Source: Fodinibius salsisoli (lineage in GTDB: Bacteria > Bacteroidota > Rhodothermia > Balneolales > Balneolaceae). Taken from it: a DNA stretch of 64,000 nucleotides. Of the stretch, positions 1-64,000 are shown one piece after another. The translations under genes and the position numbers were made by a program. The stretch spans positions 62,001 through 126,000 of the forward strand of contig NZ_JAGGJA010000004.1 of the NCBI RefSeq assembly GCF_026229185.1, read 5' to 3'. A model generated the notes under the pieces. The model had not been told where the DNA came from and searched no databases. It saw only the letters and a program-made list of their open reading frames with translations. Positions within the stretch are counted from its first letter, which is position 1. Every line of letters starts with the position of its first letter.

Positions 1-106
1 ACTAAAACAATGTCGTATCCCTAGGAGAAGGATCAGTAGCGCGATGTAAATCGTGTTGCTGGTCCTCTCTCATTAAATAAGAATATGTAATTATGGTTAG
101 ATTGTA
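1..106. other. Left edge, no supportable gene
   Basis: One frame is open from base 2 to a TAA at 47-49, which could be the last codons of an upstream gene, but about 15 codons are too few to identify anything. The rest is AT-rich leader ahead of the first GH28 gene. No clear promoter or operator was recognised. Confidence 0.4.
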
Positions 107-1561
107 ATGAAAAGGAAGTATCAGTTTTTAGCCCAGGTAATAACCATTTTTCTTGTTGGAGCTTTGTTGCAAAACTGTGTCAACAAGAAAGAAGAGGACG
201 CCCATGATCCGTGGAATCAGCTCGAAGAAATTAAGGCTCAAATTCAGCCGCCCACCTTTCCGGATCGCTCATTTAATATCACTGATTTTGGTGCAGAAGC
301 TGGTGGAGAAATAAAAAATACCGATGCTTTTGCCCGGGCTATCCAAGAAGCCCACGATAGCGGTGGAGGGAAAGTGGTTGTTCCCAAAGGAACTTTTTTA
401 ACGGGTGCTATCCACCTGAAGAGCAATGTAAACCTCCATCTTGAAGAAGGCGCCACGATTCTTTTTAGCCGTGATCCTCAAGACTATCTGCCGGTGGTTT
501 TTAGTCGTTGGGAGGGGATGGAACTGATGAACTATTCGCCCTTTATTTACGCTTACGATCAGGAGAATATCGCTGTCACCGGTAAAGGAACGCTGGATGG
601 CAATGCCACTACGGAGTACTGGTGGCCGTGGAAAGGGAATAAAGAAGACGGCTGGGAAGAAGGGATGACCAATCAGGATGCAGATCGTGATTCTTTGCAC
701 CACCTGAATGCAGAAAAGGTACCTCCCAGAGAACGGGTGTTTGGAGAAGGGCACTACCTGCGACCGAATTTTGTGCAGTTTTATAAAAGCAAAAATATCC
801 TGGTCTCGGATGTCAAACTTGTACGTTCGCCGATGTGGAATATTCACCCGGTACTAAGCGAAAATGTGACCATCAGGAATGTGCATATTGAAACGCTGGG
901 CCCTAACAATGACGGAGTAAATCCGGAATCGTCCAAGAATGTATTAATAACCGACAGTTACTTCGATACGGGGGATGATTGCATTGCCATCAAATCCGGA
1001 AGGAATCAGGATGGCCGACGCATTGGCGTACCTTCGGAAAATATTATTATCGAAAATTCGGTGATGAAAGACGGCCACGGAGGTATCGTGATGGGCAGCG
1101 AAATTTCGGGAGGTGTACGTAATGTGTTTGCCCGAAACTTGCAGATGGACAGCCCAAATCTGGACCGGGTGTTACGCATTAAAACCAGTTCGAAGCGGGG
1201 TGGAACAACTGAGAATATCTACCTGAAAGACATCAAGGTGGGACAATATAAAGAAGCAGCCATCCGGGCCAATATGTTTTATGAGCCTCCTGGCGAATTT
1301 ATGCCTACCATCCGAAACATTGTTGTTGAAAACCTACAAGTGGAAAACGGTGGTGAATATGGAGTTCTTATCGAGGCTTATGAAGAGTCACCGGTTGAAA
1401 ATTTAAAAGTCATCAACAGTACCATTAAGGGCGTTGAGAAAACGTTGGAAGTTAACAACGCAAAGGGACTGGAATTCCGAAATGTGACGATCAACGACCA
1501 AAAGTTTGATAAAATATTTGGCAGTGAATCTTTTACTGAAAAGACCAATCAGGAAGAATAG
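107..1561 (+). CDS. GH28 polygalacturonase-family glycoside hydrolase (first of three)
   Basis: A 484-residue secreted right-handed beta-helix enzyme. The family hydrolyses alpha-1,4 galacturonosyl or related bonds in homogalacturonan and rhamnogalacturonan. An N-terminal hydrophobic segment ends at Cys24 in a non-canonical lipobox (LLQNC), so lipidation is likely but not certain. The mature protein opens with the usual INITDFGA-type strand and an NTDAFARAI helix. The four GH28 motifs are all visible: NNDG around Asp269, GDDC at Asp290-Asp291, GHGG at His324 and RIK at 357-359. It therefore looks catalytically intact. It heads a same-strand run of pectin genes, with the next start 19 bp after its stop. 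Endo or exo mode and exact substrate cannot be read from sequence. Confidence 0.9.
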   Translation: MKRKYQFLAQVITIFLVGALLQNCVNKKEEDAHDPWNQLEEIKAQIQPPTFPDRSFNITDFGAEAGGEIKNTDAFARAIQEAHDSGGGKVVVPKGTFLTGAIHLKSNVNLHLEEGATILFSRDPQDYLPVVFSRWEGMELMNYSPFIYAYDQENIAVTGKGTLDGNATTEYWWPWKGNKEDGWEEGMTNQDADRDSLHHLNAEKVPPRERVFGEGHYLRPNFVQFYKSKNILVSDVKLVRSPMWNIHPVLSENVTIRNVHIETLGPNNDGVNPESSKNVLITDSYFDTGDDCIAIKSGRNQDGRRIGVPSENIIIENSVMKDGHGGIVMGSEISGGVRNVFARNLQMDSPNLDRVLRIKTSSKRGGTTENIYLKDIKVGQYKEAAIRANMFYEPPGEFMPTIRNIVVENLQVENGGEYGVLIEAYEESPVENLKVINSTIKGVEKTLEVNNAKGLEFRNVTINDQKFDKIFGSESFTEKTNQEE

Positions 1562-1580
1562 TATTTGAAAAGATTGCGTT

Positions 1581-2231
1581 ATGGTTTTTTTTAAAAAGGC
1601 GGCCTTTATAATCTTGTTTATGAGCCTGGCTGGCATGCAGTCAGGCTCTCAGATCACAGGCAAAGTGGTTTGTTTTGGGGATTCTATCACTAACGGTGCG
1701 GAAGTTAACGGTCAAAGTTGGATACAATATCTGTCGCAGAAACATCCTGACATTGATTTTGTAGAAGCCGGACAAAACGGTCGAAAGACAGCTGATAAAC
1801 AGGATATCATACCGGTACTGCAGGCGCATTCCAATGCGGATCATTTCCTCATTTTTCTGGGCGTCAATGACTTGAAAGATGGAACACCACAGATGGTTGA
1901 ACAATGTGTCAAAAACATGCGCTGGATGATCAGGAAGGTGCAAGAAGCTAATCCAACAACAAAGATAACTATTCTGGCTCCTTCTGATATTAATCTGGAG
2001 ACCATGGCACCTGTTAACGTAAAAAAGAAATACAACGAAAATACAAAGCGCTCACTGGTCCAGCTTCGAGATCAATACCGAAAACTGGCGGACGATGAGT
2101 CTGTGCAGTTTTGGTCATTGTTGGATGCCGTTTCTCCACAGAATTATGTCGACGGTCTGCATCCGGATACAACCGGACAAAAGCAAATTGCCGAAGCTGT
2201 CTGGAAAGGGTTAACTCAACTATATCGCTAG
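1581..2231 (+). CDS. Secreted SGNH/GDSL-family hydrolase (probable carbohydrate esterase)
   Basis: A 216-residue protein with an N-terminal signal peptide (about residues 1-24). The SGNH blocks are in order: GDS with nucleophile Ser35, GQNG near 64-67, GVND at 94-97, and DGLHPD with Asp191 and His194 completing the triad. Family members are lipases or esterases; inside a pectin cluster an O-acetyl esterase role is the natural inference. The chain is shorter and less similar to CE12 than the gene at 13110, so it is a different SGNH subgroup. It is tightly packed, with the next start codon two bases after its stop, implying translational coupling. Confidence 0.8.
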   Translation: MVFFKKAAFIILFMSLAGMQSGSQITGKVVCFGDSITNGAEVNGQSWIQYLSQKHPDIDFVEAGQNGRKTADKQDIIPVLQAHSNADHFLIFLGVNDLKDGTPQMVEQCVKNMRWMIRKVQEANPTTKITILAPSDINLETMAPVNVKKKYNENTKRSLVQLRDQYRKLADDESVQFWSLLDAVSPQNYVDGLHPDTTGQKQIAEAVWKGLTQLYR

Positions 2232-2233
2232 CT

Positions 2234-4228
2234 ATGAGATATTCGTATCTTTTATTCGTTGGATTTGTTTTGATCCTTACCGGCCGGTCGGTAGCACAGG
2301 ATTCTTATGAGGTGCTAAAGTGGGACTCCCATCTTACTTGGCATAAGCATCTGATCCAGCAGATGCATGAGCAGTATCGGCAGCGCGATATAGATATGCA
2401 GCAGGCATTCACTTCAAAGGCTGCTGCTGAGAATTATCGGAATAAAATTCGTAAGAATTATGATTCGATTAAGGGGAACTTTCCCCAAAAATCGCCACTC
2501 AATGCAAAAGTGACGGGAACCATAAAGCATGAGGACTATCAGATTAAGAAAGTGTTGTATGAAAGCTTCCCAAACCATCATGTGACGGCTAATTTATATG
2601 TGCCTGAGGGACAAGGTCCATTTCCTGCTGCCTTACTTTTTTGTGGACATGAAAGCCAGGCTAAAGCGACGGCTTCGTATCAAAGGACAGCAATATTGCT
2701 GGCAAAGCATGGCTTTGTGGTGTTGGTGATCGATCCTATTTCGCAGGGCGAACGCTTCCAGCTAACGGATGCAGATGGTGAACCGGCTACCCGCGGTGGT
2801 ACGACTGAGCATACGCTGCTGAATGCCGGTTCCAATTTAGTTGGGACAAATGTCGTCAATTATGAATACTGGGATAACAAACAGGGATTGGAATATTTGA
2901 TGTCTCGTCCGGAGGTAGATACCGGCCGCATTGGGGTGCTGGGCAACTCTGGTGGCGGGACTATGACGACTTATTTTATGGCACTTAATGACACTCCTGA
3001 AGCAGCAGTTGTCTGCAGTTATGTAACTAAGCGGGAGCGGGCTATTGAAGTGCTGGGCCCGCAGGATGGGTGCCAGTGGATACCTTACGAAGGGCGCGAA
3101 CATCTGGAAATTGCTGACTTTTTGCTGATGAATGCCCCGGTTCCTACGCTTACGCTGGCAGGGAAATACGACTTTGTGGACTACGTAGGCGTAGAACGAA
3201 CGATGCGGGAGATGCAGAACTATTATGCAGCCTTAGAACATCCAGAAGAAACTAAGTTGTTTAGCTGGTCCGACGGACACGGTATCTCCAAGCCCAAGCG
3301 CGAGGCCGCAGTGGAGTGGTTTAAACGCTGGTTTTATGAGGATAGCAGTGCTGTGGAAGAGGGCAACTTAGCGGTCCATACCGAAGAGCAGTTACAGGTC
3401 ACCGAAACGGGACAGGTTAACAGCCAGTTTGAGGATGAATATACCATCCAGCAGCGAAACATTAATTTAGCGAATCAGCTTAAATCCGAACGGCAGGCAT
3501 TCCAGCAGAACCACAGCCGCAAAGGATTTTTGGAGAAAGTGACTTCGCTGATTGGCTTTAAAGAAAATCCCCATAACGTTACGGCAGAGTATGTCGACAC
3601 GAGTCGTTGGAAAGACTACCATATGACCAAGAAGATTCTGCGTCGAAAGGGGGAAGTACCGATTCCGGTGATTATAATACAGCCTTCTGAGAACCGGCAA
3701 GCAGATACTTTACAGCTTAGGATATCAGAAGGTGGAAAGGCAAAGATCATTGAACAAAATGAAACAAAGATCAATAGCGTCTTGGCATCAGGGCAGTCCG
3801 TTATTTTAGCAGATTTACGAGGAACCGGAGAACTCGAAGATCCGGAAGAATTTAATGCCTCCAAGTACCATGACTCTCAATATCGGAATGACCAGGTTTC
3901 GCTGCACATCGGCGAGCCGGTGGTCGGTCAGCGCGTACAGGATATCGTCACAATCCTGGACTTTATTGAGGCTGAGCCATCGCTTTCACCAAAGTCTATT
4001 ACGCTGCAAGCTCATGGATTTACGGCCTCCCCGGCCTTACATGCGGCTGTTCTTACTTCGCAGGTTGACCAGCTCATGTTGTCAGATACCATTCAGTCGT
4101 ATAGGGAGATTTTAGAGCAACCCATTCGGCAGAACGGCTATGCCTACGTGGTGCCCAACGCCCTTAAATTTTATGATCTTCCTGACCTGGTGGATCTCAT
4201 TAATCCAAAGAAGGTGGTGTATGAATAA
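2234..4228 (+). CDS. Secreted two-domain alpha/beta-hydrolase (acetyl-xylan-esterase-like)
   Basis: The ATG at 2234 was chosen, giving 664 residues, because it directly precedes a clean signal peptide (MRYSYLLFVGFVLILTG) and follows the previous stop by two bases; the frame is open further upstream but only over the preceding gene. The first half is an alpha/beta hydrolase: a GNSGGG elbow with Ser239, an Asp near 312-316 (GKYDFVD) and His349 in SDGHG. It resembles the large prolyl-oligopeptidase/acetyl-esterase-like hydrolases of Bacteroidota polysaccharide loci. The second half (about 400-664) looks like another hydrolase-like fold: it has an ADLRGTGE segment but no convincing GxSxG elbow, so it may be non-catalytic. 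Probably removes acyl groups from pectin; the substrate is inferred from neighbours. Confidence 0.7.
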   Translation: MRYSYLLFVGFVLILTGRSVAQDSYEVLKWDSHLTWHKHLIQQMHEQYRQRDIDMQQAFTSKAAAENYRNKIRKNYDSIKGNFPQKSPLNAKVTGTIKHEDYQIKKVLYESFPNHHVTANLYVPEGQGPFPAALLFCGHESQAKATASYQRTAILLAKHGFVVLVIDPISQGERFQLTDADGEPATRGGTTEHTLLNAGSNLVGTNVVNYEYWDNKQGLEYLMSRPEVDTGRIGVLGNSGGGTMTTYFMALNDTPEAAVVCSYVTKRERAIEVLGPQDGCQWIPYEGREHLEIADFLLMNAPVPTLTLAGKYDFVDYVGVERTMREMQNYYAALEHPEETKLFSWSDGHGISKPKREAAVEWFKRWFYEDSSAVEEGNLAVHTEEQLQVTETGQVNSQFEDEYTIQQRNINLANQLKSERQAFQQNHSRKGFLEKVTSLIGFKENPHNVTAEYVDTSRWKDYHMTKKILRRKGEVPIPVIIIQPSENRQADTLQLRISEGGKAKIIEQNETKINSVLASGQSVILADLRGTGELEDPEEFNASKYHDSQYRNDQVSLHIGEPVVGQRVQDIVTILDFIEAEPSLSPKSITLQAHGFTASPALHAAVLTSQVDQLMLSDTIQSYREILEQPIRQNGYAYVVPNALKFYDLPDLVDLINPKKVVYE

Positions 4229-4296
4229 CTGGCCTATTGTTTAAGGAAATTTAATAGCCGAATAACTATTTAACCATCACCAATAAAACAGTTGCC

Positions 4297-5751
4297 ATGA
4301 AAGCCAAACATAACAATTTAGTTCTGATCCTGCTGGTGGCATTGGTGATCGCCAGCTGCTCCGATCAGCCGGATGATAATACCAATTCCAATAAGTCAGC
4401 GGCCACTGAAAAGCCACGAGTGATTGTCACCACGGATGGGGAGGTTGATGATGAGTGTTCCATGGTGCGCTTCCTGCTTTATGCCAATGAATGGGACATC
4501 GAGGGGATTGTCTCCTCGAGTTCGCAGTACCACGCACACGGCCATAACTGGGCAGGCGACGACTGGGTGCAGCCTTATCTGGAGGCCTATGAAAAAGTTT
4601 ATCCTAACTTGGTTAAGCATGACAGCGGGTATCCTACCCCGGAATATTTACAATCGGTAACAAAACTAGGTAATGTAGAATCTGAAGGAGAAATGGATGA
4701 GAATACACCAGGCTCCCAACTTATTGTTGAAACTCTGCTGGATGAATCCGACGATCGTCCCGTATGGCTGCAAGCCTGGGGAGGGCCCAACACGATTGCC
4801 AGGGCTCTGAAGACCATCGAGGAGGAGCACCCGGAAAGAATGAAGCAGGTGGCCAGCAAGATACGATTCTACTTTATCTGGGAGCAGGATTCAACCTACC
4901 AGTCGTATATCAAGCCGCACTGGGGGAAATATAACATCCCCACGATTATTTCTGATCAGTTCCTCGCCATGGCATACGATAATCAGAGGAGAGTGATACC
5001 CGAAGAAATGAAATATTACTATTCTGCGGAATGGATGAACCAGAATCTCCTGCAGGAGCACGGCCCCCTGCTCGACTTGTACAAAGCACATGATGATGGC
5101 CGGTTTCGATCTGAGGGCGACACGCCTGCGTTTCTGCACGTCATACCGACCGGCTTGCGCAGCGGGGAGTCGCCCGGATACGGTGGGTGGGGTGGCCGAT
5201 ATAAAAAGGTACACAGCAATACCTGGCTCGACCCGGTTCCTGAGCCTGGATATAAATATCCGGAGGGTAGATGGTACACAGAAACGGCATATGGGCGTGT
5301 GCGCCTGAGGAAAGATATTCCGAATGACGAGAAACTCATCGAGTATTTCAAACCCCAGTGGCGCTGGATTGATGCGATTCAGAATGATTTTGCCGCCCGG
5401 GCTGACTGGTCTGTAAAGTCGTATGAGGAAGCTAATCACCCGCCGGTGGTTGAGCTGGCCCATGCCCGAAATCTGACCGCCCGGCCCGGAGACACCGTGC
5501 AATTGAGCGTAAAGGGTTCCCACGACCCGGATGGAGATGAGCTAAACTACCGGTGGTGGCAGTACCAGGAAGCGGATTCGTATTCCGGGAGCATCGATAT
5601 CCAGAAGGGAAACCAGCAGGAGGCCACACTTACAATTCCCGATGATGCAGATGCAGGGAAGACTATACATCTGATATGTGAGGTGACTGATGATGGAGTT
5701 CCACAACTAACCCGCTATCAGCGCGTAATTGTGAAAGTGACGCCAGAGTAA
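4297..5751 (+). CDS. DUF1593 (Sde182-like) nucleoside-hydrolase-fold lipoprotein
   Basis: A 484-residue lipoprotein with lipobox VIASC (Cys21). From about residue 41 the sequence reads RVIVTTDGEVDDECSMVRF, the acidic strand-end signature of the inosine/uridine nucleoside-hydrolase fold as seen in DUF1593 proteins. The central part, rich in Trp and Tyr, continues to about 385. The C-terminal 90 residues, starting near HPPVVELAHA, form an Ig-like beta domain with the DPDGDELNYRWW pattern. DUF1593 proteins often sit beside pectin and plant-cell-wall genes and are suspected glycan-binding or glycosidase proteins, but no reaction is established to my knowledge. Same-strand member of the pectin cluster. 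Confidence 0.8.
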   Translation: MKAKHNNLVLILLVALVIASCSDQPDDNTNSNKSAATEKPRVIVTTDGEVDDECSMVRFLLYANEWDIEGIVSSSSQYHAHGHNWAGDDWVQPYLEAYEKVYPNLVKHDSGYPTPEYLQSVTKLGNVESEGEMDENTPGSQLIVETLLDESDDRPVWLQAWGGPNTIARALKTIEEEHPERMKQVASKIRFYFIWEQDSTYQSYIKPHWGKYNIPTIISDQFLAMAYDNQRRVIPEEMKYYYSAEWMNQNLLQEHGPLLDLYKAHDDGRFRSEGDTPAFLHVIPTGLRSGESPGYGGWGGRYKKVHSNTWLDPVPEPGYKYPEGRWYTETAYGRVRLRKDIPNDEKLIEYFKPQWRWIDAIQNDFAARADWSVKSYEEANHPPVVELAHARNLTARPGDTVQLSVKGSHDPDGDELNYRWWQYQEADSYSGSIDIQKGNQQEATLTIPDDADAGKTIHLICEVTDDGVPQLTRYQRVIVKVTPE

Positions 5752-5790
5752 ACGTAGATACCACAATTTGGGAACAATAATCCAGATATC

Positions 5791-7197
5791 ATGAATTTAA
5801 CTAAGAAAGGTACATTACCGAAGATTGTAATACTGTCGGTTTTTCTGTTTTGCCTGGTTGGTAATCTTCCTGCACAACAGCTGGCCTTCCCGGGTGCCGA
5901 AGGTTACGGCAAATATACCAAAGGAGGCCGTGGTGGAGCCGTTTACGAAGTAACGAACCTGAATGATACTGGTAAAGGTAGTTTGCGGGCAGCGGTTGAA
6001 GCATCAGAACCGAGAACAGTCGTGTTCCGGGTCTCGGGAACCATTGAGCTGGAATCGGACCTGAGCATCGAACATCCGTTCATTACCATTGCGGGGCAAA
6101 CAGCTCCCGGAGATGGAATCACTATTAAAGATTATCCGTTGAATATTCACGCGGATGAGGTAATTATCCGGTACCTGCGAATTAGGCTTGGCGACGAATC
6201 GGGCGAAGAAGCGGATGCTATATCGGGTCGGTATCACAAGAATATTATCATTGATCATGTGTCGGCAAGCTGGGGCCGGGATGAAGTGCTGTCTTTCTAT
6301 CACAACAGTTATGTCACGGTTCAATATTCTATCATTTCAGAGGCTATCGGCGATGGTGAGGGCCACAAATTCGGTGCTATTTGGGGAGACAACTACAGTA
6401 CCTATCACCACAATCTGATAGCACATAATGAGAGTCGTAATCCACGATTCGCTTCAGGTTCTGGATACACTGATGTTAGAAATAACGTGATCTACAATTG
6501 GGGGTATAACAGCGTATATGGTGGAGAACAACAACAGCAGGGTAATGATGAATTTGATTTCACCACCGTTAATCTGGTAGCCAATTATTATAAGCCGGGT
6601 CCTGCAACACTACGTGGTGTTAGAAACCGCATTTTGGAGCCTTCTTCCAGAGGTTTGGATGATAAGGGGAGTTGGTATGTGGCAGATAATGTTATGGTTG
6701 GCGATCCGGCGGTTACAGCTGATAACTGGTTGGGAGTGGACGGTGAGGACTTTGTGCAGCTTAAGGAGCCATGGCCAGCTATGGCTATTGATCAGCAAAC
6801 AGCCGAAGAAGCTTATCAGGCTGTTCTTGAGCATGCAGGCGCGACGTTGCCCAAACGTGACGCTGTAGACATGCGAATTATTGACGAAGTACGCAACGGA
6901 TACGCTACATATGAAGGTGATGTATATGAACAGGAGCATTCTGTGATCGACTCATCTCAGAAAAGTGGTATTATTGATTCTCAGGAAGACGTCGGTGGCT
7001 GGCCGGAGTTAAAGAGTGCGGCTCCTCCAGCTGATACCGATCAGGACGGCATGCCGGATGAGTGGGAAAAGGAAAATGATCTTGAGCCCGATGATGCAAG
7101 TGACCGGAATAAAGTCGCAGACGATGGCTACACTATGTTGGAGAAATATCTGAATAGTCTTGTTGATTCTACGGACGGGCTAAAAGGGAGGAATTGA
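5791..7197 (+). CDS. Secreted PL1-family pectate lyase (first of a tandem pair)
   Basis: A 468-residue parallel beta-helix polysaccharide lyase with a signal peptide ending near residue 29 (LPAQQ). The start AFPGAEGYGKYTKGGRGG and the segment TIAGQTAPGDGI are characteristic of Bacteroidota PL1 pectate lyases. The Ca2+-site region (HVSASWGRDE) and the catalytic RNPRF motif (Arg216-Arg219) are present. Near residue 413 there is a DTDQDGMPDEWE segment, an EF-hand/thrombospondin-3-like calcium motif followed by a short helical tail that is common in these enzymes. It cleaves polygalacturonate by beta-elimination, producing 4,5-unsaturated ends. Its stop is one base before the next gene's ATG. Confidence 0.92.
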   Translation: MNLTKKGTLPKIVILSVFLFCLVGNLPAQQLAFPGAEGYGKYTKGGRGGAVYEVTNLNDTGKGSLRAAVEASEPRTVVFRVSGTIELESDLSIEHPFITIAGQTAPGDGITIKDYPLNIHADEVIIRYLRIRLGDESGEEADAISGRYHKNIIIDHVSASWGRDEVLSFYHNSYVTVQYSIISEAIGDGEGHKFGAIWGDNYSTYHHNLIAHNESRNPRFASGSGYTDVRNNVIYNWGYNSVYGGEQQQQGNDEFDFTTVNLVANYYKPGPATLRGVRNRILEPSSRGLDDKGSWYVADNVMVGDPAVTADNWLGVDGEDFVQLKEPWPAMAIDQQTAEEAYQAVLEHAGATLPKRDAVDMRIIDEVRNGYATYEGDVYEQEHSVIDSSQKSGIIDSQEDVGGWPELKSAAPPADTDQDGMPDEWEKENDLEPDDASDRNKVADDGYTMLEKYLNSLVDSTDGLKGRN

Positions 7198-7198
7198 G

Positions 7199-8629
7199 AT
7201 GAAATTAAAGACAGCTCTATTCACAAAATTTATATTACTTGCGGTATTCGTAGTATTTAGTGCGGCTGATCTATACTCACAACAGTCCGCTTTATCTGTT
7301 GCCAAAAGAGATGATGGATATTCTAAAAAAGAGCATCGGATGGCTGATCAAAAGATTAAAGCCTTTCCCGGTGCTGAGGGTTTTGGAGCATATGCCAAAG
7401 GAGGGCGTGGAGGAAAGGTTATCTACGTCACAAATTTGAATGATAATGGTCCGGGCAGTCTGCGGGCAGCCATAGAGCAAGAAGGTCCCCGAACAGTAGT
7501 GTTTGAAGTATCGGGAACGATTGTCCTTGAAGAGGATCTCACTATAGACCATCCATACATCACCATTGCAGGACAAACTGCACCGGGCGATGGTATTGCC
7601 GTTCGGGACGGCTCGCTCGAGATTGGTACCCATGATGTGGTGGTTCGTTACCTTCGAGTGAGACTGGGCGACCAGGGCGAGGGGGGCGATGCAATTTCCA
7701 TCCAGCATGGGCACGATATTATCGTGGATCACTGCTCGGCCAGTTGGAGCACCGACGAAGTGCTTTCCGCTTCTACTGCTGAGCCTGACCTAACCAATGT
7801 AACTGTTCAATGGAGCTTTATAACTGAAGCTCTGAATCCTGAAAATCATGGCTTTGGCTCGCTTATCCGGGGAACCGGCGGAGCGAGGTACAGTTTTCAT
7901 CACAATCTCTATGCCCATAACCGTGGACGTAATCCACGGCCCGGCAATTACAATCGTAACTCTCATGACGTAGACCCAGAGGGCTTACTGCTCGATTTCC
8001 GCAATAACGTGATCTATAATTGGGGTGGAGGGCACGCGGGATACAACGCAGATTCCAAAAGTATTACGAAACTGAACTATGTGGGCAATTTTTTGATTCC
8101 GGGGACCAATTCCGAGAACACCGGAATAGCCTACGATACAGGATCGCCATTTAATAAGGGTTATTTCTATGACAACTATTACGGCTTTGAAAAACCGGAG
8201 AGCCCCTGGGCGTTGGTAGCCTTTGATGAAGACTGGAGCCAACAACAGGTTGAAGCGTATAAACAAAGTCAGCCGTTCGCTACAGATCCTATAGAAACTT
8301 ATGCTCCCAGAGAGGCATTTGAAAAGGTTTTGGTCCATGGAGGAGCGAGCCTGCCGAATCGTGATGCGGTGGATAAGCGCATAGTCAATGATATCAAGAA
8401 TCGTAGGGGAGCAATCATCAACAGCCAAGACGAAGTGGGCGGGTGGCCGGAGTTAAAAAGCACTACCGCACCAACCGACACGGACCGCGATGGCATGCCG
8501 GACCAGTGGGAGAAGAATCATGATTTAGATCCTGCTAAAGATACCGATGCTGCCGCATATACTCTCTCGGAGCATTACACGAATATAGAAGTCTATCTTA
8601 ATCATTTAGTTAATCCAGCAAAAAAATAA
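7199..8629 (+). CDS. Secreted PL1-family pectate lyase (second of a tandem pair)
   Basis: A 476-residue paralogue of the preceding gene, starting one base after its stop, so the pair is surely co-translated. The signal peptide ends near ADLYSQQ; a roughly 25-residue linker precedes the core FPGAEGFGAYAKGGRGG. TIAGQTAPGDGI, HCSASWSTDE and the catalytic RNPRPG motif (Arg244-Arg247) are present, and the same DTDRDGMPDQWE calcium-binding tail begins near 427. The two copies differ in the loop between the lyase core and the tail and in the central insert around the RNPR motif. This suggests divergence in substrate (methylation level or chain length) rather than a recent duplication. Confidence 0.92.
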   Translation: MKLKTALFTKFILLAVFVVFSAADLYSQQSALSVAKRDDGYSKKEHRMADQKIKAFPGAEGFGAYAKGGRGGKVIYVTNLNDNGPGSLRAAIEQEGPRTVVFEVSGTIVLEEDLTIDHPYITIAGQTAPGDGIAVRDGSLEIGTHDVVVRYLRVRLGDQGEGGDAISIQHGHDIIVDHCSASWSTDEVLSASTAEPDLTNVTVQWSFITEALNPENHGFGSLIRGTGGARYSFHHNLYAHNRGRNPRPGNYNRNSHDVDPEGLLLDFRNNVIYNWGGGHAGYNADSKSITKLNYVGNFLIPGTNSENTGIAYDTGSPFNKGYFYDNYYGFEKPESPWALVAFDEDWSQQQVEAYKQSQPFATDPIETYAPREAFEKVLVHGGASLPNRDAVDKRIVNDIKNRRGAIINSQDEVGGWPELKSTTAPTDTDRDGMPDQWEKNHDLDPAKDTDAAAYTLSEHYTNIEVYLNHLVNPAKK

Positions 8630-8638
8630 TATAAACCA

Positions 8639-10351
8639 ATGAATAACAGGATCACCAAATTTCATTACAGCCCGTGGCTTTCTAAGATGTTACCTTTAAG
8701 GCTTGGGGCCACACTAGTATTGCTTACGCTACTGATTAATCCAGTGTTTGTTCAGGCACAGGAATCCTCCGAGGATCGTTATGTATCTGACGTCTGGGTG
8801 GCCGATAACAGAGACGGCACCTATACCAATCCCATTCTTCATGCCGACTACTCCGACCCGGACGTGGTGCGTGTAGGTGATGACTACTACATGACGGCTT
8901 CCAGTTTTAATGCCGTTCCGGGACTGCCTATACTGCATTCCAAGGATTTGGTCAACTGGGAACTCATTAACCATGCACTGCCGCGTCTGTATCCCAAAGA
9001 GCATTTTAAAACGCCACGCCATGAGGAAGGCGTCTGGGCGCCCAGTTTCCGATACCATGATGGCGAATTTTATATCTACTGGGGTGATCCTGATTTTGGC
9101 ATCTATATGGTAAAGGCTGATGATCCGGCCGGGGAGTGGTCAAAGCCAACGTTGGTTAAAAAGGGAAAAGGACTTATTGATTCTTCGCCGCTGTGGGATG
9201 ATGACGGCAAGGCGTACCTGGTGCATGCTTTTGCTCGTAGCCGGGCCGGCATCAACAGCCTGTTGGTTGTGCAGGAGATGAAGCCCGATGGAACGGAGCT
9301 GATAGGCGAGCCGGTACTGGCCTTTGACGGACATGACGAACATCCAACGGTGGAAGGGCCTAAGTTTTATAAACGAGGAGACTATTACTACATCCTGGCG
9401 CCGGCCGGTGGCGTAGAATTTGGCTGGCAGCTGGCCATGCGCTCGAAGAATCCGATGGGACCTTATAAGGAAAAGATCGTCATGCACCAGGGCAATACCG
9501 ATATCAACGGACCACACCAGGGCGGGATGGTGGAGACGCAAACCGGAGAGTCATGGTTTGTGCACTTCAGTGATCAAGGGGCTTACGGGCGAATCGTGCA
9601 CCTGAATCCGGTCCACTGGGAAGATGGCTGGCCGATGATGGGCGAAGATACAAATGATGACGGGATCGGCGAGCCGGTCACCAGGCATGAGAAACCGGAT
9701 GTGGGACAAGACTACCCCATCCAGACGCCGCCGGATTCAGATGAGTTTGACTCCAACTCGCTGGGTTTGCAATGGCAATGGCATGCTAATCCGGAAGTCT
9801 ACTGGGGATTTCCACACGGCAATGAAAGCAAGCTGAGACTTTATACTTCCAAGTTGCCCGAAGACTTTACCAACTATTGGGACGTGCCGCATCTGTTGCT
9901 GCAGAAGTTCCCGGCACAGGCTTTTACGGCTACGACCAAGCTGAATTTTCAGCCTTCTGATGAAGAAGTGGGTGGAAAAACCGGACTGACCATCATGGGA
10001 CGCGATTACTCCTACTTATCGGTGACCGACAAGGAAGATGGATTATACCTTGCTCAAACGGTGGCCCATGAGGCCGATAACGGCGGGGAGGAGCAAGAAG
10101 TAGCCGGAGAATATGTGGATACCAATCAGCTCTGGTTTCGCGTGCAGGTGAGCGGCGAGAAAGGGGACGTGCAGAGCCGTTTTAGCTATAGCACGGATGG
10201 AGAAACCTTTCAACCGTTTGGCGAGGCTTTTAAAGCACGTCCCGGCGGCTGGATCGGGGCCAAAGTAGGACTGTTTGCCTCGCGTCCGTACGAAAATTAT
10301 GACTCCGGCTTCGTGGATTTCGACTGGTTCCGCATAACAGAAAATGATTAA
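8639..10351 (+). CDS. Secreted GH43-family glycoside hydrolase with C-terminal beta-sandwich
   Basis: A 570-residue five-bladed propeller enzyme; the family cleaves alpha-L-arabinofuranosyl, beta-xylosyl or beta-galactosyl side chains. A signal peptide ends around VFVQAQ. The catalytic set is visible: base Asp in YSDPDVV (about 71-73), pKa-modulating Asp181 in IDSSPLW, and acid Glu239 in VEGPKF. From about 365 (DEFDSNSLGLQWQW) to the end is a GH43 C2-type concanavalin-like domain. In a pectin cluster, removal of arabinose or galactose from rhamnogalacturonan-I or xylose from xylogalacturonan is the likely task; the specificity is inference. The start lies nine bases after the preceding stop. 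Confidence 0.88.
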   Translation: MNNRITKFHYSPWLSKMLPLRLGATLVLLTLLINPVFVQAQESSEDRYVSDVWVADNRDGTYTNPILHADYSDPDVVRVGDDYYMTASSFNAVPGLPILHSKDLVNWELINHALPRLYPKEHFKTPRHEEGVWAPSFRYHDGEFYIYWGDPDFGIYMVKADDPAGEWSKPTLVKKGKGLIDSSPLWDDDGKAYLVHAFARSRAGINSLLVVQEMKPDGTELIGEPVLAFDGHDEHPTVEGPKFYKRGDYYYILAPAGGVEFGWQLAMRSKNPMGPYKEKIVMHQGNTDINGPHQGGMVETQTGESWFVHFSDQGAYGRIVHLNPVHWEDGWPMMGEDTNDDGIGEPVTRHEKPDVGQDYPIQTPPDSDEFDSNSLGLQWQWHANPEVYWGFPHGNESKLRLYTSKLPEDFTNYWDVPHLLLQKFPAQAFTATTKLNFQPSDEEVGGKTGLTIMGRDYSYLSVTDKEDGLYLAQTVAHEADNGGEEQEVAGEYVDTNQLWFRVQVSGEKGDVQSRFSYSTDGETFQPFGEAFKARPGGWIGAKVGLFASRPYENYDSGFVDFDWFRITEND

Positions 10352-10360
10352 TCCTCAGGC

Positions 10361-11299
10361 ATGCTGATACCCCAGAATATAGCCAGGCTTTTTTGCACTT
10401 TTATACTGTGCATGGTTGGTGTTATACCAACATTGGCACAGGATATCATCCCGCTATGGCCAGAGAATGCATTGCCCAATTCAAAAAAAATGGCTTTGGA
10501 AGACAGCGTGTACAATGACCGCATTTACGCCATCAAATATCCGCGGATGCATACTTTTGTGCCTGCCAAGGAGGAAAATACCGGAGCCGCGGTGGTTATA
10601 TTTCCCGGCGGAGGCTACCATCATTTAACCTACGATCTGGGTGGGTTTCAATTGGCTAAGTGGTTTAATACCATTGGGGTATCTGCTTTTGTAGTGAACT
10701 ACAGGCTACCCAATTCACGGGATCTCAAAAAACCACAGATAACACCTTTACAGGATGCCCAGCGGGCCATGCGTATTGTGCGGGCCCGGGCTGAGGAGTG
10801 GCAAATAGATCCGGAGAGGGTAGGCGTGCTGGGGACCTCCTCGGGAGGACACGTAGCCTCCACTATAGGCACCCATAAACAAGATGTTTCCTCCGTTGGT
10901 GACTCCCTGGATCATTATTCCTATCAGCCAAATTTTATGATCTTGATTTCACCGGTCATTACCCTTGGAGAACATACCCATGAAGGGAGTCGAGAAAATC
11001 TTTTGGGACCGAATCCTTCGGAAGAATTGGTCCGAGAGTATTCGAATGAGTTTCAAGTGACTAATCAAACTCCACCCGCTTTTCTGGTACATGCAGCCAA
11101 TGACCAGGCTGTTCCGCCACAGAATAGTCTGCAGTTTTACCAGGCATTATTAGACCACGGAGTGAGCCGTTCCAGCATCCATATCTTCCCTCGGGGTGGC
11201 CATGAAATTGGATTGGTCGGGAATCCCGGATCCACGAAGCAGTGGACGGACTTGTGTAGAGCATGGCTTAAAGAGCTGGGGTTTATTCAAGCCGATTAA
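10361..11299 (+). CDS. Secreted alpha/beta-hydrolase, BD-FAE/acetyl-esterase type
   Basis: A 312-residue esterase with signal peptide (cleavage near PTLAQD). An oxyanion-hole FPGGGYHHL segment sits near residue 80, the nucleophile elbow GTSSGG at 158-163 contains Ser160, an Asp lies in HAANDQAVP, and His is in PRGGHEIG. This is the compact esterase subfamily often annotated as acetyl xylan, feruloyl or pectin acetyl esterase in polysaccharide loci. It is a paralogue of the gene at 16933. It starts nine bases after the GH43 stop. The exact acyl group removed is unknown. Confidence 0.8.
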   Translation: MLIPQNIARLFCTFILCMVGVIPTLAQDIIPLWPENALPNSKKMALEDSVYNDRIYAIKYPRMHTFVPAKEENTGAAVVIFPGGGYHHLTYDLGGFQLAKWFNTIGVSAFVVNYRLPNSRDLKKPQITPLQDAQRAMRIVRARAEEWQIDPERVGVLGTSSGGHVASTIGTHKQDVSSVGDSLDHYSYQPNFMILISPVITLGEHTHEGSRENLLGPNPSEELVREYSNEFQVTNQTPPAFLVHAANDQAVPPQNSLQFYQALLDHGVSRSSIHIFPRGGHEIGLVGNPGSTKQWTDLCRAWLKELGFIQAD

Positions 11300-11321
11300 C
11301 ACCGAAATACGAAATATCAAA

Positions 11322-13064
11322 TTGACTAAAGCAGTGAAATCTCGTTTTTCAATATTATTTCTCTTTTTATTCTTTACCACTGTGTTGGTAGATACTTTAA
11401 CGAGCCAGCAGTTGGAAGAACAGGATTATTTTAAATCGGTTCCGGCATCTTTTTATGAGGATATCTCTTTTGATATGCCCAAAATTCAGGTGCCGCAATT
11501 CCCAGACTACTCAGTCAGTATTGAAGAGTTCGGGGCGGTACCGGATGGCAATACACTCAATACCGATGCCATCCGAAAAGCCATTGATCATGTGGCTGAG
11601 CAGGGAGGCGGACGTGTGGTCATCCCACGAGGAATATGGAAAACGGGTCCCATTATTTTAGAAAGCAACATCAATCTGCACGTTGAGAAAGGGGCGCTGG
11701 TACGATTTAGCGAAGATTTCGATCTGTATCCGCTGGTAGAGACGGTCTTCGAAGGGCTTGATACCTGGCGAGCCATGTCGCCCATTTATGGCAAGGGGCT
11801 CGAGAATGTAGCCATCACCGGGGAAGGTATTTTTGATGGCTCTGGAGATGCATGGCGGCCCGTCAGTCGGGATGAACTCACCGAAAAACAGTGGCAGCGC
11901 TGGGTGGACTCCGGCGGCGTACTCACCGAGGATGGGCGGACCTGGTACCCCACCGAAGAGTCGCTGCGAGGAGATCCCGGAAATTTCAACGTGCCCCAAG
12001 ACCGGAAGACCAAGGCAGATTTTGAAGAAGTAAAGGATTTCCTTCGTCCGGTAATGGTGAGTATCCGGGAGAGCAAAAATGTGCTGCTCGACGGGCCAAC
12101 CTTTCAGAATTCGCCGGCATGGAACCTAAATCCGTTGATGAGTGAGAATGTTATTCTACGGAATCTTACGGTGAGAAATCCATCGTATGCGTTAAATGGA
12201 GATGGACTTGATCTGTCATCCGTTAAGAATGCAGTGATTTATAATAACAGCTTTGAGGTGGGGGATGACGCGATATGCATTAAATCGGGAAAAAATGGAG
12301 ACGGTCGTCGGCGCGGAAGGCCCACCGAGAATGTGATTATTCGGGAAAATACGGTGTACAAAGCCCACGGCGGATTTGTAGTCGGAAGCGAGATGTCGGG
12401 TGGCGTACGCAATATTGCGGTGTCGGATATGAACTTTATCGGTACGGATGTGGGCATTCGTTTTAAGAGTACGCGAGGCCGTGGAGGTGTGGTGGATAAT
12501 ATTGATATCCATAATATTTACATGCAGGATATTGTGACCGAGCCGATCCGGTTTAATTTATATTACGATGGCGAGGCGCCATCACCCAATCAAAAAGTTG
12601 AAGTGGTTGACAAAAAGAAGGCCAGTGAGCAGATTCCGGAAGTCAATAAGGAAACCCCGAGGTTTAGGAATGTCCGGATCAAGAATATCTATTCGTACGA
12701 CTCTCAAACCGCCTTCTGGATACAGGGGCTTCCTGAAATGAACGTTCAAAATATAAGCATCGAAAATGTAGAGCTGACGGCACAGCGGGGCGGCATGATC
12801 ATGGACACCGATCAGATTAGCATGAAGAATGTGAATATTCGCGTAAACGAAGGACATATCCTGTATTTAAATAACGCCCATAATTTGAATATGGAACAGA
12901 CGCGATTAGGATTTGTTGCGCAAGGAGATGAAAATATTGGAGTTCGGGTCGAAGGTCCCTTTATTGAGTCAATTGATATATCGGGAGGTACCTTTGTAAA
13001 TACTACCGAAAATATTAGTGTCGGGCCCAATGTTGATACATCGGAAGTTATCAAAAAGAATTAA
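11322..13064 (+). CDS. GH28 glycoside hydrolase (second of three), probable TTG start
   Basis: The protein lacks a sensible ATG: upstream in-frame ATGs lie inside the previous gene. A TTG at 11322 gives 580 residues beginning with a Lys-rich n-region and a strongly hydrophobic signal peptide; a GTG at 11334 is the alternative. The GH28 motifs are complete: NGDG with Asp294, GDDA at Asp315-Asp316, AHGG with His349 and RFK at 380-382. Relative to the first GH28 it has an insert of roughly 60 residues (about 180-240, Trp-rich) and a second near 420-440, typical of the larger exo-acting or rhamnogalacturonan-active bacterial GH28 enzymes. Subsite specificity is inference. Confidence 0.85.
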   Translation: MTKAVKSRFSILFLFLFFTTVLVDTLTSQQLEEQDYFKSVPASFYEDISFDMPKIQVPQFPDYSVSIEEFGAVPDGNTLNTDAIRKAIDHVAEQGGGRVVIPRGIWKTGPIILESNINLHVEKGALVRFSEDFDLYPLVETVFEGLDTWRAMSPIYGKGLENVAITGEGIFDGSGDAWRPVSRDELTEKQWQRWVDSGGVLTEDGRTWYPTEESLRGDPGNFNVPQDRKTKADFEEVKDFLRPVMVSIRESKNVLLDGPTFQNSPAWNLNPLMSENVILRNLTVRNPSYALNGDGLDLSSVKNAVIYNNSFEVGDDAICIKSGKNGDGRRRGRPTENVIIRENTVYKAHGGFVVGSEMSGGVRNIAVSDMNFIGTDVGIRFKSTRGRGGVVDNIDIHNIYMQDIVTEPIRFNLYYDGEAPSPNQKVEVVDKKKASEQIPEVNKETPRFRNVRIKNIYSYDSQTAFWIQGLPEMNVQNISIENVELTAQRGGMIMDTDQISMKNVNIRVNEGHILYLNNAHNLNMEQTRLGFVAQGDENIGVRVEGPFIESIDISGGTFVNTTENISVGPNVDTSEVIKKN

Positions 13065-13109
13065 TGATGCGAGGAACTAAAAGAAAAACGAAGAGCTACA
13101 TTCAAAGTT

Positions 13110-13865
13110 ATGAGAAATAAATACAGTTACCTTTTAACTTTTATATTGCTGATTGGATTAACCAGTATAGCTGCGGTGCCTCCATCGGATACAGTCACTG
13201 TCTATCTCATTGGCGACTCCACCATGTCCGATAAAGCGGTGGAAGCCTATCCAGAGACGGGTTGGGGCATGCCTTTTCAATACTATTTTGATGATGAAAT
13301 AGTCGTAGAAAATCATGCTCGGAATGGCCGTAGCACTCGTACGTTTCTGGAGGAAGGCCGCTGGAAACCTATTGTCAACCAGTTATCCAAAGGTGATTAT
13401 GTTTTTATACAATTTGGCCATAATGATGAAGTGCTGAGTAAGGAACAGTCCACTACGCCGCAGCAGTTTCAGGCCAATCTTGCTCAATATGTAACTGAAA
13501 CCAGAGGACGGGGCGCCCAACCGGTACTTTTAAGTCCCACGGCCCGTCGTCATTTTGATGAAAATGGAAAGCTTTTGGATACCCACCAACAATATTCAGA
13601 TTTAGCAGAAGATGTCGCTGTAAAACTGGAAGTGCCATTTCTTGATATTGATAGCCAGAGCCAACAGTTACTACGCGAGTTAGGTCCAGACGATTCCAGA
13701 TTTCTTTACAACCATCTGGAGCCGGGCGAAAACCCCCATTATCCCGATGGACGTGAAGATAATACCCATTTTAATGAATACGGCGCAAGAAAGATGGCGC
13801 AGTTGGTTCTACATGGCATCGAAGAGCTCGGGCTGGATCTGGCGGCTCATATTGACAATCAGTAG
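13110..13865 (+). CDS. Rhamnogalacturonan acetylesterase (CE12-type SGNH hydrolase)
   Basis: A 251-residue secreted esterase. A signal peptide (residues 1-22) is followed by VYLIGDSTMSD with nucleophile Ser37, NGRST at 72-76, FGHND at 102-106, and the terminal EDNTHFN block with Asp217 and His220. The GDSTMS, GWG and FGHND pattern is that of YesT/RhgT-like CE12 enzymes, which remove acetyl groups from galacturonate in rhamnogalacturonan-I. This fits its position between two GH28 genes. Length is normal for the family. Confidence 0.88.
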   Translation: MRNKYSYLLTFILLIGLTSIAAVPPSDTVTVYLIGDSTMSDKAVEAYPETGWGMPFQYYFDDEIVVENHARNGRSTRTFLEEGRWKPIVNQLSKGDYVFIQFGHNDEVLSKEQSTTPQQFQANLAQYVTETRGRGAQPVLLSPTARRHFDENGKLLDTHQQYSDLAEDVAVKLEVPFLDIDSQSQQLLRELGPDDSRFLYNHLEPGENPHYPDGREDNTHFNEYGARKMAQLVLHGIEELGLDLAAHIDNQ

Positions 13866-13914
13866 CACAGAAATTCCACGAGAATAACAACATCCAACAT
13901 TAACTGACAAGCAT

Positions 13915-15486
13915 ATGTTTTCTTCAATTATAAACATCAGAAAAAGATATACACTGCTCTTTGCATTAATACTGACAATTGGTTTTGCCACCACAGGGTG
14001 GACGCAGGGGCAGCAGGTTCCGCAAGAGATTGCCCCCATCGATGCTCCTTTCGAGGTAGCCGATCTGCAGCGTCCTTCTATTCCGGATCAGACCTTTGAT
14101 ATCAGGGATTATGGCGCCCAGCAGATGAAAGGGGATGATTCTTTCAAGAATACGGCGGCCATCCATCGGGCCATCGAAGCTGCTCACCAGGCTGGTGGTG
14201 GACGTGTGCTCATTCCGGAAGGCGACTGGTTATCTGGTCCCATCCACCTGATGAGCAATATCAATCTGCATGTTGCTGAGGGAGCCACGGTTTATTTCAG
14301 TGAAGACAAAGAAGACTATCTGCCCGTGGTTCGTCAACGGTATGAAGGGGTAGAAGCCTACAATTATTCGCCCATGATTTATGCCTACAAGCTGAATAAT
14401 GTTGCTGTGACCGGCAAAGGTACTTTTGACGGACAAGGCGACCACTGGTGGGAGTGGGCCGAGGGAAAGGATTTCGGAGACCGCACGGAAGTTACGAAAG
14501 TGCCTTTATCGCGACGTAACTATGGAAAAGGAGCCGGACTCGAAGGCATGCGTCCCCATTTTATGATCTTCTGGAAATCGGAAAATATTCTCATGGAAGG
14601 AATTACGCTTAAAGATTCTCCGATGTGGAACGTACACCTGTTATACAGCAATAAAGCCATCGTTCGGGATGTGACGGTCAACAGTCTGCGGGCACCCAAC
14701 GGAGACGGCGTGGTACTCGACTCCGCAAGCGATGTATTGGTAGAATATAATCATTTCCAGACCGGGGATGATGCCGTGGTGTTGAAATCCGGTGTTAATG
14801 AAGAAGCCCTGAAAATTGATATTCCCACCCAGAATATCGTTGTACGGAATTTTGAAGCACGCAATGTACGCACCGGTAGTGGTGGTATTGTTTTTGGAAG
14901 TGAAACCTCTGGTGGCATCAAGAATGTGTATGTGCATGATGCCCATTTTGAGGGTACTGATCGGGGCATCCGCTTTAAGACCGAGCGGGGCCGTGGCAAT
15001 GTGATCGAAAATATTTATGTGCGCGATATCACAATGAAAGACGTTGAGAGCCAGGCCATCAACTTTAACTCTTATTATTCAGGTCCCGGCATTACTGGTC
15101 CGGCTCCCGCTATTAGAAATATCGATATCCGCAATATCCAGATTGACGGCGTACCGGAGCCTATCGAGCTGGTAGGGCTACCCGAAAAATGGCTGGAAAA
15201 TATTACGCTGGAGAATGTAAGTGTTGTAAATGCCGAAAAGGGTGCCCGTATCACCCGTGTTAAAAATCTGAAGCTCCATAATGTGAGTATCAGTTCCGGA
15301 GAGCGCGCTCTGGTGGTCGATGATGTGTATGAATTGAACCTCCAAAATGTGACGCTTAACGACAAGGCGGAAGGAACGCCTGTATTTGTGGAAGGAGAAT
15401 ATTCCGGTGCTGTTTCGCTTGGCAATATATCGGAAGAGCAAGTTGAGCTTGCCGATGAAACATCCGACAATGTGATTGTTGAATAA
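13915..15486 (+). CDS. GH28 glycoside hydrolase (third of three), third-motif His replaced by Ser
   Basis: A 523-residue secreted beta-helix protein; the signal peptide ends around FATTGWTQG. The N-terminal IRDYGAQQ segment and the NGDG (Asp264), GDDA (Asp285-Asp286) and RFK (about 353-355) motifs match GH28. The third motif reads TGSGGIVFGSE, with Ser322 where the other two GH28 proteins here have His (GHGG and AHGG). Loss of that His is known to me from rhamnogalacturonan-active GH28 lineages, so specificity for the alternating Rha-GalA backbone is possible; reduced activity is the alternative. Followed 22 bases later by the pectinesterase. Confidence 0.87.
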   Translation: MFSSIINIRKRYTLLFALILTIGFATTGWTQGQQVPQEIAPIDAPFEVADLQRPSIPDQTFDIRDYGAQQMKGDDSFKNTAAIHRAIEAAHQAGGGRVLIPEGDWLSGPIHLMSNINLHVAEGATVYFSEDKEDYLPVVRQRYEGVEAYNYSPMIYAYKLNNVAVTGKGTFDGQGDHWWEWAEGKDFGDRTEVTKVPLSRRNYGKGAGLEGMRPHFMIFWKSENILMEGITLKDSPMWNVHLLYSNKAIVRDVTVNSLRAPNGDGVVLDSASDVLVEYNHFQTGDDAVVLKSGVNEEALKIDIPTQNIVVRNFEARNVRTGSGGIVFGSETSGGIKNVYVHDAHFEGTDRGIRFKTERGRGNVIENIYVRDITMKDVESQAINFNSYYSGPGITGPAPAIRNIDIRNIQIDGVPEPIELVGLPEKWLENITLENVSVVNAEKGARITRVKNLKLHNVSISSGERALVVDDVYELNLQNVTLNDKAEGTPVFVEGEYSGAVSLGNISEEQVELADETSDNVIVE

Positions 15487-15508
15487 AAGAAATCTACGTA
15501 CCCAGTTT

Positions 15509-16495
15509 ATGAGACAGATAGATAGCGTAAAGGTAGTATTTCGATGGATGACGATTGTGCTTGTAATCGGCCTGCTGTACGGCATCGCTGTGGATAAGGC
15601 AACGGCACAGTACAAGATGGAAATGACCGTAGCGAAGGATGGAAGCGGGGATTACCGCTCCATCCAGGCCGCAGTTGATGCCTCCAAGTCGTTTCCCTAT
15701 GAGCGTATAACTATCCATATCAAAAATGGGGTCTATCGAGAAAAAGTGAAGGTGCACGCCTGGAACCCCAAGTTAACATTTGTCGGAGAAAGTAAAGATA
15801 AAACGATTATCACTTACGATGATTACTTTGATAAAATAGATCGCGGTCGCAACAGTACGTTCTTCACTTATACCTTGCTTGTTCAGGGAAATGGTTTCCA
15901 GGCCAAAAATTTAACGGTACAGAATACAGCCGGTCCGGTAGGACAGGCTGTGGCTCTTCATGTGGAGGCTGATCGTGCTGTGTTTGAAAACTGTCGATTC
16001 TTGGGTAACCAGGATACGATCTACCTGGCGGGCGAAGGGTTCCGGCAGTATTTCAAGAATTCATATATCGAGGGGACCACAGACTTCATTTTTGGTCAGG
16101 CCACCGTGGTGTTTGAAAACAGCACCATCCACAGTACATCTAATTCGTATATAACGGCGGCCTCTACGCCCAAAAACCAGCCATTTGGTTTTGTGTTTAT
16201 GGATTGTAAGTTAACGGCAGATTCTGATGTTTCAGAAGTGTACCTGGGTCGACCGTGGCGTAAATATGCTCAAACGGTGTTTATAAACTCTTGGCTGGGA
16301 AATCATATCATTCCAGCAGGATGGGACAACTGGGGTGATCCCAAGAATGAGCAAACCGTTTTGTATGCTGAATACGAAAACCAAGGTCCCGGGTACAAAC
16401 CGGATCAACGTGTGGAATGGGCACAGCAGTTATCCAAAGAAGAAGCCCAAATATATAGCCTCGAAAACATATTTAGAGGCTGGAATCCTTTGTAA
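15509..16495 (+). CDS. CE8 pectin methylesterase
   Basis: The ATG at 15509 (328 residues) was preferred over an in-frame TTG at 15476 that overlaps the previous gene. A membrane-spanning signal segment ends near KATAQ. The pectinesterase signatures follow: GSGDYRSIQAAVDA, the acid/base Asp169 in GNQDTIYL, the nucleophile Asp192 in GTTDFIFGQ, and the Arg248/Trp250 pair in LGRPWRKY. It removes methyl esters from homogalacturonan and so provides substrate for the two PL1 lyases and GH28 enzymes upstream. Length is normal for a single-domain CE8. Confidence 0.94.
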   Translation: MRQIDSVKVVFRWMTIVLVIGLLYGIAVDKATAQYKMEMTVAKDGSGDYRSIQAAVDASKSFPYERITIHIKNGVYREKVKVHAWNPKLTFVGESKDKTIITYDDYFDKIDRGRNSTFFTYTLLVQGNGFQAKNLTVQNTAGPVGQAVALHVEADRAVFENCRFLGNQDTIYLAGEGFRQYFKNSYIEGTTDFIFGQATVVFENSTIHSTSNSYITAASTPKNQPFGFVFMDCKLTADSDVSEVYLGRPWRKYAQTVFINSWLGNHIIPAGWDNWGDPKNEQTVLYAEYENQGPGYKPDQRVEWAQQLSKEEAQIYSLENIFRGWNPL

Positions 16496-16513
16496 AAAAT
16501 AAAATTAGCAGAG

Positions 16514-16541
16514 AGCTTTGTAAGTCAAGGCTTGTAAAGCT
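16514..16541 (+). other. Intra-operon imperfect hairpin
   Basis: AGCTTT at 16514-16519 pairs with AAAGCT at 16536-16541, with further imperfect pairing inside. It lies between the CE8 stop and the cupin start and is not followed by a T-run, so it is more likely an mRNA processing or stability element than a terminator. Confidence 0.3.
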
Positions 16542-16564
16542 ATCTATAAATAAAAAAGAAGATA

Positions 16565-16906
16565 ATGCCTGTTTTAAAATTTGATGAGACGCCTGCAGAG
16601 CAGTTAAAAGAAGGTGTGGAACGAAAAATAATTCATACTGATGAATTGATGACGGTCCTGATCGATTTCACCAACGGACCATGGTCAGAGCCTGAGCCCC
16701 CGCATTCGCATCCTCATGAGCAAACCTGTTATGTGGCGGAAGGAAAAATCATTCTGTTTTGCGAAGGGGAAGAAGACCAACATCTTAAAGCCGGGGATAT
16801 GTTTTATATTCCTTCCGGCAAAGAGCATACCATTCAACTATTGACCGAGAAGGTTCGACTGATCGATAGTTTTACTCCGCTGCGGGAGGATTTCCTAAAC
16901 AGCTAA
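16565..16906 (+). CDS. kdgF: KdgF-type cupin (unsaturated uronate linearisation)
   Basis: A 113-residue single-domain cupin without a signal peptide, hence cytoplasmic. Metal ligands are visible as His47, His49 (also His51), Gln53 and His88. The C-terminal DSFTPLR segment supplies Asp101, Phe103 and Arg107, the D-x-F-x3-R arrangement I recall as functionally important in KdgF. KdgF opens 4,5-unsaturated galacturonate released from lyase products to 5-keto-4-deoxyuronate. It is the natural intracellular partner of the two PL1 lyases. Many cupins are annotated only generically; context and the C-terminal motif make KdgF the best call. Confidence 0.75.
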   Translation: MPVLKFDETPAEQLKEGVERKIIHTDELMTVLIDFTNGPWSEPEPPHSHPHEQTCYVAEGKIILFCEGEEDQHLKAGDMFYIPSGKEHTIQLLTEKVRLIDSFTPLREDFLNS

Positions 16907-16932
16907 CCGATTCTAAACTCAAAGTATAAGCT

Positions 16933-17868
16933 ATGTCTGATATTCAGCGAAAAGCGTTTCTCAAAAAACTGTCGCTTCTTTTTGGAGGAGCAGGAATAAG
17001 CAGCTGGGCAGGGTGGAAAGATCTGCAGGCAGAGCCTACAGAAAAAGAAAACAGAGTAGCTCCAGAGACAGAAGTGACCTACCTTTGGGAGGATGGATCG
17101 GAAAACAACGGCAGTAATCCGGATTATCGCCCTAAAATTGAGGTTTATCAACCCAATTTGCGCTCCGATGATAATGAGCGTTTGCCAGCTGTCCTTATCT
17201 GCCCGGGAGGGGGTTATCATGTTCAGGCCCTGCATGAGGGTCGACCGTTTGCCCGCCTCTTAGCTATGCATGGAATCGTCAGCGCAGTTTTGACCTACCG
17301 GGTGCATCCGGATGGGTATCCGGGGCCCTATGCCGATGCTTGTCGGGCCATGCGTATTCTGCGCCGGGATGCGGACCAGTATCAAATTGATCCCGAACGA
17401 ATAGGCATTATGGGGTTCAGTGCCGGTGGACATCTGGCTTCGACTGTAGCTACACAGCCCGACCTGTATGAAGAGCCCGAAGATGATTTAGTGGGCACCT
17501 ACAGCGCAGAGGCACAGCGCGTTATTTTGGGCTATCCCGTCATATCGATGGGGAAATATACGCACGAGGGATCGTTGCACGCACTGCTTGGAGAAAATCC
17601 GGATCCGGAGATGCAAGAACAGCTTTCGAATCATAAGCAGGTAACAGAAGAGTCTCCACCGGCTTTCCTTTTCCATACGGCGGATGATTCTGGCGTGCCT
17701 GTTCAAAACAGTATGCTATATGCTCAGGCTTGTGTCGATCACGATGTGCCGGTCGACCTGCACGTCTTTTCAAATGGCCCGCACGGGGTAGGAATGGGGC
17801 TGGGCGATCCAAAGCTGGAGATATGGACTGATAATCTCATGGCTTGGCTCTCTGACTGGACCGTGTAA
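16933..17868 (+). CDS. Secreted alpha/beta-hydrolase, acetyl-esterase type (paralogue)
   Basis: A 311-residue esterase. The N-terminus (RKAFLKKLSLLFGGAGISS) looks like a signal peptide with Tat-like features but lacks the twin Arg. It has a CPGGGYHV oxyanion segment, a GFSAGG elbow at 161-166 with Ser163, a late Asp in HTADDSGVP and a His in NGPHGVG. It is similar in length and order of motifs to the gene at 10361, so both are BD-FAE-like esterases; two copies may serve different acyl positions on pectin. It closes the pectin cluster before a 194-bp gap. Confidence 0.78.
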   Translation: MSDIQRKAFLKKLSLLFGGAGISSWAGWKDLQAEPTEKENRVAPETEVTYLWEDGSENNGSNPDYRPKIEVYQPNLRSDDNERLPAVLICPGGGYHVQALHEGRPFARLLAMHGIVSAVLTYRVHPDGYPGPYADACRAMRILRRDADQYQIDPERIGIMGFSAGGHLASTVATQPDLYEEPEDDLVGTYSAEAQRVILGYPVISMGKYTHEGSLHALLGENPDPEMQEQLSNHKQVTEESPPAFLFHTADDSGVPVQNSMLYAQACVDHDVPVDLHVFSNGPHGVGMGLGDPKLEIWTDNLMAWLSDWTV

Positions 17869-18062
17869 GAAACAGCTTTTATTGAAGGTGCAATATCCGG
17901 CACTTGCCATTCACATGATCCTATGATATTATAATGCCCGTAAATTCTAATGTTGCTTAATTGGTCAAAAGGGGACCGATAATCGGGGCTAATGGGCAAA
18001 AGAATCCAAAAGTTATCGGTAATGCTTTTTAGGGTTCTTTTGAAAACTCTTTTGAATATTCT
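17869..18062 (+). promoter_or_regulatory. Gap before sulfatase block with inverted repeat
   Basis: This 194-bp AT-rich spacer separates the pectin enzymes from the sulfatases. ACCGATAA at 17975-17982 is an exact inverted match to TTATCGGT at 18013-18020, and the first copy is itself part of the small palindrome CCGATAATCGG. These could be operator half-sites or an RNA stem. No terminator with a T-run and no confident promoter was recognised. Confidence 0.3.
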
Positions 18063-20153
18063 ATGGGATTAATAGGGATGATAACCTCCGGGCTGAAAAA
18101 AAGTTGGTATGTATTGGCAGGAATGGTACTCCTCTCAGGGATTACAGCTTGCCAGGAATCAGCATCTGAAAAAAAGGAAAATAAGTCCTCGCCGAATATC
18201 ATTTTCATCCTCACCGATGATCTGGGCTATGGAGATTTGGGGATCACTTTTCAAAATAAGAGGAAAGAGCAGGGGCAACCTTTTCATCAAACGCCTAACC
18301 TGGATCAGCTTGCCAACGAGAGTATACTCTTAACCCGGCACTATGTTGGGGCACCGGTCTGCGCACCTTCACGTGCTTCTCTTTTACAGGGCGTACATCA
18401 GGGACATGCCAATGTGCGTAATAATCAGTTTGATAAGGCTTTATCGGATAATCATAATCTTGCCTCGGTGTTGAAGGCGGCAGGCTACCGGACGGGCATT
18501 GTAGGCAAATGGGGGCTGCAGGGACGGGCCGGCGATAGCCCCGAAAGCTGGGAAGCGTATCCCACCAAGCGGGGCTTCGATCACTTCTTTGGCTATGTTC
18601 GTCACGTCGATGGACATAATCACTATCCTGCACATAAAGCAGCTGATCGACCCGAGATGGAACTCTATTCGGGCAGTGAAGAGATATCTGAGCAGCTTCG
18701 TGGCGTTTATACTGCTGACCTTTTTACCGCGGCGTCCAAAAAATGGATTTCGGATAGTCAAGATCAGCAGCCGGATCAACCGTTTTTCTTGTACTTAGCA
18801 TACGATACACCCCATGCCGGTTTGCAGGTAGCTCCTTCGCCGTATCCTGAGGGTGGCGGTCTGGAGGGTGGGGTCCAGTGGATTGGAGAAAAAGACCACT
18901 TTATTAATGCCGCTGACAGTACGATTGACGATTATATTCACCCGGATTACCGGGACCAAGACTGGCCGATGCCATATAAGCGTTTTGCCAGCATGGTTCG
19001 CCGTATTGATAATGGAGTGGCAGATATCCAGCAGCTGCTTAAAGATCTGGATATTGCTCAAAATACGCTGATTGTCTTTAGCTCGGACAACGGTCCGCAT
19101 CGGGAATCTTATGGATACGGAAATTTCAACCCAACATTTTTTGATAGTTTTGGTCCGTTGGACGGCATAAAACGAGACACTTGGGAGGGTGGTTTACGCG
19201 TACCAACCATTGCTCACTGGCCTGGACATATTCCGGAGGGCAGAGTGGATAACACTCCCAGTGGTTTCCATGACTGGCTACCAACCTTTGCGGACTTGGC
19301 CGGGGTGCCTGCCCCGGCGCGAACCGATGGAGCCTCGTTAGTACCTTTGCTTACAGGAGAGAAAGAAGCTCATGATGGAGTAGTATATTCCGAATACCAG
19401 GTAGGAGGGCAAACTCCAAACTATGAGGAGTTTGATTCTTCTCATAGAGGGCAACGCCGTGGTCAGATGCAGGTTGTATATCTTGATGGGTATAAAGGCA
19501 TTCGTCATAATATTCAGTCGGCAGAGGACGATTTTCGAATTTATGATACCATCGAAGATCCTGGAGAAGAGAACAACTTAGCTGGTAGCAGTCCAGAATT
19601 TGAAGACCTTCAACAGCGTATGAAAGCCAAAGTGCTTCGAATGCGAAGGCCGGACTCCACAGCTAAACGGCCGTACGATGATGTGGCCGTTCCCGCTGTA
19701 GATACACCAGAAAATATGGAGCCTGGTATTTCCTATGACCTTTATAATGTAGCTGCGCCGTGGACGCCCGATGTGACATCGATTAAACAAAAGCCTCTGC
19801 GATCAGGCACCAGTAAAACCTTTGATCTAAGCATCCGGAATCAGAATCATGATTTCATCATTGCCTTTGATGGGTTCATAAAAATACCCGAAACCGGATC
19901 ATATTCGTTTAGCCTCTCAGCAGATCGCGGAGCCGTGATGCATATTCACCAGGCAACCCTCATTGATGCAGATAAAGGGTACGAGCCGGGAACCGAAATT
20001 TCTGGCACCATTCAGCTGGAAAAGGGCCACCATCCTGTAAAAATTACGTATGCGCACGGATCGCAGAGAGCCCCTGCTTTAAAATTATCGTGGCAGGGAC
20101 CCGGCATAGAGAAAGAAGAAATTGGCGTGGAGTATTTATATCATAAAGAGTAA
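18063..20153 (+). CDS. S1 sulfatase lipoprotein with C-terminal PA14-like domain
   Basis: A 696-residue lipoprotein (lipobox ITAC, Cys30). The metal-binding TDDLGYGDLG lies at 51-60. The formylglycine motif CAPSR at 100-104 is of the Cys type and needs an anaerobic-type (anSME) or FGE maturase. SSDNGPH supplies the second metal cluster. The alkaline-phosphatase-like domain ends near 520. After a linker, residues about 580-696 form a beta-rich module (IPETGSYSFSLSADRGA) that resembles PA14/GLEYA carbohydrate-binding domains. It releases sulfate from a glycan outside the cytoplasm; which sugar is not deducible. Confidence 0.9.
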   Translation: MGLIGMITSGLKKSWYVLAGMVLLSGITACQESASEKKENKSSPNIIFILTDDLGYGDLGITFQNKRKEQGQPFHQTPNLDQLANESILLTRHYVGAPVCAPSRASLLQGVHQGHANVRNNQFDKALSDNHNLASVLKAAGYRTGIVGKWGLQGRAGDSPESWEAYPTKRGFDHFFGYVRHVDGHNHYPAHKAADRPEMELYSGSEEISEQLRGVYTADLFTAASKKWISDSQDQQPDQPFFLYLAYDTPHAGLQVAPSPYPEGGGLEGGVQWIGEKDHFINAADSTIDDYIHPDYRDQDWPMPYKRFASMVRRIDNGVADIQQLLKDLDIAQNTLIVFSSDNGPHRESYGYGNFNPTFFDSFGPLDGIKRDTWEGGLRVPTIAHWPGHIPEGRVDNTPSGFHDWLPTFADLAGVPAPARTDGASLVPLLTGEKEAHDGVVYSEYQVGGQTPNYEEFDSSHRGQRRGQMQVVYLDGYKGIRHNIQSAEDDFRIYDTIEDPGEENNLAGSSPEFEDLQQRMKAKVLRMRRPDSTAKRPYDDVAVPAVDTPENMEPGISYDLYNVAAPWTPDVTSIKQKPLRSGTSKTFDLSIRNQNHDFIIAFDGFIKIPETGSYSFSLSADRGAVMHIHQATLIDADKGYEPGTEISGTIQLEKGHHPVKITYAHGSQRAPALKLSWQGPGIEKEEIGVEYLYHKE

Positions 20154-20226
20154 TGCAATACTAAAAGACAATTATTAGCGGGTATTCTTGCTTGTTGATG
20201 ATGACTTACAAAAGTATGTAGTCGAT

Positions 20227-21768
20227 ATGGGAATAAATCGAATAGGGATATTATTGCTGTTATTCTCGTATTTATTAGTGGCTTGCAGCAGTCCACCGAC
20301 GGAAAAAGCAACCGATGTTTCGCAGCCCAACATTGTGTTGGTTTTGGCTGATGATTTGGGCTATTCGGATATTGGCGCCTATGGCTCGGAGATAAAAACG
20401 CCCCACTTGGATAAGCTGGCCCACAATGGTATTCGATTTACGCAAATGCATAATACCAGCAAATGTTTTCCTTCCAGGGCCACATTGCTTACCGGAATAT
20501 ATGCCCAGCAGAGCAATATGCACGACCGTCCTGAAACCTTTCATAACTCCGTAATGATTGGAGAAGTATTAAAAAGGGCGGGCTATCGAACCATGTTTGT
20601 GGGTAAGCATCATGGTACCGATAATCCGTATAACTGGGGATTCGACCATTATCGGGGCTTACGCGATGGGGCCGCCAATTACTTTAATCCGGGCTTGCAG
20701 CGCGAAGGCGAACCGATGCCGGCACAAAAACGTTATGGCGAGCGGGTGTTTGCTTTCGATGGTGATATTGAACAACCATTTACACCATCGGTCGACTACT
20801 ATTCTACCGAAAGCTGGACGGACTGGTCATTGGATCTGCTGAATGAGTATAAAGATGAGGAAAAGCCTTTCCTGCTCTACTTGGCTTATCAGGCTCCACA
20901 TGATCCCCTGCAGGCACCGGAAGAAGCGATAAATAAATATGAGGGCGTTTATGATAAAGGCTATGAAGCCATCGCGCAGGCGCGGTACAAGCGGCAGCAG
21001 GAATCAGGTCTATTAAATGATCGTTACCCAAGGTCTGAGCCCACCTACCTAAAGTGGAATACCCTGAGCGACTCGGCCCAAGCCGACCAAGTGCGCCGCA
21101 TGCAGGTGTATGCCGCGATGATCGACCGAATGGACCAGAATATCGGGCGCCTCATAGATCAAATTCAGCAGATGGGTGAGTGGGAAAATACTCTGTTTCT
21201 GTTTGCCTCTGATAATGGAGCATCAGCAGAGGTGGTCAGCATCGGCGATGGTCCCATTGGATCCATGACCCGCTGGTCGTCGCTCAAAGAAGATTGGGCT
21301 AACGTAGCCAATACGCCCTTCCGATATTACAAAAATTACTCCTATGAGGGCGGTACGGCAACTCCTTTTATAGTCCACTGGCCAGCTGTAATCACCCAAA
21401 GCGGTTCTGTAAATCGTACACCTGCTCACTTTATTGATTTGATGCCCACGCTAATCGATATTACCGGGGAGAGCTATCCGGATGAGTATAAAGGAGAACA
21501 AGTACATCCGATGGAGGGAATCAGTTTATTACCCTTGTTCAAAGGGGAAGCTATTGAACGCGAAGATCCGCTGTTTTTTAACTGGAGTGATGGCAGTGCC
21601 ATACGCACCGATAGGTGGAAGCTGGTTCGCGAGGGGGAGGAATGGCAATTATTTGATATGCAAACCGATCGTACAGAAACGAACAACATGGCTGATGAGG
21701 AGCCTGAGGTTGTTAGTGAGCTAAAAAATAAATGGCGGGAATGGGCAGACCAAGTAGGGATTGAATAG
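20227..21768 (+). CDS. S1 sulfatase lipoprotein
   Basis: The ATG at 20227 yields 513 residues with a textbook lipoprotein signal (LLVAC, Cys20); an in-frame TTG 39 bases upstream would spoil it. The metal-binding ADDLGYSDIG, the formylglycine motif CFPSR at 80-84 and the ASDNGAS second cluster are present. A KHHGTDN segment takes the place of the usual GKWHLG. Most like arylsulfatase A-type S1 enzymes (probably the S1_4-like group, uncertain). Second in a run of four sulfatases, with 73 bp between the flanking stop and this start. Confidence 0.88.
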   Translation: MGINRIGILLLLFSYLLVACSSPPTEKATDVSQPNIVLVLADDLGYSDIGAYGSEIKTPHLDKLAHNGIRFTQMHNTSKCFPSRATLLTGIYAQQSNMHDRPETFHNSVMIGEVLKRAGYRTMFVGKHHGTDNPYNWGFDHYRGLRDGAANYFNPGLQREGEPMPAQKRYGERVFAFDGDIEQPFTPSVDYYSTESWTDWSLDLLNEYKDEEKPFLLYLAYQAPHDPLQAPEEAINKYEGVYDKGYEAIAQARYKRQQESGLLNDRYPRSEPTYLKWNTLSDSAQADQVRRMQVYAAMIDRMDQNIGRLIDQIQQMGEWENTLFLFASDNGASAEVVSIGDGPIGSMTRWSSLKEDWANVANTPFRYYKNYSYEGGTATPFIVHWPAVITQSGSVNRTPAHFIDLMPTLIDITGESYPDEYKGEQVHPMEGISLLPLFKGEAIEREDPLFFNWSDGSAIRTDRWKLVREGEEWQLFDMQTDRTETNNMADEEPEVVSELKNKWREWADQVGIE

Positions 21769-21919
21769 CAGCAAAATCATTCTTTGACTTCATTTGTCCA
21801 ACGGTTAATCGGGTTGCCAGATTAAGCACTGAGAAAGGTAGTGGAGTCGAAATATTTTAAAAGTCTCTTGAAAGGAATAACAAGGGTTGCAATATTATTA
21901 AAAAGATAGCGAAAACATT

Positions 21920-23764
21920 ATGAGTACCGTTTGGAGTAGTAAACTATGGATTGGGATTGTAATCGGGATGCTTCTATTAGGATGCAACCAGAGGCAGCCG
22001 AATTTTGAGAGACCGAATATTTTGTGGATCACTAGCGAAGATAACAGTCCATTTCTGGGCGCCTATGGCGATTCATTAGCGAATACCCCGAATTTAGATC
22101 GATTGGCCGAACGGGGCGTGGTCTATGAAAATGCGTTTGCCACTACTCCCGTCTGCGCTCCTTCACGGTTTACCCTTATTACCGGGCTGTATGCCAATGT
22201 GATGGGCACCGAAAATATGCGCAGCAGTTTTCCTACCCCGGATGAAATCCAATTTTTCCCGAAGTATCTGCAGGAAGCAGGCTATTATACCACCAATAAC
22301 GTTAAGAAAGATTATAATACTGTTGATCAGCCGGAAACCTGGGACGAATCCAGCGACAGTGCCCATTATGAGAGTCGTGAAGAGGGGCAGCCGTTCTTTC
22401 ATGTACGCAACTTCACGGTCACTCATGAAAGTCGACTGCATGATCCGGTAGATACGTTGATTCATGATCCCGATGAAATGAACATTCCACCTTATCATCC
22501 GGAAACGAGTGAGATTAAGACCGACTGGGCGCATTACTACGACCAGGTAACCAAGCTGGACACTAAGGTAGGGCAAGTACTGGAGGAACTGAAGGAATCC
22601 GGAGAAGCCGAAAATACGATCATCTTCTATTATAGTGATCATGGTGGAGTGCTCCCCAGATCAAAACGGTTTATGTTTGAGTCGGGGCTCCATGTGCCCC
22701 TCATCGTTTACTTCCCTCCGAAATATGAACATATGGCTCCAGATACCAACAGAACGGACCGGTTGGTTTCCTTTGTGGATTTCCCGGCTACGGTGCTCAG
22801 TCTGGCAGGTATTGAACCACCTGGATATATGCACGGGAAGCCGTTCTTGGGAGAATATGCCGAACGTCCCCGGGAGTACTTGCATGCCTACCGGGGACGA
22901 ATGGATGAACGCATTGACCTGATCCGGGCTGTACGGGACAAAGAATATTTATATGTCCGGAACTTTATGCCGCACCGTATCTATGGTCAGCATTTGGCTT
23001 ATTTGTGGCGAGCTCCTTCCATGCAAAGCTGGTATGAAGAATATGAGAATAATAATCTAAATGAGGTACAACAGCGTTTCTTTGAAGAAAAACCAGCCGA
23101 GGAGCTGTATAAGATTAGCTCTGATCCCCATAACATCAATAACTTGGCGGGTGATCCCCAATATCGGGGTGTCTTAAAAAGAATGCGGCAGGAGAATATC
23201 AGCTGGATGAAAAAAATGAATGATCTGGGGGTTATTCCTGAAGAGACGATTGACTCAATCCGTCAGGGTCGGTCGTTATATGATGCGGTTAGAACAAATG
23301 ATGTGCCCATTGGTGAGATTGTCGATGTTGCTAATCAGGCGACCCGGGCCAACGCAATAGGTTTGGATAGCCTGTCTCAAAAACTAAACCATCCTGATGA
23401 GACTATTCGTTTTTGGTCAGCTACGGCTTTTTCTGTAGCAAATCCTGAGCCGAAACCCTATAGGGAAATACTGTTAAAGCATGCAGAAGATTCCTCTGTA
23501 ACGGTTCGCATTGCTATTGCTGAAGCGCTGTATAACTATGGCGAAAAAAGGAAAGCACTAAGCATGCTCACAGAAGCATTAAATCATGAGCATACTTTTG
23601 TTAAGTTGAGAGCTTTAAATACCATTCAGGCCCTAAATACAGAAATATTGCCTAATTTCCTGATAGTGAAAATTAAGGAGTTGGAGCAAGCCCATGATGA
23701 ACAATGGGGCACCGATTACTATATTCGAAGAGCTTCAAAAAGCATTTTGGGTGAAAATAAATAA
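21920..23764 (+). CDS. S1 sulfatase lipoprotein with C-terminal HEAT-like repeats
   Basis: A 614-residue lipoprotein (LLLGC, Cys22). The metal-binding segment is variant, WITSEDNSPF instead of the usual DDxGYGD. The formylglycine motif CAPSR lies at 79-83, and YYSDHGG provides the second metal site. This TSEDNS type is common in the S1_8-like (heparan/uronate-type) sulfatases of Bacteroidota. From about 485 onward the helical pattern (LNHPDETIRFWSATAF, EDSSVTVRIAIAEALY, NHEHTFVKLRAL) is that of HEAT-like repeats, as often seen fused to this type. Preceded by a 151-bp spacer, so it may have its own promoter. Confidence 0.88.
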   Translation: MSTVWSSKLWIGIVIGMLLLGCNQRQPNFERPNILWITSEDNSPFLGAYGDSLANTPNLDRLAERGVVYENAFATTPVCAPSRFTLITGLYANVMGTENMRSSFPTPDEIQFFPKYLQEAGYYTTNNVKKDYNTVDQPETWDESSDSAHYESREEGQPFFHVRNFTVTHESRLHDPVDTLIHDPDEMNIPPYHPETSEIKTDWAHYYDQVTKLDTKVGQVLEELKESGEAENTIIFYYSDHGGVLPRSKRFMFESGLHVPLIVYFPPKYEHMAPDTNRTDRLVSFVDFPATVLSLAGIEPPGYMHGKPFLGEYAERPREYLHAYRGRMDERIDLIRAVRDKEYLYVRNFMPHRIYGQHLAYLWRAPSMQSWYEEYENNNLNEVQQRFFEEKPAEELYKISSDPHNINNLAGDPQYRGVLKRMRQENISWMKKMNDLGVIPEETIDSIRQGRSLYDAVRTNDVPIGEIVDVANQATRANAIGLDSLSQKLNHPDETIRFWSATAFSVANPEPKPYREILLKHAEDSSVTVRIAIAEALYNYGEKRKALSMLTEALNHEHTFVKLRALNTIQALNTEILPNFLIVKIKELEQAHDEQWGTDYYIRRASKSILGENK

Positions 23765-23784
23765 GACGATAATTGAAATTTAAA

Positions 23785-25209
23785 ATGATAAAGAGGGGGG
23801 GTATGCTATTTATAGATGAGGGAAAACAGAGAGCATATTACAGTAGGCTAGATTTCAAGCTGTGGGTAGGAATTATATTCTTGATGGTTGGACTTTCCGG
23901 CCGTCTGGCGGCAGCGGTAACCACAGAACCGGATCCGCCCAATATCGTAATTATATTTGCAGATGATTTAGGATATGGCGACTTGGGGGTGTACGGCCAT
24001 CCGACAATACGCACCCCGTCACTTGATCGAATGGCTGCAAAGGGGATAAAGTTCACCCAGTTTTATTCGGGAGCTTCTGTTTGTACACCCAGCCGGGCGG
24101 CGTTGTTAACCGGACGTCTGCCGGTTCGCAGTGGCATGATGAGTGACAAATTCAGGGTTCTTTTTCCATTCTCTGAAAAAGGCCTTCCGGCTAAAGAGAT
24201 AACCATTGCTGAAGCTCTAAAAGAAAAGGGATACGCCACTGCAGCAATAGGGAAGTGGCACCTTGGGCATGAACCCTCTTATCTGCCTACAAACCACGGT
24301 TTCGATACTTTCTATGGCATTCCCTACAGCAATGATATGAGCCTGAAGCGGCGAGGAGACCCCCCAGTGCCGTTAATGAGGGATAAGAGCATCATTGAGC
24401 AGCCGGCGAAACAGCAGACACTAACTCGTCGATATACTCGGGAATCTATTGCGTTTATTCAGGATCAGGGAAACCAGCCTTTTTTCTTATACCTGGCCCA
24501 TACCTTCCCGCATGTGCCATTATATGCTTCCGAAGAATTTCGGGGCAAAAGTTCTCGCGGTTTGTATGGTGATGTGATTGAAGAAATTGACTGGAGCACC
24601 GGGAAGATCCTGAATGAGTTGAGGGAGTTGGGTATCGCTGATAACACCCTGGTATTTTTCACCAGCGATAATGGCCCTTGGATTGTCAAGAAACAGGAAG
24701 GAGGCTCGGCAGGACTCCTTAGAAATGGAAAAGGCACTACTTGGGAGGGCGGCATGCGAGAGCCGGCTATTGCATGGTGGCCGGGCACCATAGCCCCCGG
24801 GCAAGTCAGCCAGACGCTGGCTACTACCATGGATCTTTTTAGTACATCGCTGGCTTTAGCAGGGGCAGATCATCCGAAAGACCGTATTATTGATGGAATT
24901 AATCTGATGCCCGTACTTACCGGAAAACAAGAAGAGGTACGACAAGTAGTATACTATTACCGGGAGAAAAAATTGCATGCCGCACGCAAAGGTCCATGGA
25001 AGGCTCACTTTATTACCCAGTCGGCCTATGAGGGGGACAGGCGGGTACGACATAAGATCCCCCAATTATATAATTTGGAGAAGGATCCCGGCGAGCGATT
25101 TAATGTGGCTAAGAAACATCCACAAGTCATATCTGATATCAAAAAGATAGTCGAGGAACACAAGAAAAATTTAAATAGAGGTAAAGACCAGTTATCTGCT
25201 GTTAAATAA
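23785..25209 (+). CDS. S1 sulfatase, secreted (arylsulfatase A-like)
   Basis: The start is ambiguous. ATG 23785 gives 474 residues and ATG 23803, directly behind a purine-rich AGAGGGGGGG stretch, gives 468. Both leave a signal peptide ending near GRLAAA. FADDLGYGDLGVYG, the formylglycine motif CTPSR (100-104 counted from 23785), GKWHLGH and TSDNGPW are all intact, the closest match here to canonical arylsulfatase A. It has no lipobox, unlike the other three, so it may be freely periplasmic or exported. Only 20 bp separate it from the previous gene. Confidence 0.88.
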   Translation: MIKRGGMLFIDEGKQRAYYSRLDFKLWVGIIFLMVGLSGRLAAAVTTEPDPPNIVIIFADDLGYGDLGVYGHPTIRTPSLDRMAAKGIKFTQFYSGASVCTPSRAALLTGRLPVRSGMMSDKFRVLFPFSEKGLPAKEITIAEALKEKGYATAAIGKWHLGHEPSYLPTNHGFDTFYGIPYSNDMSLKRRGDPPVPLMRDKSIIEQPAKQQTLTRRYTRESIAFIQDQGNQPFFLYLAHTFPHVPLYASEEFRGKSSRGLYGDVIEEIDWSTGKILNELRELGIADNTLVFFTSDNGPWIVKKQEGGSAGLLRNGKGTTWEGGMREPAIAWWPGTIAPGQVSQTLATTMDLFSTSLALAGADHPKDRIIDGINLMPVLTGKQEEVRQVVYYYREKKLHAARKGPWKAHFITQSAYEGDRRVRHKIPQLYNLEKDPGERFNVAKKHPQVISDIKKIVEEHKKNLNRGKDQLSAVK

Positions 25210-25495
25210 TGAGCAGCAGTATTAGCAGGGATGAATAACATAGTTAGAAAGGTATTACGTATAACCTTTAGAAAATGATTTAGATAGTTATACTTAGCCT
25301 ATAAATATTTTGAAATAATAATCTTATACCTATTTTAGGTGAAAGTTTTTTGCATTGTATTGAGAACTCTTCACAACGGTTTGCTCTCTGCTGCTTATAG
25401 ATAGACATCATAGCCGTGGTTACGGTACAAAGAACAACGTTTGATAAAAGAAAACTGATAAATAGCCTTAAAAGAGATATAAGTCATAGATTATT
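25210..25495 (+). promoter_or_regulatory. AT-rich leader before the redox module, with a 22-bp imperfect palindrome
   Basis: The 286-bp gene-free stretch is strongly AT-rich. AAAGGT at 25248-25253 and ACCTTT at 25264-25269 flank TACGTA in a near-symmetric 22-bp palindrome with two mismatched pairs. It lacks a T-run, so an operator is more likely than a terminator. Several TATA-like stretches follow, but no promoter can be fixed. It probably starts a transcript for the following two genes. Confidence 0.35.
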
Positions 25496-26032
25496 ATGGA
25501 TAGAAGATCAGTATTAAAACAGCTTGCCCTTTTAGGAGGCGGTATTCTTTTAGCACCTTCCTGTAGTTTTGATTCAGAGCGGCTTTCGGTAGCATTAGAC
25601 AATCTGGATATCACTCCCGATCAAGAACGCTCGTTGGCTGATGTTGTGGAAACAATGATTCCCGCGACCGATAGCCCGGGAGGCAAAGAGCTTAAGTTAC
25701 ATGAGTTTGTACTCATTATGGTGGATGACTGCCGGAGTGAAGAAGACCAGCAATTATTTGTAACGGGATTACAGGACCTTGACCCTTTCTTTAAAGAAGA
25801 GTTTGGAAGTAGTTTTTCGGAAAGTACCGCACTGCAGAAAGAAGATTTAATGGCCAAAGTGTTGGAAGAAAAGGAATCCCCGAATGCTGACTTCCCGGCT
25901 GTCGAGCCATTTTTATCCATGACCAAGCGATACTCGATACGGGGATTTTTAACCTCCCAGTATGTTATGACCGAGGAGTTACCGTATAAGTTAGTGCCGG
26001 GCTCTTTTGATGGCTGTGTCAAGCTTTCGTAG
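25496..26032 (+). CDS. Gluconate 2-dehydrogenase subunit 3 family lipoprotein
   Basis: A 178-residue protein with N-terminal MDRRSVLKQLALLGGGILLAPSC: a twin-arginine-like start followed by a lipobox (Cys23). The body (DITPDQERSLADVVETMIPATDSPGG, then a helical domain) matches the gluconate-2-dehydrogenase subunit-3 family. These small subunits accompany GMC flavoproteins and are thought to escort them through the Tat pathway and anchor them. The GMC gene follows 77 bp downstream, as usual for the pair. Confidence 0.85.
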   Translation: MDRRSVLKQLALLGGGILLAPSCSFDSERLSVALDNLDITPDQERSLADVVETMIPATDSPGGKELKLHEFVLIMVDDCRSEEDQQLFVTGLQDLDPFFKEEFGSSFSESTALQKEDLMAKVLEEKESPNADFPAVEPFLSMTKRYSIRGFLTSQYVMTEELPYKLVPGSFDGCVKLS

Positions 26033-26109
26033 CCATCAAGCATTTCTAATAGCTGGCACCGGATCAGATATTTTTGAACAGGTTTTTGAATTCACAAACA
26101 AATAGTAGT

Positions 26110-27810
26110 ATGGCAAATAGTAAGCAAGATCGTACGTATGATGCAATCGTGATTGGTTCTGGGATGAGTGGAGGTTGGGCCGCCAAAGACCTCACGGAAA
26201 AAGGACTGAAGACGCTGGTCTTGGAACGAGGGCAAAATGTCAAACATCCCGAAGATTATACCACCACGAATATGTATCCCTGGGAGTTTAAACACCGAGG
26301 CGAGATGCCGAAGAAAGTTACGGACGAAAATCCCATCGTCAGCCGCTGTTATGCTTTTAATGAAGACGCAGCCCACTTTTTTGTTAAGGACACCGAACAT
26401 CCCTATGTGCAAAAAAAGCCGTTTGACTGGATTCGAGGCTACCAAGTGGGAGGGAAGTCGTTGCTTTGGGCCCGCCAAACACAGCGTTGGAGCAAATATG
26501 ACTTTGAAGGTCCGGCGCGCGACGGTTTTGCTGTTGAATGGCCCATTGGATATGAGGATATAGCCCCGTGGTATAGCAAGGTAGAGAAATTTGTAGGCAT
26601 CTCGGGCAACGAAGATGGCATCCCTCAGCTTCCTGATGGAGAGTTCTTACCGCCGATGGACCTCACCTGTGTCGAGAAATATTTTAAAGAGCAGATGGCC
26701 GAGCATTATCCAGATCGACCGATGATTATCGGTCGCTGCGCTCATTTGACGGAGCCACAACCCATTCATTTGGAGCAGGGGCGGGGCAAATGTCTGCATA
26801 GAAATCTTTGCCAGCGTGGCTGTCCCTTTGGAGCTTATTTTAGCAGCAACTCCTCCACACTGCCCTGGGCCGCTAAAACCGGAAATATGACGCTGCGACC
26901 AAACTCTGTGGTCCATTCCATTATTTATGATGAAGATGAAGGCAGAGCAACAGGGGTTCGGGTCATTGATGCAGAGACCAAAGAAAGTATTGAGTTTTAC
27001 AGCCGCATCATTTTTGTTAACGCCAGTGCGTTAAACAGCACTATGATTTTGCTCAATTCTACCTCAAACCGGTTTCCAAATGGATTGGGTAACGATAATG
27101 GTTTGTTGGGCAAATATGTGGCTTTCCACAATTATCGGGCTACAATATCGGCCGAATATGAAGGCTATATGGACCGAACAACATCAGGCCGTCGACCAAA
27201 CGGGGGCTACATTCCACGGTTCCGTAATGTATTTAGCCAGGAAACCGATTTTCTGAGAGGATATGCGGCAGGGTTCAGTGCCAGTCGCTCTTCACATCAA
27301 GATACAAATGGGGTAGGGAAATCACTGAAAGAGAATTTACTGAATCCGGAGCCGGGCCCCTGGCGTGTGGGTTCGCACATGATGGGTGAAACGATCCCCA
27401 AGGAAAGTAATTATGTAGAACTTAATCCGGATGAGCAGGACGAATGGGGTATGCCTCTGCTCAATGTTTCTGTGGATTACGATGAGAATGATGAGAAAAT
27501 GATTGATGATTTTTTTGAACAGCTTACGGAAATGTATACTAAAGCTGGGTTTAATAATATTCGGACCAATGACTCTGAACAAGCACCCGGTCTTGATATC
27601 CACGAAATGGGAGGCGTTCGGATGGGCAAAGATCCCCAAACTTCGCTGTTGAACGAATGGAATCAACTGCATGAGTGTGAGAATGTTTTTGTGACTGATG
27701 GTGCTTGTATGACCTCTACCGGTACCCAAAACCCATCACTTACCTATATGGCGCTTACCGCGCGTGCTGCAGATTATGCCGTAAAGGAATTAAAAAAGCA
27801 GAATTTGTAA
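26110..27810 (+). CDS. GMC-family FAD-dependent oxidoreductase (possible glycoside 3-dehydrogenase)
   Basis: The ATG at 26110 gives 566 residues beginning just before the FAD motif IVIGSGMSGG (13-22); an in-frame TTG at 26074 is less likely. There is no signal peptide, consistent with hitch-hiker Tat export alongside the subunit-3 protein. A Cys-rich segment (CLHRNLCQRGC, near 240-250) and the C-terminal HEMGGVRMG and TGTQNPSLT motifs mark the subgroup containing glucoside 3-dehydrogenases. Such enzymes oxidise the C3 hydroxyl of sugars. With the DUF1080 and Gfo/Idh/MocA genes downstream, a 3-keto-glycoside route is likely but inferred. Electron acceptor unknown; no cytochrome gene is adjacent. 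Confidence 0.82.
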   Translation: MANSKQDRTYDAIVIGSGMSGGWAAKDLTEKGLKTLVLERGQNVKHPEDYTTTNMYPWEFKHRGEMPKKVTDENPIVSRCYAFNEDAAHFFVKDTEHPYVQKKPFDWIRGYQVGGKSLLWARQTQRWSKYDFEGPARDGFAVEWPIGYEDIAPWYSKVEKFVGISGNEDGIPQLPDGEFLPPMDLTCVEKYFKEQMAEHYPDRPMIIGRCAHLTEPQPIHLEQGRGKCLHRNLCQRGCPFGAYFSSNSSTLPWAAKTGNMTLRPNSVVHSIIYDEDEGRATGVRVIDAETKESIEFYSRIIFVNASALNSTMILLNSTSNRFPNGLGNDNGLLGKYVAFHNYRATISAEYEGYMDRTTSGRRPNGGYIPRFRNVFSQETDFLRGYAAGFSASRSSHQDTNGVGKSLKENLLNPEPGPWRVGSHMMGETIPKESNYVELNPDEQDEWGMPLLNVSVDYDENDEKMIDDFFEQLTEMYTKAGFNNIRTNDSEQAPGLDIHEMGGVRMGKDPQTSLLNEWNQLHECENVFVTDGACMTSTGTQNPSLTYMALTARAADYAVKELKKQNL

Positions 27811-28058
27811 TACCTCTGGTAGTCAATTCTATATGCCATGCTAAGAAATGTCTCTCTCCCTGGCAGAGGTTTCGAAATATTATGAAAATTAATTGAAGTC
27901 AATTTGCATGACCACCTTTAAAATGTTTATTTAGCTAATTGTAATCGATTGCGCATAAAAGGGGATCGCATCGATAGATCAACAATTAAAAGTAACTATA
28001 ATTTTTTTTAACAAATGCAGCATCCGAATGCTGTACATAAAATACAAACTGTTAGACT
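27811..28058 (+). promoter_or_regulatory. Intergenic control region with LacI-type operator-like site(s)
   Basis: TGTAATCGATTGCG at 27940-27953 matches 12 of 14 positions of the TGCAATCGATTGCA core of the palindrome upstream of uxaA. A second ATCGAT (27970-27975), 26 bp centre to centre, is flanked by weaker symmetry. Closer to the next gene, CAGCAT (28018-28023) and ATGCTG (28028-28033) form a short leader hairpin. The spacing suggests a promoter driving the DUF1080 and oxidoreductase genes under the same repressor as uxaA. The regulator gene is not in the window. Confidence 0.55.
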
Positions 28059-29435
28059 ATGAGACGTCTTAAACCACTCGTACTATTTCTTATTCTTTTT
28101 ATACCCTTTCAGCTTCAGGCCCAGGATGGCTGGCAGCAACTATTTAACGGGGAAAGCTTAGATGGCTGGACCCAGCTCAATGGCGAAGCCAAGTATTACA
28201 TCGAAGGAGACGCCATCGTCGGCGAAGCCGTCTCAGGGACCCCCAATTCGTTCCTGACGACCGATAAGGATTACGGCGATTTTATTTTGGAGTTCGAAGT
28301 GAAATTGGATCCGAGGATTAACAGCGGTGTCCAAATCCGAAGTAACAGTAACAAAGATTATATGGATGGCCGAGTACATGGCTACCAGGTGGAGTTGGAC
28401 CCATCCGATCGGGCCTGGAGCGCCGGCATATATGATGAAGCACGCAGGGGCTGGCTCTATCCGCTGAGCGATAACAAGAAAGCAGGGGCCGCTTTCAACA
28501 ATGGCAAGTGGAATACCATTCGAGTAGAAGCGGTGGGCTCCCAGATTTATACCTGGATCAACGGCGTACAGGCCAGCCGGCTTGTGGACGATATGACGGC
28601 CAGCGGATTTATTGGTCTGCAGGTACATTCTATTGGCGATCCCAGCCTGGAGGGAGCCAAAATTAAGTGGCGGGATATTAAAATCCGCACCGAAAACCTG
28701 GAAGAACACCGCCAGGCCCCCGATCCTCAGGTTAAAGAGATTAGCTATCTGAAGAATGAACTCACCGAGTGGGAGCAACGTCACGGTTGGCGACTGCTCT
28801 GGGATGGGAAGACCTCCGAAGGCTGGAGAGGAGCGAAGCTCGACCATTTCCCGGAAAAGGGCTGGGAAATTAATGAGGGTGTGCTAACGGTACAAGAAAC
28901 CGATGGAGGCGAAGCTACCGGTCCCGGCGATATCGTGACTACGGATATTTACAGTGACTTTGAACTGGAACTTGAATTCAAGATTACCGAAGGGGCTAAT
29001 AGTGGCATTAAATACTTTGTGGATCCGGAACTGAACAAAGGTCCGGGCTCTGCCATCGGCACCGAATTCCAAATTTTGGATGACCGGCGCCATCCGGATG
29101 CCAAGAGAGGAGTAGCCGGTAATCGTACGGTGGGTTCACTGTATGATCTGATATCTGCGAAAAACCTTTCCGTACCCGGCAGAGGAAAGCCCTTTAACGG
29201 CGTAGGTAACTGGAATAAGGCCCGTATTGTGTCCAAAGACGGGCATGTTGAACACTGGCTTAACAATCAGAAAGTGGTTGAATATGATCGTTTTTCCCAA
29301 ATGTTTGCGTCGCTGGTGGCCTACAGCAAGTATCAAAAATGGGAAAGTTTCGGCCAGTGGCCCCAGGGACATATCCTGCTGCAGGATCACGGTAATGAAG
29401 TGAGCTTTCGAAGTATTAAAGTAAGAGAACTGTAA
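28059..29435 (+). CDS. Secreted protein with two DUF1080 (3-keto-disaccharide hydrolase) domains
   Basis: A 458-residue protein with a signal peptide ending near QLQAQD. Residues about 25-210 (GWQQLFNGESLDGWTQ) and about 238-457 (GWRLLWDGKTSEGWRG) each show the DUF1080 start and LamG-like beta-sandwich pattern; the second carries GTEFQILDDRRHPDA, a family hallmark. Some DUF1080 proteins act on 3-keto-glycosides, cleaving the bond by elimination or hydration, while others only bind glycans. Duplication in one chain is less usual than a single domain. Its position between a GMC oxidase and a Gfo/Idh/MocA oxidoreductase supports the enzymatic reading. Confidence 0.83.
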   Translation: MRRLKPLVLFLILFIPFQLQAQDGWQQLFNGESLDGWTQLNGEAKYYIEGDAIVGEAVSGTPNSFLTTDKDYGDFILEFEVKLDPRINSGVQIRSNSNKDYMDGRVHGYQVELDPSDRAWSAGIYDEARRGWLYPLSDNKKAGAAFNNGKWNTIRVEAVGSQIYTWINGVQASRLVDDMTASGFIGLQVHSIGDPSLEGAKIKWRDIKIRTENLEEHRQAPDPQVKEISYLKNELTEWEQRHGWRLLWDGKTSEGWRGAKLDHFPEKGWEINEGVLTVQETDGGEATGPGDIVTTDIYSDFELELEFKITEGANSGIKYFVDPELNKGPGSAIGTEFQILDDRRHPDAKRGVAGNRTVGSLYDLISAKNLSVPGRGKPFNGVGNWNKARIVSKDGHVEHWLNNQKVVEYDRFSQMFASLVAYSKYQKWESFGQWPQGHILLQDHGNEVSFRSIKVREL

Positions 29436-29466
29436 CCGCATTTTTTAACTATTAGTCAACATAATT

Positions 29467-30795
29467 ATGGAATCACGCAAAGAATTTCTCAAGAAAACAG
29501 CACTGGGTGCCGGGGGACTGGCATTAGGGCTGTCTGCTAAAAGCTATGGTAATATTATTGGAGCTAACGACCGCATCCGTGTTGCTTTTATGGGGTGTGG
29601 ACGCCGTGTTCCGGCCTATTACGAGAGCTTGTCCGATCAGTTTAATACCGAACTGGCGTATATCTGTGACGTGAAAGCCAGCCAGCGGGAACGGGTGGCC
29701 GAGGGCTTAAAAGATAGAATTTCCTACACTCCTAAAATGACGGACGATATTCGGGAAGTACTTGATGATCCCGATGTGGATGCCATTTTCAATGCTACGC
29801 CCGATCACTGGCATGCTCCGGGATCACTGATGGCCATGCAGGCGGGAAAGCACGTTTATGTGGAGAAGCCATGCAGTCATAATCCTGCCGAGAGTGAAAT
29901 GTTAATCAAGGCACAAAAGAAGTATGATAAAGTGGTGCAGATGGGGAATCAGCAGCGCTCAGCACCCCATACCATCGAAATTATCAATGAAATTCATGAT
30001 GGGGTTATCGGTGATGCTTACAAGGCCGTTGCTTTTTATAGCAACAGCCGTGGACGTACGCCGAATCCGGTCCGCCAGGATGCACCCGATGATTTAAATT
30101 GGGAACTCTTTCAGGGACCGGCGCCCAGAGAAGACTATCGGCATGATACCTGGAATTACAACTGGCACTGGTACGGCTGGAAGTGGGGCACCGCCGAAAC
30201 CGGCAACAATGCTACCCACGAGGTGGATGTAGCCCGCTGGGCCCTTCAGGTCGACTATCCGGACCAGGTACATGTTGATGCCGACAAGAAACACTTTGCC
30301 GATGACGGTTGGACCATGTACGACACGATGTATGCCACCTTTGAGTATCCCGGGGATAAAGTCATCAACTGGGATGGTAAAAGCCGCAATGGCTTTAACA
30401 CCTATGGCTCAGGCCGTGGAACGATCATCTACGGAACCGAAGGTTCGGTATTTGTCAATCGTGGCGAGTACAAGCTCTACGACCGCAACGGTGACCTCGT
30501 CCGCGAGCAGTCATCCGGAGGGAACGAGCAAGGTACCGCGTTGGGTGGCGGCGGAAGTATGTCGACCCGCCACGTGCTCAATTTCCTGAACACCATCCGA
30601 GGCACAGAAACCGACCAGCATTCCCCCATTGATGAAGGAGCCAAAAGCGTGCACATGTGTCACTTGGCTAACATCGCCTACCGGGCAGGTAAAACATCGC
30701 TCGATACCGATGCTGAAACCGGATATATTTATGACGAGGAAGCTATGGAGTACTGGGGCCGGACCTATGAACCGGGCTGGGAGCCAACCGTTTAA
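29467..30795 (+). CDS. Exported Gfo/Idh/MocA family oxidoreductase
   Basis: A 442-residue NAD(P)-type oxidoreductase with an export signal (SRKEFLKKTALGAGGLALG, Tat-like in style but with RK). The Rossmann motif VAFMGCGRR is at about 39-47 and the catalytic-Lys motif EKP at 133-135, followed by TPDHWHAP-type and ATHEVDVARW metal or substrate-binding segments. Exported members usually keep their NAD tightly bound. In 3-keto-glycoside systems such proteins oxidise or reduce the C3 position. A strong terminator follows 22 bp after the stop, so it ends the transcript. Confidence 0.85.
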   Translation: MESRKEFLKKTALGAGGLALGLSAKSYGNIIGANDRIRVAFMGCGRRVPAYYESLSDQFNTELAYICDVKASQRERVAEGLKDRISYTPKMTDDIREVLDDPDVDAIFNATPDHWHAPGSLMAMQAGKHVYVEKPCSHNPAESEMLIKAQKKYDKVVQMGNQQRSAPHTIEIINEIHDGVIGDAYKAVAFYSNSRGRTPNPVRQDAPDDLNWELFQGPAPREDYRHDTWNYNWHWYGWKWGTAETGNNATHEVDVARWALQVDYPDQVHVDADKKHFADDGWTMYDTMYATFEYPGDKVINWDGKSRNGFNTYGSGRGTIIYGTEGSVFVNRGEYKLYDRNGDLVREQSSGGNEQGTALGGGGSMSTRHVLNFLNTIRGTETDQHSPIDEGAKSVHMCHLANIAYRAGKTSLDTDAETGYIYDEEAMEYWGRTYEPGWEPTV

Positions 30796-30817
30796 CCCCA
30801 AACATTTAATTAAGATG

Positions 30818-30856
30818 AAATCTCTTCAGTGGCTTTACACTGGAGAGATTTTTTAT
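30818..30856 (+). terminator. Rho-independent terminator
   Basis: A 14-bp stem pairs 30818-30831 with 30838-30851, with one G-T pair and a six-base loop, and runs into a TTTTTT tract ending near 30854. It closes the redox module transcript. Confidence 0.88.
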
Positions 30857-30962
30857 TTTCACCTTTCTTTTGCTGTATAAAGTTAACATACAACAGTAGA
30901 TTTTACTTTGCAGCTACTCTATTTAGTATAAGTGAAAGTTAACAACATAATCCCATCCAACA

Positions 30963-32207
30963 ATGCTTGGGAAATATTCTTTTGGTACCGGAGATCGTTT
31001 TGGGCAACAAGGCAAAGCGCAATTAAAGGCTATTAAAAAAGCAAAGAAGAACCATGATCTGGAAATTACTCCCGTTTGGAATAAATCGCATCGGGAACAC
31101 GAAATTATTGGCACAAGTCCGATGGATGTCCGACAGGAGGCCGATGATGCGGTGGAAGCTTTGGATTGGAAATATCCCTATTGCGTAGATGCCGACCACA
31201 TAACGAAAGATATTGTAGATGTCTACATATCTTGCTCCAACTTTTTTACTCTTGATATTGCCGACTATATCGGAAATACACCTTCTGCTGCCGAGAAGAA
31301 GGATTTCCTGGAAAGGAACAGGGAGCTGTTAGGTTCTGTTTCCATACCTGGGATCGAGGATGAATTTGATGTTACAGAGCAATATTTGTCCGACTGGGCC
31401 GACCAGTATTTGGCGGCGATTAACCAAGCGAACGAAATATTTGAACATATCCGAAGGCGCAAAGAAGGGCAGGCCGTCTTTGAGATGTCGATGGATGAAG
31501 TAGAGGACCCCCAGTCACCGCTGGAGCTCTTTTTTATTCTTAAAACAGCATCAGAGCAAGGATTGACAATTGATACAATAGCTCCAAAGTTTACCGGAGA
31601 TTTTTACAAAGGCATCGATTATGTGGGGAATATCGATCAGTTTGTGAAAGAGTTTGAGCAGGATTTGAAGGTGATTGCGCATGCGGTGGATACTTTTGCT
31701 CTGCCTGCCAATCTAAAGCTGAGTGTCCATTCGGGCAGTGATAAGTTTTCGCTGTATCCTCAGATACGGCACTTACTCAAAAAGCATGATGCGGGCATCC
31801 ATCTAAAAACATCGGGCACTACTTGGCTGGAAGAACTCATAGGATTGGCTGATGCAAGCAACGAAGGGTGGGCGATGGTTCAGAAAATATATCGAGATGC
31901 TTACGGAAGGTATGAAGAACTAACGCAGCCTTATGCGCCCGTCGTTGATGTGCAAGAAGAGCAGTTGCCTTTGCCCAAAGTTGTGGACAGCTGGTCGGCC
32001 AAGAAATTTGTGGGTAAGCTGGAGCACGATCAAAGTAATCCCGATTTTGATCCCCAGTTGCGCCAGTTCTTGCACTGCTCATACAAGATTGCTGCGGAGC
32101 AGGGAACGTCATTTATTGCGTTGCTAAAGCGCCATGAAAAAATAATAGGGGAGCGAGTGACCCACAACTTGTATGCCCGCCACATTGCTCCACTATTTTT
32201 GGTTTAA
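30963..32207 (+). CDS. uxaE: Tagaturonate epimerase (UxaE family)
   Basis: A 414-residue cytoplasmic protein. The start MLGKYSFGTGDRFGQQGKAQ, the PVWNKSHREHEIIG segment and YCVDADHITKDIVD are characteristic of the UxaE family, described in Thermotoga as interconverting D-tagaturonate and D-fructuronate. His and Asp residues in these segments probably hold the catalytic metal. It links galacturonate- and glucuronate-derived keto-acids, feeding whichever reductase/dehydratase pair is present. It is convergent with the next gene, five bases separating the stops. No copy of the uxaA palindrome was seen upstream. Confidence 0.85.
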   Translation: MLGKYSFGTGDRFGQQGKAQLKAIKKAKKNHDLEITPVWNKSHREHEIIGTSPMDVRQEADDAVEALDWKYPYCVDADHITKDIVDVYISCSNFFTLDIADYIGNTPSAAEKKDFLERNRELLGSVSIPGIEDEFDVTEQYLSDWADQYLAAINQANEIFEHIRRRKEGQAVFEMSMDEVEDPQSPLELFFILKTASEQGLTIDTIAPKFTGDFYKGIDYVGNIDQFVKEFEQDLKVIAHAVDTFALPANLKLSVHSGSDKFSLYPQIRHLLKKHDAGIHLKTSGTTWLEELIGLADASNEGWAMVQKIYRDAYGRYEELTQPYAPVVDVQEEQLPLPKVVDSWSAKKFVGKLEHDQSNPDFDPQLRQFLHCSYKIAAEQGTSFIALLKRHEKIIGERVTHNLYARHIAPLFLV

Positions 32208-32212
32208 GAAGC

Positions 32213-33028
32213 CTAAACGCCACTGAAAGCATTGAAGCCACCATCCACGGGAATAACCGTTCCAGTCACGAATTTAGAGGCGTCACTGCAAAGCCAGAGC
32301 GTTGTTCCAATCAGTTCTTCAGCTTCTCCAAAGCGATCCATTGGGGTGTGATCGATAATCGTTTTGCCGCGCTTGGTTAATGAGCCGTCTTCATTGAGAA
32401 GCAGATCCTTATTTTGTTTGCCAATGAAAAAGCCCGGGGCAATAGCATTGACGCGGAGTCCTTCTCCATGTTTGTTAGCAAATTCAACGGCTAAAGATTT
32501 AGTGAAGTTATCAATGGCTGCCTTGGCTGCAGAATAGCCAATCACCCTGCTGATAATTTTTTGTGCAGCCATAGAGGAAATGTTAATGATAACCCCCTGC
32601 TCGCGTTCAATCATGGCTTTACTAAATACCTTAGTCGGACGATAGGTGCCATGGAAGTTAAGGTCCACCACTTTTTCAAAGGCCTCGTTATCCAGGTCTA
32701 AAAAAGACTGATCGGGGTTAACCACAGCACCCGGTATATTTCCTCCTGCTGCATTGATAAGGATATCAATTTGGCCCCATTCACTGAGTATCTGTTCGTA
32801 GGCTTGGTGTAAGTCTTCGACATCCAGGGCATCAGCTACTAAAGGGATAGCCTCGCCGCCTTGCTCTTTAATAGCATCAACCTGCTGGTTAACAGTTTCT
32901 TCGGTACGGCCCAGTATCGCAACTTTTGCCCCAGCCCCGGCCAGCCCTTCTGCCATAGCGCCTCCCAGGGCTCCGTTACCACCGGTTACAATTGCAGTCT
33001 GTCCCGACAAGTCAAATAATGAATCCAT
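32213..33028 (-). CDS. SDR-family hexuronate reductase (fructuronate or tagaturonate reductase)
   Basis: A 271-residue classical short-chain dehydrogenase. The cofactor motif TGGNGALGG lies at 15-23, NAAGG at 92-96, the catalytic Ser near 151-152, and YSAAK supplies Tyr165 and Lys169. The AGGNIPG and LNFHGTYRPTKVF segments resemble the SDR-type D-mannonate oxidoreductases, which replace the long-chain UxuB in some bacteria. It sits 23 bp downstream of uxaA, so it is most likely the reductase making aldonate for the dehydratase; whether the product is altronate or mannonate is not decidable from sequence. Confidence 0.78.
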   Translation of the reverse strand: MDSLFDLSGQTAIVTGGNGALGGAMAEGLAGAGAKVAILGRTEETVNQQVDAIKEQGGEAIPLVADALDVEDLHQAYEQILSEWGQIDILINAAGGNIPGAVVNPDQSFLDLDNEAFEKVVDLNFHGTYRPTKVFSKAMIEREQGVIINISSMAAQKIISRVIGYSAAKAAIDNFTKSLAVEFANKHGEGLRVNAIAPGFFIGKQNKDLLLNEDGSLTKRGKTIIDHTPMDRFGEAEELIGTTLWLCSDASKFVTGTVIPVDGGFNAFSGV

Positions 33029-33051
33029 AAAGCGTTGTAATAAATTTTGAA

Positions 33052-34707
33052 TTATAGAGAAACACCACGCTTCCAGGGAATAAAATCATTCTGGTTAAGT
33101 TGCATGGCTTTCGTTTTATATTTACCGCTCGCAAGATCAATAATATAATTCAAAATTTCTTCCCCCATTTCTTCAATTGTTTTTTCGCCCGAAATGACAG
33201 GACCGGTATCAATATCGATGATATCAGGCATCCGCTCAGCAAGCTGGGTGTTGGATGACACCTTGGCTACAGGGGTAACAGGGTTGCCTGTGGGCGTACC
33301 TAAACCAGTTGTGAAGAGAATAATATTTGCCCCGGATCCCGCCATGGCCGTAGTACTTTCTACATCATTACCGGGGGTGCAGAGCAGGTTTAAGCCCGGT
33401 TCGCGCACATATTCCGCATAGTCGAGCACGGCTTTTACAGGCGAGGTGCCTCCTTTTTTAGCTGCTCCTGCGGATTTCATGGCGTCGGTTATCAATCCGT
33501 CTTTAATATTGCCGGGAGAGGGGTTCATATCAAAGCCTGAGCCTGAGGCCTCTGCCGCATCCGAATAGCGGCTCATCAGGTCGATAAACCGATCAGCGAT
33601 TTCATTACTTACCGAACGGTCAATCAGTTCTTGTTCTACGCCGCAGAGCTCCGGAAATTCGGATAGGATGACCGATCCACCGAGAGCTGTAATTAAGTCA
33701 CCGGCATGCCCGACAGAAGGATTGGCTGAGATGCCTGAGAATCCGTCTGATCCGCCACATTCCATACCGACTGTTAGTTTGCTCAGTGGAGCCGGCTTAC
33801 GTTCCATTTTGTTAGCCTCCACCATGCCCAAAAATGTTTTACGGATGGCTTCCGAAAGCATTTCATATTCCGTTCCGCTTTGCTGTTGTTCGAAAATATG
33901 CAACGGCTTTTGAAGATCAGAGGTCAGGTCCTGGATTTTTTCTTCAAGAATTTCCACCTGGGCATTCTGGCAGCCTAAGCTTAACACCGTAGCGCCGGCC
34001 ACGTTTGGATGGTATATGTAACCAGCTAATAATCCGCAGAGTGCTTCTGAATCCTGCCTGATGCCGCCACATCCGCCTTCATGGGTTAAAAATTTAATGC
34101 CATCAATATTTTCAAACAACTGATCTTTCTTCGACAGTTCCGTTTTGGGCGGTGGGTTCGACTGCTCGCGGATGGCGTCAAGATCTCCCTGTTTATACTG
34201 CTCGGTCAAGTCGGATACATATTTCCGGTAAACATCCGGATTGGCATACCCCAATTCTTGCACAAAGGCATTCTTGATGACATTGACATTCCTATTTTCA
34301 CAAAACACCAGTGGAATGACCAGCCAATAGTTAGCCGTTCCAACTTGTCCATCGGCACGATGGTATCCCAAAAATGATTTATCTTCCCATCGGTTAACAT
34401 CCGGGGCGGTCCATCCGTCTTGCTGTTGCCTGGAGGAGTAGGCGGAGACGGAATGCTCAGTATTTTCAGTAGTCAGCAGGCCACCGGCCGGAATGTCTTC
34501 GTTCACCGTTCCTACAATGGAACCATACATATAAACCTGATCTCCCGCTTTAAGATCGGTAGCAGCCAGTTTGTGTTTGGCAGGTATTGCATTTCGGAGA
34601 ACTAATGTATCACCATTATAACTGACTTCCTGGCCGGCTTCGAGTGATTTGAGGGCTACCAGGAGATTATCTGACGGATGTATTTTTAAGGTATTTCTTT
34701 GTCCCAT
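33052..34707 (-). CDS. uxaA: Altronate dehydratase (UxaA family)
   Basis: A 551-residue full-length member, with an N-terminal SAF domain (about 1-85, DNLLVALKSLEAGQEV) fused to the large dehydratase domain. GCGG in THEGGCGGIRQDSE, ECGGSDGFSGI and the C-terminal FTTGLGTPTGNPVTPV segments are family signatures; the cysteines probably hold an iron centre. The reaction is D-altronate to 2-keto-3-deoxygluconate. First gene of a two-gene minus-strand operon with the SDR. A perfect palindrome lies 17-40 bp upstream of its start codon. Galactarate dehydratase is the alternative within the family; context favours altronate. Confidence 0.86.
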   Translation of the reverse strand: MGQRNTLKIHPSDNLLVALKSLEAGQEVSYNGDTLVLRNAIPAKHKLAATDLKAGDQVYMYGSIVGTVNEDIPAGGLLTTENTEHSVSAYSSRQQQDGWTAPDVNRWEDKSFLGYHRADGQVGTANYWLVIPLVFCENRNVNVIKNAFVQELGYANPDVYRKYVSDLTEQYKQGDLDAIREQSNPPPKTELSKKDQLFENIDGIKFLTHEGGCGGIRQDSEALCGLLAGYIYHPNVAGATVLSLGCQNAQVEILEEKIQDLTSDLQKPLHIFEQQQSGTEYEMLSEAIRKTFLGMVEANKMERKPAPLSKLTVGMECGGSDGFSGISANPSVGHAGDLITALGGSVILSEFPELCGVEQELIDRSVSNEIADRFIDLMSRYSDAAEASGSGFDMNPSPGNIKDGLITDAMKSAGAAKKGGTSPVKAVLDYAEYVREPGLNLLCTPGNDVESTTAMAGSGANIILFTTGLGTPTGNPVTPVAKVSSNTQLAERMPDIIDIDTGPVISGEKTIEEMGEEILNYIIDLASGKYKTKAMQLNQNDFIPWKRGVSL

Positions 34708-34723
34708 AGGTGGCTTTTTTATT

Positions 34724-34747
34724 TATTGTGCAATCGATTGCACAATA
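34724..34747 (-). promoter_or_regulatory. Perfect 24-bp palindromic operator upstream of uxaA
   Basis: Bases 34724-34735 are the exact reverse complement of 34736-34747, with the central core TGCAATCGATTGCA. The symmetric CG centre and length fit LacI/GalR-family operators. Placement 17 bp from the uxaA start codon suggests steric repression of the promoter. A 12-of-14 match to the core lies upstream of the DUF1080 gene. Confidence 0.85.
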
Positions 34748-34826
34748 TACTAATTAATGATGAGTTCAGAAAACTGGATTGAGTATAAATCAACAGCATG
34801 AAGGGGGGCAAATATTTTTATCCCTA

Positions 34827-34862
34827 ATAAAAAAGGGTTACTCCCTCAAGAGAGCAACCCTT
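34827..34862 (-). terminator. Rho-independent terminator of the Hc1-like gene
   Basis: AAGGGTT at 34833-34839 pairs with AACCCTT at 34856-34862, extended by CTC/GAG after one mismatch. Read on the minus strand the stem runs into a T-rich tract (complement of about 34827-34834). It lies 25 bp past the stop of the 60-residue gene. Confidence 0.8.
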
Positions 34863-34886
34863 CGTAATATTATAAAAAAGAAGAAG

Positions 34887-35069
34887 TTACACTTTTCCAG
34901 TGTTTTTCCACTCTTGAATTTCCATTCGGATCTCTTGTGCTTTTTTCTTCATAGCCTGAAGAGTTTTACGAGCACGGGTACCAGCAGCTTTGTTACCTTT
35001 TTCATAGAACTTAGTAATATCAGGTTCCAGCTCATCTAATAGTTCGTTCATTTCGTCGTATCGGCTCAT
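34887..35069 (-). CDS. Hc1 / histone H1-like small basic protein
   Basis: A 60-residue protein. An acidic N-terminal helix (DEMNELLDELEPDITKFYEK) is followed by a basic segment, GNKAAGTRARKTLQAMKKKA, and a final helix. The KGNKAAGTRARK stretch is typical of the short Hc1-type proteins of Bacteroidota, which are presumed DNA-associated. A GGAG-like ribosome site precedes the ATG and a clear terminator follows, so it is a single-gene transcript. Function is by family resemblance only. Confidence 0.82.
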   Translation of the reverse strand: MSRYDEMNELLDELEPDITKFYEKGNKAAGTRARKTLQAMKKKAQEIRMEIQEWKNTGKV

Positions 35070-35275
35070 TATATAGCTCCGTTTTAGTTTGTATTAATAG
35101 TTAATCAAAAATCGGTCAACAATGATCGTATTGTCATTATTGATAGGTCGAATCTATGTATATGGATTTGGCCTGTCAAGTTAAAATCGCCTTTTTGGGG
35201 CATTATATACTGTTTTTTACTTTTTTTGAGCAAAATCAGGGGAAAATGATAATTTATAGGGCCTTTCTCGGGGCA
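35070..35275. repeat. Spacer with imperfect duplication of the neighbouring gene tail
   Basis: GGGGCATTAT occurs at 35197-35206 and again at 35270-35279. Both copies are preceded by CCTTT plus a few bases and followed, after different spacings, by ATACTGTTTTT. The second copy overlaps the last codons of the amino-acid-kinase-like gene, so the spacer seems to contain a degenerate duplicate of that gene end. TATATGGATTTGGCCTG at about 35157-35173 also recurs with one change at about 49154-49170. Confidence 0.4.
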
Positions 35276-35932
35276 TTATTTGATCAAAATACTGTTTTTG
35301 AGCTTGGGTATTTGATTAAAATCACGTGCCGTTGTTAATCGGAGGGGATAATTAAAGCCTGCAAGCTCGTCGGGGATTTGCTTTTTCCTGAAGCTTTTAT
35401 CCATCGTTTTCCACTCAAGAGTGTCCGGATTTCCGGTATTGGTGAAGATTTCGGATTCTTCAGCTTTAGAGAAAATGAAAAGCTCTTCTGGGTTCAACTG
35501 TTCCCGCAGGAAGGCGAGCATCCGGGGCAGTTCGATAGCTACTTGTTGGTCATGCTCTACATCCTGTACCAGCGTTGAGAGTAAGAGAACCGGACGGTCG
35601 GGCAACTGTTCCAAAAAAGAGTGATCCAGCTGCAACTGTTCATCTTGCAGCCTAATGAAATTTCGTTTATACGGGTTAATACCAATAGCCGAGACTCCTT
35701 GGTCGGCCAGAAGGGCAACAAGCCGTTTATTCAGATCCTTGAGGCTTCTAATGGTAGCCTGGTCCCGCATTACTCCCGTCTGGATGATCCGTTCGGTATA
35801 TTCACTGTCGGTGTGGACAATGATAGAGCGTATGTCTTGGTTTTGTTGTTGCTCAGCCAGGGATCGGGCCAGAGAAGTAAGAAATACGCCATTATCGAGA
35901 TGATCATGGTCTAAGGCTGCAAGGTAGCGCAT
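35276..35932 (-). CDS. Degenerate amino-acid-kinase-like protein, function unknown
   Basis: A 218-residue cytoplasmic protein. The stretch SIIVHTDSEYTERIIQTGVM, then RSLKDLNKRLVALLADQGVSAIGINPYKR, aligns by eye with acetylglutamate/aspartate-kinase-like folds (VVVHGGG, then LNKELVALL and GISG). The Gly-rich phosphate loop is replaced by HTDSE, so kinase activity is doubtful. The second half (PRMLAFLREQLNPEELFIFS) is shorter than in ArgB. It lies 15 bp downstream of the cytidine deaminase in the same operon. The family call is a weak visual match. Confidence 0.4.
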   Translation of the reverse strand: MRYLAALDHDHLDNGVFLTSLARSLAEQQQNQDIRSIIVHTDSEYTERIIQTGVMRDQATIRSLKDLNKRLVALLADQGVSAIGINPYKRNFIRLQDEQLQLDHSFLEQLPDRPVLLLSTLVQDVEHDQQVAIELPRMLAFLREQLNPEELFIFSKAEESEIFTNTGNPDTLEWKTMDKSFRKKQIPDELAGFNYPLRLTTARDFNQIPKLKNSILIK

Positions 35933-35947
35933 AAAGTAAGTTGAAAC

Positions 35948-36661
35948 TTAATGTGAGTTTGAAAGTGAAGATGCCCGAAAACTGAAAGGCATAAGATCAG
36001 TATCAAAGTGTATTGACTGGGAGCCGTCAGCGTGGTGTAAATGGATTTTTTGCCCCTGGAGATGTTCAATAATTACTTGGCGGCAGGCTCCACATGGACT
36101 GCTAAACTCACCGCTGCGGGTGTGGATATGTAAGTCCAAAAGTGTTGAAGCCCGGTAGCTTAGTGCTTTAAAAATAGCCACGCGCTCGGCGCATAGCCCC
36201 AGGTTCCAAGCCGAACATTCAATATTAACACCGCTAAAGTAGCCGAGATTTGTTTTAACAAGGGCGGCAACTGGAAAGTTAGAATACCTGACCCGGGCTT
36301 GGGGAAGAAGTTGTGGCAAAATATCCACCGGATTTACTTTATTATCGATACTGATAGAGTTGCATCGATCAGCCGGGAGGTCATCGGGATCTAAAGAGTC
36401 GATGGATAGCCCGTATTCCTGCTTCCAAAATGGCAGAAGGGGATCGTTATTGTTGGTTATCCAAAGTTTTTGAGGGGTATCGCCTTCACTTAGACAGCAA
36501 AAAAGGGCATTCTGAGCGGCTGAAACGGATAATGGATATGAAATATTTTCAACACGTATACCGGGGAAAAAGCGCCCTTCGGCACTATGGACTAAGGCGC
36601 CTTCAGGCTGGGAAGAATAGGGCACATAACTGGATTTGAGAACTTCAGAAAGGTTAAGCAT
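35948..36661 (-). CDS. cdd: Cytidine deaminase with degenerate N-terminal domain
   Basis: The ATG at 36661 gives 237 residues. The C-terminal half carries the catalytic set: GVNIECSAWNLGLCAER (Zn Cys and catalytic Glu in CAE) and PCGACRQV (two Zn Cys). The N-terminal half (about 15-105) repeats the fold in worn form: ENISYPLSVSAAQNAL aligns with the same region but has SAAQ for CAER and no PCGxC. Thus it is a two-domain enzyme with catalytic and inactive halves in the opposite order to E. coli Cdd. It hydrolyses cytidine/deoxycytidine to uridine. Its ATG overlaps the TGA of the upstream gene by one base. Confidence 0.85.
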   Translation of the reverse strand: MLNLSEVLKSSYVPYSSQPEGALVHSAEGRFFPGIRVENISYPLSVSAAQNALFCCLSEGDTPQKLWITNNNDPLLPFWKQEYGLSIDSLDPDDLPADRCNSISIDNKVNPVDILPQLLPQARVRYSNFPVAALVKTNLGYFSGVNIECSAWNLGLCAERVAIFKALSYRASTLLDLHIHTRSGEFSSPCGACRQVIIEHLQGQKIHLHHADGSQSIHFDTDLMPFSFRASSLSNSH

Positions 36662-39615
36662 CAAATAATAATTGAAGAAATTATAGCATCAGCTACCGCA
36701 GCTCGGACTTTACTAATGTTTTTACCATAGGAACGGTAGGGATAGGTACGGTTTGTTAAAATTATTATAGCGATATTTCGTTCCGGATCCACCCAAAAAC
36801 TGGTACCAGTAAAGCCGGTATGTCCAAATGATTGGTCACTGGTCATAGAACCGGCGGTACTAAATCGTTCACTTTTGCGATCAAAACCATAACCGCGGTT
36901 AATCAGATCTGTTTGTCGTTGGGTAAATTGTTCAATGATCTCCGGGGAAATATATTCTTTGCCGGCATACGACCCTTTGTTAATCAGCATCTGGGTATAG
37001 ATGGCAAGGTCGGTACCACTGGAAAAAAGCCCGGCATGCCCGGCAACTCCATCCATATAGTAAGCTCTTTCGTCGTGGGCTTCGGCGCGTATGGTTTTAT
37101 GTCGATAGATGGTATCTTTTTCGGTTGGTGGAATGCGGCTGGAAATCCATGTTCCAACTTCCTTGGGGTTAAAATAGGTATTGTTCATTCCCAGGGGCGC
37201 ATAAAGCGTCTGTCGTACATAGTTATCCAGACGTTGGCCCGTTACTTTCTGAACAATTTCACCCATCAGGATAAATCCCAAATCGCTATATTCATAGGTT
37301 GTCCCGGGTTTATAGATCAGGGGTTCATTTTTAATGGCTTCAACCAGCTGCGATCTGGTTTTTAATTTGTCTATGTAGATACGAAAGGCTGGTAATCCTG
37401 AATTATGCAGGAGTAAGTTTTTGATGGCAACCTCACTCTTTTGCCCCTCTTTGAACTCTGGGAAATATTTGCTGACTTTATCATCCAGATGCACTTTGCC
37501 TTCGTCAATAAGTTTCATCATGGCCGGCGTGGTAGCTGTCACTTTAGTAAGAGAAGCCAGATCGTAAATGTCACTGATATGCACGGGTTCCTGCTTTTTA
37601 TAGGTCTCGTACCCAAAGGCCTTTTGGTAAGATAGGACTCCATCTTTAAGTACAGTGACAACTCCCCCAGGGAAGGTGGAATCGAAGACGGCATTATTCA
37701 TTATATCATCGACCTTTTGAAGAGAATCCGGTGCAAAACCTACTGCTTCAGGGTCGTCGTATCGGATGGTTGTTTGGGGCAGCGTGATTCCCTCATTCAT
37801 GTCATATGCCCCGGGAATATTGATGGGAAGGCGACCGCTTATTTTGGAGGCTCCAAAAAGAGCCGGGGCCGTATTTTTAAGTTGATGGTCGGAATCATCC
37901 CAGGCAACCAGCTGTACATCGGCATCGGGAAACCCCTTGAGGGCATAGGGGTTTCCAAATGTTATAACGCCTTTGGGCGTGCCGGTTGGGAGATCGTCAA
38001 GTATCCGGCGCTGAGAAGTATTGAACTGATTCTGACCATTGGAGTTAATATACATGTGGGCACCAATAATAATCAGATCCGCCCACCGTGCATCTTGCAG
38101 GATTTCCTGGCGATCATCGGGCTCAATGTTTCGATAAAATACGTTGTGGCGGACCGATGGATGGTATTTGTTCATCTCTTCTACGAGAGCAGAACCTCGA
38201 TTTTCATCTTCGGTATCAGTGATTGAGAGGACTAACACCCGGGGAAACCGGTGAGAACGAATAGGCAAGATATTAGTCTCATTCTTAAGCAGAACAAGTG
38301 ATTTGCGGCTGATTTCATCCGCCATTTTTTGATTTTCGGGGCTGTTAATAATCTCACTAAGCCGTTCGATATCCACTTTACGATTGTTAAATAAACCGGC
38401 CTCTTTTTTCTTTTGTAGTATCTTACGAACCGACTGATTAATCCGTTCCTCGGTGATGGTTCCCCGCTGTACCGCCCGTTCAACCTGTTGAATAGCAGTT
38501 ACCTCATCCAAACTTAACAGCATCAGGTCGGCGCCTGCTTTAAGGGCTAAAATAACGGCTTCCCCCGGTGAATAATGAGCGGAAATACCGCGCATCTCAA
38601 GTCCATCAGTAACTACCAAGCCATTAAAGTTCAGGGAATCCCGTAAGATTCGGTTTAGGATGTAGGGGTCCAGTGTACCGGGGCGGCGAGGCGTAGGGCT
38701 GATATTGGGAAAAGCAATATGGGCACTCATAATACTTTTGAGGCCATTGCTGACAGCAGATTTAAAAGGGAGAAGCTCAACGGATTTTAGCCGATCATAA
38801 TTGTGGTTAATAACAGGAAGCGAAAGGTGGGAGTCCGTATCGGTATCGCCGTGGCCGGGAAAGTGCTTGGCCGTTGAAATAACGTTTTGGGAATGTACGC
38901 CATCAATAAAATGCTGACCATATTGAGAAACTGTATCCGGGTTGCTGGAAAAGGAGCGTACATTAATAACCGGATTGCTGGGGTTGTTATTAACATCAAG
39001 TACGGGGGCAAATATTTGATGAACCCCCAGTGCTTTCGCTTCCTGGGCAGTTATTTTCCCCGCCTGATAGGCGTAATCGGGATTCTGGGTGGCAGCAATC
39101 CCCATCGCAGGAGTAAGGCGTGTGGTTTCTTCAACACGCATGGCAGCACCAAACTCCATATCCTGGGTAATCCAAAGAGGAAGTTTACTGAGTTCTTGCA
39201 ACCTATTGGTTAGTACAGCCTGCCCGTAAATACTTCCTTTAAAAAAGATGAGTCCACCGAGGTGGTGTTTTTGAATTTTTGAGGAAAGTTCCTGATATGA
39301 CTCGTCGCCAATATTTTTAAAATAACCTTCGGCGCGAATAAAAAAGAGCTGTCCGATTTTTTCGCGCAGAGACATCGAGTTTAAAAGGGTATTTACGCTA
39401 ATATCGGTTGGAGGCTTTGTGGCTGAGACCGAGTCTGCCTTTGGCTTATCATCAATATAAGGCAGATTGATTTCGGCATTTGCGACCTGCTGCGCATTCG
39501 CATCCATAGGACCTGAACCATCGATTGATGAACAGGACATCGAAAAAATGAATAGAACCAAAATAGTAGCCCCAAAGGCTATCATTTTTTGAACATAGTT
39601 TCCCGAAAGCTGCAT
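36661..39615 (-). CDS. GH3 (NagZ-like) glycosidase fused to class C beta-lactamase-like domain, lipoprotein
   Basis: ATG at 39615 gives 984 residues; an in-frame TTG nine bases earlier is less likely. The lipoprotein Cys28 follows LFIFSMSC. Residues about 70-400 are GH3 with KHFPGHGDTDTDSH, the NagZ-type His-Asp signature for beta-N-acetylglucosaminidase, and VTDGLEM for the nucleophile Asp. A GH3 C-terminal domain follows to about 600, then a serine beta-lactamase/esterase domain with SLTK (Ser688, Lys691), YSDLGF and GHTGFTG. This fusion is known in Bacteroidota and is probably involved in peptidoglycan or aminosugar turnover. First gene of a three-gene operon with cdd and the kinase-like gene. 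Confidence 0.87.
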   Translation of the reverse strand: MQLSGNYVQKMIAFGATILVLFIFSMSCSSIDGSGPMDANAQQVANAEINLPYIDDKPKADSVSATKPPTDISVNTLLNSMSLREKIGQLFFIRAEGYFKNIGDESYQELSSKIQKHHLGGLIFFKGSIYGQAVLTNRLQELSKLPLWITQDMEFGAAMRVEETTRLTPAMGIAATQNPDYAYQAGKITAQEAKALGVHQIFAPVLDVNNNPSNPVINVRSFSSNPDTVSQYGQHFIDGVHSQNVISTAKHFPGHGDTDTDSHLSLPVINHNYDRLKSVELLPFKSAVSNGLKSIMSAHIAFPNISPTPRRPGTLDPYILNRILRDSLNFNGLVVTDGLEMRGISAHYSPGEAVILALKAGADLMLLSLDEVTAIQQVERAVQRGTITEERINQSVRKILQKKKEAGLFNNRKVDIERLSEIINSPENQKMADEISRKSLVLLKNETNILPIRSHRFPRVLVLSITDTEDENRGSALVEEMNKYHPSVRHNVFYRNIEPDDRQEILQDARWADLIIIGAHMYINSNGQNQFNTSQRRILDDLPTGTPKGVITFGNPYALKGFPDADVQLVAWDDSDHQLKNTAPALFGASKISGRLPINIPGAYDMNEGITLPQTTIRYDDPEAVGFAPDSLQKVDDIMNNAVFDSTFPGGVVTVLKDGVLSYQKAFGYETYKKQEPVHISDIYDLASLTKVTATTPAMMKLIDEGKVHLDDKVSKYFPEFKEGQKSEVAIKNLLLHNSGLPAFRIYIDKLKTRSQLVEAIKNEPLIYKPGTTYEYSDLGFILMGEIVQKVTGQRLDNYVRQTLYAPLGMNNTYFNPKEVGTWISSRIPPTEKDTIYRHKTIRAEAHDERAYYMDGVAGHAGLFSSGTDLAIYTQMLINKGSYAGKEYISPEIIEQFTQRQTDLINRGYGFDRKSERFSTAGSMTSDQSFGHTGFTGTSFWVDPERNIAIIILTNRTYPYRSYGKNISKVRAAVADAIISSIII

Positions 39616-39721
39616 ATTTCTCAATTAATAATTATTTAGGGGTTACACCGTCTGTAATAGAAATAACATAGCTGAAAGCTATTGTCAAGTCAACGGTTAT
39701 TATCAGATGGCCTGAAAAAGT

Positions 39722-42163
39722 TTACTGCTCTGGGATGAGTCGCATTGTTCTATATTGGCTTTCATCGAAAAGCGTGCTATCCTGATAGAAGAATTTGTAT
39801 TGCCCATTGAGCCAGTTTTCTGTTTGGTCGCCGTAAAAATCAGAAAAAGGGTTTTCGGACTGCCCTGTGGGTAATACAGAAAGCATGTAATTGGTGTTTG
39901 AGAAGTCTATGATTCGCCGAATAGAGGCCCCCAGAATCATGTTATACGGCTCATTCCAGCTGTATTCGCCATTGTTAATACTCATCCCGTGTCCTTTAGC
40001 AGCAAAGGGACCTTTACTTAGCAAGTTATCGACAATTAATTTAAGGGATGTGGATGCCCCGAGGCTTTGGGCTGCTTCGCCAAACAGAGTCGGTTTAAGG
40101 GTCAGAGTATGGAGTCGTTCCCACCGCCACTCGAAGGGTTCCTGCCCATACTTCGCCTGAAGCTCGGCTATGGCTTCTTTCATGCTTTCTTTAATGAGTT
40201 GGACTCTCGTTTCTTGCTGGGCAGTATTCACATTATCGAAAAATGAGCTGCCATTTTTAAGGAACTTCATAATCGATCGTTCCGGGAGAGCCGAAAATTC
40301 AACAAATTTTTCGTATGTGGATGCACTCATTTCGTCCTTAAAGGTATTCGCTGAAAGTCGGAGTAAGAATTCATCCATAATAGAGGCTGCCGTCTCAGAT
40401 GGATCGTAAGAGAAATCCCAGTTTTCGAAGTAGGAGATGACCGTTTCAAATTCTGAGGCATTCTGCTTGAGAACAGGAAGGATTTGTCGCGTTACATCCC
40501 GGGCAAAGAGAGAGTAGGAATCCTGTTGTATCTGTTGAAAAATTTCGGGAGATAGCTGTTCATACTTTCCCATATATTGCCGAATACGTTCATAACGGGC
40601 ATTTGGCTCCCAATAGACGGAAAGATAGTAGGGGTAATCATTAGCTGCCGGTGGATTATTGGCGCTGGCCACCCAGCCGCGATTGGGGTTGATGGTTGAC
40701 GGGAGATCTTCATAAGGCACATAGCCCTGCCAATCCTGATTAGGATCCCAACCATCGCGCAGACCAATGGGATTACCATTCCGGATAGGAATATTGGCCA
40801 GTGACAACTGTGCGATATTTCCTGCTTTATCAGCGTAGATAAAGTTTTGTCCCGGCACTTTAAACAGGCGCGCTCCCTGTTGGAACTCCTCCAGCGATTG
40901 AGCCCAGTTCATGGTAAAGAGAGCTTCTATCTCATTACTGACTTCATGGCCGGTCCATCGCATAGTAATAACGCGATCCTGGATAAACTCTTGGTCGGGA
41001 TAAATATCCGAGACCACCGGTCCATGGTTGGTGAGCCGTCGGGTAAAAACGGTATCATCCATATTTTTGATGCTAATAACCTCTTGCTGGAGCGTAAAGT
41101 CTTCGTATAAAGGTTCGCCGGCGAGGGTATCCAATACAAATTGCTGGTTATTCTCAGGATGGATGGCCTCTTTAAAGAAATCCGTATCATCAAGCATAAT
41201 GTTTGTTACAGACCAAGCCAAAGAATCATTTTGTCCCAGTACGAGGGCAGGAGCCCCTGCAATAGTTGCTCCTGACAGATTTTTACCATTTACATTTAAA
41301 TGGGCTTCGTACCATTTGCCCGGCATACTTAAATCCAGATGAGGATCGCCGGCCAGCAATGGAGCACCGGTCGAAGATTTATCAGCACTTACCGCCCAGG
41401 CGTTGCTACCCACATGGCTGCCTTGGGATCCTGTGATGCTGCGAATTTTCTGGTCAACATCCAGCAACGGAAGCAATGCGGTGGTTAAGGAATCTGAGGA
41501 TTGATTGTCAAAACTAGCTGACGGTAAAAAACGATTGTCGGGTCGAAGTTGACTAAACTTCTCTGGGGATAGGTGCTCTGATAAGTAGGCGTAAACCAAT
41601 TCTGACTTCCAGGCCATATTCAGTTCCCAGGCCATCAGTCGGGTCAGGGCAATAGAATGGGTGGGCGTCCATCGGATGGGCTCCATATCGGCCAGCGAAA
41701 ACTGCACCGGCAGGCTTTGGGGATGCTGCTGTACATAATTATTGACTCCTGCGGCATAGGCTTCCAGGTGGCTCATGGTGGAGTCGGCGACCGTCTGTTC
41801 AATCTTTTCAGCCATCCGCCAGAATCCAATTGTACGCTGCATAATATCCAGCGGGAGAAGATCTTTACCCAAAAATTCAGCAAACCGACCTTCGGCAGCC
41901 ATCTGGCTCACGGTCATCTGCCAGAGTCGGTCCTGGGCGTGCACGTAGCCCAGACTGTAGTATAAATCGTGTTTATTTTCCGCATAAATATGGGGCACGC
42001 CATAGGTATCCCAATGGATGTTTACCTTTTGGCGGAGCTCAGCCTGTTCGAGTGTGGCATTATAGTCAGGGAGCGGTTGGTAGAACGTCCAGTAAATGCC
42101 GATACCGATAATGCCTGCAATAAGGATGAGCAGGCCGGCCAGGATTCCAGAAAGTCTTCTCAT
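39722..42163 (-). CDS. Penicillin-acylase family N-terminal-nucleophile hydrolase
   Basis: An 813-residue protein anchored or exported by an N-terminal hydrophobic segment (residues 5-25). VNIHWDTYGVPHIYAENKHD and GYVHAQDRLWQM are typical of the alpha subunit. Autocleavage is expected before Ser253 in HVGSNAWAV, which becomes the nucleophile of the beta subunit. The family includes penicillin G acylase, cephalosporin acylase and acyl-homoserine-lactone acylases, which hydrolyse amide bonds of acyl side chains. The substrate is not predictable. It lies 106 bp upstream of the GH3 fusion, same strand, and may be its own unit. Confidence 0.88.
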   Translation of the reverse strand: MRRLSGILAGLLILIAGIIGIGIYWTFYQPLPDYNATLEQAELRQKVNIHWDTYGVPHIYAENKHDLYYSLGYVHAQDRLWQMTVSQMAAEGRFAEFLGKDLLPLDIMQRTIGFWRMAEKIEQTVADSTMSHLEAYAAGVNNYVQQHPQSLPVQFSLADMEPIRWTPTHSIALTRLMAWELNMAWKSELVYAYLSEHLSPEKFSQLRPDNRFLPSASFDNQSSDSLTTALLPLLDVDQKIRSITGSQGSHVGSNAWAVSADKSSTGAPLLAGDPHLDLSMPGKWYEAHLNVNGKNLSGATIAGAPALVLGQNDSLAWSVTNIMLDDTDFFKEAIHPENNQQFVLDTLAGEPLYEDFTLQQEVISIKNMDDTVFTRRLTNHGPVVSDIYPDQEFIQDRVITMRWTGHEVSNEIEALFTMNWAQSLEEFQQGARLFKVPGQNFIYADKAGNIAQLSLANIPIRNGNPIGLRDGWDPNQDWQGYVPYEDLPSTINPNRGWVASANNPPAANDYPYYLSVYWEPNARYERIRQYMGKYEQLSPEIFQQIQQDSYSLFARDVTRQILPVLKQNASEFETVISYFENWDFSYDPSETAASIMDEFLLRLSANTFKDEMSASTYEKFVEFSALPERSIMKFLKNGSSFFDNVNTAQQETRVQLIKESMKEAIAELQAKYGQEPFEWRWERLHTLTLKPTLFGEAAQSLGASTSLKLIVDNLLSKGPFAAKGHGMSINNGEYSWNEPYNMILGASIRRIIDFSNTNYMLSVLPTGQSENPFSDFYGDQTENWLNGQYKFFYQDSTLFDESQYRTMRLIPEQ

Positions 42164-42348
42164 TAACGAGGATTTGTGGTTAAAAAGTCAGGCGTGAAAG
42201 TAGCAAAGATAGCGGTTAATCGATAGTTCAAACCTCAATCTTTACAACGGGAAGGCACCTCAATAAAACACGGTATATTGAAAATGCCCGATAATTTCGA
42301 TACTCTCTTATCTGATCATTAAAAAAGTAATAATCAAACAGCAAATCT
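42164..42348. promoter_or_regulatory. Divergent intergenic region
   Basis: This 185-bp stretch separates the penicillin-acylase gene (minus) from the hydroxyacyl-CoA dehydrogenase gene (plus), so both promoters must lie here. It is AT-rich. The AATCGAT at about 42218-42224 shares only the centre of the uxaA operator and is not convincing. Confidence 0.3.
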
Positions 42349-43203
42349 ATGGATATTCAAAAAGTAGCAGTCATCGGCGGTGGAACAATGGGCAACGGCA
42401 TCTGTCATGTTTTTGCCATGAATGGGATTGCGGTTCACTTAGTGGAAACCAAGCAGGAGCTGGCCGATAAAGCGCTATCTACGATTGAGAACAACCTCGG
42501 CCGGATGGTGGATAAAGAAAAAATTGATGTCGGTCAGAAGGAAGAGACTCTGTCAAATATCCAGCCGTTCTTGAATATTAGCAAAGCTGTTAAAGAGGTA
42601 GATCTGGTGGTGGAGGCGGTGCCCGAGAATTTTGAGCTCAAGAAGAAGGTCTTTGCTGAGGTAGATAAGGCTGCTCCCAAAAAGGCAATTCTGGCTTCAA
42701 ATACATCCTCTATATCCATTACGAAGCTGGCTGCTACAACCTATCGACCGGAGCAGTTTATTGGCATGCACTTTTTCAACCCGGTGCCGGTGATGAAACT
42801 TGTAGAGGTCGTTAAAGGACTTGAAACCAGCGATGAGGCCATCCGGGTGATTACGGAGACCGCCGAGGCGCTGGGTAAAAATCCGGTTGAGGTCGCCGAC
42901 TACCCGGGCTTTGTATCAAATCGTGTCTTGATGCCGATGATTAACGAGGCCATCTATTGCGTCTATGAAGGCGTGGCAGAGCCCGAGGATGTGGATTCTG
43001 TAATGAAGCTGGGCATGGCGCATCCCATGGGTCCGCTTCGGTTGGCAGATTTTATCGGCCTGGATGTTTGCCTGGATATCCTGAATGTATTGCATGATGG
43101 ATTCAAGGATCCCAAATACCGGCCATGTCCACTGTTGGTCAAAATGGTGGATGCCGGTAAGCTGGGTGATAAATCGGGCGAAGGTTTTTATGAGTATGAT
43201 TAA
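42349..43203 (+). CDS. 3-hydroxybutyryl-CoA / 3-hydroxyacyl-CoA dehydrogenase
   Basis: A 284-residue cytoplasmic enzyme. The NAD motif GGGTMGNG lies at 10-17. ASNTSSISITKLA, the catalytic His in GMHFFNPVPVMKLVE and DYPGFVSNR are all signature segments, and the C-terminal domain has MKLGMAHPMGPLRLADFIG. It interconverts 3-hydroxyacyl-CoA and acetoacetyl-type CoA thioesters. Length is that of the monofunctional bacterial enzyme. It is a single-gene unit convergent with the next gene; no other beta-oxidation gene is adjacent. Confidence 0.92.
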   Translation: MDIQKVAVIGGGTMGNGICHVFAMNGIAVHLVETKQELADKALSTIENNLGRMVDKEKIDVGQKEETLSNIQPFLNISKAVKEVDLVVEAVPENFELKKKVFAEVDKAAPKKAILASNTSSISITKLAATTYRPEQFIGMHFFNPVPVMKLVEVVKGLETSDEAIRVITETAEALGKNPVEVADYPGFVSNRVLMPMINEAIYCVYEGVAEPEDVDSVMKLGMAHPMGPLRLADFIGLDVCLDILNVLHDGFKDPKYRPCPLLVKMVDAGKLGDKSGEGFYEYD

Positions 43204-43262
43204 TAGCTTTGACTTCCTTTTTCTACCCTCCAATATGAGGTGAATAATGCTTTAATCGTATA

Positions 43263-44273
43263 TTAGCTCACAGTTTCGACCTCGATAGGGGTTTCTTTCT
43301 TGGACTCAATATGAACTGGATTGCGCAGCGTCCGCCCAAACCCTTCAAAAGAGATCGACATTATATCGTTGTGCCGTAATTGGATATTTTCACCGAAACT
43401 AAAGGCATCGGCACCAAAGAAGTGAATATGAATCGTTCCCGGGATGCGATGCTGATCATATTTGAAATGGTGGTGCTCCAGGTTTTGCAGAGAATGGGAC
43501 ATATTTTGTTCCCCGGACTTGATTGCTTTGCTCCATATCTCTTCCCCATCCCGTTTAATGGAAACCGTGCCAGCGATATCCTGGAAATCGGCATCCAGCA
43601 CCAGTTCGGGTCCAATAGCGGGGCTTCGCAACTTGGAGGGCGCGAGGTAGAGATAGTTTTTCTTTTCCATCACATGATCAGAAAACTCATTGGCCATAGC
43701 AAAACCAATACGGTAGGGTTTCGCATCCTCCCCGATAAGATAAATGCCGGCTATTTCCGGCTCTTCACCGCCATCATTGGCATAGGATGGGACGGTCAAT
43801 GGGTCGTTATAGCCTCGGAGAGCCGTACCGTTGCCTTTAAAAAACCATTCAGGTTGCACTCCAATCTGCCCGGAATTAGGTTTGCCACCTTCTTCTCCCC
43901 ACAAATAGACCTCCATGCTATCGGTGAGATCGTTTTCTGTGGCCATTTTTTCGTGCATTTTTTGCCTGTTTTCAGCACTGGCTTTATGAGTGAGTCCGGT
44001 CCCTGAAAGCATGCAGGCAAGGGGATTGTCGGGGTGATCAAATGCCGGTAGAATCTCCCATTGACCAGTGGCCTCATGAATTCTATTGTAATCCAATTTC
44101 TGCCGGGTAGTATTCTCCCGGATATGCTCCTTCACTGAACGCTCGTTATTAATAGCGTCCTTGAACAGCGAATAGCAGCTGTTATACTTTTCACTAACCA
44201 AGTGTAGATCAGGTTCTTCTACAACGGCTATTCGTCTTCCTTTTTTAGGGTGATAAAGCTGAATGAGTCGCAT
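43263..44273 (-). CDS. AraD1/GguC-type fumarylacetoacetase-fold protein
   Basis: A 336-residue cytoplasmic protein. ACMLSGTGLTHKASAENRQKMH and QPEWFFKGNG are hallmarks of the GguC/AraD1 branch of the fumarylacetoacetase-like fold. GDDGGEEPE-like acidic residues (YANDGGEEPEIAGIYLIG) and ANEFSDHVMEKKNYL provide the metal-binding region. Related enzymes hydrate or dehydrate 2-keto-3-deoxy sugar acids in non-phosphorylative pentose or uronate pathways. A link to sugar-acid catabolism is therefore plausible, though it is 9 kb from uxaA. Confidence 0.72.
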   Translation of the reverse strand: MRLIQLYHPKKGRRIAVVEEPDLHLVSEKYNSCYSLFKDAINNERSVKEHIRENTTRQKLDYNRIHEATGQWEILPAFDHPDNPLACMLSGTGLTHKASAENRQKMHEKMATENDLTDSMEVYLWGEEGGKPNSGQIGVQPEWFFKGNGTALRGYNDPLTVPSYANDGGEEPEIAGIYLIGEDAKPYRIGFAMANEFSDHVMEKKNYLYLAPSKLRSPAIGPELVLDADFQDIAGTVSIKRDGEEIWSKAIKSGEQNMSHSLQNLEHHHFKYDQHRIPGTIHIHFFGADAFSFGENIQLRHNDIMSISFEGFGRTLRNPVHIESKKETPIEVETVS

Positions 44274-44694
44274 TTTTTCTATATCCCTTCAATAATTTTA
44301 TTTATATAATTTTCCGATATCCATGAATGAAAAGCTGGATTTCGTAATGTAACTGCAGGCCAAGGCTTCATAAATTCCGCCACGCTCATCAGGATAGGGA
44401 AATAAATGCTTTTTTTCAGATAGTTGCTCTAATCACCCGTCAGAAAGCTCCAGTTTTAGTATGTGCTTCGAAAGCATGAGCAGAGAGATGGCTTGAATTA
44501 TCATGGAAGTAGCGTATCATTACTACTCTCTAACCCTGATAATTCAAAGTAGTGAGTACAAGCTTTTGATTGTAGAGATAGTCGTTATGAAAAAGATGTT
44601 GTGTCAGCTTCCTTTTCTGTCATTTTCTTTTTATTTCGAGGTACATATTGAATTAATTGTCACCTGAAATTCAGTCAATAAATAAGATTATATT
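44274..44694. other. 421-bp intergenic stretch, little recognisable
   Basis: It lies between two divergent genes and is AT-rich. A short GCTT-CGA-AAGC stem near 44466-44476 is the only symmetry noticed. No open frame of credible length, RNA gene or terminator was recognised. It presumably contains promoters for both neighbours. Confidence 0.4.
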
Positions 44695-45681
44695 ATGGAT
44701 CAACAGTCTATCCCCAGTCCCCGAGAGATAGAGCAAGCTCGTAGTAAGCTGGGAGATAAAGTTCGGAGAACCCCTGCCTGGGAATGGAAAAGTGATATTA
44801 TAGAAAAGCTTCTTGGAGAACATAGCCGACTTAGCTTAAAGCTTGAGCTTTTCCAGTATGCCGGGAGCTTTAAGCCGCGCGGAGCCCTGATGAATATGTT
44901 GGATTTGAGTGAGGAAGCCCTGGCCCGCGGCGTTACGGCCGTCAGTGCCGGAAATCATGCGATTGCCGTTGCTTATGCGGCTGAATCTATGGGGACCACC
45001 GCTAAAGTGGTGATGCCCAAGACTGCCAATGACTTCCGGATCCAAAAGTGTAAATCCTATGGAGCCGCAGTAGAGCTGGTGGATGATGTTCATATCGCTT
45101 TTGAGCGAGTGAAAGAAATTGAGCAAGAGGAAAAACGCGCCTTTATCCATCCGTTTGAAGGGCCATTAACGGCGCTGGGTACTGCCACTGTAGGGCTTGA
45201 ACTATTGCAGGATGCACCCGATCTGGACGCCGTGATTGTTCCAATCGGGGGCGGAGGGCTATGTGGAGGCATCGCTGCCGCTGTGAAACAGATAAATCCG
45301 GAATGTAAGGTGTATGGCGTAGAGCCTGCAGGCGCTGACAGCATGAGTAAAAGCCTGGCGGCCGGAGAACCCGTTGAAATCGAGAAGGTAGAAACCATTG
45401 CGGACAGTCTGGGTGCTCCGCACGCGGCTCCCTACAGTTTCGGGCTGTGTCAACGGTTTGTTGATGAGGTGGTTACTATTACCGACTTGCAGATGGCCCA
45501 GGGAATGAAGCTTATGTTTGAGGAAGTAAAGCTTGCGGTGGAGCCGGCCGGTGCTTCAGCTCTGGCGGCTGCGATCGGTCCCTTATCTGAGAAGGTAATA
45601 GGAAAGCATGCAGGCCTTATTGTCTGTGGCACGAACATTAATCCACAGAGTTTTAAAACAATTTTGGATAACAGAAAGTAG
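44695..45681 (+). CDS. Threonine/serine dehydratase (PLP-dependent, fold type II)
   Basis: A 328-residue enzyme. The PLP Lys60 lies in AGSFKPRGA. SAGNHAIAVAYAA, the phosphate-binding Gly loop PIGGGGLCGG and the C-terminal EPAGASALAA segments match catabolic threonine dehydratases and serine racemase-like enzymes; it lacks the regulatory ACT domain. It deaminates L-threonine/L-serine to 2-oxo acids. With the threonine aldolase gene 17 bp downstream it forms a small threonine-degradation pair. Threo-3-hydroxyaspartate ammonia-lyase is an alternative within the family. Confidence 0.88.
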   Translation: MDQQSIPSPREIEQARSKLGDKVRRTPAWEWKSDIIEKLLGEHSRLSLKLELFQYAGSFKPRGALMNMLDLSEEALARGVTAVSAGNHAIAVAYAAESMGTTAKVVMPKTANDFRIQKCKSYGAAVELVDDVHIAFERVKEIEQEEKRAFIHPFEGPLTALGTATVGLELLQDAPDLDAVIVPIGGGGLCGGIAAAVKQINPECKVYGVEPAGADSMSKSLAAGEPVEIEKVETIADSLGAPHAAPYSFGLCQRFVDEVVTITDLQMAQGMKLMFEEVKLAVEPAGASALAAAIGPLSEKVIGKHAGLIVCGTNINPQSFKTILDNRK

Positions 45682-45698
45682 CATTTTAACGCATTTCA

Positions 45699-46721
45699 AT
45701 GATGATAGACTTACGAAGTGATACTGTAACGAAGCCTACAGCCAAAATGATTAAGGCCATGGCCGAGGCCAGGGTGGGAGATGATGTTTTTGGAGAAGAT
45801 CCCACCGTAAACAACCTGGAAGAGAAGGTCGCCGATTTATTTGGATTTGATGCCGGCCTTTTTGTACCCAGCGGTACAATGAGTAACCAGCTGAGCATCA
45901 ATGTACTCACGGCTCCGGGAGATGAAGTGTTGATTGAAAAAACGGGGCATATTTTCAATTATGAATCTGCAGGTGCAGCGCACCTTTCATCGGTACAACT
46001 TCATCCAGTCCGCGGACATCAGGGAAAGCTTTTGCCCCATCTATTGGAGGATAAGGTGCGGGGTACGAACGATTGGGATCCGAATACGACAGTCATAGCT
46101 CTTGAAAATTCGACGAATAAAGGGGGAGGGTGCTGTTATTCCGAGGATGAGTTAAAAGCTATCAAATCCTTTGCTACAGAACATCAGCTGAAAGTTCATT
46201 TGGATGGCGCCCGCATATGGAATGCGATGACAGCAACGGACACAGAGGCAGCATTTTTTGGAAGTATTGCGGATACGATGTCTGTTTGTTTCAGTAAAGG
46301 GCTGGGAGCCCCTGTTGGATCCATGATGCTTTCTTCTGAAGCCAATATTAAGCAAGCCCGGAGAATGCGCAAGATGTGGGGTGGAGGGATGCGTCAGGTG
46401 GGCCTATTGGCTGCAGCTGCAGATTATGCCATTGAAGAGCATTGGCCCTTGATGAAGGAGGATCACCGAAGGGCCCGTGAGCTGGCTACGTTGATCCGGC
46501 AATGCCATGGATTGGAGATCGATTTGGAATCTGTGGAGACCAATATTTTAATTTTTGATGTACTGAATGAGTCGGCAGATTCCGCCATCAAACGGCTGCA
46601 CCAGGAGGGGGTACAGCTCGTTCCTTTCGGCCCCAACACGTTGCGGGCTACCTTTCATTTTCAGGTTACGGATGAGGATTTGGAAAGGGTGGTGGAGGCC
46701 TTTAAAAAGTGTTTTGGATGA
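45699..46721 (+). CDS. ltaE: Low-specificity L-threonine aldolase
   Basis: A 340-residue PLP enzyme of fold type I; ATG 45699 or the adjacent ATG 45702 starts it. [13 protein letters not shown] at the N-terminus, [23 protein letters not shown] (Asp binding the pyridine N) and the PLP Lys in [12 protein letters not shown] (about residue 201) are signatures. It cleaves L-threonine or L-allo-threonine to glycine and acetaldehyde. It is co-transcribed with the dehydratase just upstream. Confidence 0.92.
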
Positions 46722-46873
46722 ATGGGGTTTTATTTCTCCAGACTTTCGAAGTGCCGGGGAAGTGTAATGCTTATACTAACCCAGCCTATGGTTATCAGAG
46801 ATCCTGATAAGTAAGCTAAAGGCTCCTCATAAAGCATTCAGGGGAGAAAGATTACCTAATGTAGAGAAATGCG
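46722..46873. other. Convergent-gene spacer with hairpins
   Basis: TTATCAG at 46792-46798 pairs with CTGATAA at 46804-46810, and AATGCTT / AAGCATT sit as an outer inverted pair. It separates the aldolase (plus) from the next gene (minus). A bidirectional transcript end is plausible, but no strong T-run is present. Confidence 0.35.
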
Positions 46874-47305
46874 TCAGTCCAGTTTCTCATTGTTTTGATA
46901 CGACTTAAACAGCGGATTATCCCGATCGACAACCGGCTGATCGTAAATTTGATAGACCCCAAACTCAAATTGATTATTGATGTATGGACTAACTACATCC
47001 AGAAATTTCCAAAACCAGTTATTGCCCATCCGTTTTTCAAGCTCCTCACGGTACGCCTCTACGGCCATATCCAAATACTCCTGTCCCTTAAAGGGAGGTT
47101 GGTAATACTGGGTTTCTTCCGGAACCTGGTAGCTTCCCATCTCTGTCATTATTCCCCCTGATCCGGGTCGGTCAAACTCCGGTTGTTGCAGCGGACGTTC
47201 TTGCTCGGGCTCCAGGTTGAGCTCCTGCCTGGTAGTATCAGTCTCTTGAGCCGTAGCTAAAGCCGGGAGCAGAAAGAATAATCCAACGATAAGTAACGAT
47301 GACAT
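46874..47305 (-). CDS. Secreted protein of unknown function
   Basis: The ATG at 47305 gives 143 residues with a clean signal peptide ending near ALATAQ; an in-frame TTG further upstream is disfavoured. The mature protein begins with a low-complexity Glu/Gln/Pro stretch, then a helical segment (EYLDMAVEAYREELEKRMGN) and an aromatic C-terminus (WFWKFLDVVSPYINNQFEFG). I do not recognise a family. It lies 71 bp downstream of the ArgD-like gene on the same strand, which may be coincidental. Confidence 0.6.
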   Translation of the reverse strand: MSSLLIVGLFFLLPALATAQETDTTRQELNLEPEQERPLQQPEFDRPGSGGIMTEMGSYQVPEETQYYQPPFKGQEYLDMAVEAYREELEKRMGNNWFWKFLDVVSPYINNQFEFGVYQIYDQPVVDRDNPLFKSYQNNEKLD

Positions 47306-47376
47306 TATTCGATATGTGACGGCCTGTGACAATGACAAAGATTTAATTAGGTTTAGCTATCATAACTGTAAAAGAA

Positions 47377-48570
47377 TCAATTTGTTGTCTTTGACGGGGC
47401 CGTTTTTTTGATGGATGAAACCAAGACCTCAGCTGCTTGCTCTAATTCTTTATGGCTGATAACAAGGGGAGGAACCAAGCGGATGACATTGCCACTTGTG
47501 CAATTAGACAGCACGCTTTGCTTCATCATTTCTTCGACGACAGGGCGGCCTTCAAAGCTTAACTCCACGCCAATCATCAACCCCTTGCCGCGGATGTCAG
47601 AAACACAGGAGAGATCTTCGGTTAGCTCCGTTAGCAACTCCACAAAGAAAGCACCTTTTTGGGCCGCGGCCTGTACTAATTTTTCATCTTTGATCACATT
47701 AATAGCGGTGTGAGATGTAGCGCAAGCCAGCGGATTTCCACCATAGGTGCTACCGTGAGCACCGAACTCCATAGCGTCCGCAACATGAGGCTGGCAGAGC
47801 ATTCCGCCAATGGGAAATCCACCACCCATGGCCTTGGCAATAGCTATGATATCGGGCTCAATATCATAGTGCTCAAAGCTAAACATCTTACCGGTTCGGC
47901 CCATGCCGGTCTGTACTTCATCAACAATAAATAGCGCCTTATGCTTCTCGCAAAGCTGCTGAATTTCTTGCATATATTCTTCAGAAGCGACCTGAAGTCC
48001 GCCTGATCCTTGTACCGTTTCGAGTACAATACCAAGCGTTTGGTCGGTAAAAACCGATTTTAGAGCGTCAATATCGTTAAAAGGAACCTCAGAGAAGCCG
48101 TTTAAGAGCGGATCGTAGTTCTTGGCATACTTTGGCATGCCCATAGATATTGTAGCCATTGTACGGCCGTGAAATGCGTTACTGACCGTAATTAAGGGTC
48201 CATTTTTCTTATTTTGGACTCCAAATCTCCTTGCAGCCTTCAGGCAAGCCTCCATAGCTTCGGCACCACTGTTGCAAAGAAAGCCGTGGCTCATCCCGGA
48301 AATATCGGAGAGTAACTGCAGTAATTGGGCCTGCGGTTTACTGTAATAAAAGTTGGAAATATGCATCAATTCCCGGGACTGTTTTTGGATGGTTTCAACC
48401 ACCTTTGGATGGCAATGTCCCAGGCTGTTTACCGCGATGCCTGCAAGCACATCCAGGTACTCATTTCCTGCTTCATCCCACACCTTTGACCCCCTACCTT
48501 TGACCAGGGTAATGGGGTAACGATTGTAGACTGGGAGATGATATTTTTCAGTGATCTGTTGGGCGTCCAT
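47377..48570 (-). CDS. argD: Acetylornithine/ornithine-type aminotransferase (class III)
   Basis: A 397-residue PLP enzyme. GSKVWDEAGNEYLDVLAGIAV, FLCNSGAEAMEACLKAAR, NAFHGRTMA, VDEVQTGMGRTGKMF and the PLP Lys246 in AIAKAMGGGFP are the class III signatures. The length matches ArgD rather than longer omega-aminotransferases. It would transfer an amino group between N-acetylornithine and 2-oxoglutarate in arginine biosynthesis. No other arg genes are adjacent, so a different omega-amino acid substrate is possible. Confidence 0.82.
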   Translation of the reverse strand: MDAQQITEKYHLPVYNRYPITLVKGRGSKVWDEAGNEYLDVLAGIAVNSLGHCHPKVVETIQKQSRELMHISNFYYSKPQAQLLQLLSDISGMSHGFLCNSGAEAMEACLKAARRFGVQNKKNGPLITVSNAFHGRTMATISMGMPKYAKNYDPLLNGFSEVPFNDIDALKSVFTDQTLGIVLETVQGSGGLQVASEEYMQEIQQLCEKHKALFIVDEVQTGMGRTGKMFSFEHYDIEPDIIAIAKAMGGGFPIGGMLCQPHVADAMEFGAHGSTYGGNPLACATSHTAINVIKDEKLVQAAAQKGAFFVELLTELTEDLSCVSDIRGKGLMIGVELSFEGRPVVEEMMKQSVLSNCTSGNVIRLVPPLVISHKELEQAAEVLVSSIKKTAPSKTTN

Positions 48571-49504
48571 GAGAGCAATCTTGGAGGTTTAAAATAAGTG
48601 GGTAGAAGACTCTGTAAAGTTAAAGAAAAAGCCATGCCGGGGTCCCCTAAAAACATCCCCAATCTAATGGGTTGTTGAGAGCCTTCAACTATTAAAATAT
48701 GGCGCGGGTAATTTTACAAAGTACCTCTGGACCATTCTAATTCTATGCTGTCAATAGTAACAAAAAAAAGTAGCTATTATGCAATTCAAATTGTAGGAGG
48801 GGAGTCCTCATTGAGAAGGGAAAACATTGTGGCTAACATTATTGAGAGAAGGGAGAGAGAAAGAAGTGGGGCTTTCCTATGATCAAAAATTTATGAAAAG
48901 TGCAAAAATAAAGGAGGCTGACATTTTAGCATGCTAATCTATTCGAATTGAGAATAAAGTGTTTCGGTGATGAAGTAATTCATTGATAAGCAGGCAGTTA
49001 TGTGGGTTAAATAAGAAGATAGAATTCAAAAGGCCTCTGAGGGCGAAAGAAGCCACTTTCGCTATTTGTCAATAGATAATTTAAAAGAATAAATAATCAT
49101 GTAATAAACTGATATGCAGTAAGTTGCAGTCATTATATAATAATTAATTTAAGTATATGGATTTGTCCTGCATGTGCGGGGCCTAAATTATTTAGGTGAA
49201 AAATAAAAGGGAATTGGAAGTGGGGCGATAAGGAGGTTGTGTAATAATTGTAAGTATATGATTATAAATAAGTTACAAATAGATATGTTTTGGTATTTTA
49301 AGCAAAAAAAGAGTAGTAGAGATGACCTAAATTATTTAAGTTTTTGCCAGTTATCAGGATTTAAGACAATTGTTCATAACTTTTTTTAGTATACTAATAC
49401 GCTGTGCCCCATATGTTTAAAGTTATTATATTAACTATTTTTTAAATAAGGAGAGCTATATGTAAGCCTATTGTCCGAAATTAGTGGACAAATTGTATAA
49501 AAAA
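48571..49504. other. Gene-poor AT-rich stretch with paired palindromes
   Basis: Nearly 1 kb without a credible protein or RNA gene. CCTAAAT-T-ATTTAGG at 49182-49196 is a perfect palindrome around one base, and a close copy lies at 49326-49340. TATATGGATTTGTCCTG (about 49154-49170) nearly repeats a 17-mer at about 35157. TTGTCC at 49471-49476 faces GGACAA at 49486-49491. It may hold a decayed gene, a small RNA or regulatory DNA. Confidence 0.4.
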
Positions 49505-49532
49505 AGCCGCTGACACATTTGCATCAGCGGCT
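49496..49532 (-). terminator. Rho-independent terminator of tex
   Basis: AGCCGCTGA (49505-49513) pairs perfectly with TCAGCGGCT (49524-49532) around a ten-base loop. On the minus strand the stem runs into seven or more T residues. It lies 54 bp beyond the tex stop. Confidence 0.9.
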
Positions 49533-49586
49533 CAAAAAAGCGAGGTGAGAAATCTAAATAAAGTAAATTATCGACAAGGTATTTCC

Positions 49587-51758
49587 TTACTTGATGGACA
49601 ATCCGATGCGGCCACGTTCCAGATCCAGCGAGACAATTTCGACATTAATGATATCTCCAACGGCAACGATGTCGTGCGGATCTTCGACCTTGCGATTAGC
49701 CATATTTGAGATATGTAACAGTCCATCCTGCTTCACTCCGATGTCTACAAAAGCGCCGAAGTCAACGACATTTCGAACGGTGCCTTCGAGGGTCTGTCCG
49801 GTGCTCAAATCTTCCATCTTCATGACGTCTTCCCGGAGCACTGGTTTGGGTAAAGATTCCCGTGGATCACGTCCCGGTTTTTGAAGGTTTTCGATGATCA
49901 GTTCGAGGGTGGGAATGCCCACGCCGATCTGTTCGGAAATTTGTGTTTTGTCGATGTTATTTAGCTTCTTTGAAATCGCTTCATGCTGCTCTTTTAAATT
50001 TGAAATATCGATGCTAAACAGGTTGCATAATTTCTCTGCTGCCTCATAACTTTCTGGGTGAATGGCGGTATTGTCCAGAGGGTTTGAAGACTCCGGAATT
50101 CTCATAAATCCGGCGGCCTGCTGGAAGCGAAATTCTCCCACTCCGCTGATATCTTTTATCTGTTCGCGGGTGGAGAAGGTGCCTTCGGTTTCACGGCGTT
50201 TTACGATGTTCTTGGCCACCCGTCGACTGAGTCCGGAAATATGAGAAAGCAGCGGAGCACTGGCAGTGTTCAGATTAATGCCTACTTGGTTCACACAGCT
50301 TTCCACAACATCGTCCAGCGACTGTGCCAACTGGTTTTGATTTACGTCGTGTTGGTATAAGCCAACGCCGATAGATTTGGGATCAATCTTAACGAGTTCG
50401 GCCAGCGGATCGAGCACCCGGCGCGCAATGGAGATGTTACCACGCTGTGCGGCTTCCAGATCCGGAAATTCTTCAGCGGCCACTTTCGATGCAGAGTAAA
50501 CCGAAGCCCCCGCTTCATTGACAATCATATAGTTGAGTTCTTCATCTGGATGCTTTTCTTTTCGCTTCTGGATAAAGTTGGCGACAATCTGTTCGGTCTC
50601 ACGGCTGGCCGTACCATTTCCGATAGCAATAAGGTTGACGTTGTACTTGTCGATGTAGCCTGCAAAAACTTCTTCCGCTTCTGCTACTTTCTTTTGTGGA
50701 GGAGTGGGATAGGTCGTGGTTCCCTCCAGGTACTTTCCGGTCTCATCCACTACGGCTACTTTACAGCCGGATTTATAGGCTGGGTCAATGCCCATCACTA
50801 CTTTGTGATCCAGCGGCGGCTGCATGAGCAAATTGGCAAGGTTAGTGGCAAAGGTCTCAATGGCATGCGCGTCGGCCCGCTCGGTGAGGTTGTTACGCAG
50901 CTCGCGCTCCAGTGAGGGGAAGAGCAGTCGTTTGTAGGCATCTTCAACGGCGTCCTGCAGGTGAGGAGTAAAGATGCTCATATCGTTGGTGATGACAATA
51001 TTATCAATATTTTCCAGCGTCACTTCCTCCCACAGCTCAACGTTCACAAAAAGAACGTTCTCGCGCTCGCCCCGGTTAATGGCCAGGATTTGATAGGGTT
51101 TCAGAAATTTGGCTTTGGACGAGAACTCATAATAGTCTTCAAAATTCGTGCGTTCTTCTACAGCCGGATTTTTTTCTGTCTTTACAACCGCATGCTCTTG
51201 GAAGATATCGCGGAGCTTTTCCCTTACGTCAACGGATTCATTAATCCACTCGGCGACAATATCGAGGGCGCCGTCCATGGCTTCCTCGGCGGAGGCCACC
51301 TCCTGTTCTTCATCCACAAATTTGGCGGCATGCTCCGTGGGATCGCCTTGCTCAATTTCTTGCTCCCAAATAAGCTCCGCTAAAGGTTCAAGCCCTTTCT
51401 CCTTGGCCATATCGCCTTTGGTGCGGCGTTTGGGCTTGTAGGGAAGGTATAAGTCTTCGAGGGTATTCAGGTCGCTGCAAGCGGTAATTTGTTCTTTAAG
51501 CTCATCGGTAAGCTTGTCCTGTTCATCAATTGTTTTAAGGATCGTCTTTTTACGGTCCTCGAGCGTGCGATGGAATTCCAGTTTATCTCGCACACTCCGG
51601 ATTTGTTCTTCATCAAGTCCACCGGTAGCCTCCTGACGATAGCGGGCCAGGAAAGGGACGGTAGCCCCGTCATCCAGGAAGTTAGCGACGGAGCTAACCT
51701 GCTTGGGCTTGAGGTTAAGTTCATTGGCAATGCTGCTAAAAATCTGTGAATCGGTCAT
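49587..51758 (-). CDS. tex: Tex family RNA-binding transcription accessory protein
   Basis: A 723-residue cytoplasmic protein with the standard Tex layout: N-terminal helical domain (KQVSSVANFLDDGATVPFLARYR), YqgF/RNase H-like domain around 320-450 (VMGIDPAYKSGCKVAVVD), helix-hairpin-helix region about 490-560 (LSRRVAKNIVKRRETEGTF) and C-terminal S1 RNA-binding domain from about 650 (GTVRNVVDFGAFVDIGVKQDG). It binds RNA/DNA and influences transcription. Length is slightly below the family average of about 770. Single-gene unit with its own terminator. Confidence 0.95.
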   Translation of the reverse strand: MTDSQIFSSIANELNLKPKQVSSVANFLDDGATVPFLARYRQEATGGLDEEQIRSVRDKLEFHRTLEDRKKTILKTIDEQDKLTDELKEQITACSDLNTLEDLYLPYKPKRRTKGDMAKEKGLEPLAELIWEQEIEQGDPTEHAAKFVDEEQEVASAEEAMDGALDIVAEWINESVDVREKLRDIFQEHAVVKTEKNPAVEERTNFEDYYEFSSKAKFLKPYQILAINRGERENVLFVNVELWEEVTLENIDNIVITNDMSIFTPHLQDAVEDAYKRLLFPSLERELRNNLTERADAHAIETFATNLANLLMQPPLDHKVVMGIDPAYKSGCKVAVVDETGKYLEGTTTYPTPPQKKVAEAEEVFAGYIDKYNVNLIAIGNGTASRETEQIVANFIQKRKEKHPDEELNYMIVNEAGASVYSASKVAAEEFPDLEAAQRGNISIARRVLDPLAELVKIDPKSIGVGLYQHDVNQNQLAQSLDDVVESCVNQVGINLNTASAPLLSHISGLSRRVAKNIVKRRETEGTFSTREQIKDISGVGEFRFQQAAGFMRIPESSNPLDNTAIHPESYEAAEKLCNLFSIDISNLKEQHEAISKKLNNIDKTQISEQIGVGIPTLELIIENLQKPGRDPRESLPKPVLREDVMKMEDLSTGQTLEGTVRNVVDFGAFVDIGVKQDGLLHISNMANRKVEDPHDIVAVGDIINVEIVSLDLERGRIGLSIK

Positions 51759-52031
51759 CTTAGAGGTTAGAAGTTGGAGATTAGAAGTTCAAAGTTAAAG
51801 GCTTTTTATAGAATCCATTTCACCCTTTCCGATGGAGCTGGATCAGGAACTAATGGAACATAAAATTAAGAAGGTATCTAATGTATTAGCACAAAAGATA
51901 CTGAAACAAGTTCAGTATGACAGGGTGGGATTGACAGATATTCTTGGAAATTATAAGTAGATTCTGAATTCTTAATTCTGAGTTCTATATTTCGGTAGCT
52001 GAAAATAATCACCCTAAGACAATATGTACAC
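51759..52031. repeat. Spacer with REP-like palindrome and short direct repeats
   Basis: ATACTGAA (51898-51905) and TTCAGTAT (51911-51918) form an 8-bp stem around ACAAG. The sequence CTGAAACAAGTTCAG plus TATGACA is the type of interspersed palindrome found in many genomes, often mis-called as peptides with PELVSGS. TTAGAAGTT is repeated at about 51766 and 51781. A 42-codon open frame at 51832-51960 runs through the palindrome and is not accepted as a gene. Confidence 0.6.
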
Positions 52032-52802
52032 ATGGAATTTGATTTGGATGCAATTCATACGTCAGCCATCGAAATTGCGAAGAAGGGAGGGCAGCATACG
52101 CTCAATTATTTTAACCAGTCGGTGGATGTTGAACGCAAGTCGGATGACTCGCCGGTAACTATTGCCGACCGGGAAGCAGAAACGATCATGCGGGAAGCTA
52201 TTTCTGAGCAGTTTCCGGACCACGGCATTATTGGAGAAGAGCACGGTCGGAGCAATGAGTCCAGTGATATTCAATGGATTTTAGATCCTATTGATGGTAC
52301 AAAATCTTTTATCCATGGGGTGCCGCTTTATACGACGCTCATTGGCGTTGTTGTGAATGGTAAGCCCGTTTGTGGCGTCATTTATGCGCCCGCCTTGGAG
52401 GAACTTTGTGAGGCTGCTGAAGGAAAAGGAGCCCGCCTTAATGGAACCGCCTGTTCTGTAAGATCATGTGATAGCCTTTCTGAAGCTACATTTTTGAGCA
52501 CCGATGCCTACACCGCGGTTGAATATAATTACGGAGAGGCATTCGACTCTTTGATCGATAAAACCCGTCTGCACCGTACATGGGGCGATGCTTATGGACA
52601 CATGATGGTGGCTACAGGTCGTGCCGATATCATGTTTGATCCGATTTTAAGTATCTGGGATGCCGCCCCAATGCAAACAATCATGAGCGAGGCCGGCGGC
52701 TTATTTTGCGATACGACTGGAAAAGAAACCATAGAGTCGGGCAATGGGATATCCTGTAGCCACGAGCTTATACCGGAAGTGTTGGAAATATTTGAGAGCT
52801 GA
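52032..52802 (+). CDS. Inositol-monophosphatase family phosphatase (histidinol-phosphatase-like)
   Basis: A 256-residue Mg2+-dependent phosphatase. Metal ligands are visible as Glu69/Glu70 in IIGEEHG, Asp85 and Asp88 in WILDPIDGTKSFIHG, and Asp210 in IWDAAPMQTIMSEAGG. The SFIHGVPLYTTLIG and HRTWGDAYGHMMVATGRAD segments resemble the HisN-type histidinol-phosphatases of this superfamily; inositol-1-phosphatase or CysQ-like 3'-nucleotidase are alternatives. No his genes are adjacent. Confidence 0.85.
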   Translation: MEFDLDAIHTSAIEIAKKGGQHTLNYFNQSVDVERKSDDSPVTIADREAETIMREAISEQFPDHGIIGEEHGRSNESSDIQWILDPIDGTKSFIHGVPLYTTLIGVVVNGKPVCGVIYAPALEELCEAAEGKGARLNGTACSVRSCDSLSEATFLSTDAYTAVEYNYGEAFDSLIDKTRLHRTWGDAYGHMMVATGRADIMFDPILSIWDAAPMQTIMSEAGGLFCDTTGKETIESGNGISCSHELIPEVLEIFES

Positions 52803-53192
52803 TTAATTATTTGCATAAGTGATATGCTCCAGATTATTCCGAACTAACTATTTTGGCCAGGTTTATGAGGTGTAGTGTTCATTTTGGCTTGACCCAAAAC
52901 GAACAAAAAAGTCAAGGCGGTGAATTCCTTGACGGCGCTCAATCGTAGCTAAGCTGCACAATTTCAATGGTCCATCTCGATGAGAGACTTTAGGCACCAA
53001 ATTGAGCCGGTGTGAAATTGTGCGGCCTCATAGCTACTACTCGCTTTTTCCGTCAATGAATTCGAGGCCAAACGGGTTTCAATTTTATGGTTAATCTATC
53101 CTATCCTGCTTCCCCTCCAAAGAAAGGGGAATAGATAAGTATATAAGTATAAAGGTCAAACGTAAGGATCTAAATGTGCTTCATCTGTTTGA
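52803..53192. repeat. 390-bp spacer carrying a large imperfect inverted repeat
   Basis: The left arm 52922-52966 (starting GAATTCCTTGACGG, ending GCACAATTTCA) is mirrored by 53013-53063 (TGAAATTGTGC through CCGTCAATGAATTC). The arms differ by a few substitutions and a small indel near their middle. The 46-bp centre is unpaired. Outside, TTTTGG-CTTGAC-CCAAAA (about 52883-52899) and TTCCCCT/AGGGGAA (53110-53116/53125-53131) make further small stems. The composite looks like a non-coding interspersed element. No transposase frame is present. Confidence 0.65.
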
Positions 53193-54206
53193 TTACATCT
53201 CAAGGACAACGCGGAAGCGGGCCTCATTGTTGATCATGTGGGCATAGGCTTCATTTGCTTCTTCCAACGGATAGGTCTCAATTTCCGGGGTGACGTCGGT
53301 AAGTGCGCTGAAGTTGAGCGTGTCTTCCGAATCTTTGGCGTCGCCACTGGGCCAGCCAGCAATAGACTTGCGTCCCATGATAAGCTGGAAGGGAGTCACT
53401 TCTATAGGATCATTGGTGGCTGCAACGACGATCAGTTCTCCATTGCGCCCTAATCCATTAACGACGGAAGAAATAGCCTCACTATTCGGAGCTGTTGCTA
53501 AGATTACTTTAGCACCGCCCATTTTTTGGAGTTCTTCAGCGGCATCGTTGGCGTTGGTATCGATGTACTCGTGAGCGCCCAATTTTTGAGCAAGTGCCTT
53601 TTTATCCGTTCCCCTGGAAAGAGCTACGACCTCGCATCCAAACTTGTTGGCATACTGTACGCCAAGATGACCTAAACCGCCGATGCCCTGCACGGCTACG
53701 ATATCACCCGGCTCAAGATTGCTGTTTCGCAGGGCATTGAAAGTGGTGATGCCAGCACACAGCAAAGGCGCTGCTTCTGCGGAGTCGAGCGAATCGGGAA
53801 TAGCGGCAAGGGCGCTTTCGGGAGCCGCCAGGTATTCTGCATAGCCGCCGTCAAAATGGAGACCGGTTATTTTGCCGTTTTCACAATTGATGAAATCTCC
53901 CTTGCGACAGGCTTCACATTTGTAACAATGTCCACCATGCCAGCCAACGCCCACGCGCTGACCTTTTTCCCAATGGTCCACCGATGTACCCAGCTTCTTG
54001 ATGGTGCCAATAACTTCATGTCCGGGCGTACGCGGATATTCAATGCCGGGCATCAATCCATCTTTTACAATGGCATCACTATGGCAGATACCACAAGCCT
54101 GTACTTTAATTAGAACCTCATTATCTGCGGGGGAGGGTATCTCTGTTTCAGTAAGTGTAAAGTCGCTACCTGCTTCAGGTACTTGCATTGCTTTCATTGT
54201 ACTCAT
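53193..54206 (-). CDS. Zinc-dependent alcohol dehydrogenase (MDR family)
   Basis: The ATG at 54206 gives 337 residues; an in-frame TTG nine bases upstream is less likely. The catalytic Zn site begins at Cys41 in CGICHSD, followed by TPGHEVIG; the structural Zn site is the four-Cys CYKCEACRKGDFINC stretch. The NAD motif GIGGLGHLG lies near 170. It is similar to AdhP/propanol-preferring enzymes of 335-345 residues. It oxidises or reduces small alcohols and aldehydes. Divergent from the following gene. Confidence 0.92.
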   Translation of the reverse strand: MSTMKAMQVPEAGSDFTLTETEIPSPADNEVLIKVQACGICHSDAIVKDGLMPGIEYPRTPGHEVIGTIKKLGTSVDHWEKGQRVGVGWHGGHCYKCEACRKGDFINCENGKITGLHFDGGYAEYLAAPESALAAIPDSLDSAEAAPLLCAGITTFNALRNSNLEPGDIVAVQGIGGLGHLGVQYANKFGCEVVALSRGTDKKALAQKLGAHEYIDTNANDAAEELQKMGGAKVILATAPNSEAISSVVNGLGRNGELIVVAATNDPIEVTPFQLIMGRKSIAGWPSGDAKDSEDTLNFSALTDVTPEIETYPLEEANEAYAHMINNEARFRVVLEM

Positions 54207-54371
54207 ATCTCTCAAAATTTTTTAAATTTACATTCTGTTTCTCTTAACACTAATCAGGTGCTAATCATTTGGGAGAAAAGGAACAAATTGGGGGATGATT
54301 TGTAAAAATTAATGCGATATTATACGACGTGCTATAATCCTACGTTTAGAGTACAAGAAGTCATTTTCGTA

Positions 54372-56744
54372 ATGAAAACATTACCAAGCCCAATGGTTCA
54401 ATCAGTACAGCGAAGTATTTTGTTTTTCCTTTTCCTGGGAGCCTTTATTTTTCAATTCGATTTTCTTCACGCACAATCATTCGATCATACTCCACATCCC
54501 AGGCTCGATTTTGATTTTACCGAGCTAAATCTGCAGTTGGGTTTACAGCCCCAAAATCTACAAATCGACGGAGCTGCTACCTATCAAATAAAAGCAAATA
54601 TTGACGAAGCGGATACCGTTATTTTGCAGGCCGCCCGGCTGGATATCAGTTCGGCATCCATCGATGGAAATGAAGCAGATTTTTCGCTGCAAAACGATTC
54701 TCTTTTCATTCCACTGAGTGAGCCGGCAAAAGAAGGAGAAACGTTTGAACTACGTATCCGGTATAGTGCTGCGCCCAAGTTTGGGTTGTTAAAAAATAAA
54801 AATAATATGGTATGGAGTTCTCAGCTTCCACGGTCGCAGCGCCATTGGGTTCCCATTGTAGATAATCCCCATGTTACCTTTCAAACAGAGCTCAATATCT
54901 CTGTCCCCTCTGAATACAATGTTATAGCTACCGGAAGCAAGGTAGGAGAAGAGCCGGTCAATGAAAGCGTCATAACTTATCGGTTTTCATCCACAAAAGA
55001 GATCCCTGCTTCAACTTTGGCCTTGGCGGTTGGACAATTCACTAATGAAACGACCACCTATGGAATTAAAAAGATTAATGTGGCCGTTGAACAAGGGCTG
55101 TCTGATTCTGTTGACAGCCAGCAATTATTGAGAAATGCCTATGATTGGCTGGAAACAGTAGAGCGTAATATGCAGTCGGAATTTCCTTATGAATGGCTAA
55201 ATATTATTGTTACAGCAGATCATAACTGGGAGACAAAGTCATGGGGGGCTTCTACGGTATTTTTATACCAGAATAGGGGTGACTTACAGCATCAGTTGTT
55301 ACGGGGAATTATTGCCCAGTGGATTGGTACAAAGCAGCGGGCTGGCCAGTGGAAAGAGGGCGCTGGAATTACGCTATACCAGACCTTGGTTCAACAGAGT
55401 ATAAACGATTCAATTCCTTATCTAAAGGTGGAAGATCAGCCTGCATTAGTCGAGGATGGTTTGTATGCACAGTATGGTCCTAAAAATTGGAATGGCTGGC
55501 AGGATCGGTGGGTAAAATGGAAAGGGCAATCGTGGGGAGGTGTTATTTCTCAGTCGCATCCGGCATTACTTCAACAACTGTTACCGGTTGTCAGCTGGAA
55601 TGACTATGCCAATTACTGGTATCAAAAGAGCGGTCAACCTATGTTTGAAGCTCCCGGAATGAAACCTCGAAATGTTTCTGATACTTCTGCAACAGCTCCG
55701 GAAGCAGCTGCAGACTCTGTAGTCTATCGTGTAATCTACCAGCCCAATCAGACGGGAGATGCTGTGGTGCTCAACTTTGAAGCTGTTGAAGGTGGATACG
55801 ATGAGCTCGTGACGCTTTCTGCTACAGAAGTGTACGACGGGGGACAAACGGAGTCGGATGAGGCTACCTTCACCGGCATCAATGATAGTATAACACTGGC
55901 CGTATCCCCAGGGTTGCGGACTCTTCAATTGCAAGTGCCGGATGATCTGAATTTGAAGCTTTTAGAACAAAAGCCGGTCTCTTTCTTGCTTTATGAGCTG
56001 CGTAATGCACAAACAGTGGAACAAAGAGCACAAGCAGCACATGGACTTGGTAGCCACGCTGATAATCCAGATTTACAGTTAGCTGTAATGGATGCCTTGG
56101 ACAGTGATATTGAGCCACGGGTGCGAGCCGGATTGCTGTCATCATTGGCTGATATCACCGCAGGTGCCGCAGGTACAGAGCAGGTTTTCATGGATGCCCT
56201 GCAGAGTAATCATCCAGTGGTGCAAAAAGCCGGCTTAAAGGCCTTACAGCGTTATCCAGAGAACCAGGAAAGTCTGGATAGGATAAAACAGATTACTATG
56301 AATACGGACCAAACTTCTATTTTTAAGGAGGGATTAACCAGCTTGTCAGAGTTAATATCTACCGAAGAACTAAATACTTTTATTGGAGCCATTACCCAGC
56401 AGGATTCCGTCGGCGAACGTTCATTATTAGCCATTCAGCATGTGGCTAAGCGAGGTCAAACCGAGAATATCGTTGACCAAGTAGCACCTTTTTTGGATAG
56501 TGAATATCCTTATTCTATTCGTAAGATAGCTTTGAACATTCTTATTGATTATGATACGTCAGCTGAAAGCTGGTTAATACGTGGACAGGAATCATTGACG
56601 AATGCAGCCGATCCTCGTATTCGTTACTGGGTGGTTCAGGGACTTCTGAAAAATAAAAATGCAAGTATACACTCCTTTCTGGAGGAATACGCTGCGGACG
56701 AGTATGATGAACGAGTATATCGCGCTATAACAGAGGGCCTGTAG
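54372..56744 (+). CDS. Secreted M1-peptidase-like protein lacking the catalytic motif, with HEAT-like C-terminus
   Basis: The ATG at 54372 (790 residues) precedes a good signal peptide; an in-frame ATG at 54312 is possible. Residues about 30-210 have the aminopeptidase N-terminal beta-saddle pattern (HPRLDFDFTELNLQLGLQPQ, LRIRYSAAPKFG, QLPRSQRHWVPIVDNPHVTF). Where M1 enzymes have HExxH followed by QWFG, this protein reads LRGIIAQWIGTK near Arg311-Ala315: both His and the Glu are gone, so peptidase activity is not expected. The last 200 residues are helical repeats (LQLAVMDALDSDIEPRVRAG). Possible binding or scaffold role; no partner is evident. Confidence 0.75.
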   Translation: MKTLPSPMVQSVQRSILFFLFLGAFIFQFDFLHAQSFDHTPHPRLDFDFTELNLQLGLQPQNLQIDGAATYQIKANIDEADTVILQAARLDISSASIDGNEADFSLQNDSLFIPLSEPAKEGETFELRIRYSAAPKFGLLKNKNNMVWSSQLPRSQRHWVPIVDNPHVTFQTELNISVPSEYNVIATGSKVGEEPVNESVITYRFSSTKEIPASTLALAVGQFTNETTTYGIKKINVAVEQGLSDSVDSQQLLRNAYDWLETVERNMQSEFPYEWLNIIVTADHNWETKSWGASTVFLYQNRGDLQHQLLRGIIAQWIGTKQRAGQWKEGAGITLYQTLVQQSINDSIPYLKVEDQPALVEDGLYAQYGPKNWNGWQDRWVKWKGQSWGGVISQSHPALLQQLLPVVSWNDYANYWYQKSGQPMFEAPGMKPRNVSDTSATAPEAAADSVVYRVIYQPNQTGDAVVLNFEAVEGGYDELVTLSATEVYDGGQTESDEATFTGINDSITLAVSPGLRTLQLQVPDDLNLKLLEQKPVSFLLYELRNAQTVEQRAQAAHGLGSHADNPDLQLAVMDALDSDIEPRVRAGLLSSLADITAGAAGTEQVFMDALQSNHPVVQKAGLKALQRYPENQESLDRIKQITMNTDQTSIFKEGLTSLSELISTEELNTFIGAITQQDSVGERSLLAIQHVAKRGQTENIVDQVAPFLDSEYPYSIRKIALNILIDYDTSAESWLIRGQESLTNAADPRIRYWVVQGLLKNKNASIHSFLEEYAADEYDERVYRAITEGL

Positions 56745-56787
56745 TGATTTGTCACATGCCACTATTTAATTAAAATCGGGAAAATCC

Positions 56788-57558
56788 ATGTCTTTTAAAG
56801 GGAAAACGATTGTTATAACAGGCGGAGCTAAAGGGATTGGGGCCGGTTGTGCGGAGGTATTTCACCGTCAAAAAGGGAATGTTGTAATTATTGATATTGA
56901 TGAGACGGCCGGGCAGCAATTTTGTAACCAACTGGGCGATCGGGCGTTATTTATTCACTGCAATATTTCCAGCGAAAAAGAGGTTCAAAAAGCAATGGAA
57001 CTAGCTGTTGAGGAGTTTGGCCGCCTGGATGTCTTGGTCAATAATGCGGGAATTATACGGTATTCAAAAGTGACTGAAACCTCTGTAGAGGAGTGGGATA
57101 ACGTCCTGAATGTTAACCTGAAAGGAGCTTTTCTGTGTGCCAAGCATGCGATTCCATCCATGTTGAAAAATGGCGGGGGCGTGGTCATCAATATGTCCAG
57201 CGTACAGGCCTTTGTCACCCAGGAAAAAGTTGCACCCTATGTCACTTCTAAATCGGCCTTAATTGGTTTGACGCGAAGTATCGCCGTTGATTATGCTCCA
57301 CAAGTTCGCAGCGTTGCAATCTGTCCGGGTGGGGTAGACACGCCCATGAATGAAGAGGCTTTTCAACAGTCGCCCGATCCGGATGAAGTTCGTCAGGAAA
57401 CCATCAACCTTCATTTGGTAGATCGTATGGCCCGGCCTCAGGAAATTGGCGAGTTTGTAGCTTTTGTTGCCAGTGAAAAAGGATCATTCATCAATGGGCA
57501 GCCCCTGCGTATAGATGGTGGTTTGGGTATCAAAATTGGGGGGAGTAAAAAAGAGTAA
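56788..57558 (+). CDS. SDR family oxidoreductase
   Basis: A 256-residue classical SDR. Cofactor motif TGGAKGIGAG at 11-20, Asp at the end of the second strand (VVIIDIDE), implying NAD preference, NNAG at 85-88, Ser137/138 and YVTSK with Tyr151 and Lys155. It resembles glucose/3-oxoacyl-type dehydrogenases; the substrate is not predictable. It lies 43 bp after the M1-like gene and may be in the same transcript. Confidence 0.85.
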   Translation: MSFKGKTIVITGGAKGIGAGCAEVFHRQKGNVVIIDIDETAGQQFCNQLGDRALFIHCNISSEKEVQKAMELAVEEFGRLDVLVNNAGIIRYSKVTETSVEEWDNVLNVNLKGAFLCAKHAIPSMLKNGGGVVINMSSVQAFVTQEKVAPYVTSKSALIGLTRSIAVDYAPQVRSVAICPGGVDTPMNEEAFQQSPDPDEVRQETINLHLVDRMARPQEIGEFVAFVASEKGSFINGQPLRIDGGLGIKIGGSKKE

Positions 57559-57906
57559 GGTTGAAAGCTCTATTTGTTTTTGGGATTCAAAATATGAGTG
57601 CCAAAGAGAGGCTGATTTACGATTTCTTTATAGTTAGTTAATACAGGACCACATCTATTTCTTTATTTTACCTCCTAGTAATTAACTCCTAGTAATTAAA
57701 CTGTGTGTTTAATTACTAGGAGGTTTTGCAAAGCCTCCTTACTACTAATAACTATGAAGTTGTTATGCCCTTATTCGAAATAAATCGAAAAGTATTTATC
57801 ACATGAGTAAAGGTTTAAAAATAAATTTGATTTATTAGTAATAAAAACAAACATTAGAAATTGTAAAAAGAAAGGTTGGTGTTCAGTCCTATAGAGTTAG
57901 GGTCTT
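57559..57906 (+). promoter_or_regulatory. Leader of the sigma/SusCD locus with competing hairpin arms
   Basis: The arm 57686-57701 pairs perfectly with 57707-57722 (16 bp, loop TGTGT). A near-identical copy of the left arm (CCTCCTAGTAATTAA at 57671-57685) precedes it and can pair with the same right arm (57709-57723). Only a short TTTT follows, so this is a weak terminator or an attenuator-like switch rather than a classic terminator. The remaining AT-rich 180 bp must contain the promoter of the sigma-factor gene; none is clearly recognisable. Confidence 0.55.
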
Positions 57907-58503
57907 ATGTTATTTGCCCAATTTAAAACAGCTACTAATACAAAGAAGGATGACCAAGAACTATGGTCAGCTTTAAGGAAGGGAAATCGTAAAGCACTAT
58001 CGAAACTCTTCCAGCTTCATCATAAGCACCTGTATAACTACGGGCTTAAAATTGTTTCGAGCGAGCAAGTTGTTAATGGGGTCATCCAGGAGTTGTTTCT
58101 GAATTTATGGGATAAACACCAGCATTTGTCAACTGCTTATTCAGTTAAGGCCTATCTTTTATCCTCATTTCGAAGATTGATTTTCAAGCAAATTCAAAAA
58201 GAAAAGAATAGGGCAAAACGTAACAGAAAGTATATAGAAAGGGAAGAAGAGCTCACATTCTCAGTAGAAAATACGTTAATTCGAGAAGAAGTTGCCCAGG
58301 AAAAGAGAAGGCAACTACATGAAGCATTTCAGACGCTTACGGCGCGTCAGAAGGAAGCTATTTTTCTGAAGTTCTATCATGGACTAACAAATAGAGAGCT
58401 GGTCGAAGTGATGGATATAAATTATCAATGCGTACGAAACCTTCTTTATAAAGCACTTGAGCGGCTTCGTAGCCACATTGAGACCATTTCTTATCAGGAT
58501 TAA
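57907..58503 (+). CDS. ECF-type RNA polymerase sigma-70 factor (FecI-like)
   Basis: A 198-residue sigma factor with region 2 at about 20-95 (ALSKLFQLHHKHLYNYGLKI, ELFLNLWDKH) and region 4 at about 135-190 (LTARQKEAIFLKFYHGLTNR, then a helix-turn-helix ending RNLLYKALERLR). This is the Bacteroidota SusC-linked ECF type. It is followed by the FecR gene and SusC with an STN domain, the layout for substrate-triggered transcription of the uptake operon. Confidence 0.92.
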   Translation: MLFAQFKTATNTKKDDQELWSALRKGNRKALSKLFQLHHKHLYNYGLKIVSSEQVVNGVIQELFLNLWDKHQHLSTAYSVKAYLLSSFRRLIFKQIQKEKNRAKRNRKYIEREEELTFSVENTLIREEVAQEKRRQLHEAFQTLTARQKEAIFLKFYHGLTNRELVEVMDINYQCVRNLLYKALERLRSHIETISYQD

Positions 58504-58685
58504 GAAATATTTTAATTCGTTGCATTCGCTGTATACCTCCCCTCCTCAATTTTTTTCAAAAAAACTTCATTACAGACTTGTTATGGCTCTCTCTTAACAA
58601 GTGAATACCCCATTTGGTATTTCTTTGAGACAGTAACTTGGTCTCAAATATCCATTTTATTTTTACTAAAAAGATTCGAGGAATC

Positions 58686-59735
58686 GTGTCAAAGCACAAC
58701 GATCAAATTGCAGAATTACTCACTGACGATTCATTTGTACGGTGGATCAATGGTGATGCTAACACCTTGGAACAGCGAAAATGGAATCGCTGGCTGGAAG
58801 AAGATCCCGCAAATATTGCTGTTGTAAGACAAGCCAAGAAACTTAATGAGTTGTTATGGTTTGAAGAAGAACAGCCCAATACCCAAAAAGAGTTAAAGAG
58901 GTTAGAGTCTGCTCTGATTGAGGAACGAACTCTACCATCTGAGGGAATCAATCGGGGAGGTATGGGAATGGCCCTTTGGACAAAGGTTGCGGCAGCTATT
59001 GTCCTACTGATAACAGTAGTTGGGGTGATCCGGTATGCTCATTGGGGCCCCAAGGAACCAGAAGCAACAGAACAACCGATAATGGCAACTACCCAGACGG
59101 GGTATGGAGAAGTAAAGAGAGTGACATTTTTTGACGGATCAAAGATAATACTCAATGCTAATTCAAAGCTGACGTATCCGAAGACTCACCAGGGGGGGGA
59201 TATGCAGGTAGAACTTCAAGGTGAGGCTTACTTTAATATTGCTCACAAGAGCGGACAAGAGCAACGTTTATTTTCAGTTCTTACTGCTGAAGGAAAAGTG
59301 GCAGTTTTGGGGACAAAATTTAATGTAAATACCCATTCAGAGGGCACAGAGGTAGTTCTGGAAGAAGGTAAAGTGAAAGTACAGAAAACCAATCCTAAAG
59401 ACAGGGCAAATAAACCATACATAATGAGTCCTGGAGAGCTCGCTATGTTGTTCTCCAATAAAAGCAATATCAAAATTCAGAATGTAGATAGTGAACTCTA
59501 CACCTCTTGGAAAAACTTTGAACTTAAATTTAAGAATACGCCGTTGCACCGTATTGCAGATCGAATAGAGGAGATATATGGCGTTGAAGTAGAGTTTAGC
59601 AATAAATCATTAAGAGAAATAGAATTTTCGGGTTCAGCTCCAAACAAAAACTTTGAGGTACTACTTGAAGGGCTCCGCACATTGCTAAAGATCCCAGTCA
59701 CTTATGAGGGGAATACGATAATATTTGGAAGTTGA
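58686..59735 (+). CDS. FecR-family anti-sigma factor, probable GTG start
   Basis: No suitable ATG precedes the conserved N-terminus. GTG at 58686 sits behind a GAGGA ribosome site and gives 349 residues beginning SKHNDQIAELL. The N-terminal cytoplasmic domain binds the sigma factor (FVRWINGDANTLEQRKWNRW). A single membrane helix lies near VAAAIVLLITVVGVIRYA. The periplasmic FecR domain (TVFFDGSKIILNANSKLTYP-like) and a C-terminal DUF4974 domain (NTPLHRIADRIEEIYGVEVE) would contact the STN domain of SusC. It releases the sigma factor when substrate is bound. Confidence 0.9.
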   Translation: MSKHNDQIAELLTDDSFVRWINGDANTLEQRKWNRWLEEDPANIAVVRQAKKLNELLWFEEEQPNTQKELKRLESALIEERTLPSEGINRGGMGMALWTKVAAAIVLLITVVGVIRYAHWGPKEPEATEQPIMATTQTGYGEVKRVTFFDGSKIILNANSKLTYPKTHQGGDMQVELQGEAYFNIAHKSGQEQRLFSVLTAEGKVAVLGTKFNVNTHSEGTEVVLEEGKVKVQKTNPKDRANKPYIMSPGELAMLFSNKSNIKIQNVDSELYTSWKNFELKFKNTPLHRIADRIEEIYGVEVEFSNKSLREIEFSGSAPNKNFEVLLEGLRTLLKIPVTYEGNTIIFGS

Positions 59736-59808
59736 ACTATGAGGATAATCAGATTTAATATCTACCAACTTAATTAAAACCAACGATAACTTTAACAGGA
59801 GTAATAAT

Positions 59809-62800
59809 ATGATGAAACAAAAATGGCTACTGTTTATGCTGCTGGTAATTGGTATCCCCTTGCTGGCAAATGCCCAGGGTTCAGATTCCCAAACAGCATT
59901 ACTTATCCACAAAGAGGAATCGAAAACAGGACAACTTACATCACTTGGCAATGAACTTCGGCGGCTGGAAACGTCCTACGAAGTAAATATATTTTATAAG
60001 AGTAAGGAGGTTCAAGGCAAGCAAGTAATGGCGTCCGCAGGTAGTCAAGAGGGACTGGAGGCAAGTCTTTCTCTCTTGCTTGAACCGCTGAATATGCAAT
60101 ACAGGAAGTTAACACCTAAAAGCTATGTGGTTTTTGAAAAAGAGAAAGAGATTATAAAGCAGGAAACGGTCGAAGGAACGGTGACCGACCAGACGGGAGA
60201 AACGCTGCCCGGGGTGAATGTGCTTGTCAAGGGAACAACAAGCGGGACTTCTACCGATGTACGGGGGACTTTCGAATTGAGTGTGCCTTCCCTGCAGGAT
60301 ACCCTGGTGTTTTCTTTTATTGGGTATCAGACGCAAGAGGTACCTATTGCCGGGCGAACGACTATTGATGTGGCATTGCAGCCACAGGCCATTACCGGTG
60401 AAGAGGTTGTGGTAGTAGGTTATGGCCGACAAGAAAAAGTTAGTGTTACCAATGCAGTTTCCTCTGTTTCTTCTGAAGATGTCAGTCGCCGACCAGTAGC
60501 AGATGCTCAGCAATCGTTACAGGGACTCTCCTCGGGAGTGACAGTACGCGATCAAGGTGGAAGCCCCGGAGACAAAAATATAAGTATCCGAATACGAGGG
60601 GTTACAACTTTAAGTAATAATGATCCGCTGGTCATTGTCGATGGCATCGAGCAAAGGTTCAGTGACGTCAACCCGGATGATATCGAAAGCATTAGTGTGC
60701 TTAAGGATGCATCCTCAACGGCCATATACGGTTCCCGTGCAGCCAACGGAGTTGTGTTGATTACTACTAAAAGAGCTTCAAGCTCTGAAGTGAATGTTGA
60801 CTACAAAGGATATTATGCTATCCAGGATGCCATTAACAGACCTGAACATATCGGGTTGGAAGAGTATTTCCGGTTAGAAAATGTGGCCTATCAGAATGCC
60901 GGCCGCGAGGTTCCGTATTCCGAAGCGTATATCCAGGAATATGTACAGAATGCTCCCAGCCCGGAGTATCCCCTTCCTTTCCCATGGTTCCGCAGAGACG
61001 ACCTGGGGATATTGGAGCTTGCTCCTCAACAAAACCATACCTTAGCAGTAAGCGGCGGCGGAGAAGATATTAAAGCGCGCATGAGCGTCAGGTATCAGGA
61101 TGTTGGCGGGATTGTTCCAAACTTCAGTGATGAAACAAAAGAATTCAGGTTAAATACTGATTATACTCCGTCAGAACAGTTAAAGGTTAGTGCAGATCTC
61201 AACTATAGAAGTGGTGAGACTCATGAACCCGGCGATGGAGAATTTAAAGTATTTAACTATATGCTCCATGCGACCAAGTTCTCATGGCCCAAGTATGAAA
61301 GCGGTGAATATGGATTGGGTCCGCAAGTTAATAATCCGCTGCTTTTCGCTGAACAAACGGGAGATTTTCGCTATCAGAATGATTATCTCATAGGAAACAT
61401 CAAAGGTGAGTACGAATTTTTACCTAACCTGACTTTTTCAACAAGATATGCCTTGCGTTATTCAAGCACGCAGCAAAAGCGGTACTGGGCTCGTTACTCC
61501 AATCGTGATCCACTTACAGATCGTTTTACGCAGCGTCAAACTAATTATCTGCAAGAGTATCGATCATACTTAAGAGAATATACCTTGAACAGCCTGTTAG
61601 AATATACTAACGACTTCGGTAAACATGGAGTCACAGCCCTGGCAGGATATTCTACCGTTGATAACAGACGAAATAGACTGACTGCTTCTCGTCAGGATTT
61701 TTACAACAACCAAGTACGATCATTAAACCAGGGGTCGGAAGAAAATAAAGGAGCAACGGGAAGAGATTTCGATTACGGTCTCCGCTCATTTTTTAGCCGG
61801 TTTAACTATAATTATGCCGGTAAATACTTGGTAGAACTTAATGCCCGGTATGATGGCTCCTCGCGGTTTAGCAAGGATAACCGGTATAGTTTCTTTCCCT
61901 CATTCTCATTAGGATGGAGGCTCTCGCAAGAATCTTTCTGGGATCAGCTGAAACCGTATGTCAATGAATTCAAATTAAGAGGCTCGTACGGGGCAACAGG
62001 AAACCAGGCAGTAGATCTTTATACCTATTATCAGACACTTGCGGCGGTAAATTATACGTTTGATGGAGAACCCGTTGCCGGTTACGCCCAAAGTCGATTG
62101 GCCAACCAAAACTTGACGTGGGAAACCACAACCCAAACAAATATTGGGTTTGATATGGAAATGATGGACAGCAGGTTAGGTCTTTCCGTGGATTATTATA
62201 AAAAGGTAACGGATGATATTTTGTTAGGATTGCCTATCCCAAGATTGATTGGTCTGTCGGCTCCGCCACAAAATGCCGGAACGGTTGAAAATGAAGGGTA
62301 TGAGATTACCATTGATTATAAGGGAGGCAATGAATTTACCTATGATATCGGCTTAAACTTTAGTGATAACAAAAATGAGGTTATCGACTTGGCCGGTACC
62401 GGTCCTTATATCAGTGGAAGTTCACCCAACCCCACATTTATCACTAAGGAAGGCATGCCAATAAGCTCCCATTGGGGATATCTGGCTGATGGACTGTTTC
62501 AGAGCCAGGAAGAAGCAGACAGCTGGCCTGATATGGCGATGAATTCAAATCCCAAACCCGGAGATGTCAAGTATAGAGACCTAAATAATGATGGGGTGGT
62601 TAATACAGAGGATAGAACGGATTTGGGACGAAGTTTCCCCCGTTTCAACTATGGATTAAACATGGGTTTCAACTATAAAAACTTTGAGTTGTTTACCCAA
62701 TGGCAGGGAGCAGCCGGTCATGAGATTATGATCAGCGGTGGCTTAAACCACCAGGCTACCTATGAGGCGTTTACACATGCTATCTATGCTGACTACTGGA

Positions 62801-63111
62801 CTCCGGAAAATACCGATGCCCGTTTCCCTCGTCCCATTAAAGGTGATACGAAAAACAGGCAGGTTTCAAACCGTACGGTGTACAGTGCCGATTATCTGAA
62901 GCTAAAGAATGTGACTCTGACATATAACATTCCTACTCGTTTTACGGAGAAGGTTTCGCTGGATCGGGCTTCAATCTATATCGGTGCCACGGACGTACTC
63001 ACATTTTCTGAGCTGACTGAATGGGATCTGGATCCCGAAATTCCATCGGGCAGGGCTAACTTTTATCCTCAGGTCCGTACCTACACTGTTGGAGTAAATT
63101 TACGTTTCTAA
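59809..63111 (+). CDS. SusC/RagA-family TonB-dependent outer-membrane transporter with STN domain
   Basis: An 1100-residue protein starting at ATG 59809 (or 59812) after an AGGAG site. Signal peptide to about LLANAQG; STN signalling domain about 43-105 (LRRLETSYEVNIFYKSKEVQ); carboxypeptidase-regulatory-like domain about 117-200 (GTVTDQTGETLPGVNVLVKG); TonB-box-like EEVVVVGYG and plug domain about 200-330 (IRIRGVTTLSNNDPLVIVDG); then a 22-stranded barrel to a terminal Phe. It imports oligosaccharides with SusD. The STN domain ties expression to the sigma/anti-sigma pair upstream. Substrate unknown; pectin-derived oligosaccharides are only a contextual guess. Confidence 0.94.
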   Translation: MMKQKWLLFMLLVIGIPLLANAQGSDSQTALLIHKEESKTGQLTSLGNELRRLETSYEVNIFYKSKEVQGKQVMASAGSQEGLEASLSLLLEPLNMQYRKLTPKSYVVFEKEKEIIKQETVEGTVTDQTGETLPGVNVLVKGTTSGTSTDVRGTFELSVPSLQDTLVFSFIGYQTQEVPIAGRTTIDVALQPQAITGEEVVVVGYGRQEKVSVTNAVSSVSSEDVSRRPVADAQQSLQGLSSGVTVRDQGGSPGDKNISIRIRGVTTLSNNDPLVIVDGIEQRFSDVNPDDIESISVLKDASSTAIYGSRAANGVVLITTKRASSSEVNVDYKGYYAIQDAINRPEHIGLEEYFRLENVAYQNAGREVPYSEAYIQEYVQNAPSPEYPLPFPWFRRDDLGILELAPQQNHTLAVSGGGEDIKARMSVRYQDVGGIVPNFSDETKEFRLNTDYTPSEQLKVSADLNYRSGETHEPGDGEFKVFNYMLHATKFSWPKYESGEYGLGPQVNNPLLFAEQTGDFRYQNDYLIGNIKGEYEFLPNLTFSTRYALRYSSTQQKRYWARYSNRDPLTDRFTQRQTNYLQEYRSYLREYTLNSLLEYTNDFGKHGVTALAGYSTVDNRRNRLTASRQDFYNNQVRSLNQGSEENKGATGRDFDYGLRSFFSRFNYNYAGKYLVELNARYDGSSRFSKDNRYSFFPSFSLGWRLSQESFWDQLKPYVNEFKLRGSYGATGNQAVDLYTYYQTLAAVNYTFDGEPVAGYAQSRLANQNLTWETTTQTNIGFDMEMMDSRLGLSVDYYKKVTDDILLGLPIPRLIGLSAPPQNAGTVENEGYEITIDYKGGNEFTYDIGLNFSDNKNEVIDLAGTGPYISGSSPNPTFITKEGMPISSHWGYLADGLFQSQEEADSWPDMAMNSNPKPGDVKYRDLNNDGVVNTEDRTDLGRSFPRFNYGLNMGFNYKNFELFTQWQGAAGHEIMISGGLNHQATYEAFTHAIYADYWTPENTDARFPRPIKGDTKNRQVSNRTVYSADYLKLKNVTLTYNIPTRFTEKVSLDRASIYIGATDVLTFSELTEWDLDPEIPSGRANFYPQVRTYTVGVNLRF

Positions 63112-63118
63112 ATTTAAA

Positions 63119-64000
63119 ATGAGAGTTATTATGTCGACGTTAAAAACTATTATTGTTTTAATATTTGCCTCTTTTGTAGTAATAGGATGTCAGCCCGATC
63201 TGCTGGAAACGATCCCTAATGACAGGATATCCGCAGATATTTTCTGGCAAACGGAAGCTGATGCTGAATTAGCAGCCAATGCATTATATCCGACACTGGA
63301 TGGGTTGCGAACAGTAACCTATGACGGAATCACCGATATTCTGCATACCAACCGTGCATTTATGGGAAATTATACCATAGAACGGGGACGGGCCACTGCA
63401 GACCATGGACGTTTTTTAGGTGAATGGGATGATGCCTATGAAGCCATACGGCGCGCCAACGATTTTATGGATAATATTGATCGCGTGGAAAGTGATAATG
63501 CTGATGTGATTAATAGGCTGAAGGGAGAAGTCATGACTATAAGAGCCTATCATTATATCAAGTTGGCTATGCTATATGGGGATGTCCCCCTTATTACCAA
63601 AGGTATAGACATAGAGGAAGGCCGAAATGTCACCCGAACGCCTGTTGATGAAGTCTGGAACTTTATTGCTTCAGAATTAGATAAAGCGGCCTCCTTGCTT
63701 CCTGTTGATAATGGAAGCCGAATTAGTCAGGGAGTTGCCAATGGGCTTAAAGCCCGGGCCATGTTGTTTGCCGGTCGTTATGCCGAGGCTGCCGTTGCTG
63801 CAAAGGATGTTATGGATAGCGGGCAATATGACCTCCATTCTTCATACTTTGAACTATTCCAATATGAAGGAGAAGGCAATAATGAAGTGATATTACAAAG
63901 GGAATATGCCAAAGGAACAGATAATCATAATCCATACACAGTATTGGCTCCCTGGAGTCAAATAGGGGGAAGTAACGGAAGTCAATATGTGCCGACGGCT
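63119..64000 (+). CDS. SusD/RagB-family outer-membrane lipoprotein, truncated by window end
   Basis: It begins at ATG 63119 or, more likely by signal shape, ATG 63131, seven to nineteen bases after susC, and is open to the right edge (about 294 codons seen of an expected 480-600). Lipobox VVIGC, then LLETIPNDRISADIFWQTEADAELAANALYP, the characteristic SusD N-terminus, and the TPR-like segment with RAYHYIKLAMLYGDVPLITK. It binds glycan at the cell surface and acts as lid of the SusC channel. The rest of the operon lies outside the window. Confidence 0.93.
   Translation, partial: MRVIMSTLKTIIVLIFASFVVIGCQPDLLETIPNDRISADIFWQTEADAELAANALYPTLDGLRTVTYDGITDILHTNRAFMGNYTIERGRATADHGRFLGEWDDAYEAIRRANDFMDNIDRVESDNADVINRLKGEVMTIRAYHYIKLAMLYGDVPLITKGIDIEEGRNVTRTPVDEVWNFIASELDKAASLLPVDNGSRISQGVANGLKARAMLFAGRYAEAAVAAKDVMDSGQYDLHSSYFELFQYEGEGNNEVILQREYAKGTDNHNPYTVLAPWSQIGGSNGSQYVPTA

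Follow-up and report, generated by a model that had tools for sequence, protein, structure and literature searches.

A perfect 24-bp palindrome in front of the hexuronate gene uxaA is very probably a binding site, predicted from sequence, for a LacI-type repressor of genes that break down pectin-derived sugar acids. We think it highly likely, taking the explanation as a whole, that a LacI-family repressor encoded at C38:43633-44670 binds the palindrome, blocks uxaA, and also controls the uxaC operon and several SusC loci. The genome comprises 4.85 Mb in 43 contigs (C38 and the like), and by the window we mean the whole 64-kb stretch that was analysed, C38:62001-126000; positions given without a contig are window positions. 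The palindrome had been taken for a LacI/GalR-type operator on account of its symmetry. That reading is now supported because its core is in excess in the genome and recurs at linked genes with a lacI gene among the sites, because the motif accompanies the orthologues of that lacI gene, and because it precedes uxaA in three distant genomes.

The symmetry itself is as first described: the halves, TATTGTGCAATC and GATTGCACAATA, are exact reverse complements, and the center, read directly from the sequence, is CG. The palindrome does lie close upstream of the uxaA start, but the spacer to the ATG (at 34707, minus strand) is 16 bp long (34708-34723) and not 17 bp as the original prediction had it. 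The core 14-mer, TGCAATCGATTGCA, is 21 bp from the ATG. Could such a palindrome be there by chance and have no function? The symmetry common to the other sites is only about 16-18 bp, and what extends beyond about 18 bp here may be accidental. Against chance stand the numbers: no other perfect even palindrome in the window reaches 16 bp, palindromes of at least 24 bp are expected at a mean of 0.005 per window (maximum 1 in 200 dinucleotide shuffles), and a search for the 24-mer allowing up to three mismatches finds one place in the window and none in 100 shuffles. Further arguments against chance, an explanation that we consider scarcely credible, are that the core is over-represented at related genes across the genome and that uxaA has this motif in front of it in three distant genomes.

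It is also very improbable that the palindrome acts as an RNA hairpin in the uxaA leader, through attenuation or mRNA stability. The transcript could fold into a stem of 10 bp closed by a loop of 4 bases, which is weakly above shuffles (z -1.81; 10/200 shuffles fold at least as well), but at the other sites, whose symmetry is imperfect, it is the DNA motif that is retained and not a perfect stem, and the motif stands at variable distances from genes, for example 276 bp before lacI. A promoter scan of the uxaA upstream region found one candidate against 0.9 expected from shuffles, and no promoter was placed there. Further upstream, a terminator-like stem with a T run (34832-34863, minus strand) lies 3' of a 60-aa reading frame (34887-35069, minus strand), on the same strand as uxaA; it would insulate the uxaA promoter region.

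Table 1. Operator candidates and neighboring genes in the window, and places elsewhere in the genome that match the operator core
Feature	Position	Strand	Remarks
Operator	34724..34747	.	Perfect 24-bp palindrome, central CG; core at 7 further genome places with at most one mismatch
uxaA, altronate/galactarate-dehydratase family	33052..34707	-	551 aa; first gene behind operator; PF20629, PF04295, SAF
SDR, D-mannonate oxidoreductase type	32213..33028	-	NF006132 above cut-off
Second, weaker operator candidate	27940..27953	.	TGTAATCGATTGCG; 2 mismatches; 105 bp upstream of gene at 28059
3-keto-disaccharide hydrolase-type protein	28059..29435	+	First behind second site; PF06439
Oxidoreductase	29467..30795	+	Weak glycoside 3-dehydrogenase family match, below cut-off
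uxaE, tagaturonate epimerase	30963..32207	+	Convergent with SDR; PF16257
Site	34729..34742		Before uxaA; at most one mismatch
Site			Before uxaC, 18 bp from its start; at most one mismatch
Two sites	C38:56989, C38:57243		Both before one SusC gene, downstream of pectinesterase gene
Site	C38:44947		276 bp before lacI; 171 bp before first possible ECF-sigma frame start
Site	C11:118928		Before SusC gene without shown pectin link
Site	C11:150208		Within over-long open frame; upstream of SusC only if start is internal Met
Site	C11:140684		Before 740-aa gene without Pfam or NCBIfam match; rhamnogalacturonan/pectin-type locus

The genes behind the two window sites are listed in Table 1. Because the uxaA product matches the NCBIfam galactarate dehydratase below its cut-off, the assignment to altronate is drawn from context. 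The SDR gene follows uxaA after a gap of 23 bp and is probably cotranscribed with it. The second operator candidate is weak on its own, since 7 of 100 window shuffles contain at least two such matches; the unit behind it possibly includes uxaE, which is preceded by a 168-bp gap. The uxaE product aligns with positions 80-437 only of a 475-position profile; either the protein is short at its N-terminal side or its start codon lies further upstream. Elsewhere in the window (36661-39624, minus strand), a glycosyl-hydrolase family 3 protein is fused to a beta-lactamase-family domain.

Sites in the rest of the genome were sought by pattern searches with the core TGCAATCGATTGCA, which is found exactly at 2 places, with one mismatch at 6 and with two mismatches at 23; the same pattern read backward, as a control, has 8 places within two mismatches. 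For the places with at most one mismatch the comparison is 8 seen to about 0.88 expected from base composition (chance of eight or more, about 4e-6). All eight lie in front of genes, C11:150208 on condition that the SusC protein starts at an internal Met. They do not refute the operator reading, as random matches with no tie to uronate genes would have: two are at hexuronate operons, one is at lacI and the ECF-sigma gene, four are at three SusC genes, and one is at an unassigned gene (C11:140684) that adjoins a gene for a protein of PcRGLX type, whose family name points to a rhamnogalacturonan-lyase-like protein. An even palindrome of about 16-24 bp with a central CG, the form described in PMC4052901, that recurs upstream of functionally linked genes is what is expected of a LacI/GalR operator. 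Nine of the 23 two-mismatch places were examined. Two agree with the regulon: C38:45165, by the ECF-sigma gene, and C38:89940, which is window position 27940. Two others are by a xylose-side LacI gene on C33, and five are inside open frames.

Where is the regulator encoded? The original prediction placed no LacI-type gene in the window and had the regulator act in trans, and the genome supports this: there are 10 PF00356 matches, none of them within C38:62001-126000, and among the clustered sites, though outside the window, there is a gene of the LacI family. This gene, C38:43633-44670, shares the contig of the window, from whose edge it is 17.3 kb away (52 kb from uxaA), and it is flanked by the uxaC site on one side and by the sites leading to the ECF-sigma gene on the other. 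Its product has the PF00356 helix-turn-helix (HTH) domain and the periplasmic-binding-protein-like PF13377 effector domain, both above cut-offs, and reaches no NCBIfam equivalog cut-off. Behind the uxaC site the gene order is uxaC-kdgK-eda-dctP-dctQ-dctM-uxaB-uxuA, the dct genes being those of a TRAP transporter; uxaC, eda, dctP, dctM, uxaB and uxuA are above curated cut-offs, the kdgK match is below, and dctQ is named by position. Together with the window's uxaA, SDR and uxaE, this operon makes the full galacturonate/glucuronate route to 2-keto-3-deoxygluconate (KDG). We propose that the regulator is a KdgR/UxaR-like repressor, a prediction from sequence that draws on the sites at uxaA and the uxaC operon here and at kduI, kdgK and eda in relatives. 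A search of this genome for kduI gave no match, and the empty answer of such a search carries little weight. Next to lacI, C38:45132-50819 encodes an ECF sigma factor, a FecR-like protein and a receptor of the TonB-dependent kind, and LacI-type sites lie between the genes there; this locus is possibly under two layers of control. A literature search within reach of open text, as opposed to subscription papers and figure logos, returned no paper for the 14-mer core and none recognised as treating this regulator.

At E 1e-60 the regulator has matches in 26 of 58 family genomes, its own included, and a 62-70% identical protein is present in eight family genomes besides its own. The motif with at most one mismatch is found 14 times around eight family orthologues (mean 0.03, maximum 1, for 179 permuted palindromes). 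A search of contigs gave a similar count for the first 16 loci (L102-L117, 48-66% identity), with 14 motifs against a mean of 0.05 and a maximum of 2 for permuted palindromes; the next 16 loci (L118-L133) have 0 sites within two mismatches, and the last 48 (L134-L181) have 11 motifs (mean 0.16, maximum 4). Related loci are not independent in any of these counts. In two of the contig records, L102 (PWIL01000110.1, titled Mollicutes; 66% identity) and L141 (JADCRZ010000001.1, titled Williamsia; 42% identity), the encoded LacI protein belongs to this Bacteroidota-type group, and the titles look misassigned.

The sites in relatives precede kduI, kdgK, eda and lacI genes. The kduI clusters there contain kduI, a KduD/gluconate-5-dehydrogenase-like SDR, lacI, kdgK, uxuA, eda and TRAP genes (genes checked in locus L088). 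Since sites stand before kduI clusters, kdgK and eda in family relatives, the conserved regulon appears to center on KDG. When 27 genomes were scanned for the 14-mer with at most one mismatch, 17 had a place, and the backward control had one place each in 3 of the 27. One-mismatch places also occur in genomes that have no close orthologue (for example three in G010 and two in G026), and 20 of 78 sites in relatives are inside called open frames, some of which are over-long.

Across the family, uxaA is not generally under this regulator: of 28 genomes searched, five family relatives have uxaA, and in them the gene follows uxaB in a uxaB-uxaA operon that has no site in front of it. Three distant genomes do have a site in front of uxaA, which in them is not behind uxaB. 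In Chryseolinea sp. H1M3-3 (L103) it is CGCAATCGATTGCG, 29 bp before the uxaA start. In the other two (L184, L185) it is TGCAATCGATTGCG, which lies upstream of the match by 33 bp and of the ATG of MSNKF by 21 bp; the latter spacing is identical to that in the window. Among 30 uxaA loci, the best 30 of at least 84 matches in 75 genomes, three, one of them the window's, have sites with at most two mismatches (mean 0.04, maximum 1, for permuted controls). Among the 24 non-family genomes from this best-match uxaA list, a LacI protein of 58-59% identity is found only in the site-bearing G102 and G222; of the remaining 22, 18 have a LacI protein of at most 50% identity and four have none at E 1e-70.

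The link between motif and LacI lineage also shows in a helix string of the proteins. In a tree of 108 LacI proteins, built quickly and with long branches among unrelated paralogues, only the branch around the regulator was used; the regulator stands there in a supported branch of 10 rows nested in one of 45. One-mismatch sites are present at 20 of 25 loci whose LacI protein has the helix string ASTVSR (24 of 25 with two-mismatch sites), and at 9 of 62 loci with other helix strings; this count keeps 87 of the 108 rows, loci under 6,000 bases being dropped, and its rows are related, not independent.

With 10 LacI genes in the genome, might a different paralogue bind the uxaA site? The likeliest would be C33:216626-217663, which is 41% identical to the C38 regulator and lies beside genes for a GH67 alpha-glucuronidase, a xylose-isomerase-like protein and an FGGY kinase. 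Near it are the sites TGCAACCGATTGCG and CGCAACCGATTGCA (C33:216373 and C33:220213; L031:6373 and L031:10213), one of them before the GH67 gene. They differ little from the uxaA core, and some loci of the C33 branch also have one-mismatch sites of the uxaA type. Nevertheless, the C33 sites have AACC/GGTT in one half-core whereas the uxaA site has AATC, it is the C38 gene, not the C33 gene, that has exact or near-exact AATCGATT sites around it, and the C33 helix reads PSTVSR, not ASTVSR. We therefore regard binding of the uxaA site by another paralogue as unlikely. The C33 paralogue resembles the C38 regulator as a sister-type LacI protein with nearly the same operator and differs in its AACC-type half-core and xylose-side neighbors; its sites are predicted to mark a sister regulon.

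A regulator from another family has also to be considered. CRP sites have TGTG...CACA arms with a spacing of 6 in the consensus. Such arms are present in the palindrome, but they are 8 bp apart, the conserved part is AATCGATT with CG at its center, and the motif accompanies one LacI lineage. Binding of the uxaA site by, for example, a CRP-like protein is accordingly very improbable, even though a global sugar regulon of the Crp type is predicted for Bacteroides in PMC3878776.

On the preferred reading, the C38 repressor would bind as a dimer, with one recognition helix in each half-site and the hinge helices at the central CG. In the LacI family a leucine of the hinge wedges into the central CG of the operator, and the sole support here for such a contact is Leu58, invariant in 12 aligned proteins. 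The transcription of uxaA would be blocked while no uronate is catabolised. We infer binding, and repression rather than activation; because the operator is close to the start codon, blocking of the promoter or of the first transcribed bases is the natural way to read it. The repressor would be released by a pathway intermediate, most likely KDG, chosen because the uxaA and uxuA branches meet there; that KDG is the inducer seems to us an evenly balanced proposition. The same regulator would control the uxaC-kdgK-eda-TRAP-uxaB-uxuA operon, the SusC loci and the ECF-sigma/FecR/SusC locus; its own gene is probably autoregulated, and the uxaE unit is perhaps controlled as well.

The case would work like the known hexuronate regulators of Bacteroides; the mechanism is itself textbook, and the example is new. 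KdgR (BT0487), UxaR (BT0824) and UxuR (BT1434) are predicted, in PMC3878776 and PMC4052901, to be LacI-family hexuronate regulators, and as described there they likewise control glucuronate and galacturonate catabolism. The regulon proposed here, unlike theirs as so described, has several SusC genes and an ECF-sigma/FecR locus; the KdgR regulon also includes a few periplasmic or extracellular proteins (PMC3878776). LacI-family operators, according to PMC4052901, are similarly even palindromes with a central CG, upstream of sugar catabolism genes and with probable autoregulation. The uxaA palindrome departs from that account in its 24 bp of perfect symmetry (16-22 bp there) and in the distance of its core from the ATG, 21 bp as compared with 30-140 bp for more than 75% of the sites. 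The nearest solved relatives over the whole length, from the HTH to the C-terminal domain, are CcpA and PurR (structures 1rzr, 1jh9 and others), which differ from the C38 regulator in effectors and regulons; no hexuronate LacI regulator was recognised among 24 solved-structure matches.

More broadly, and tentatively, since we would put it at somewhat less than even, one LacI orthologous group (helix ASTVSR, operator TGCAATCGATTGCA) may couple glycan uptake of the SusC type, along with an ECF-sigma/anti-sigma pair, to catabolism at the KDG node across several Bacteroidota lineages, with uxaA recruited separately in different lineages where it lies outside a uxaB-uxaA operon; the sister xylose-side regulators, one base apart in the half-core, would then illustrate how the operators of paralogues diverge in nature. 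A paralogue whose operator differs by one base offers a clean test case for LacI specificity. What was an isolated palindrome becomes a regulon that can be tested, for which a regulator, a list of targets and a candidate inducer are proposed, and such a regulon would explain how the cytoplasmic hexuronate enzymes and the outer-membrane importers are switched jointly.
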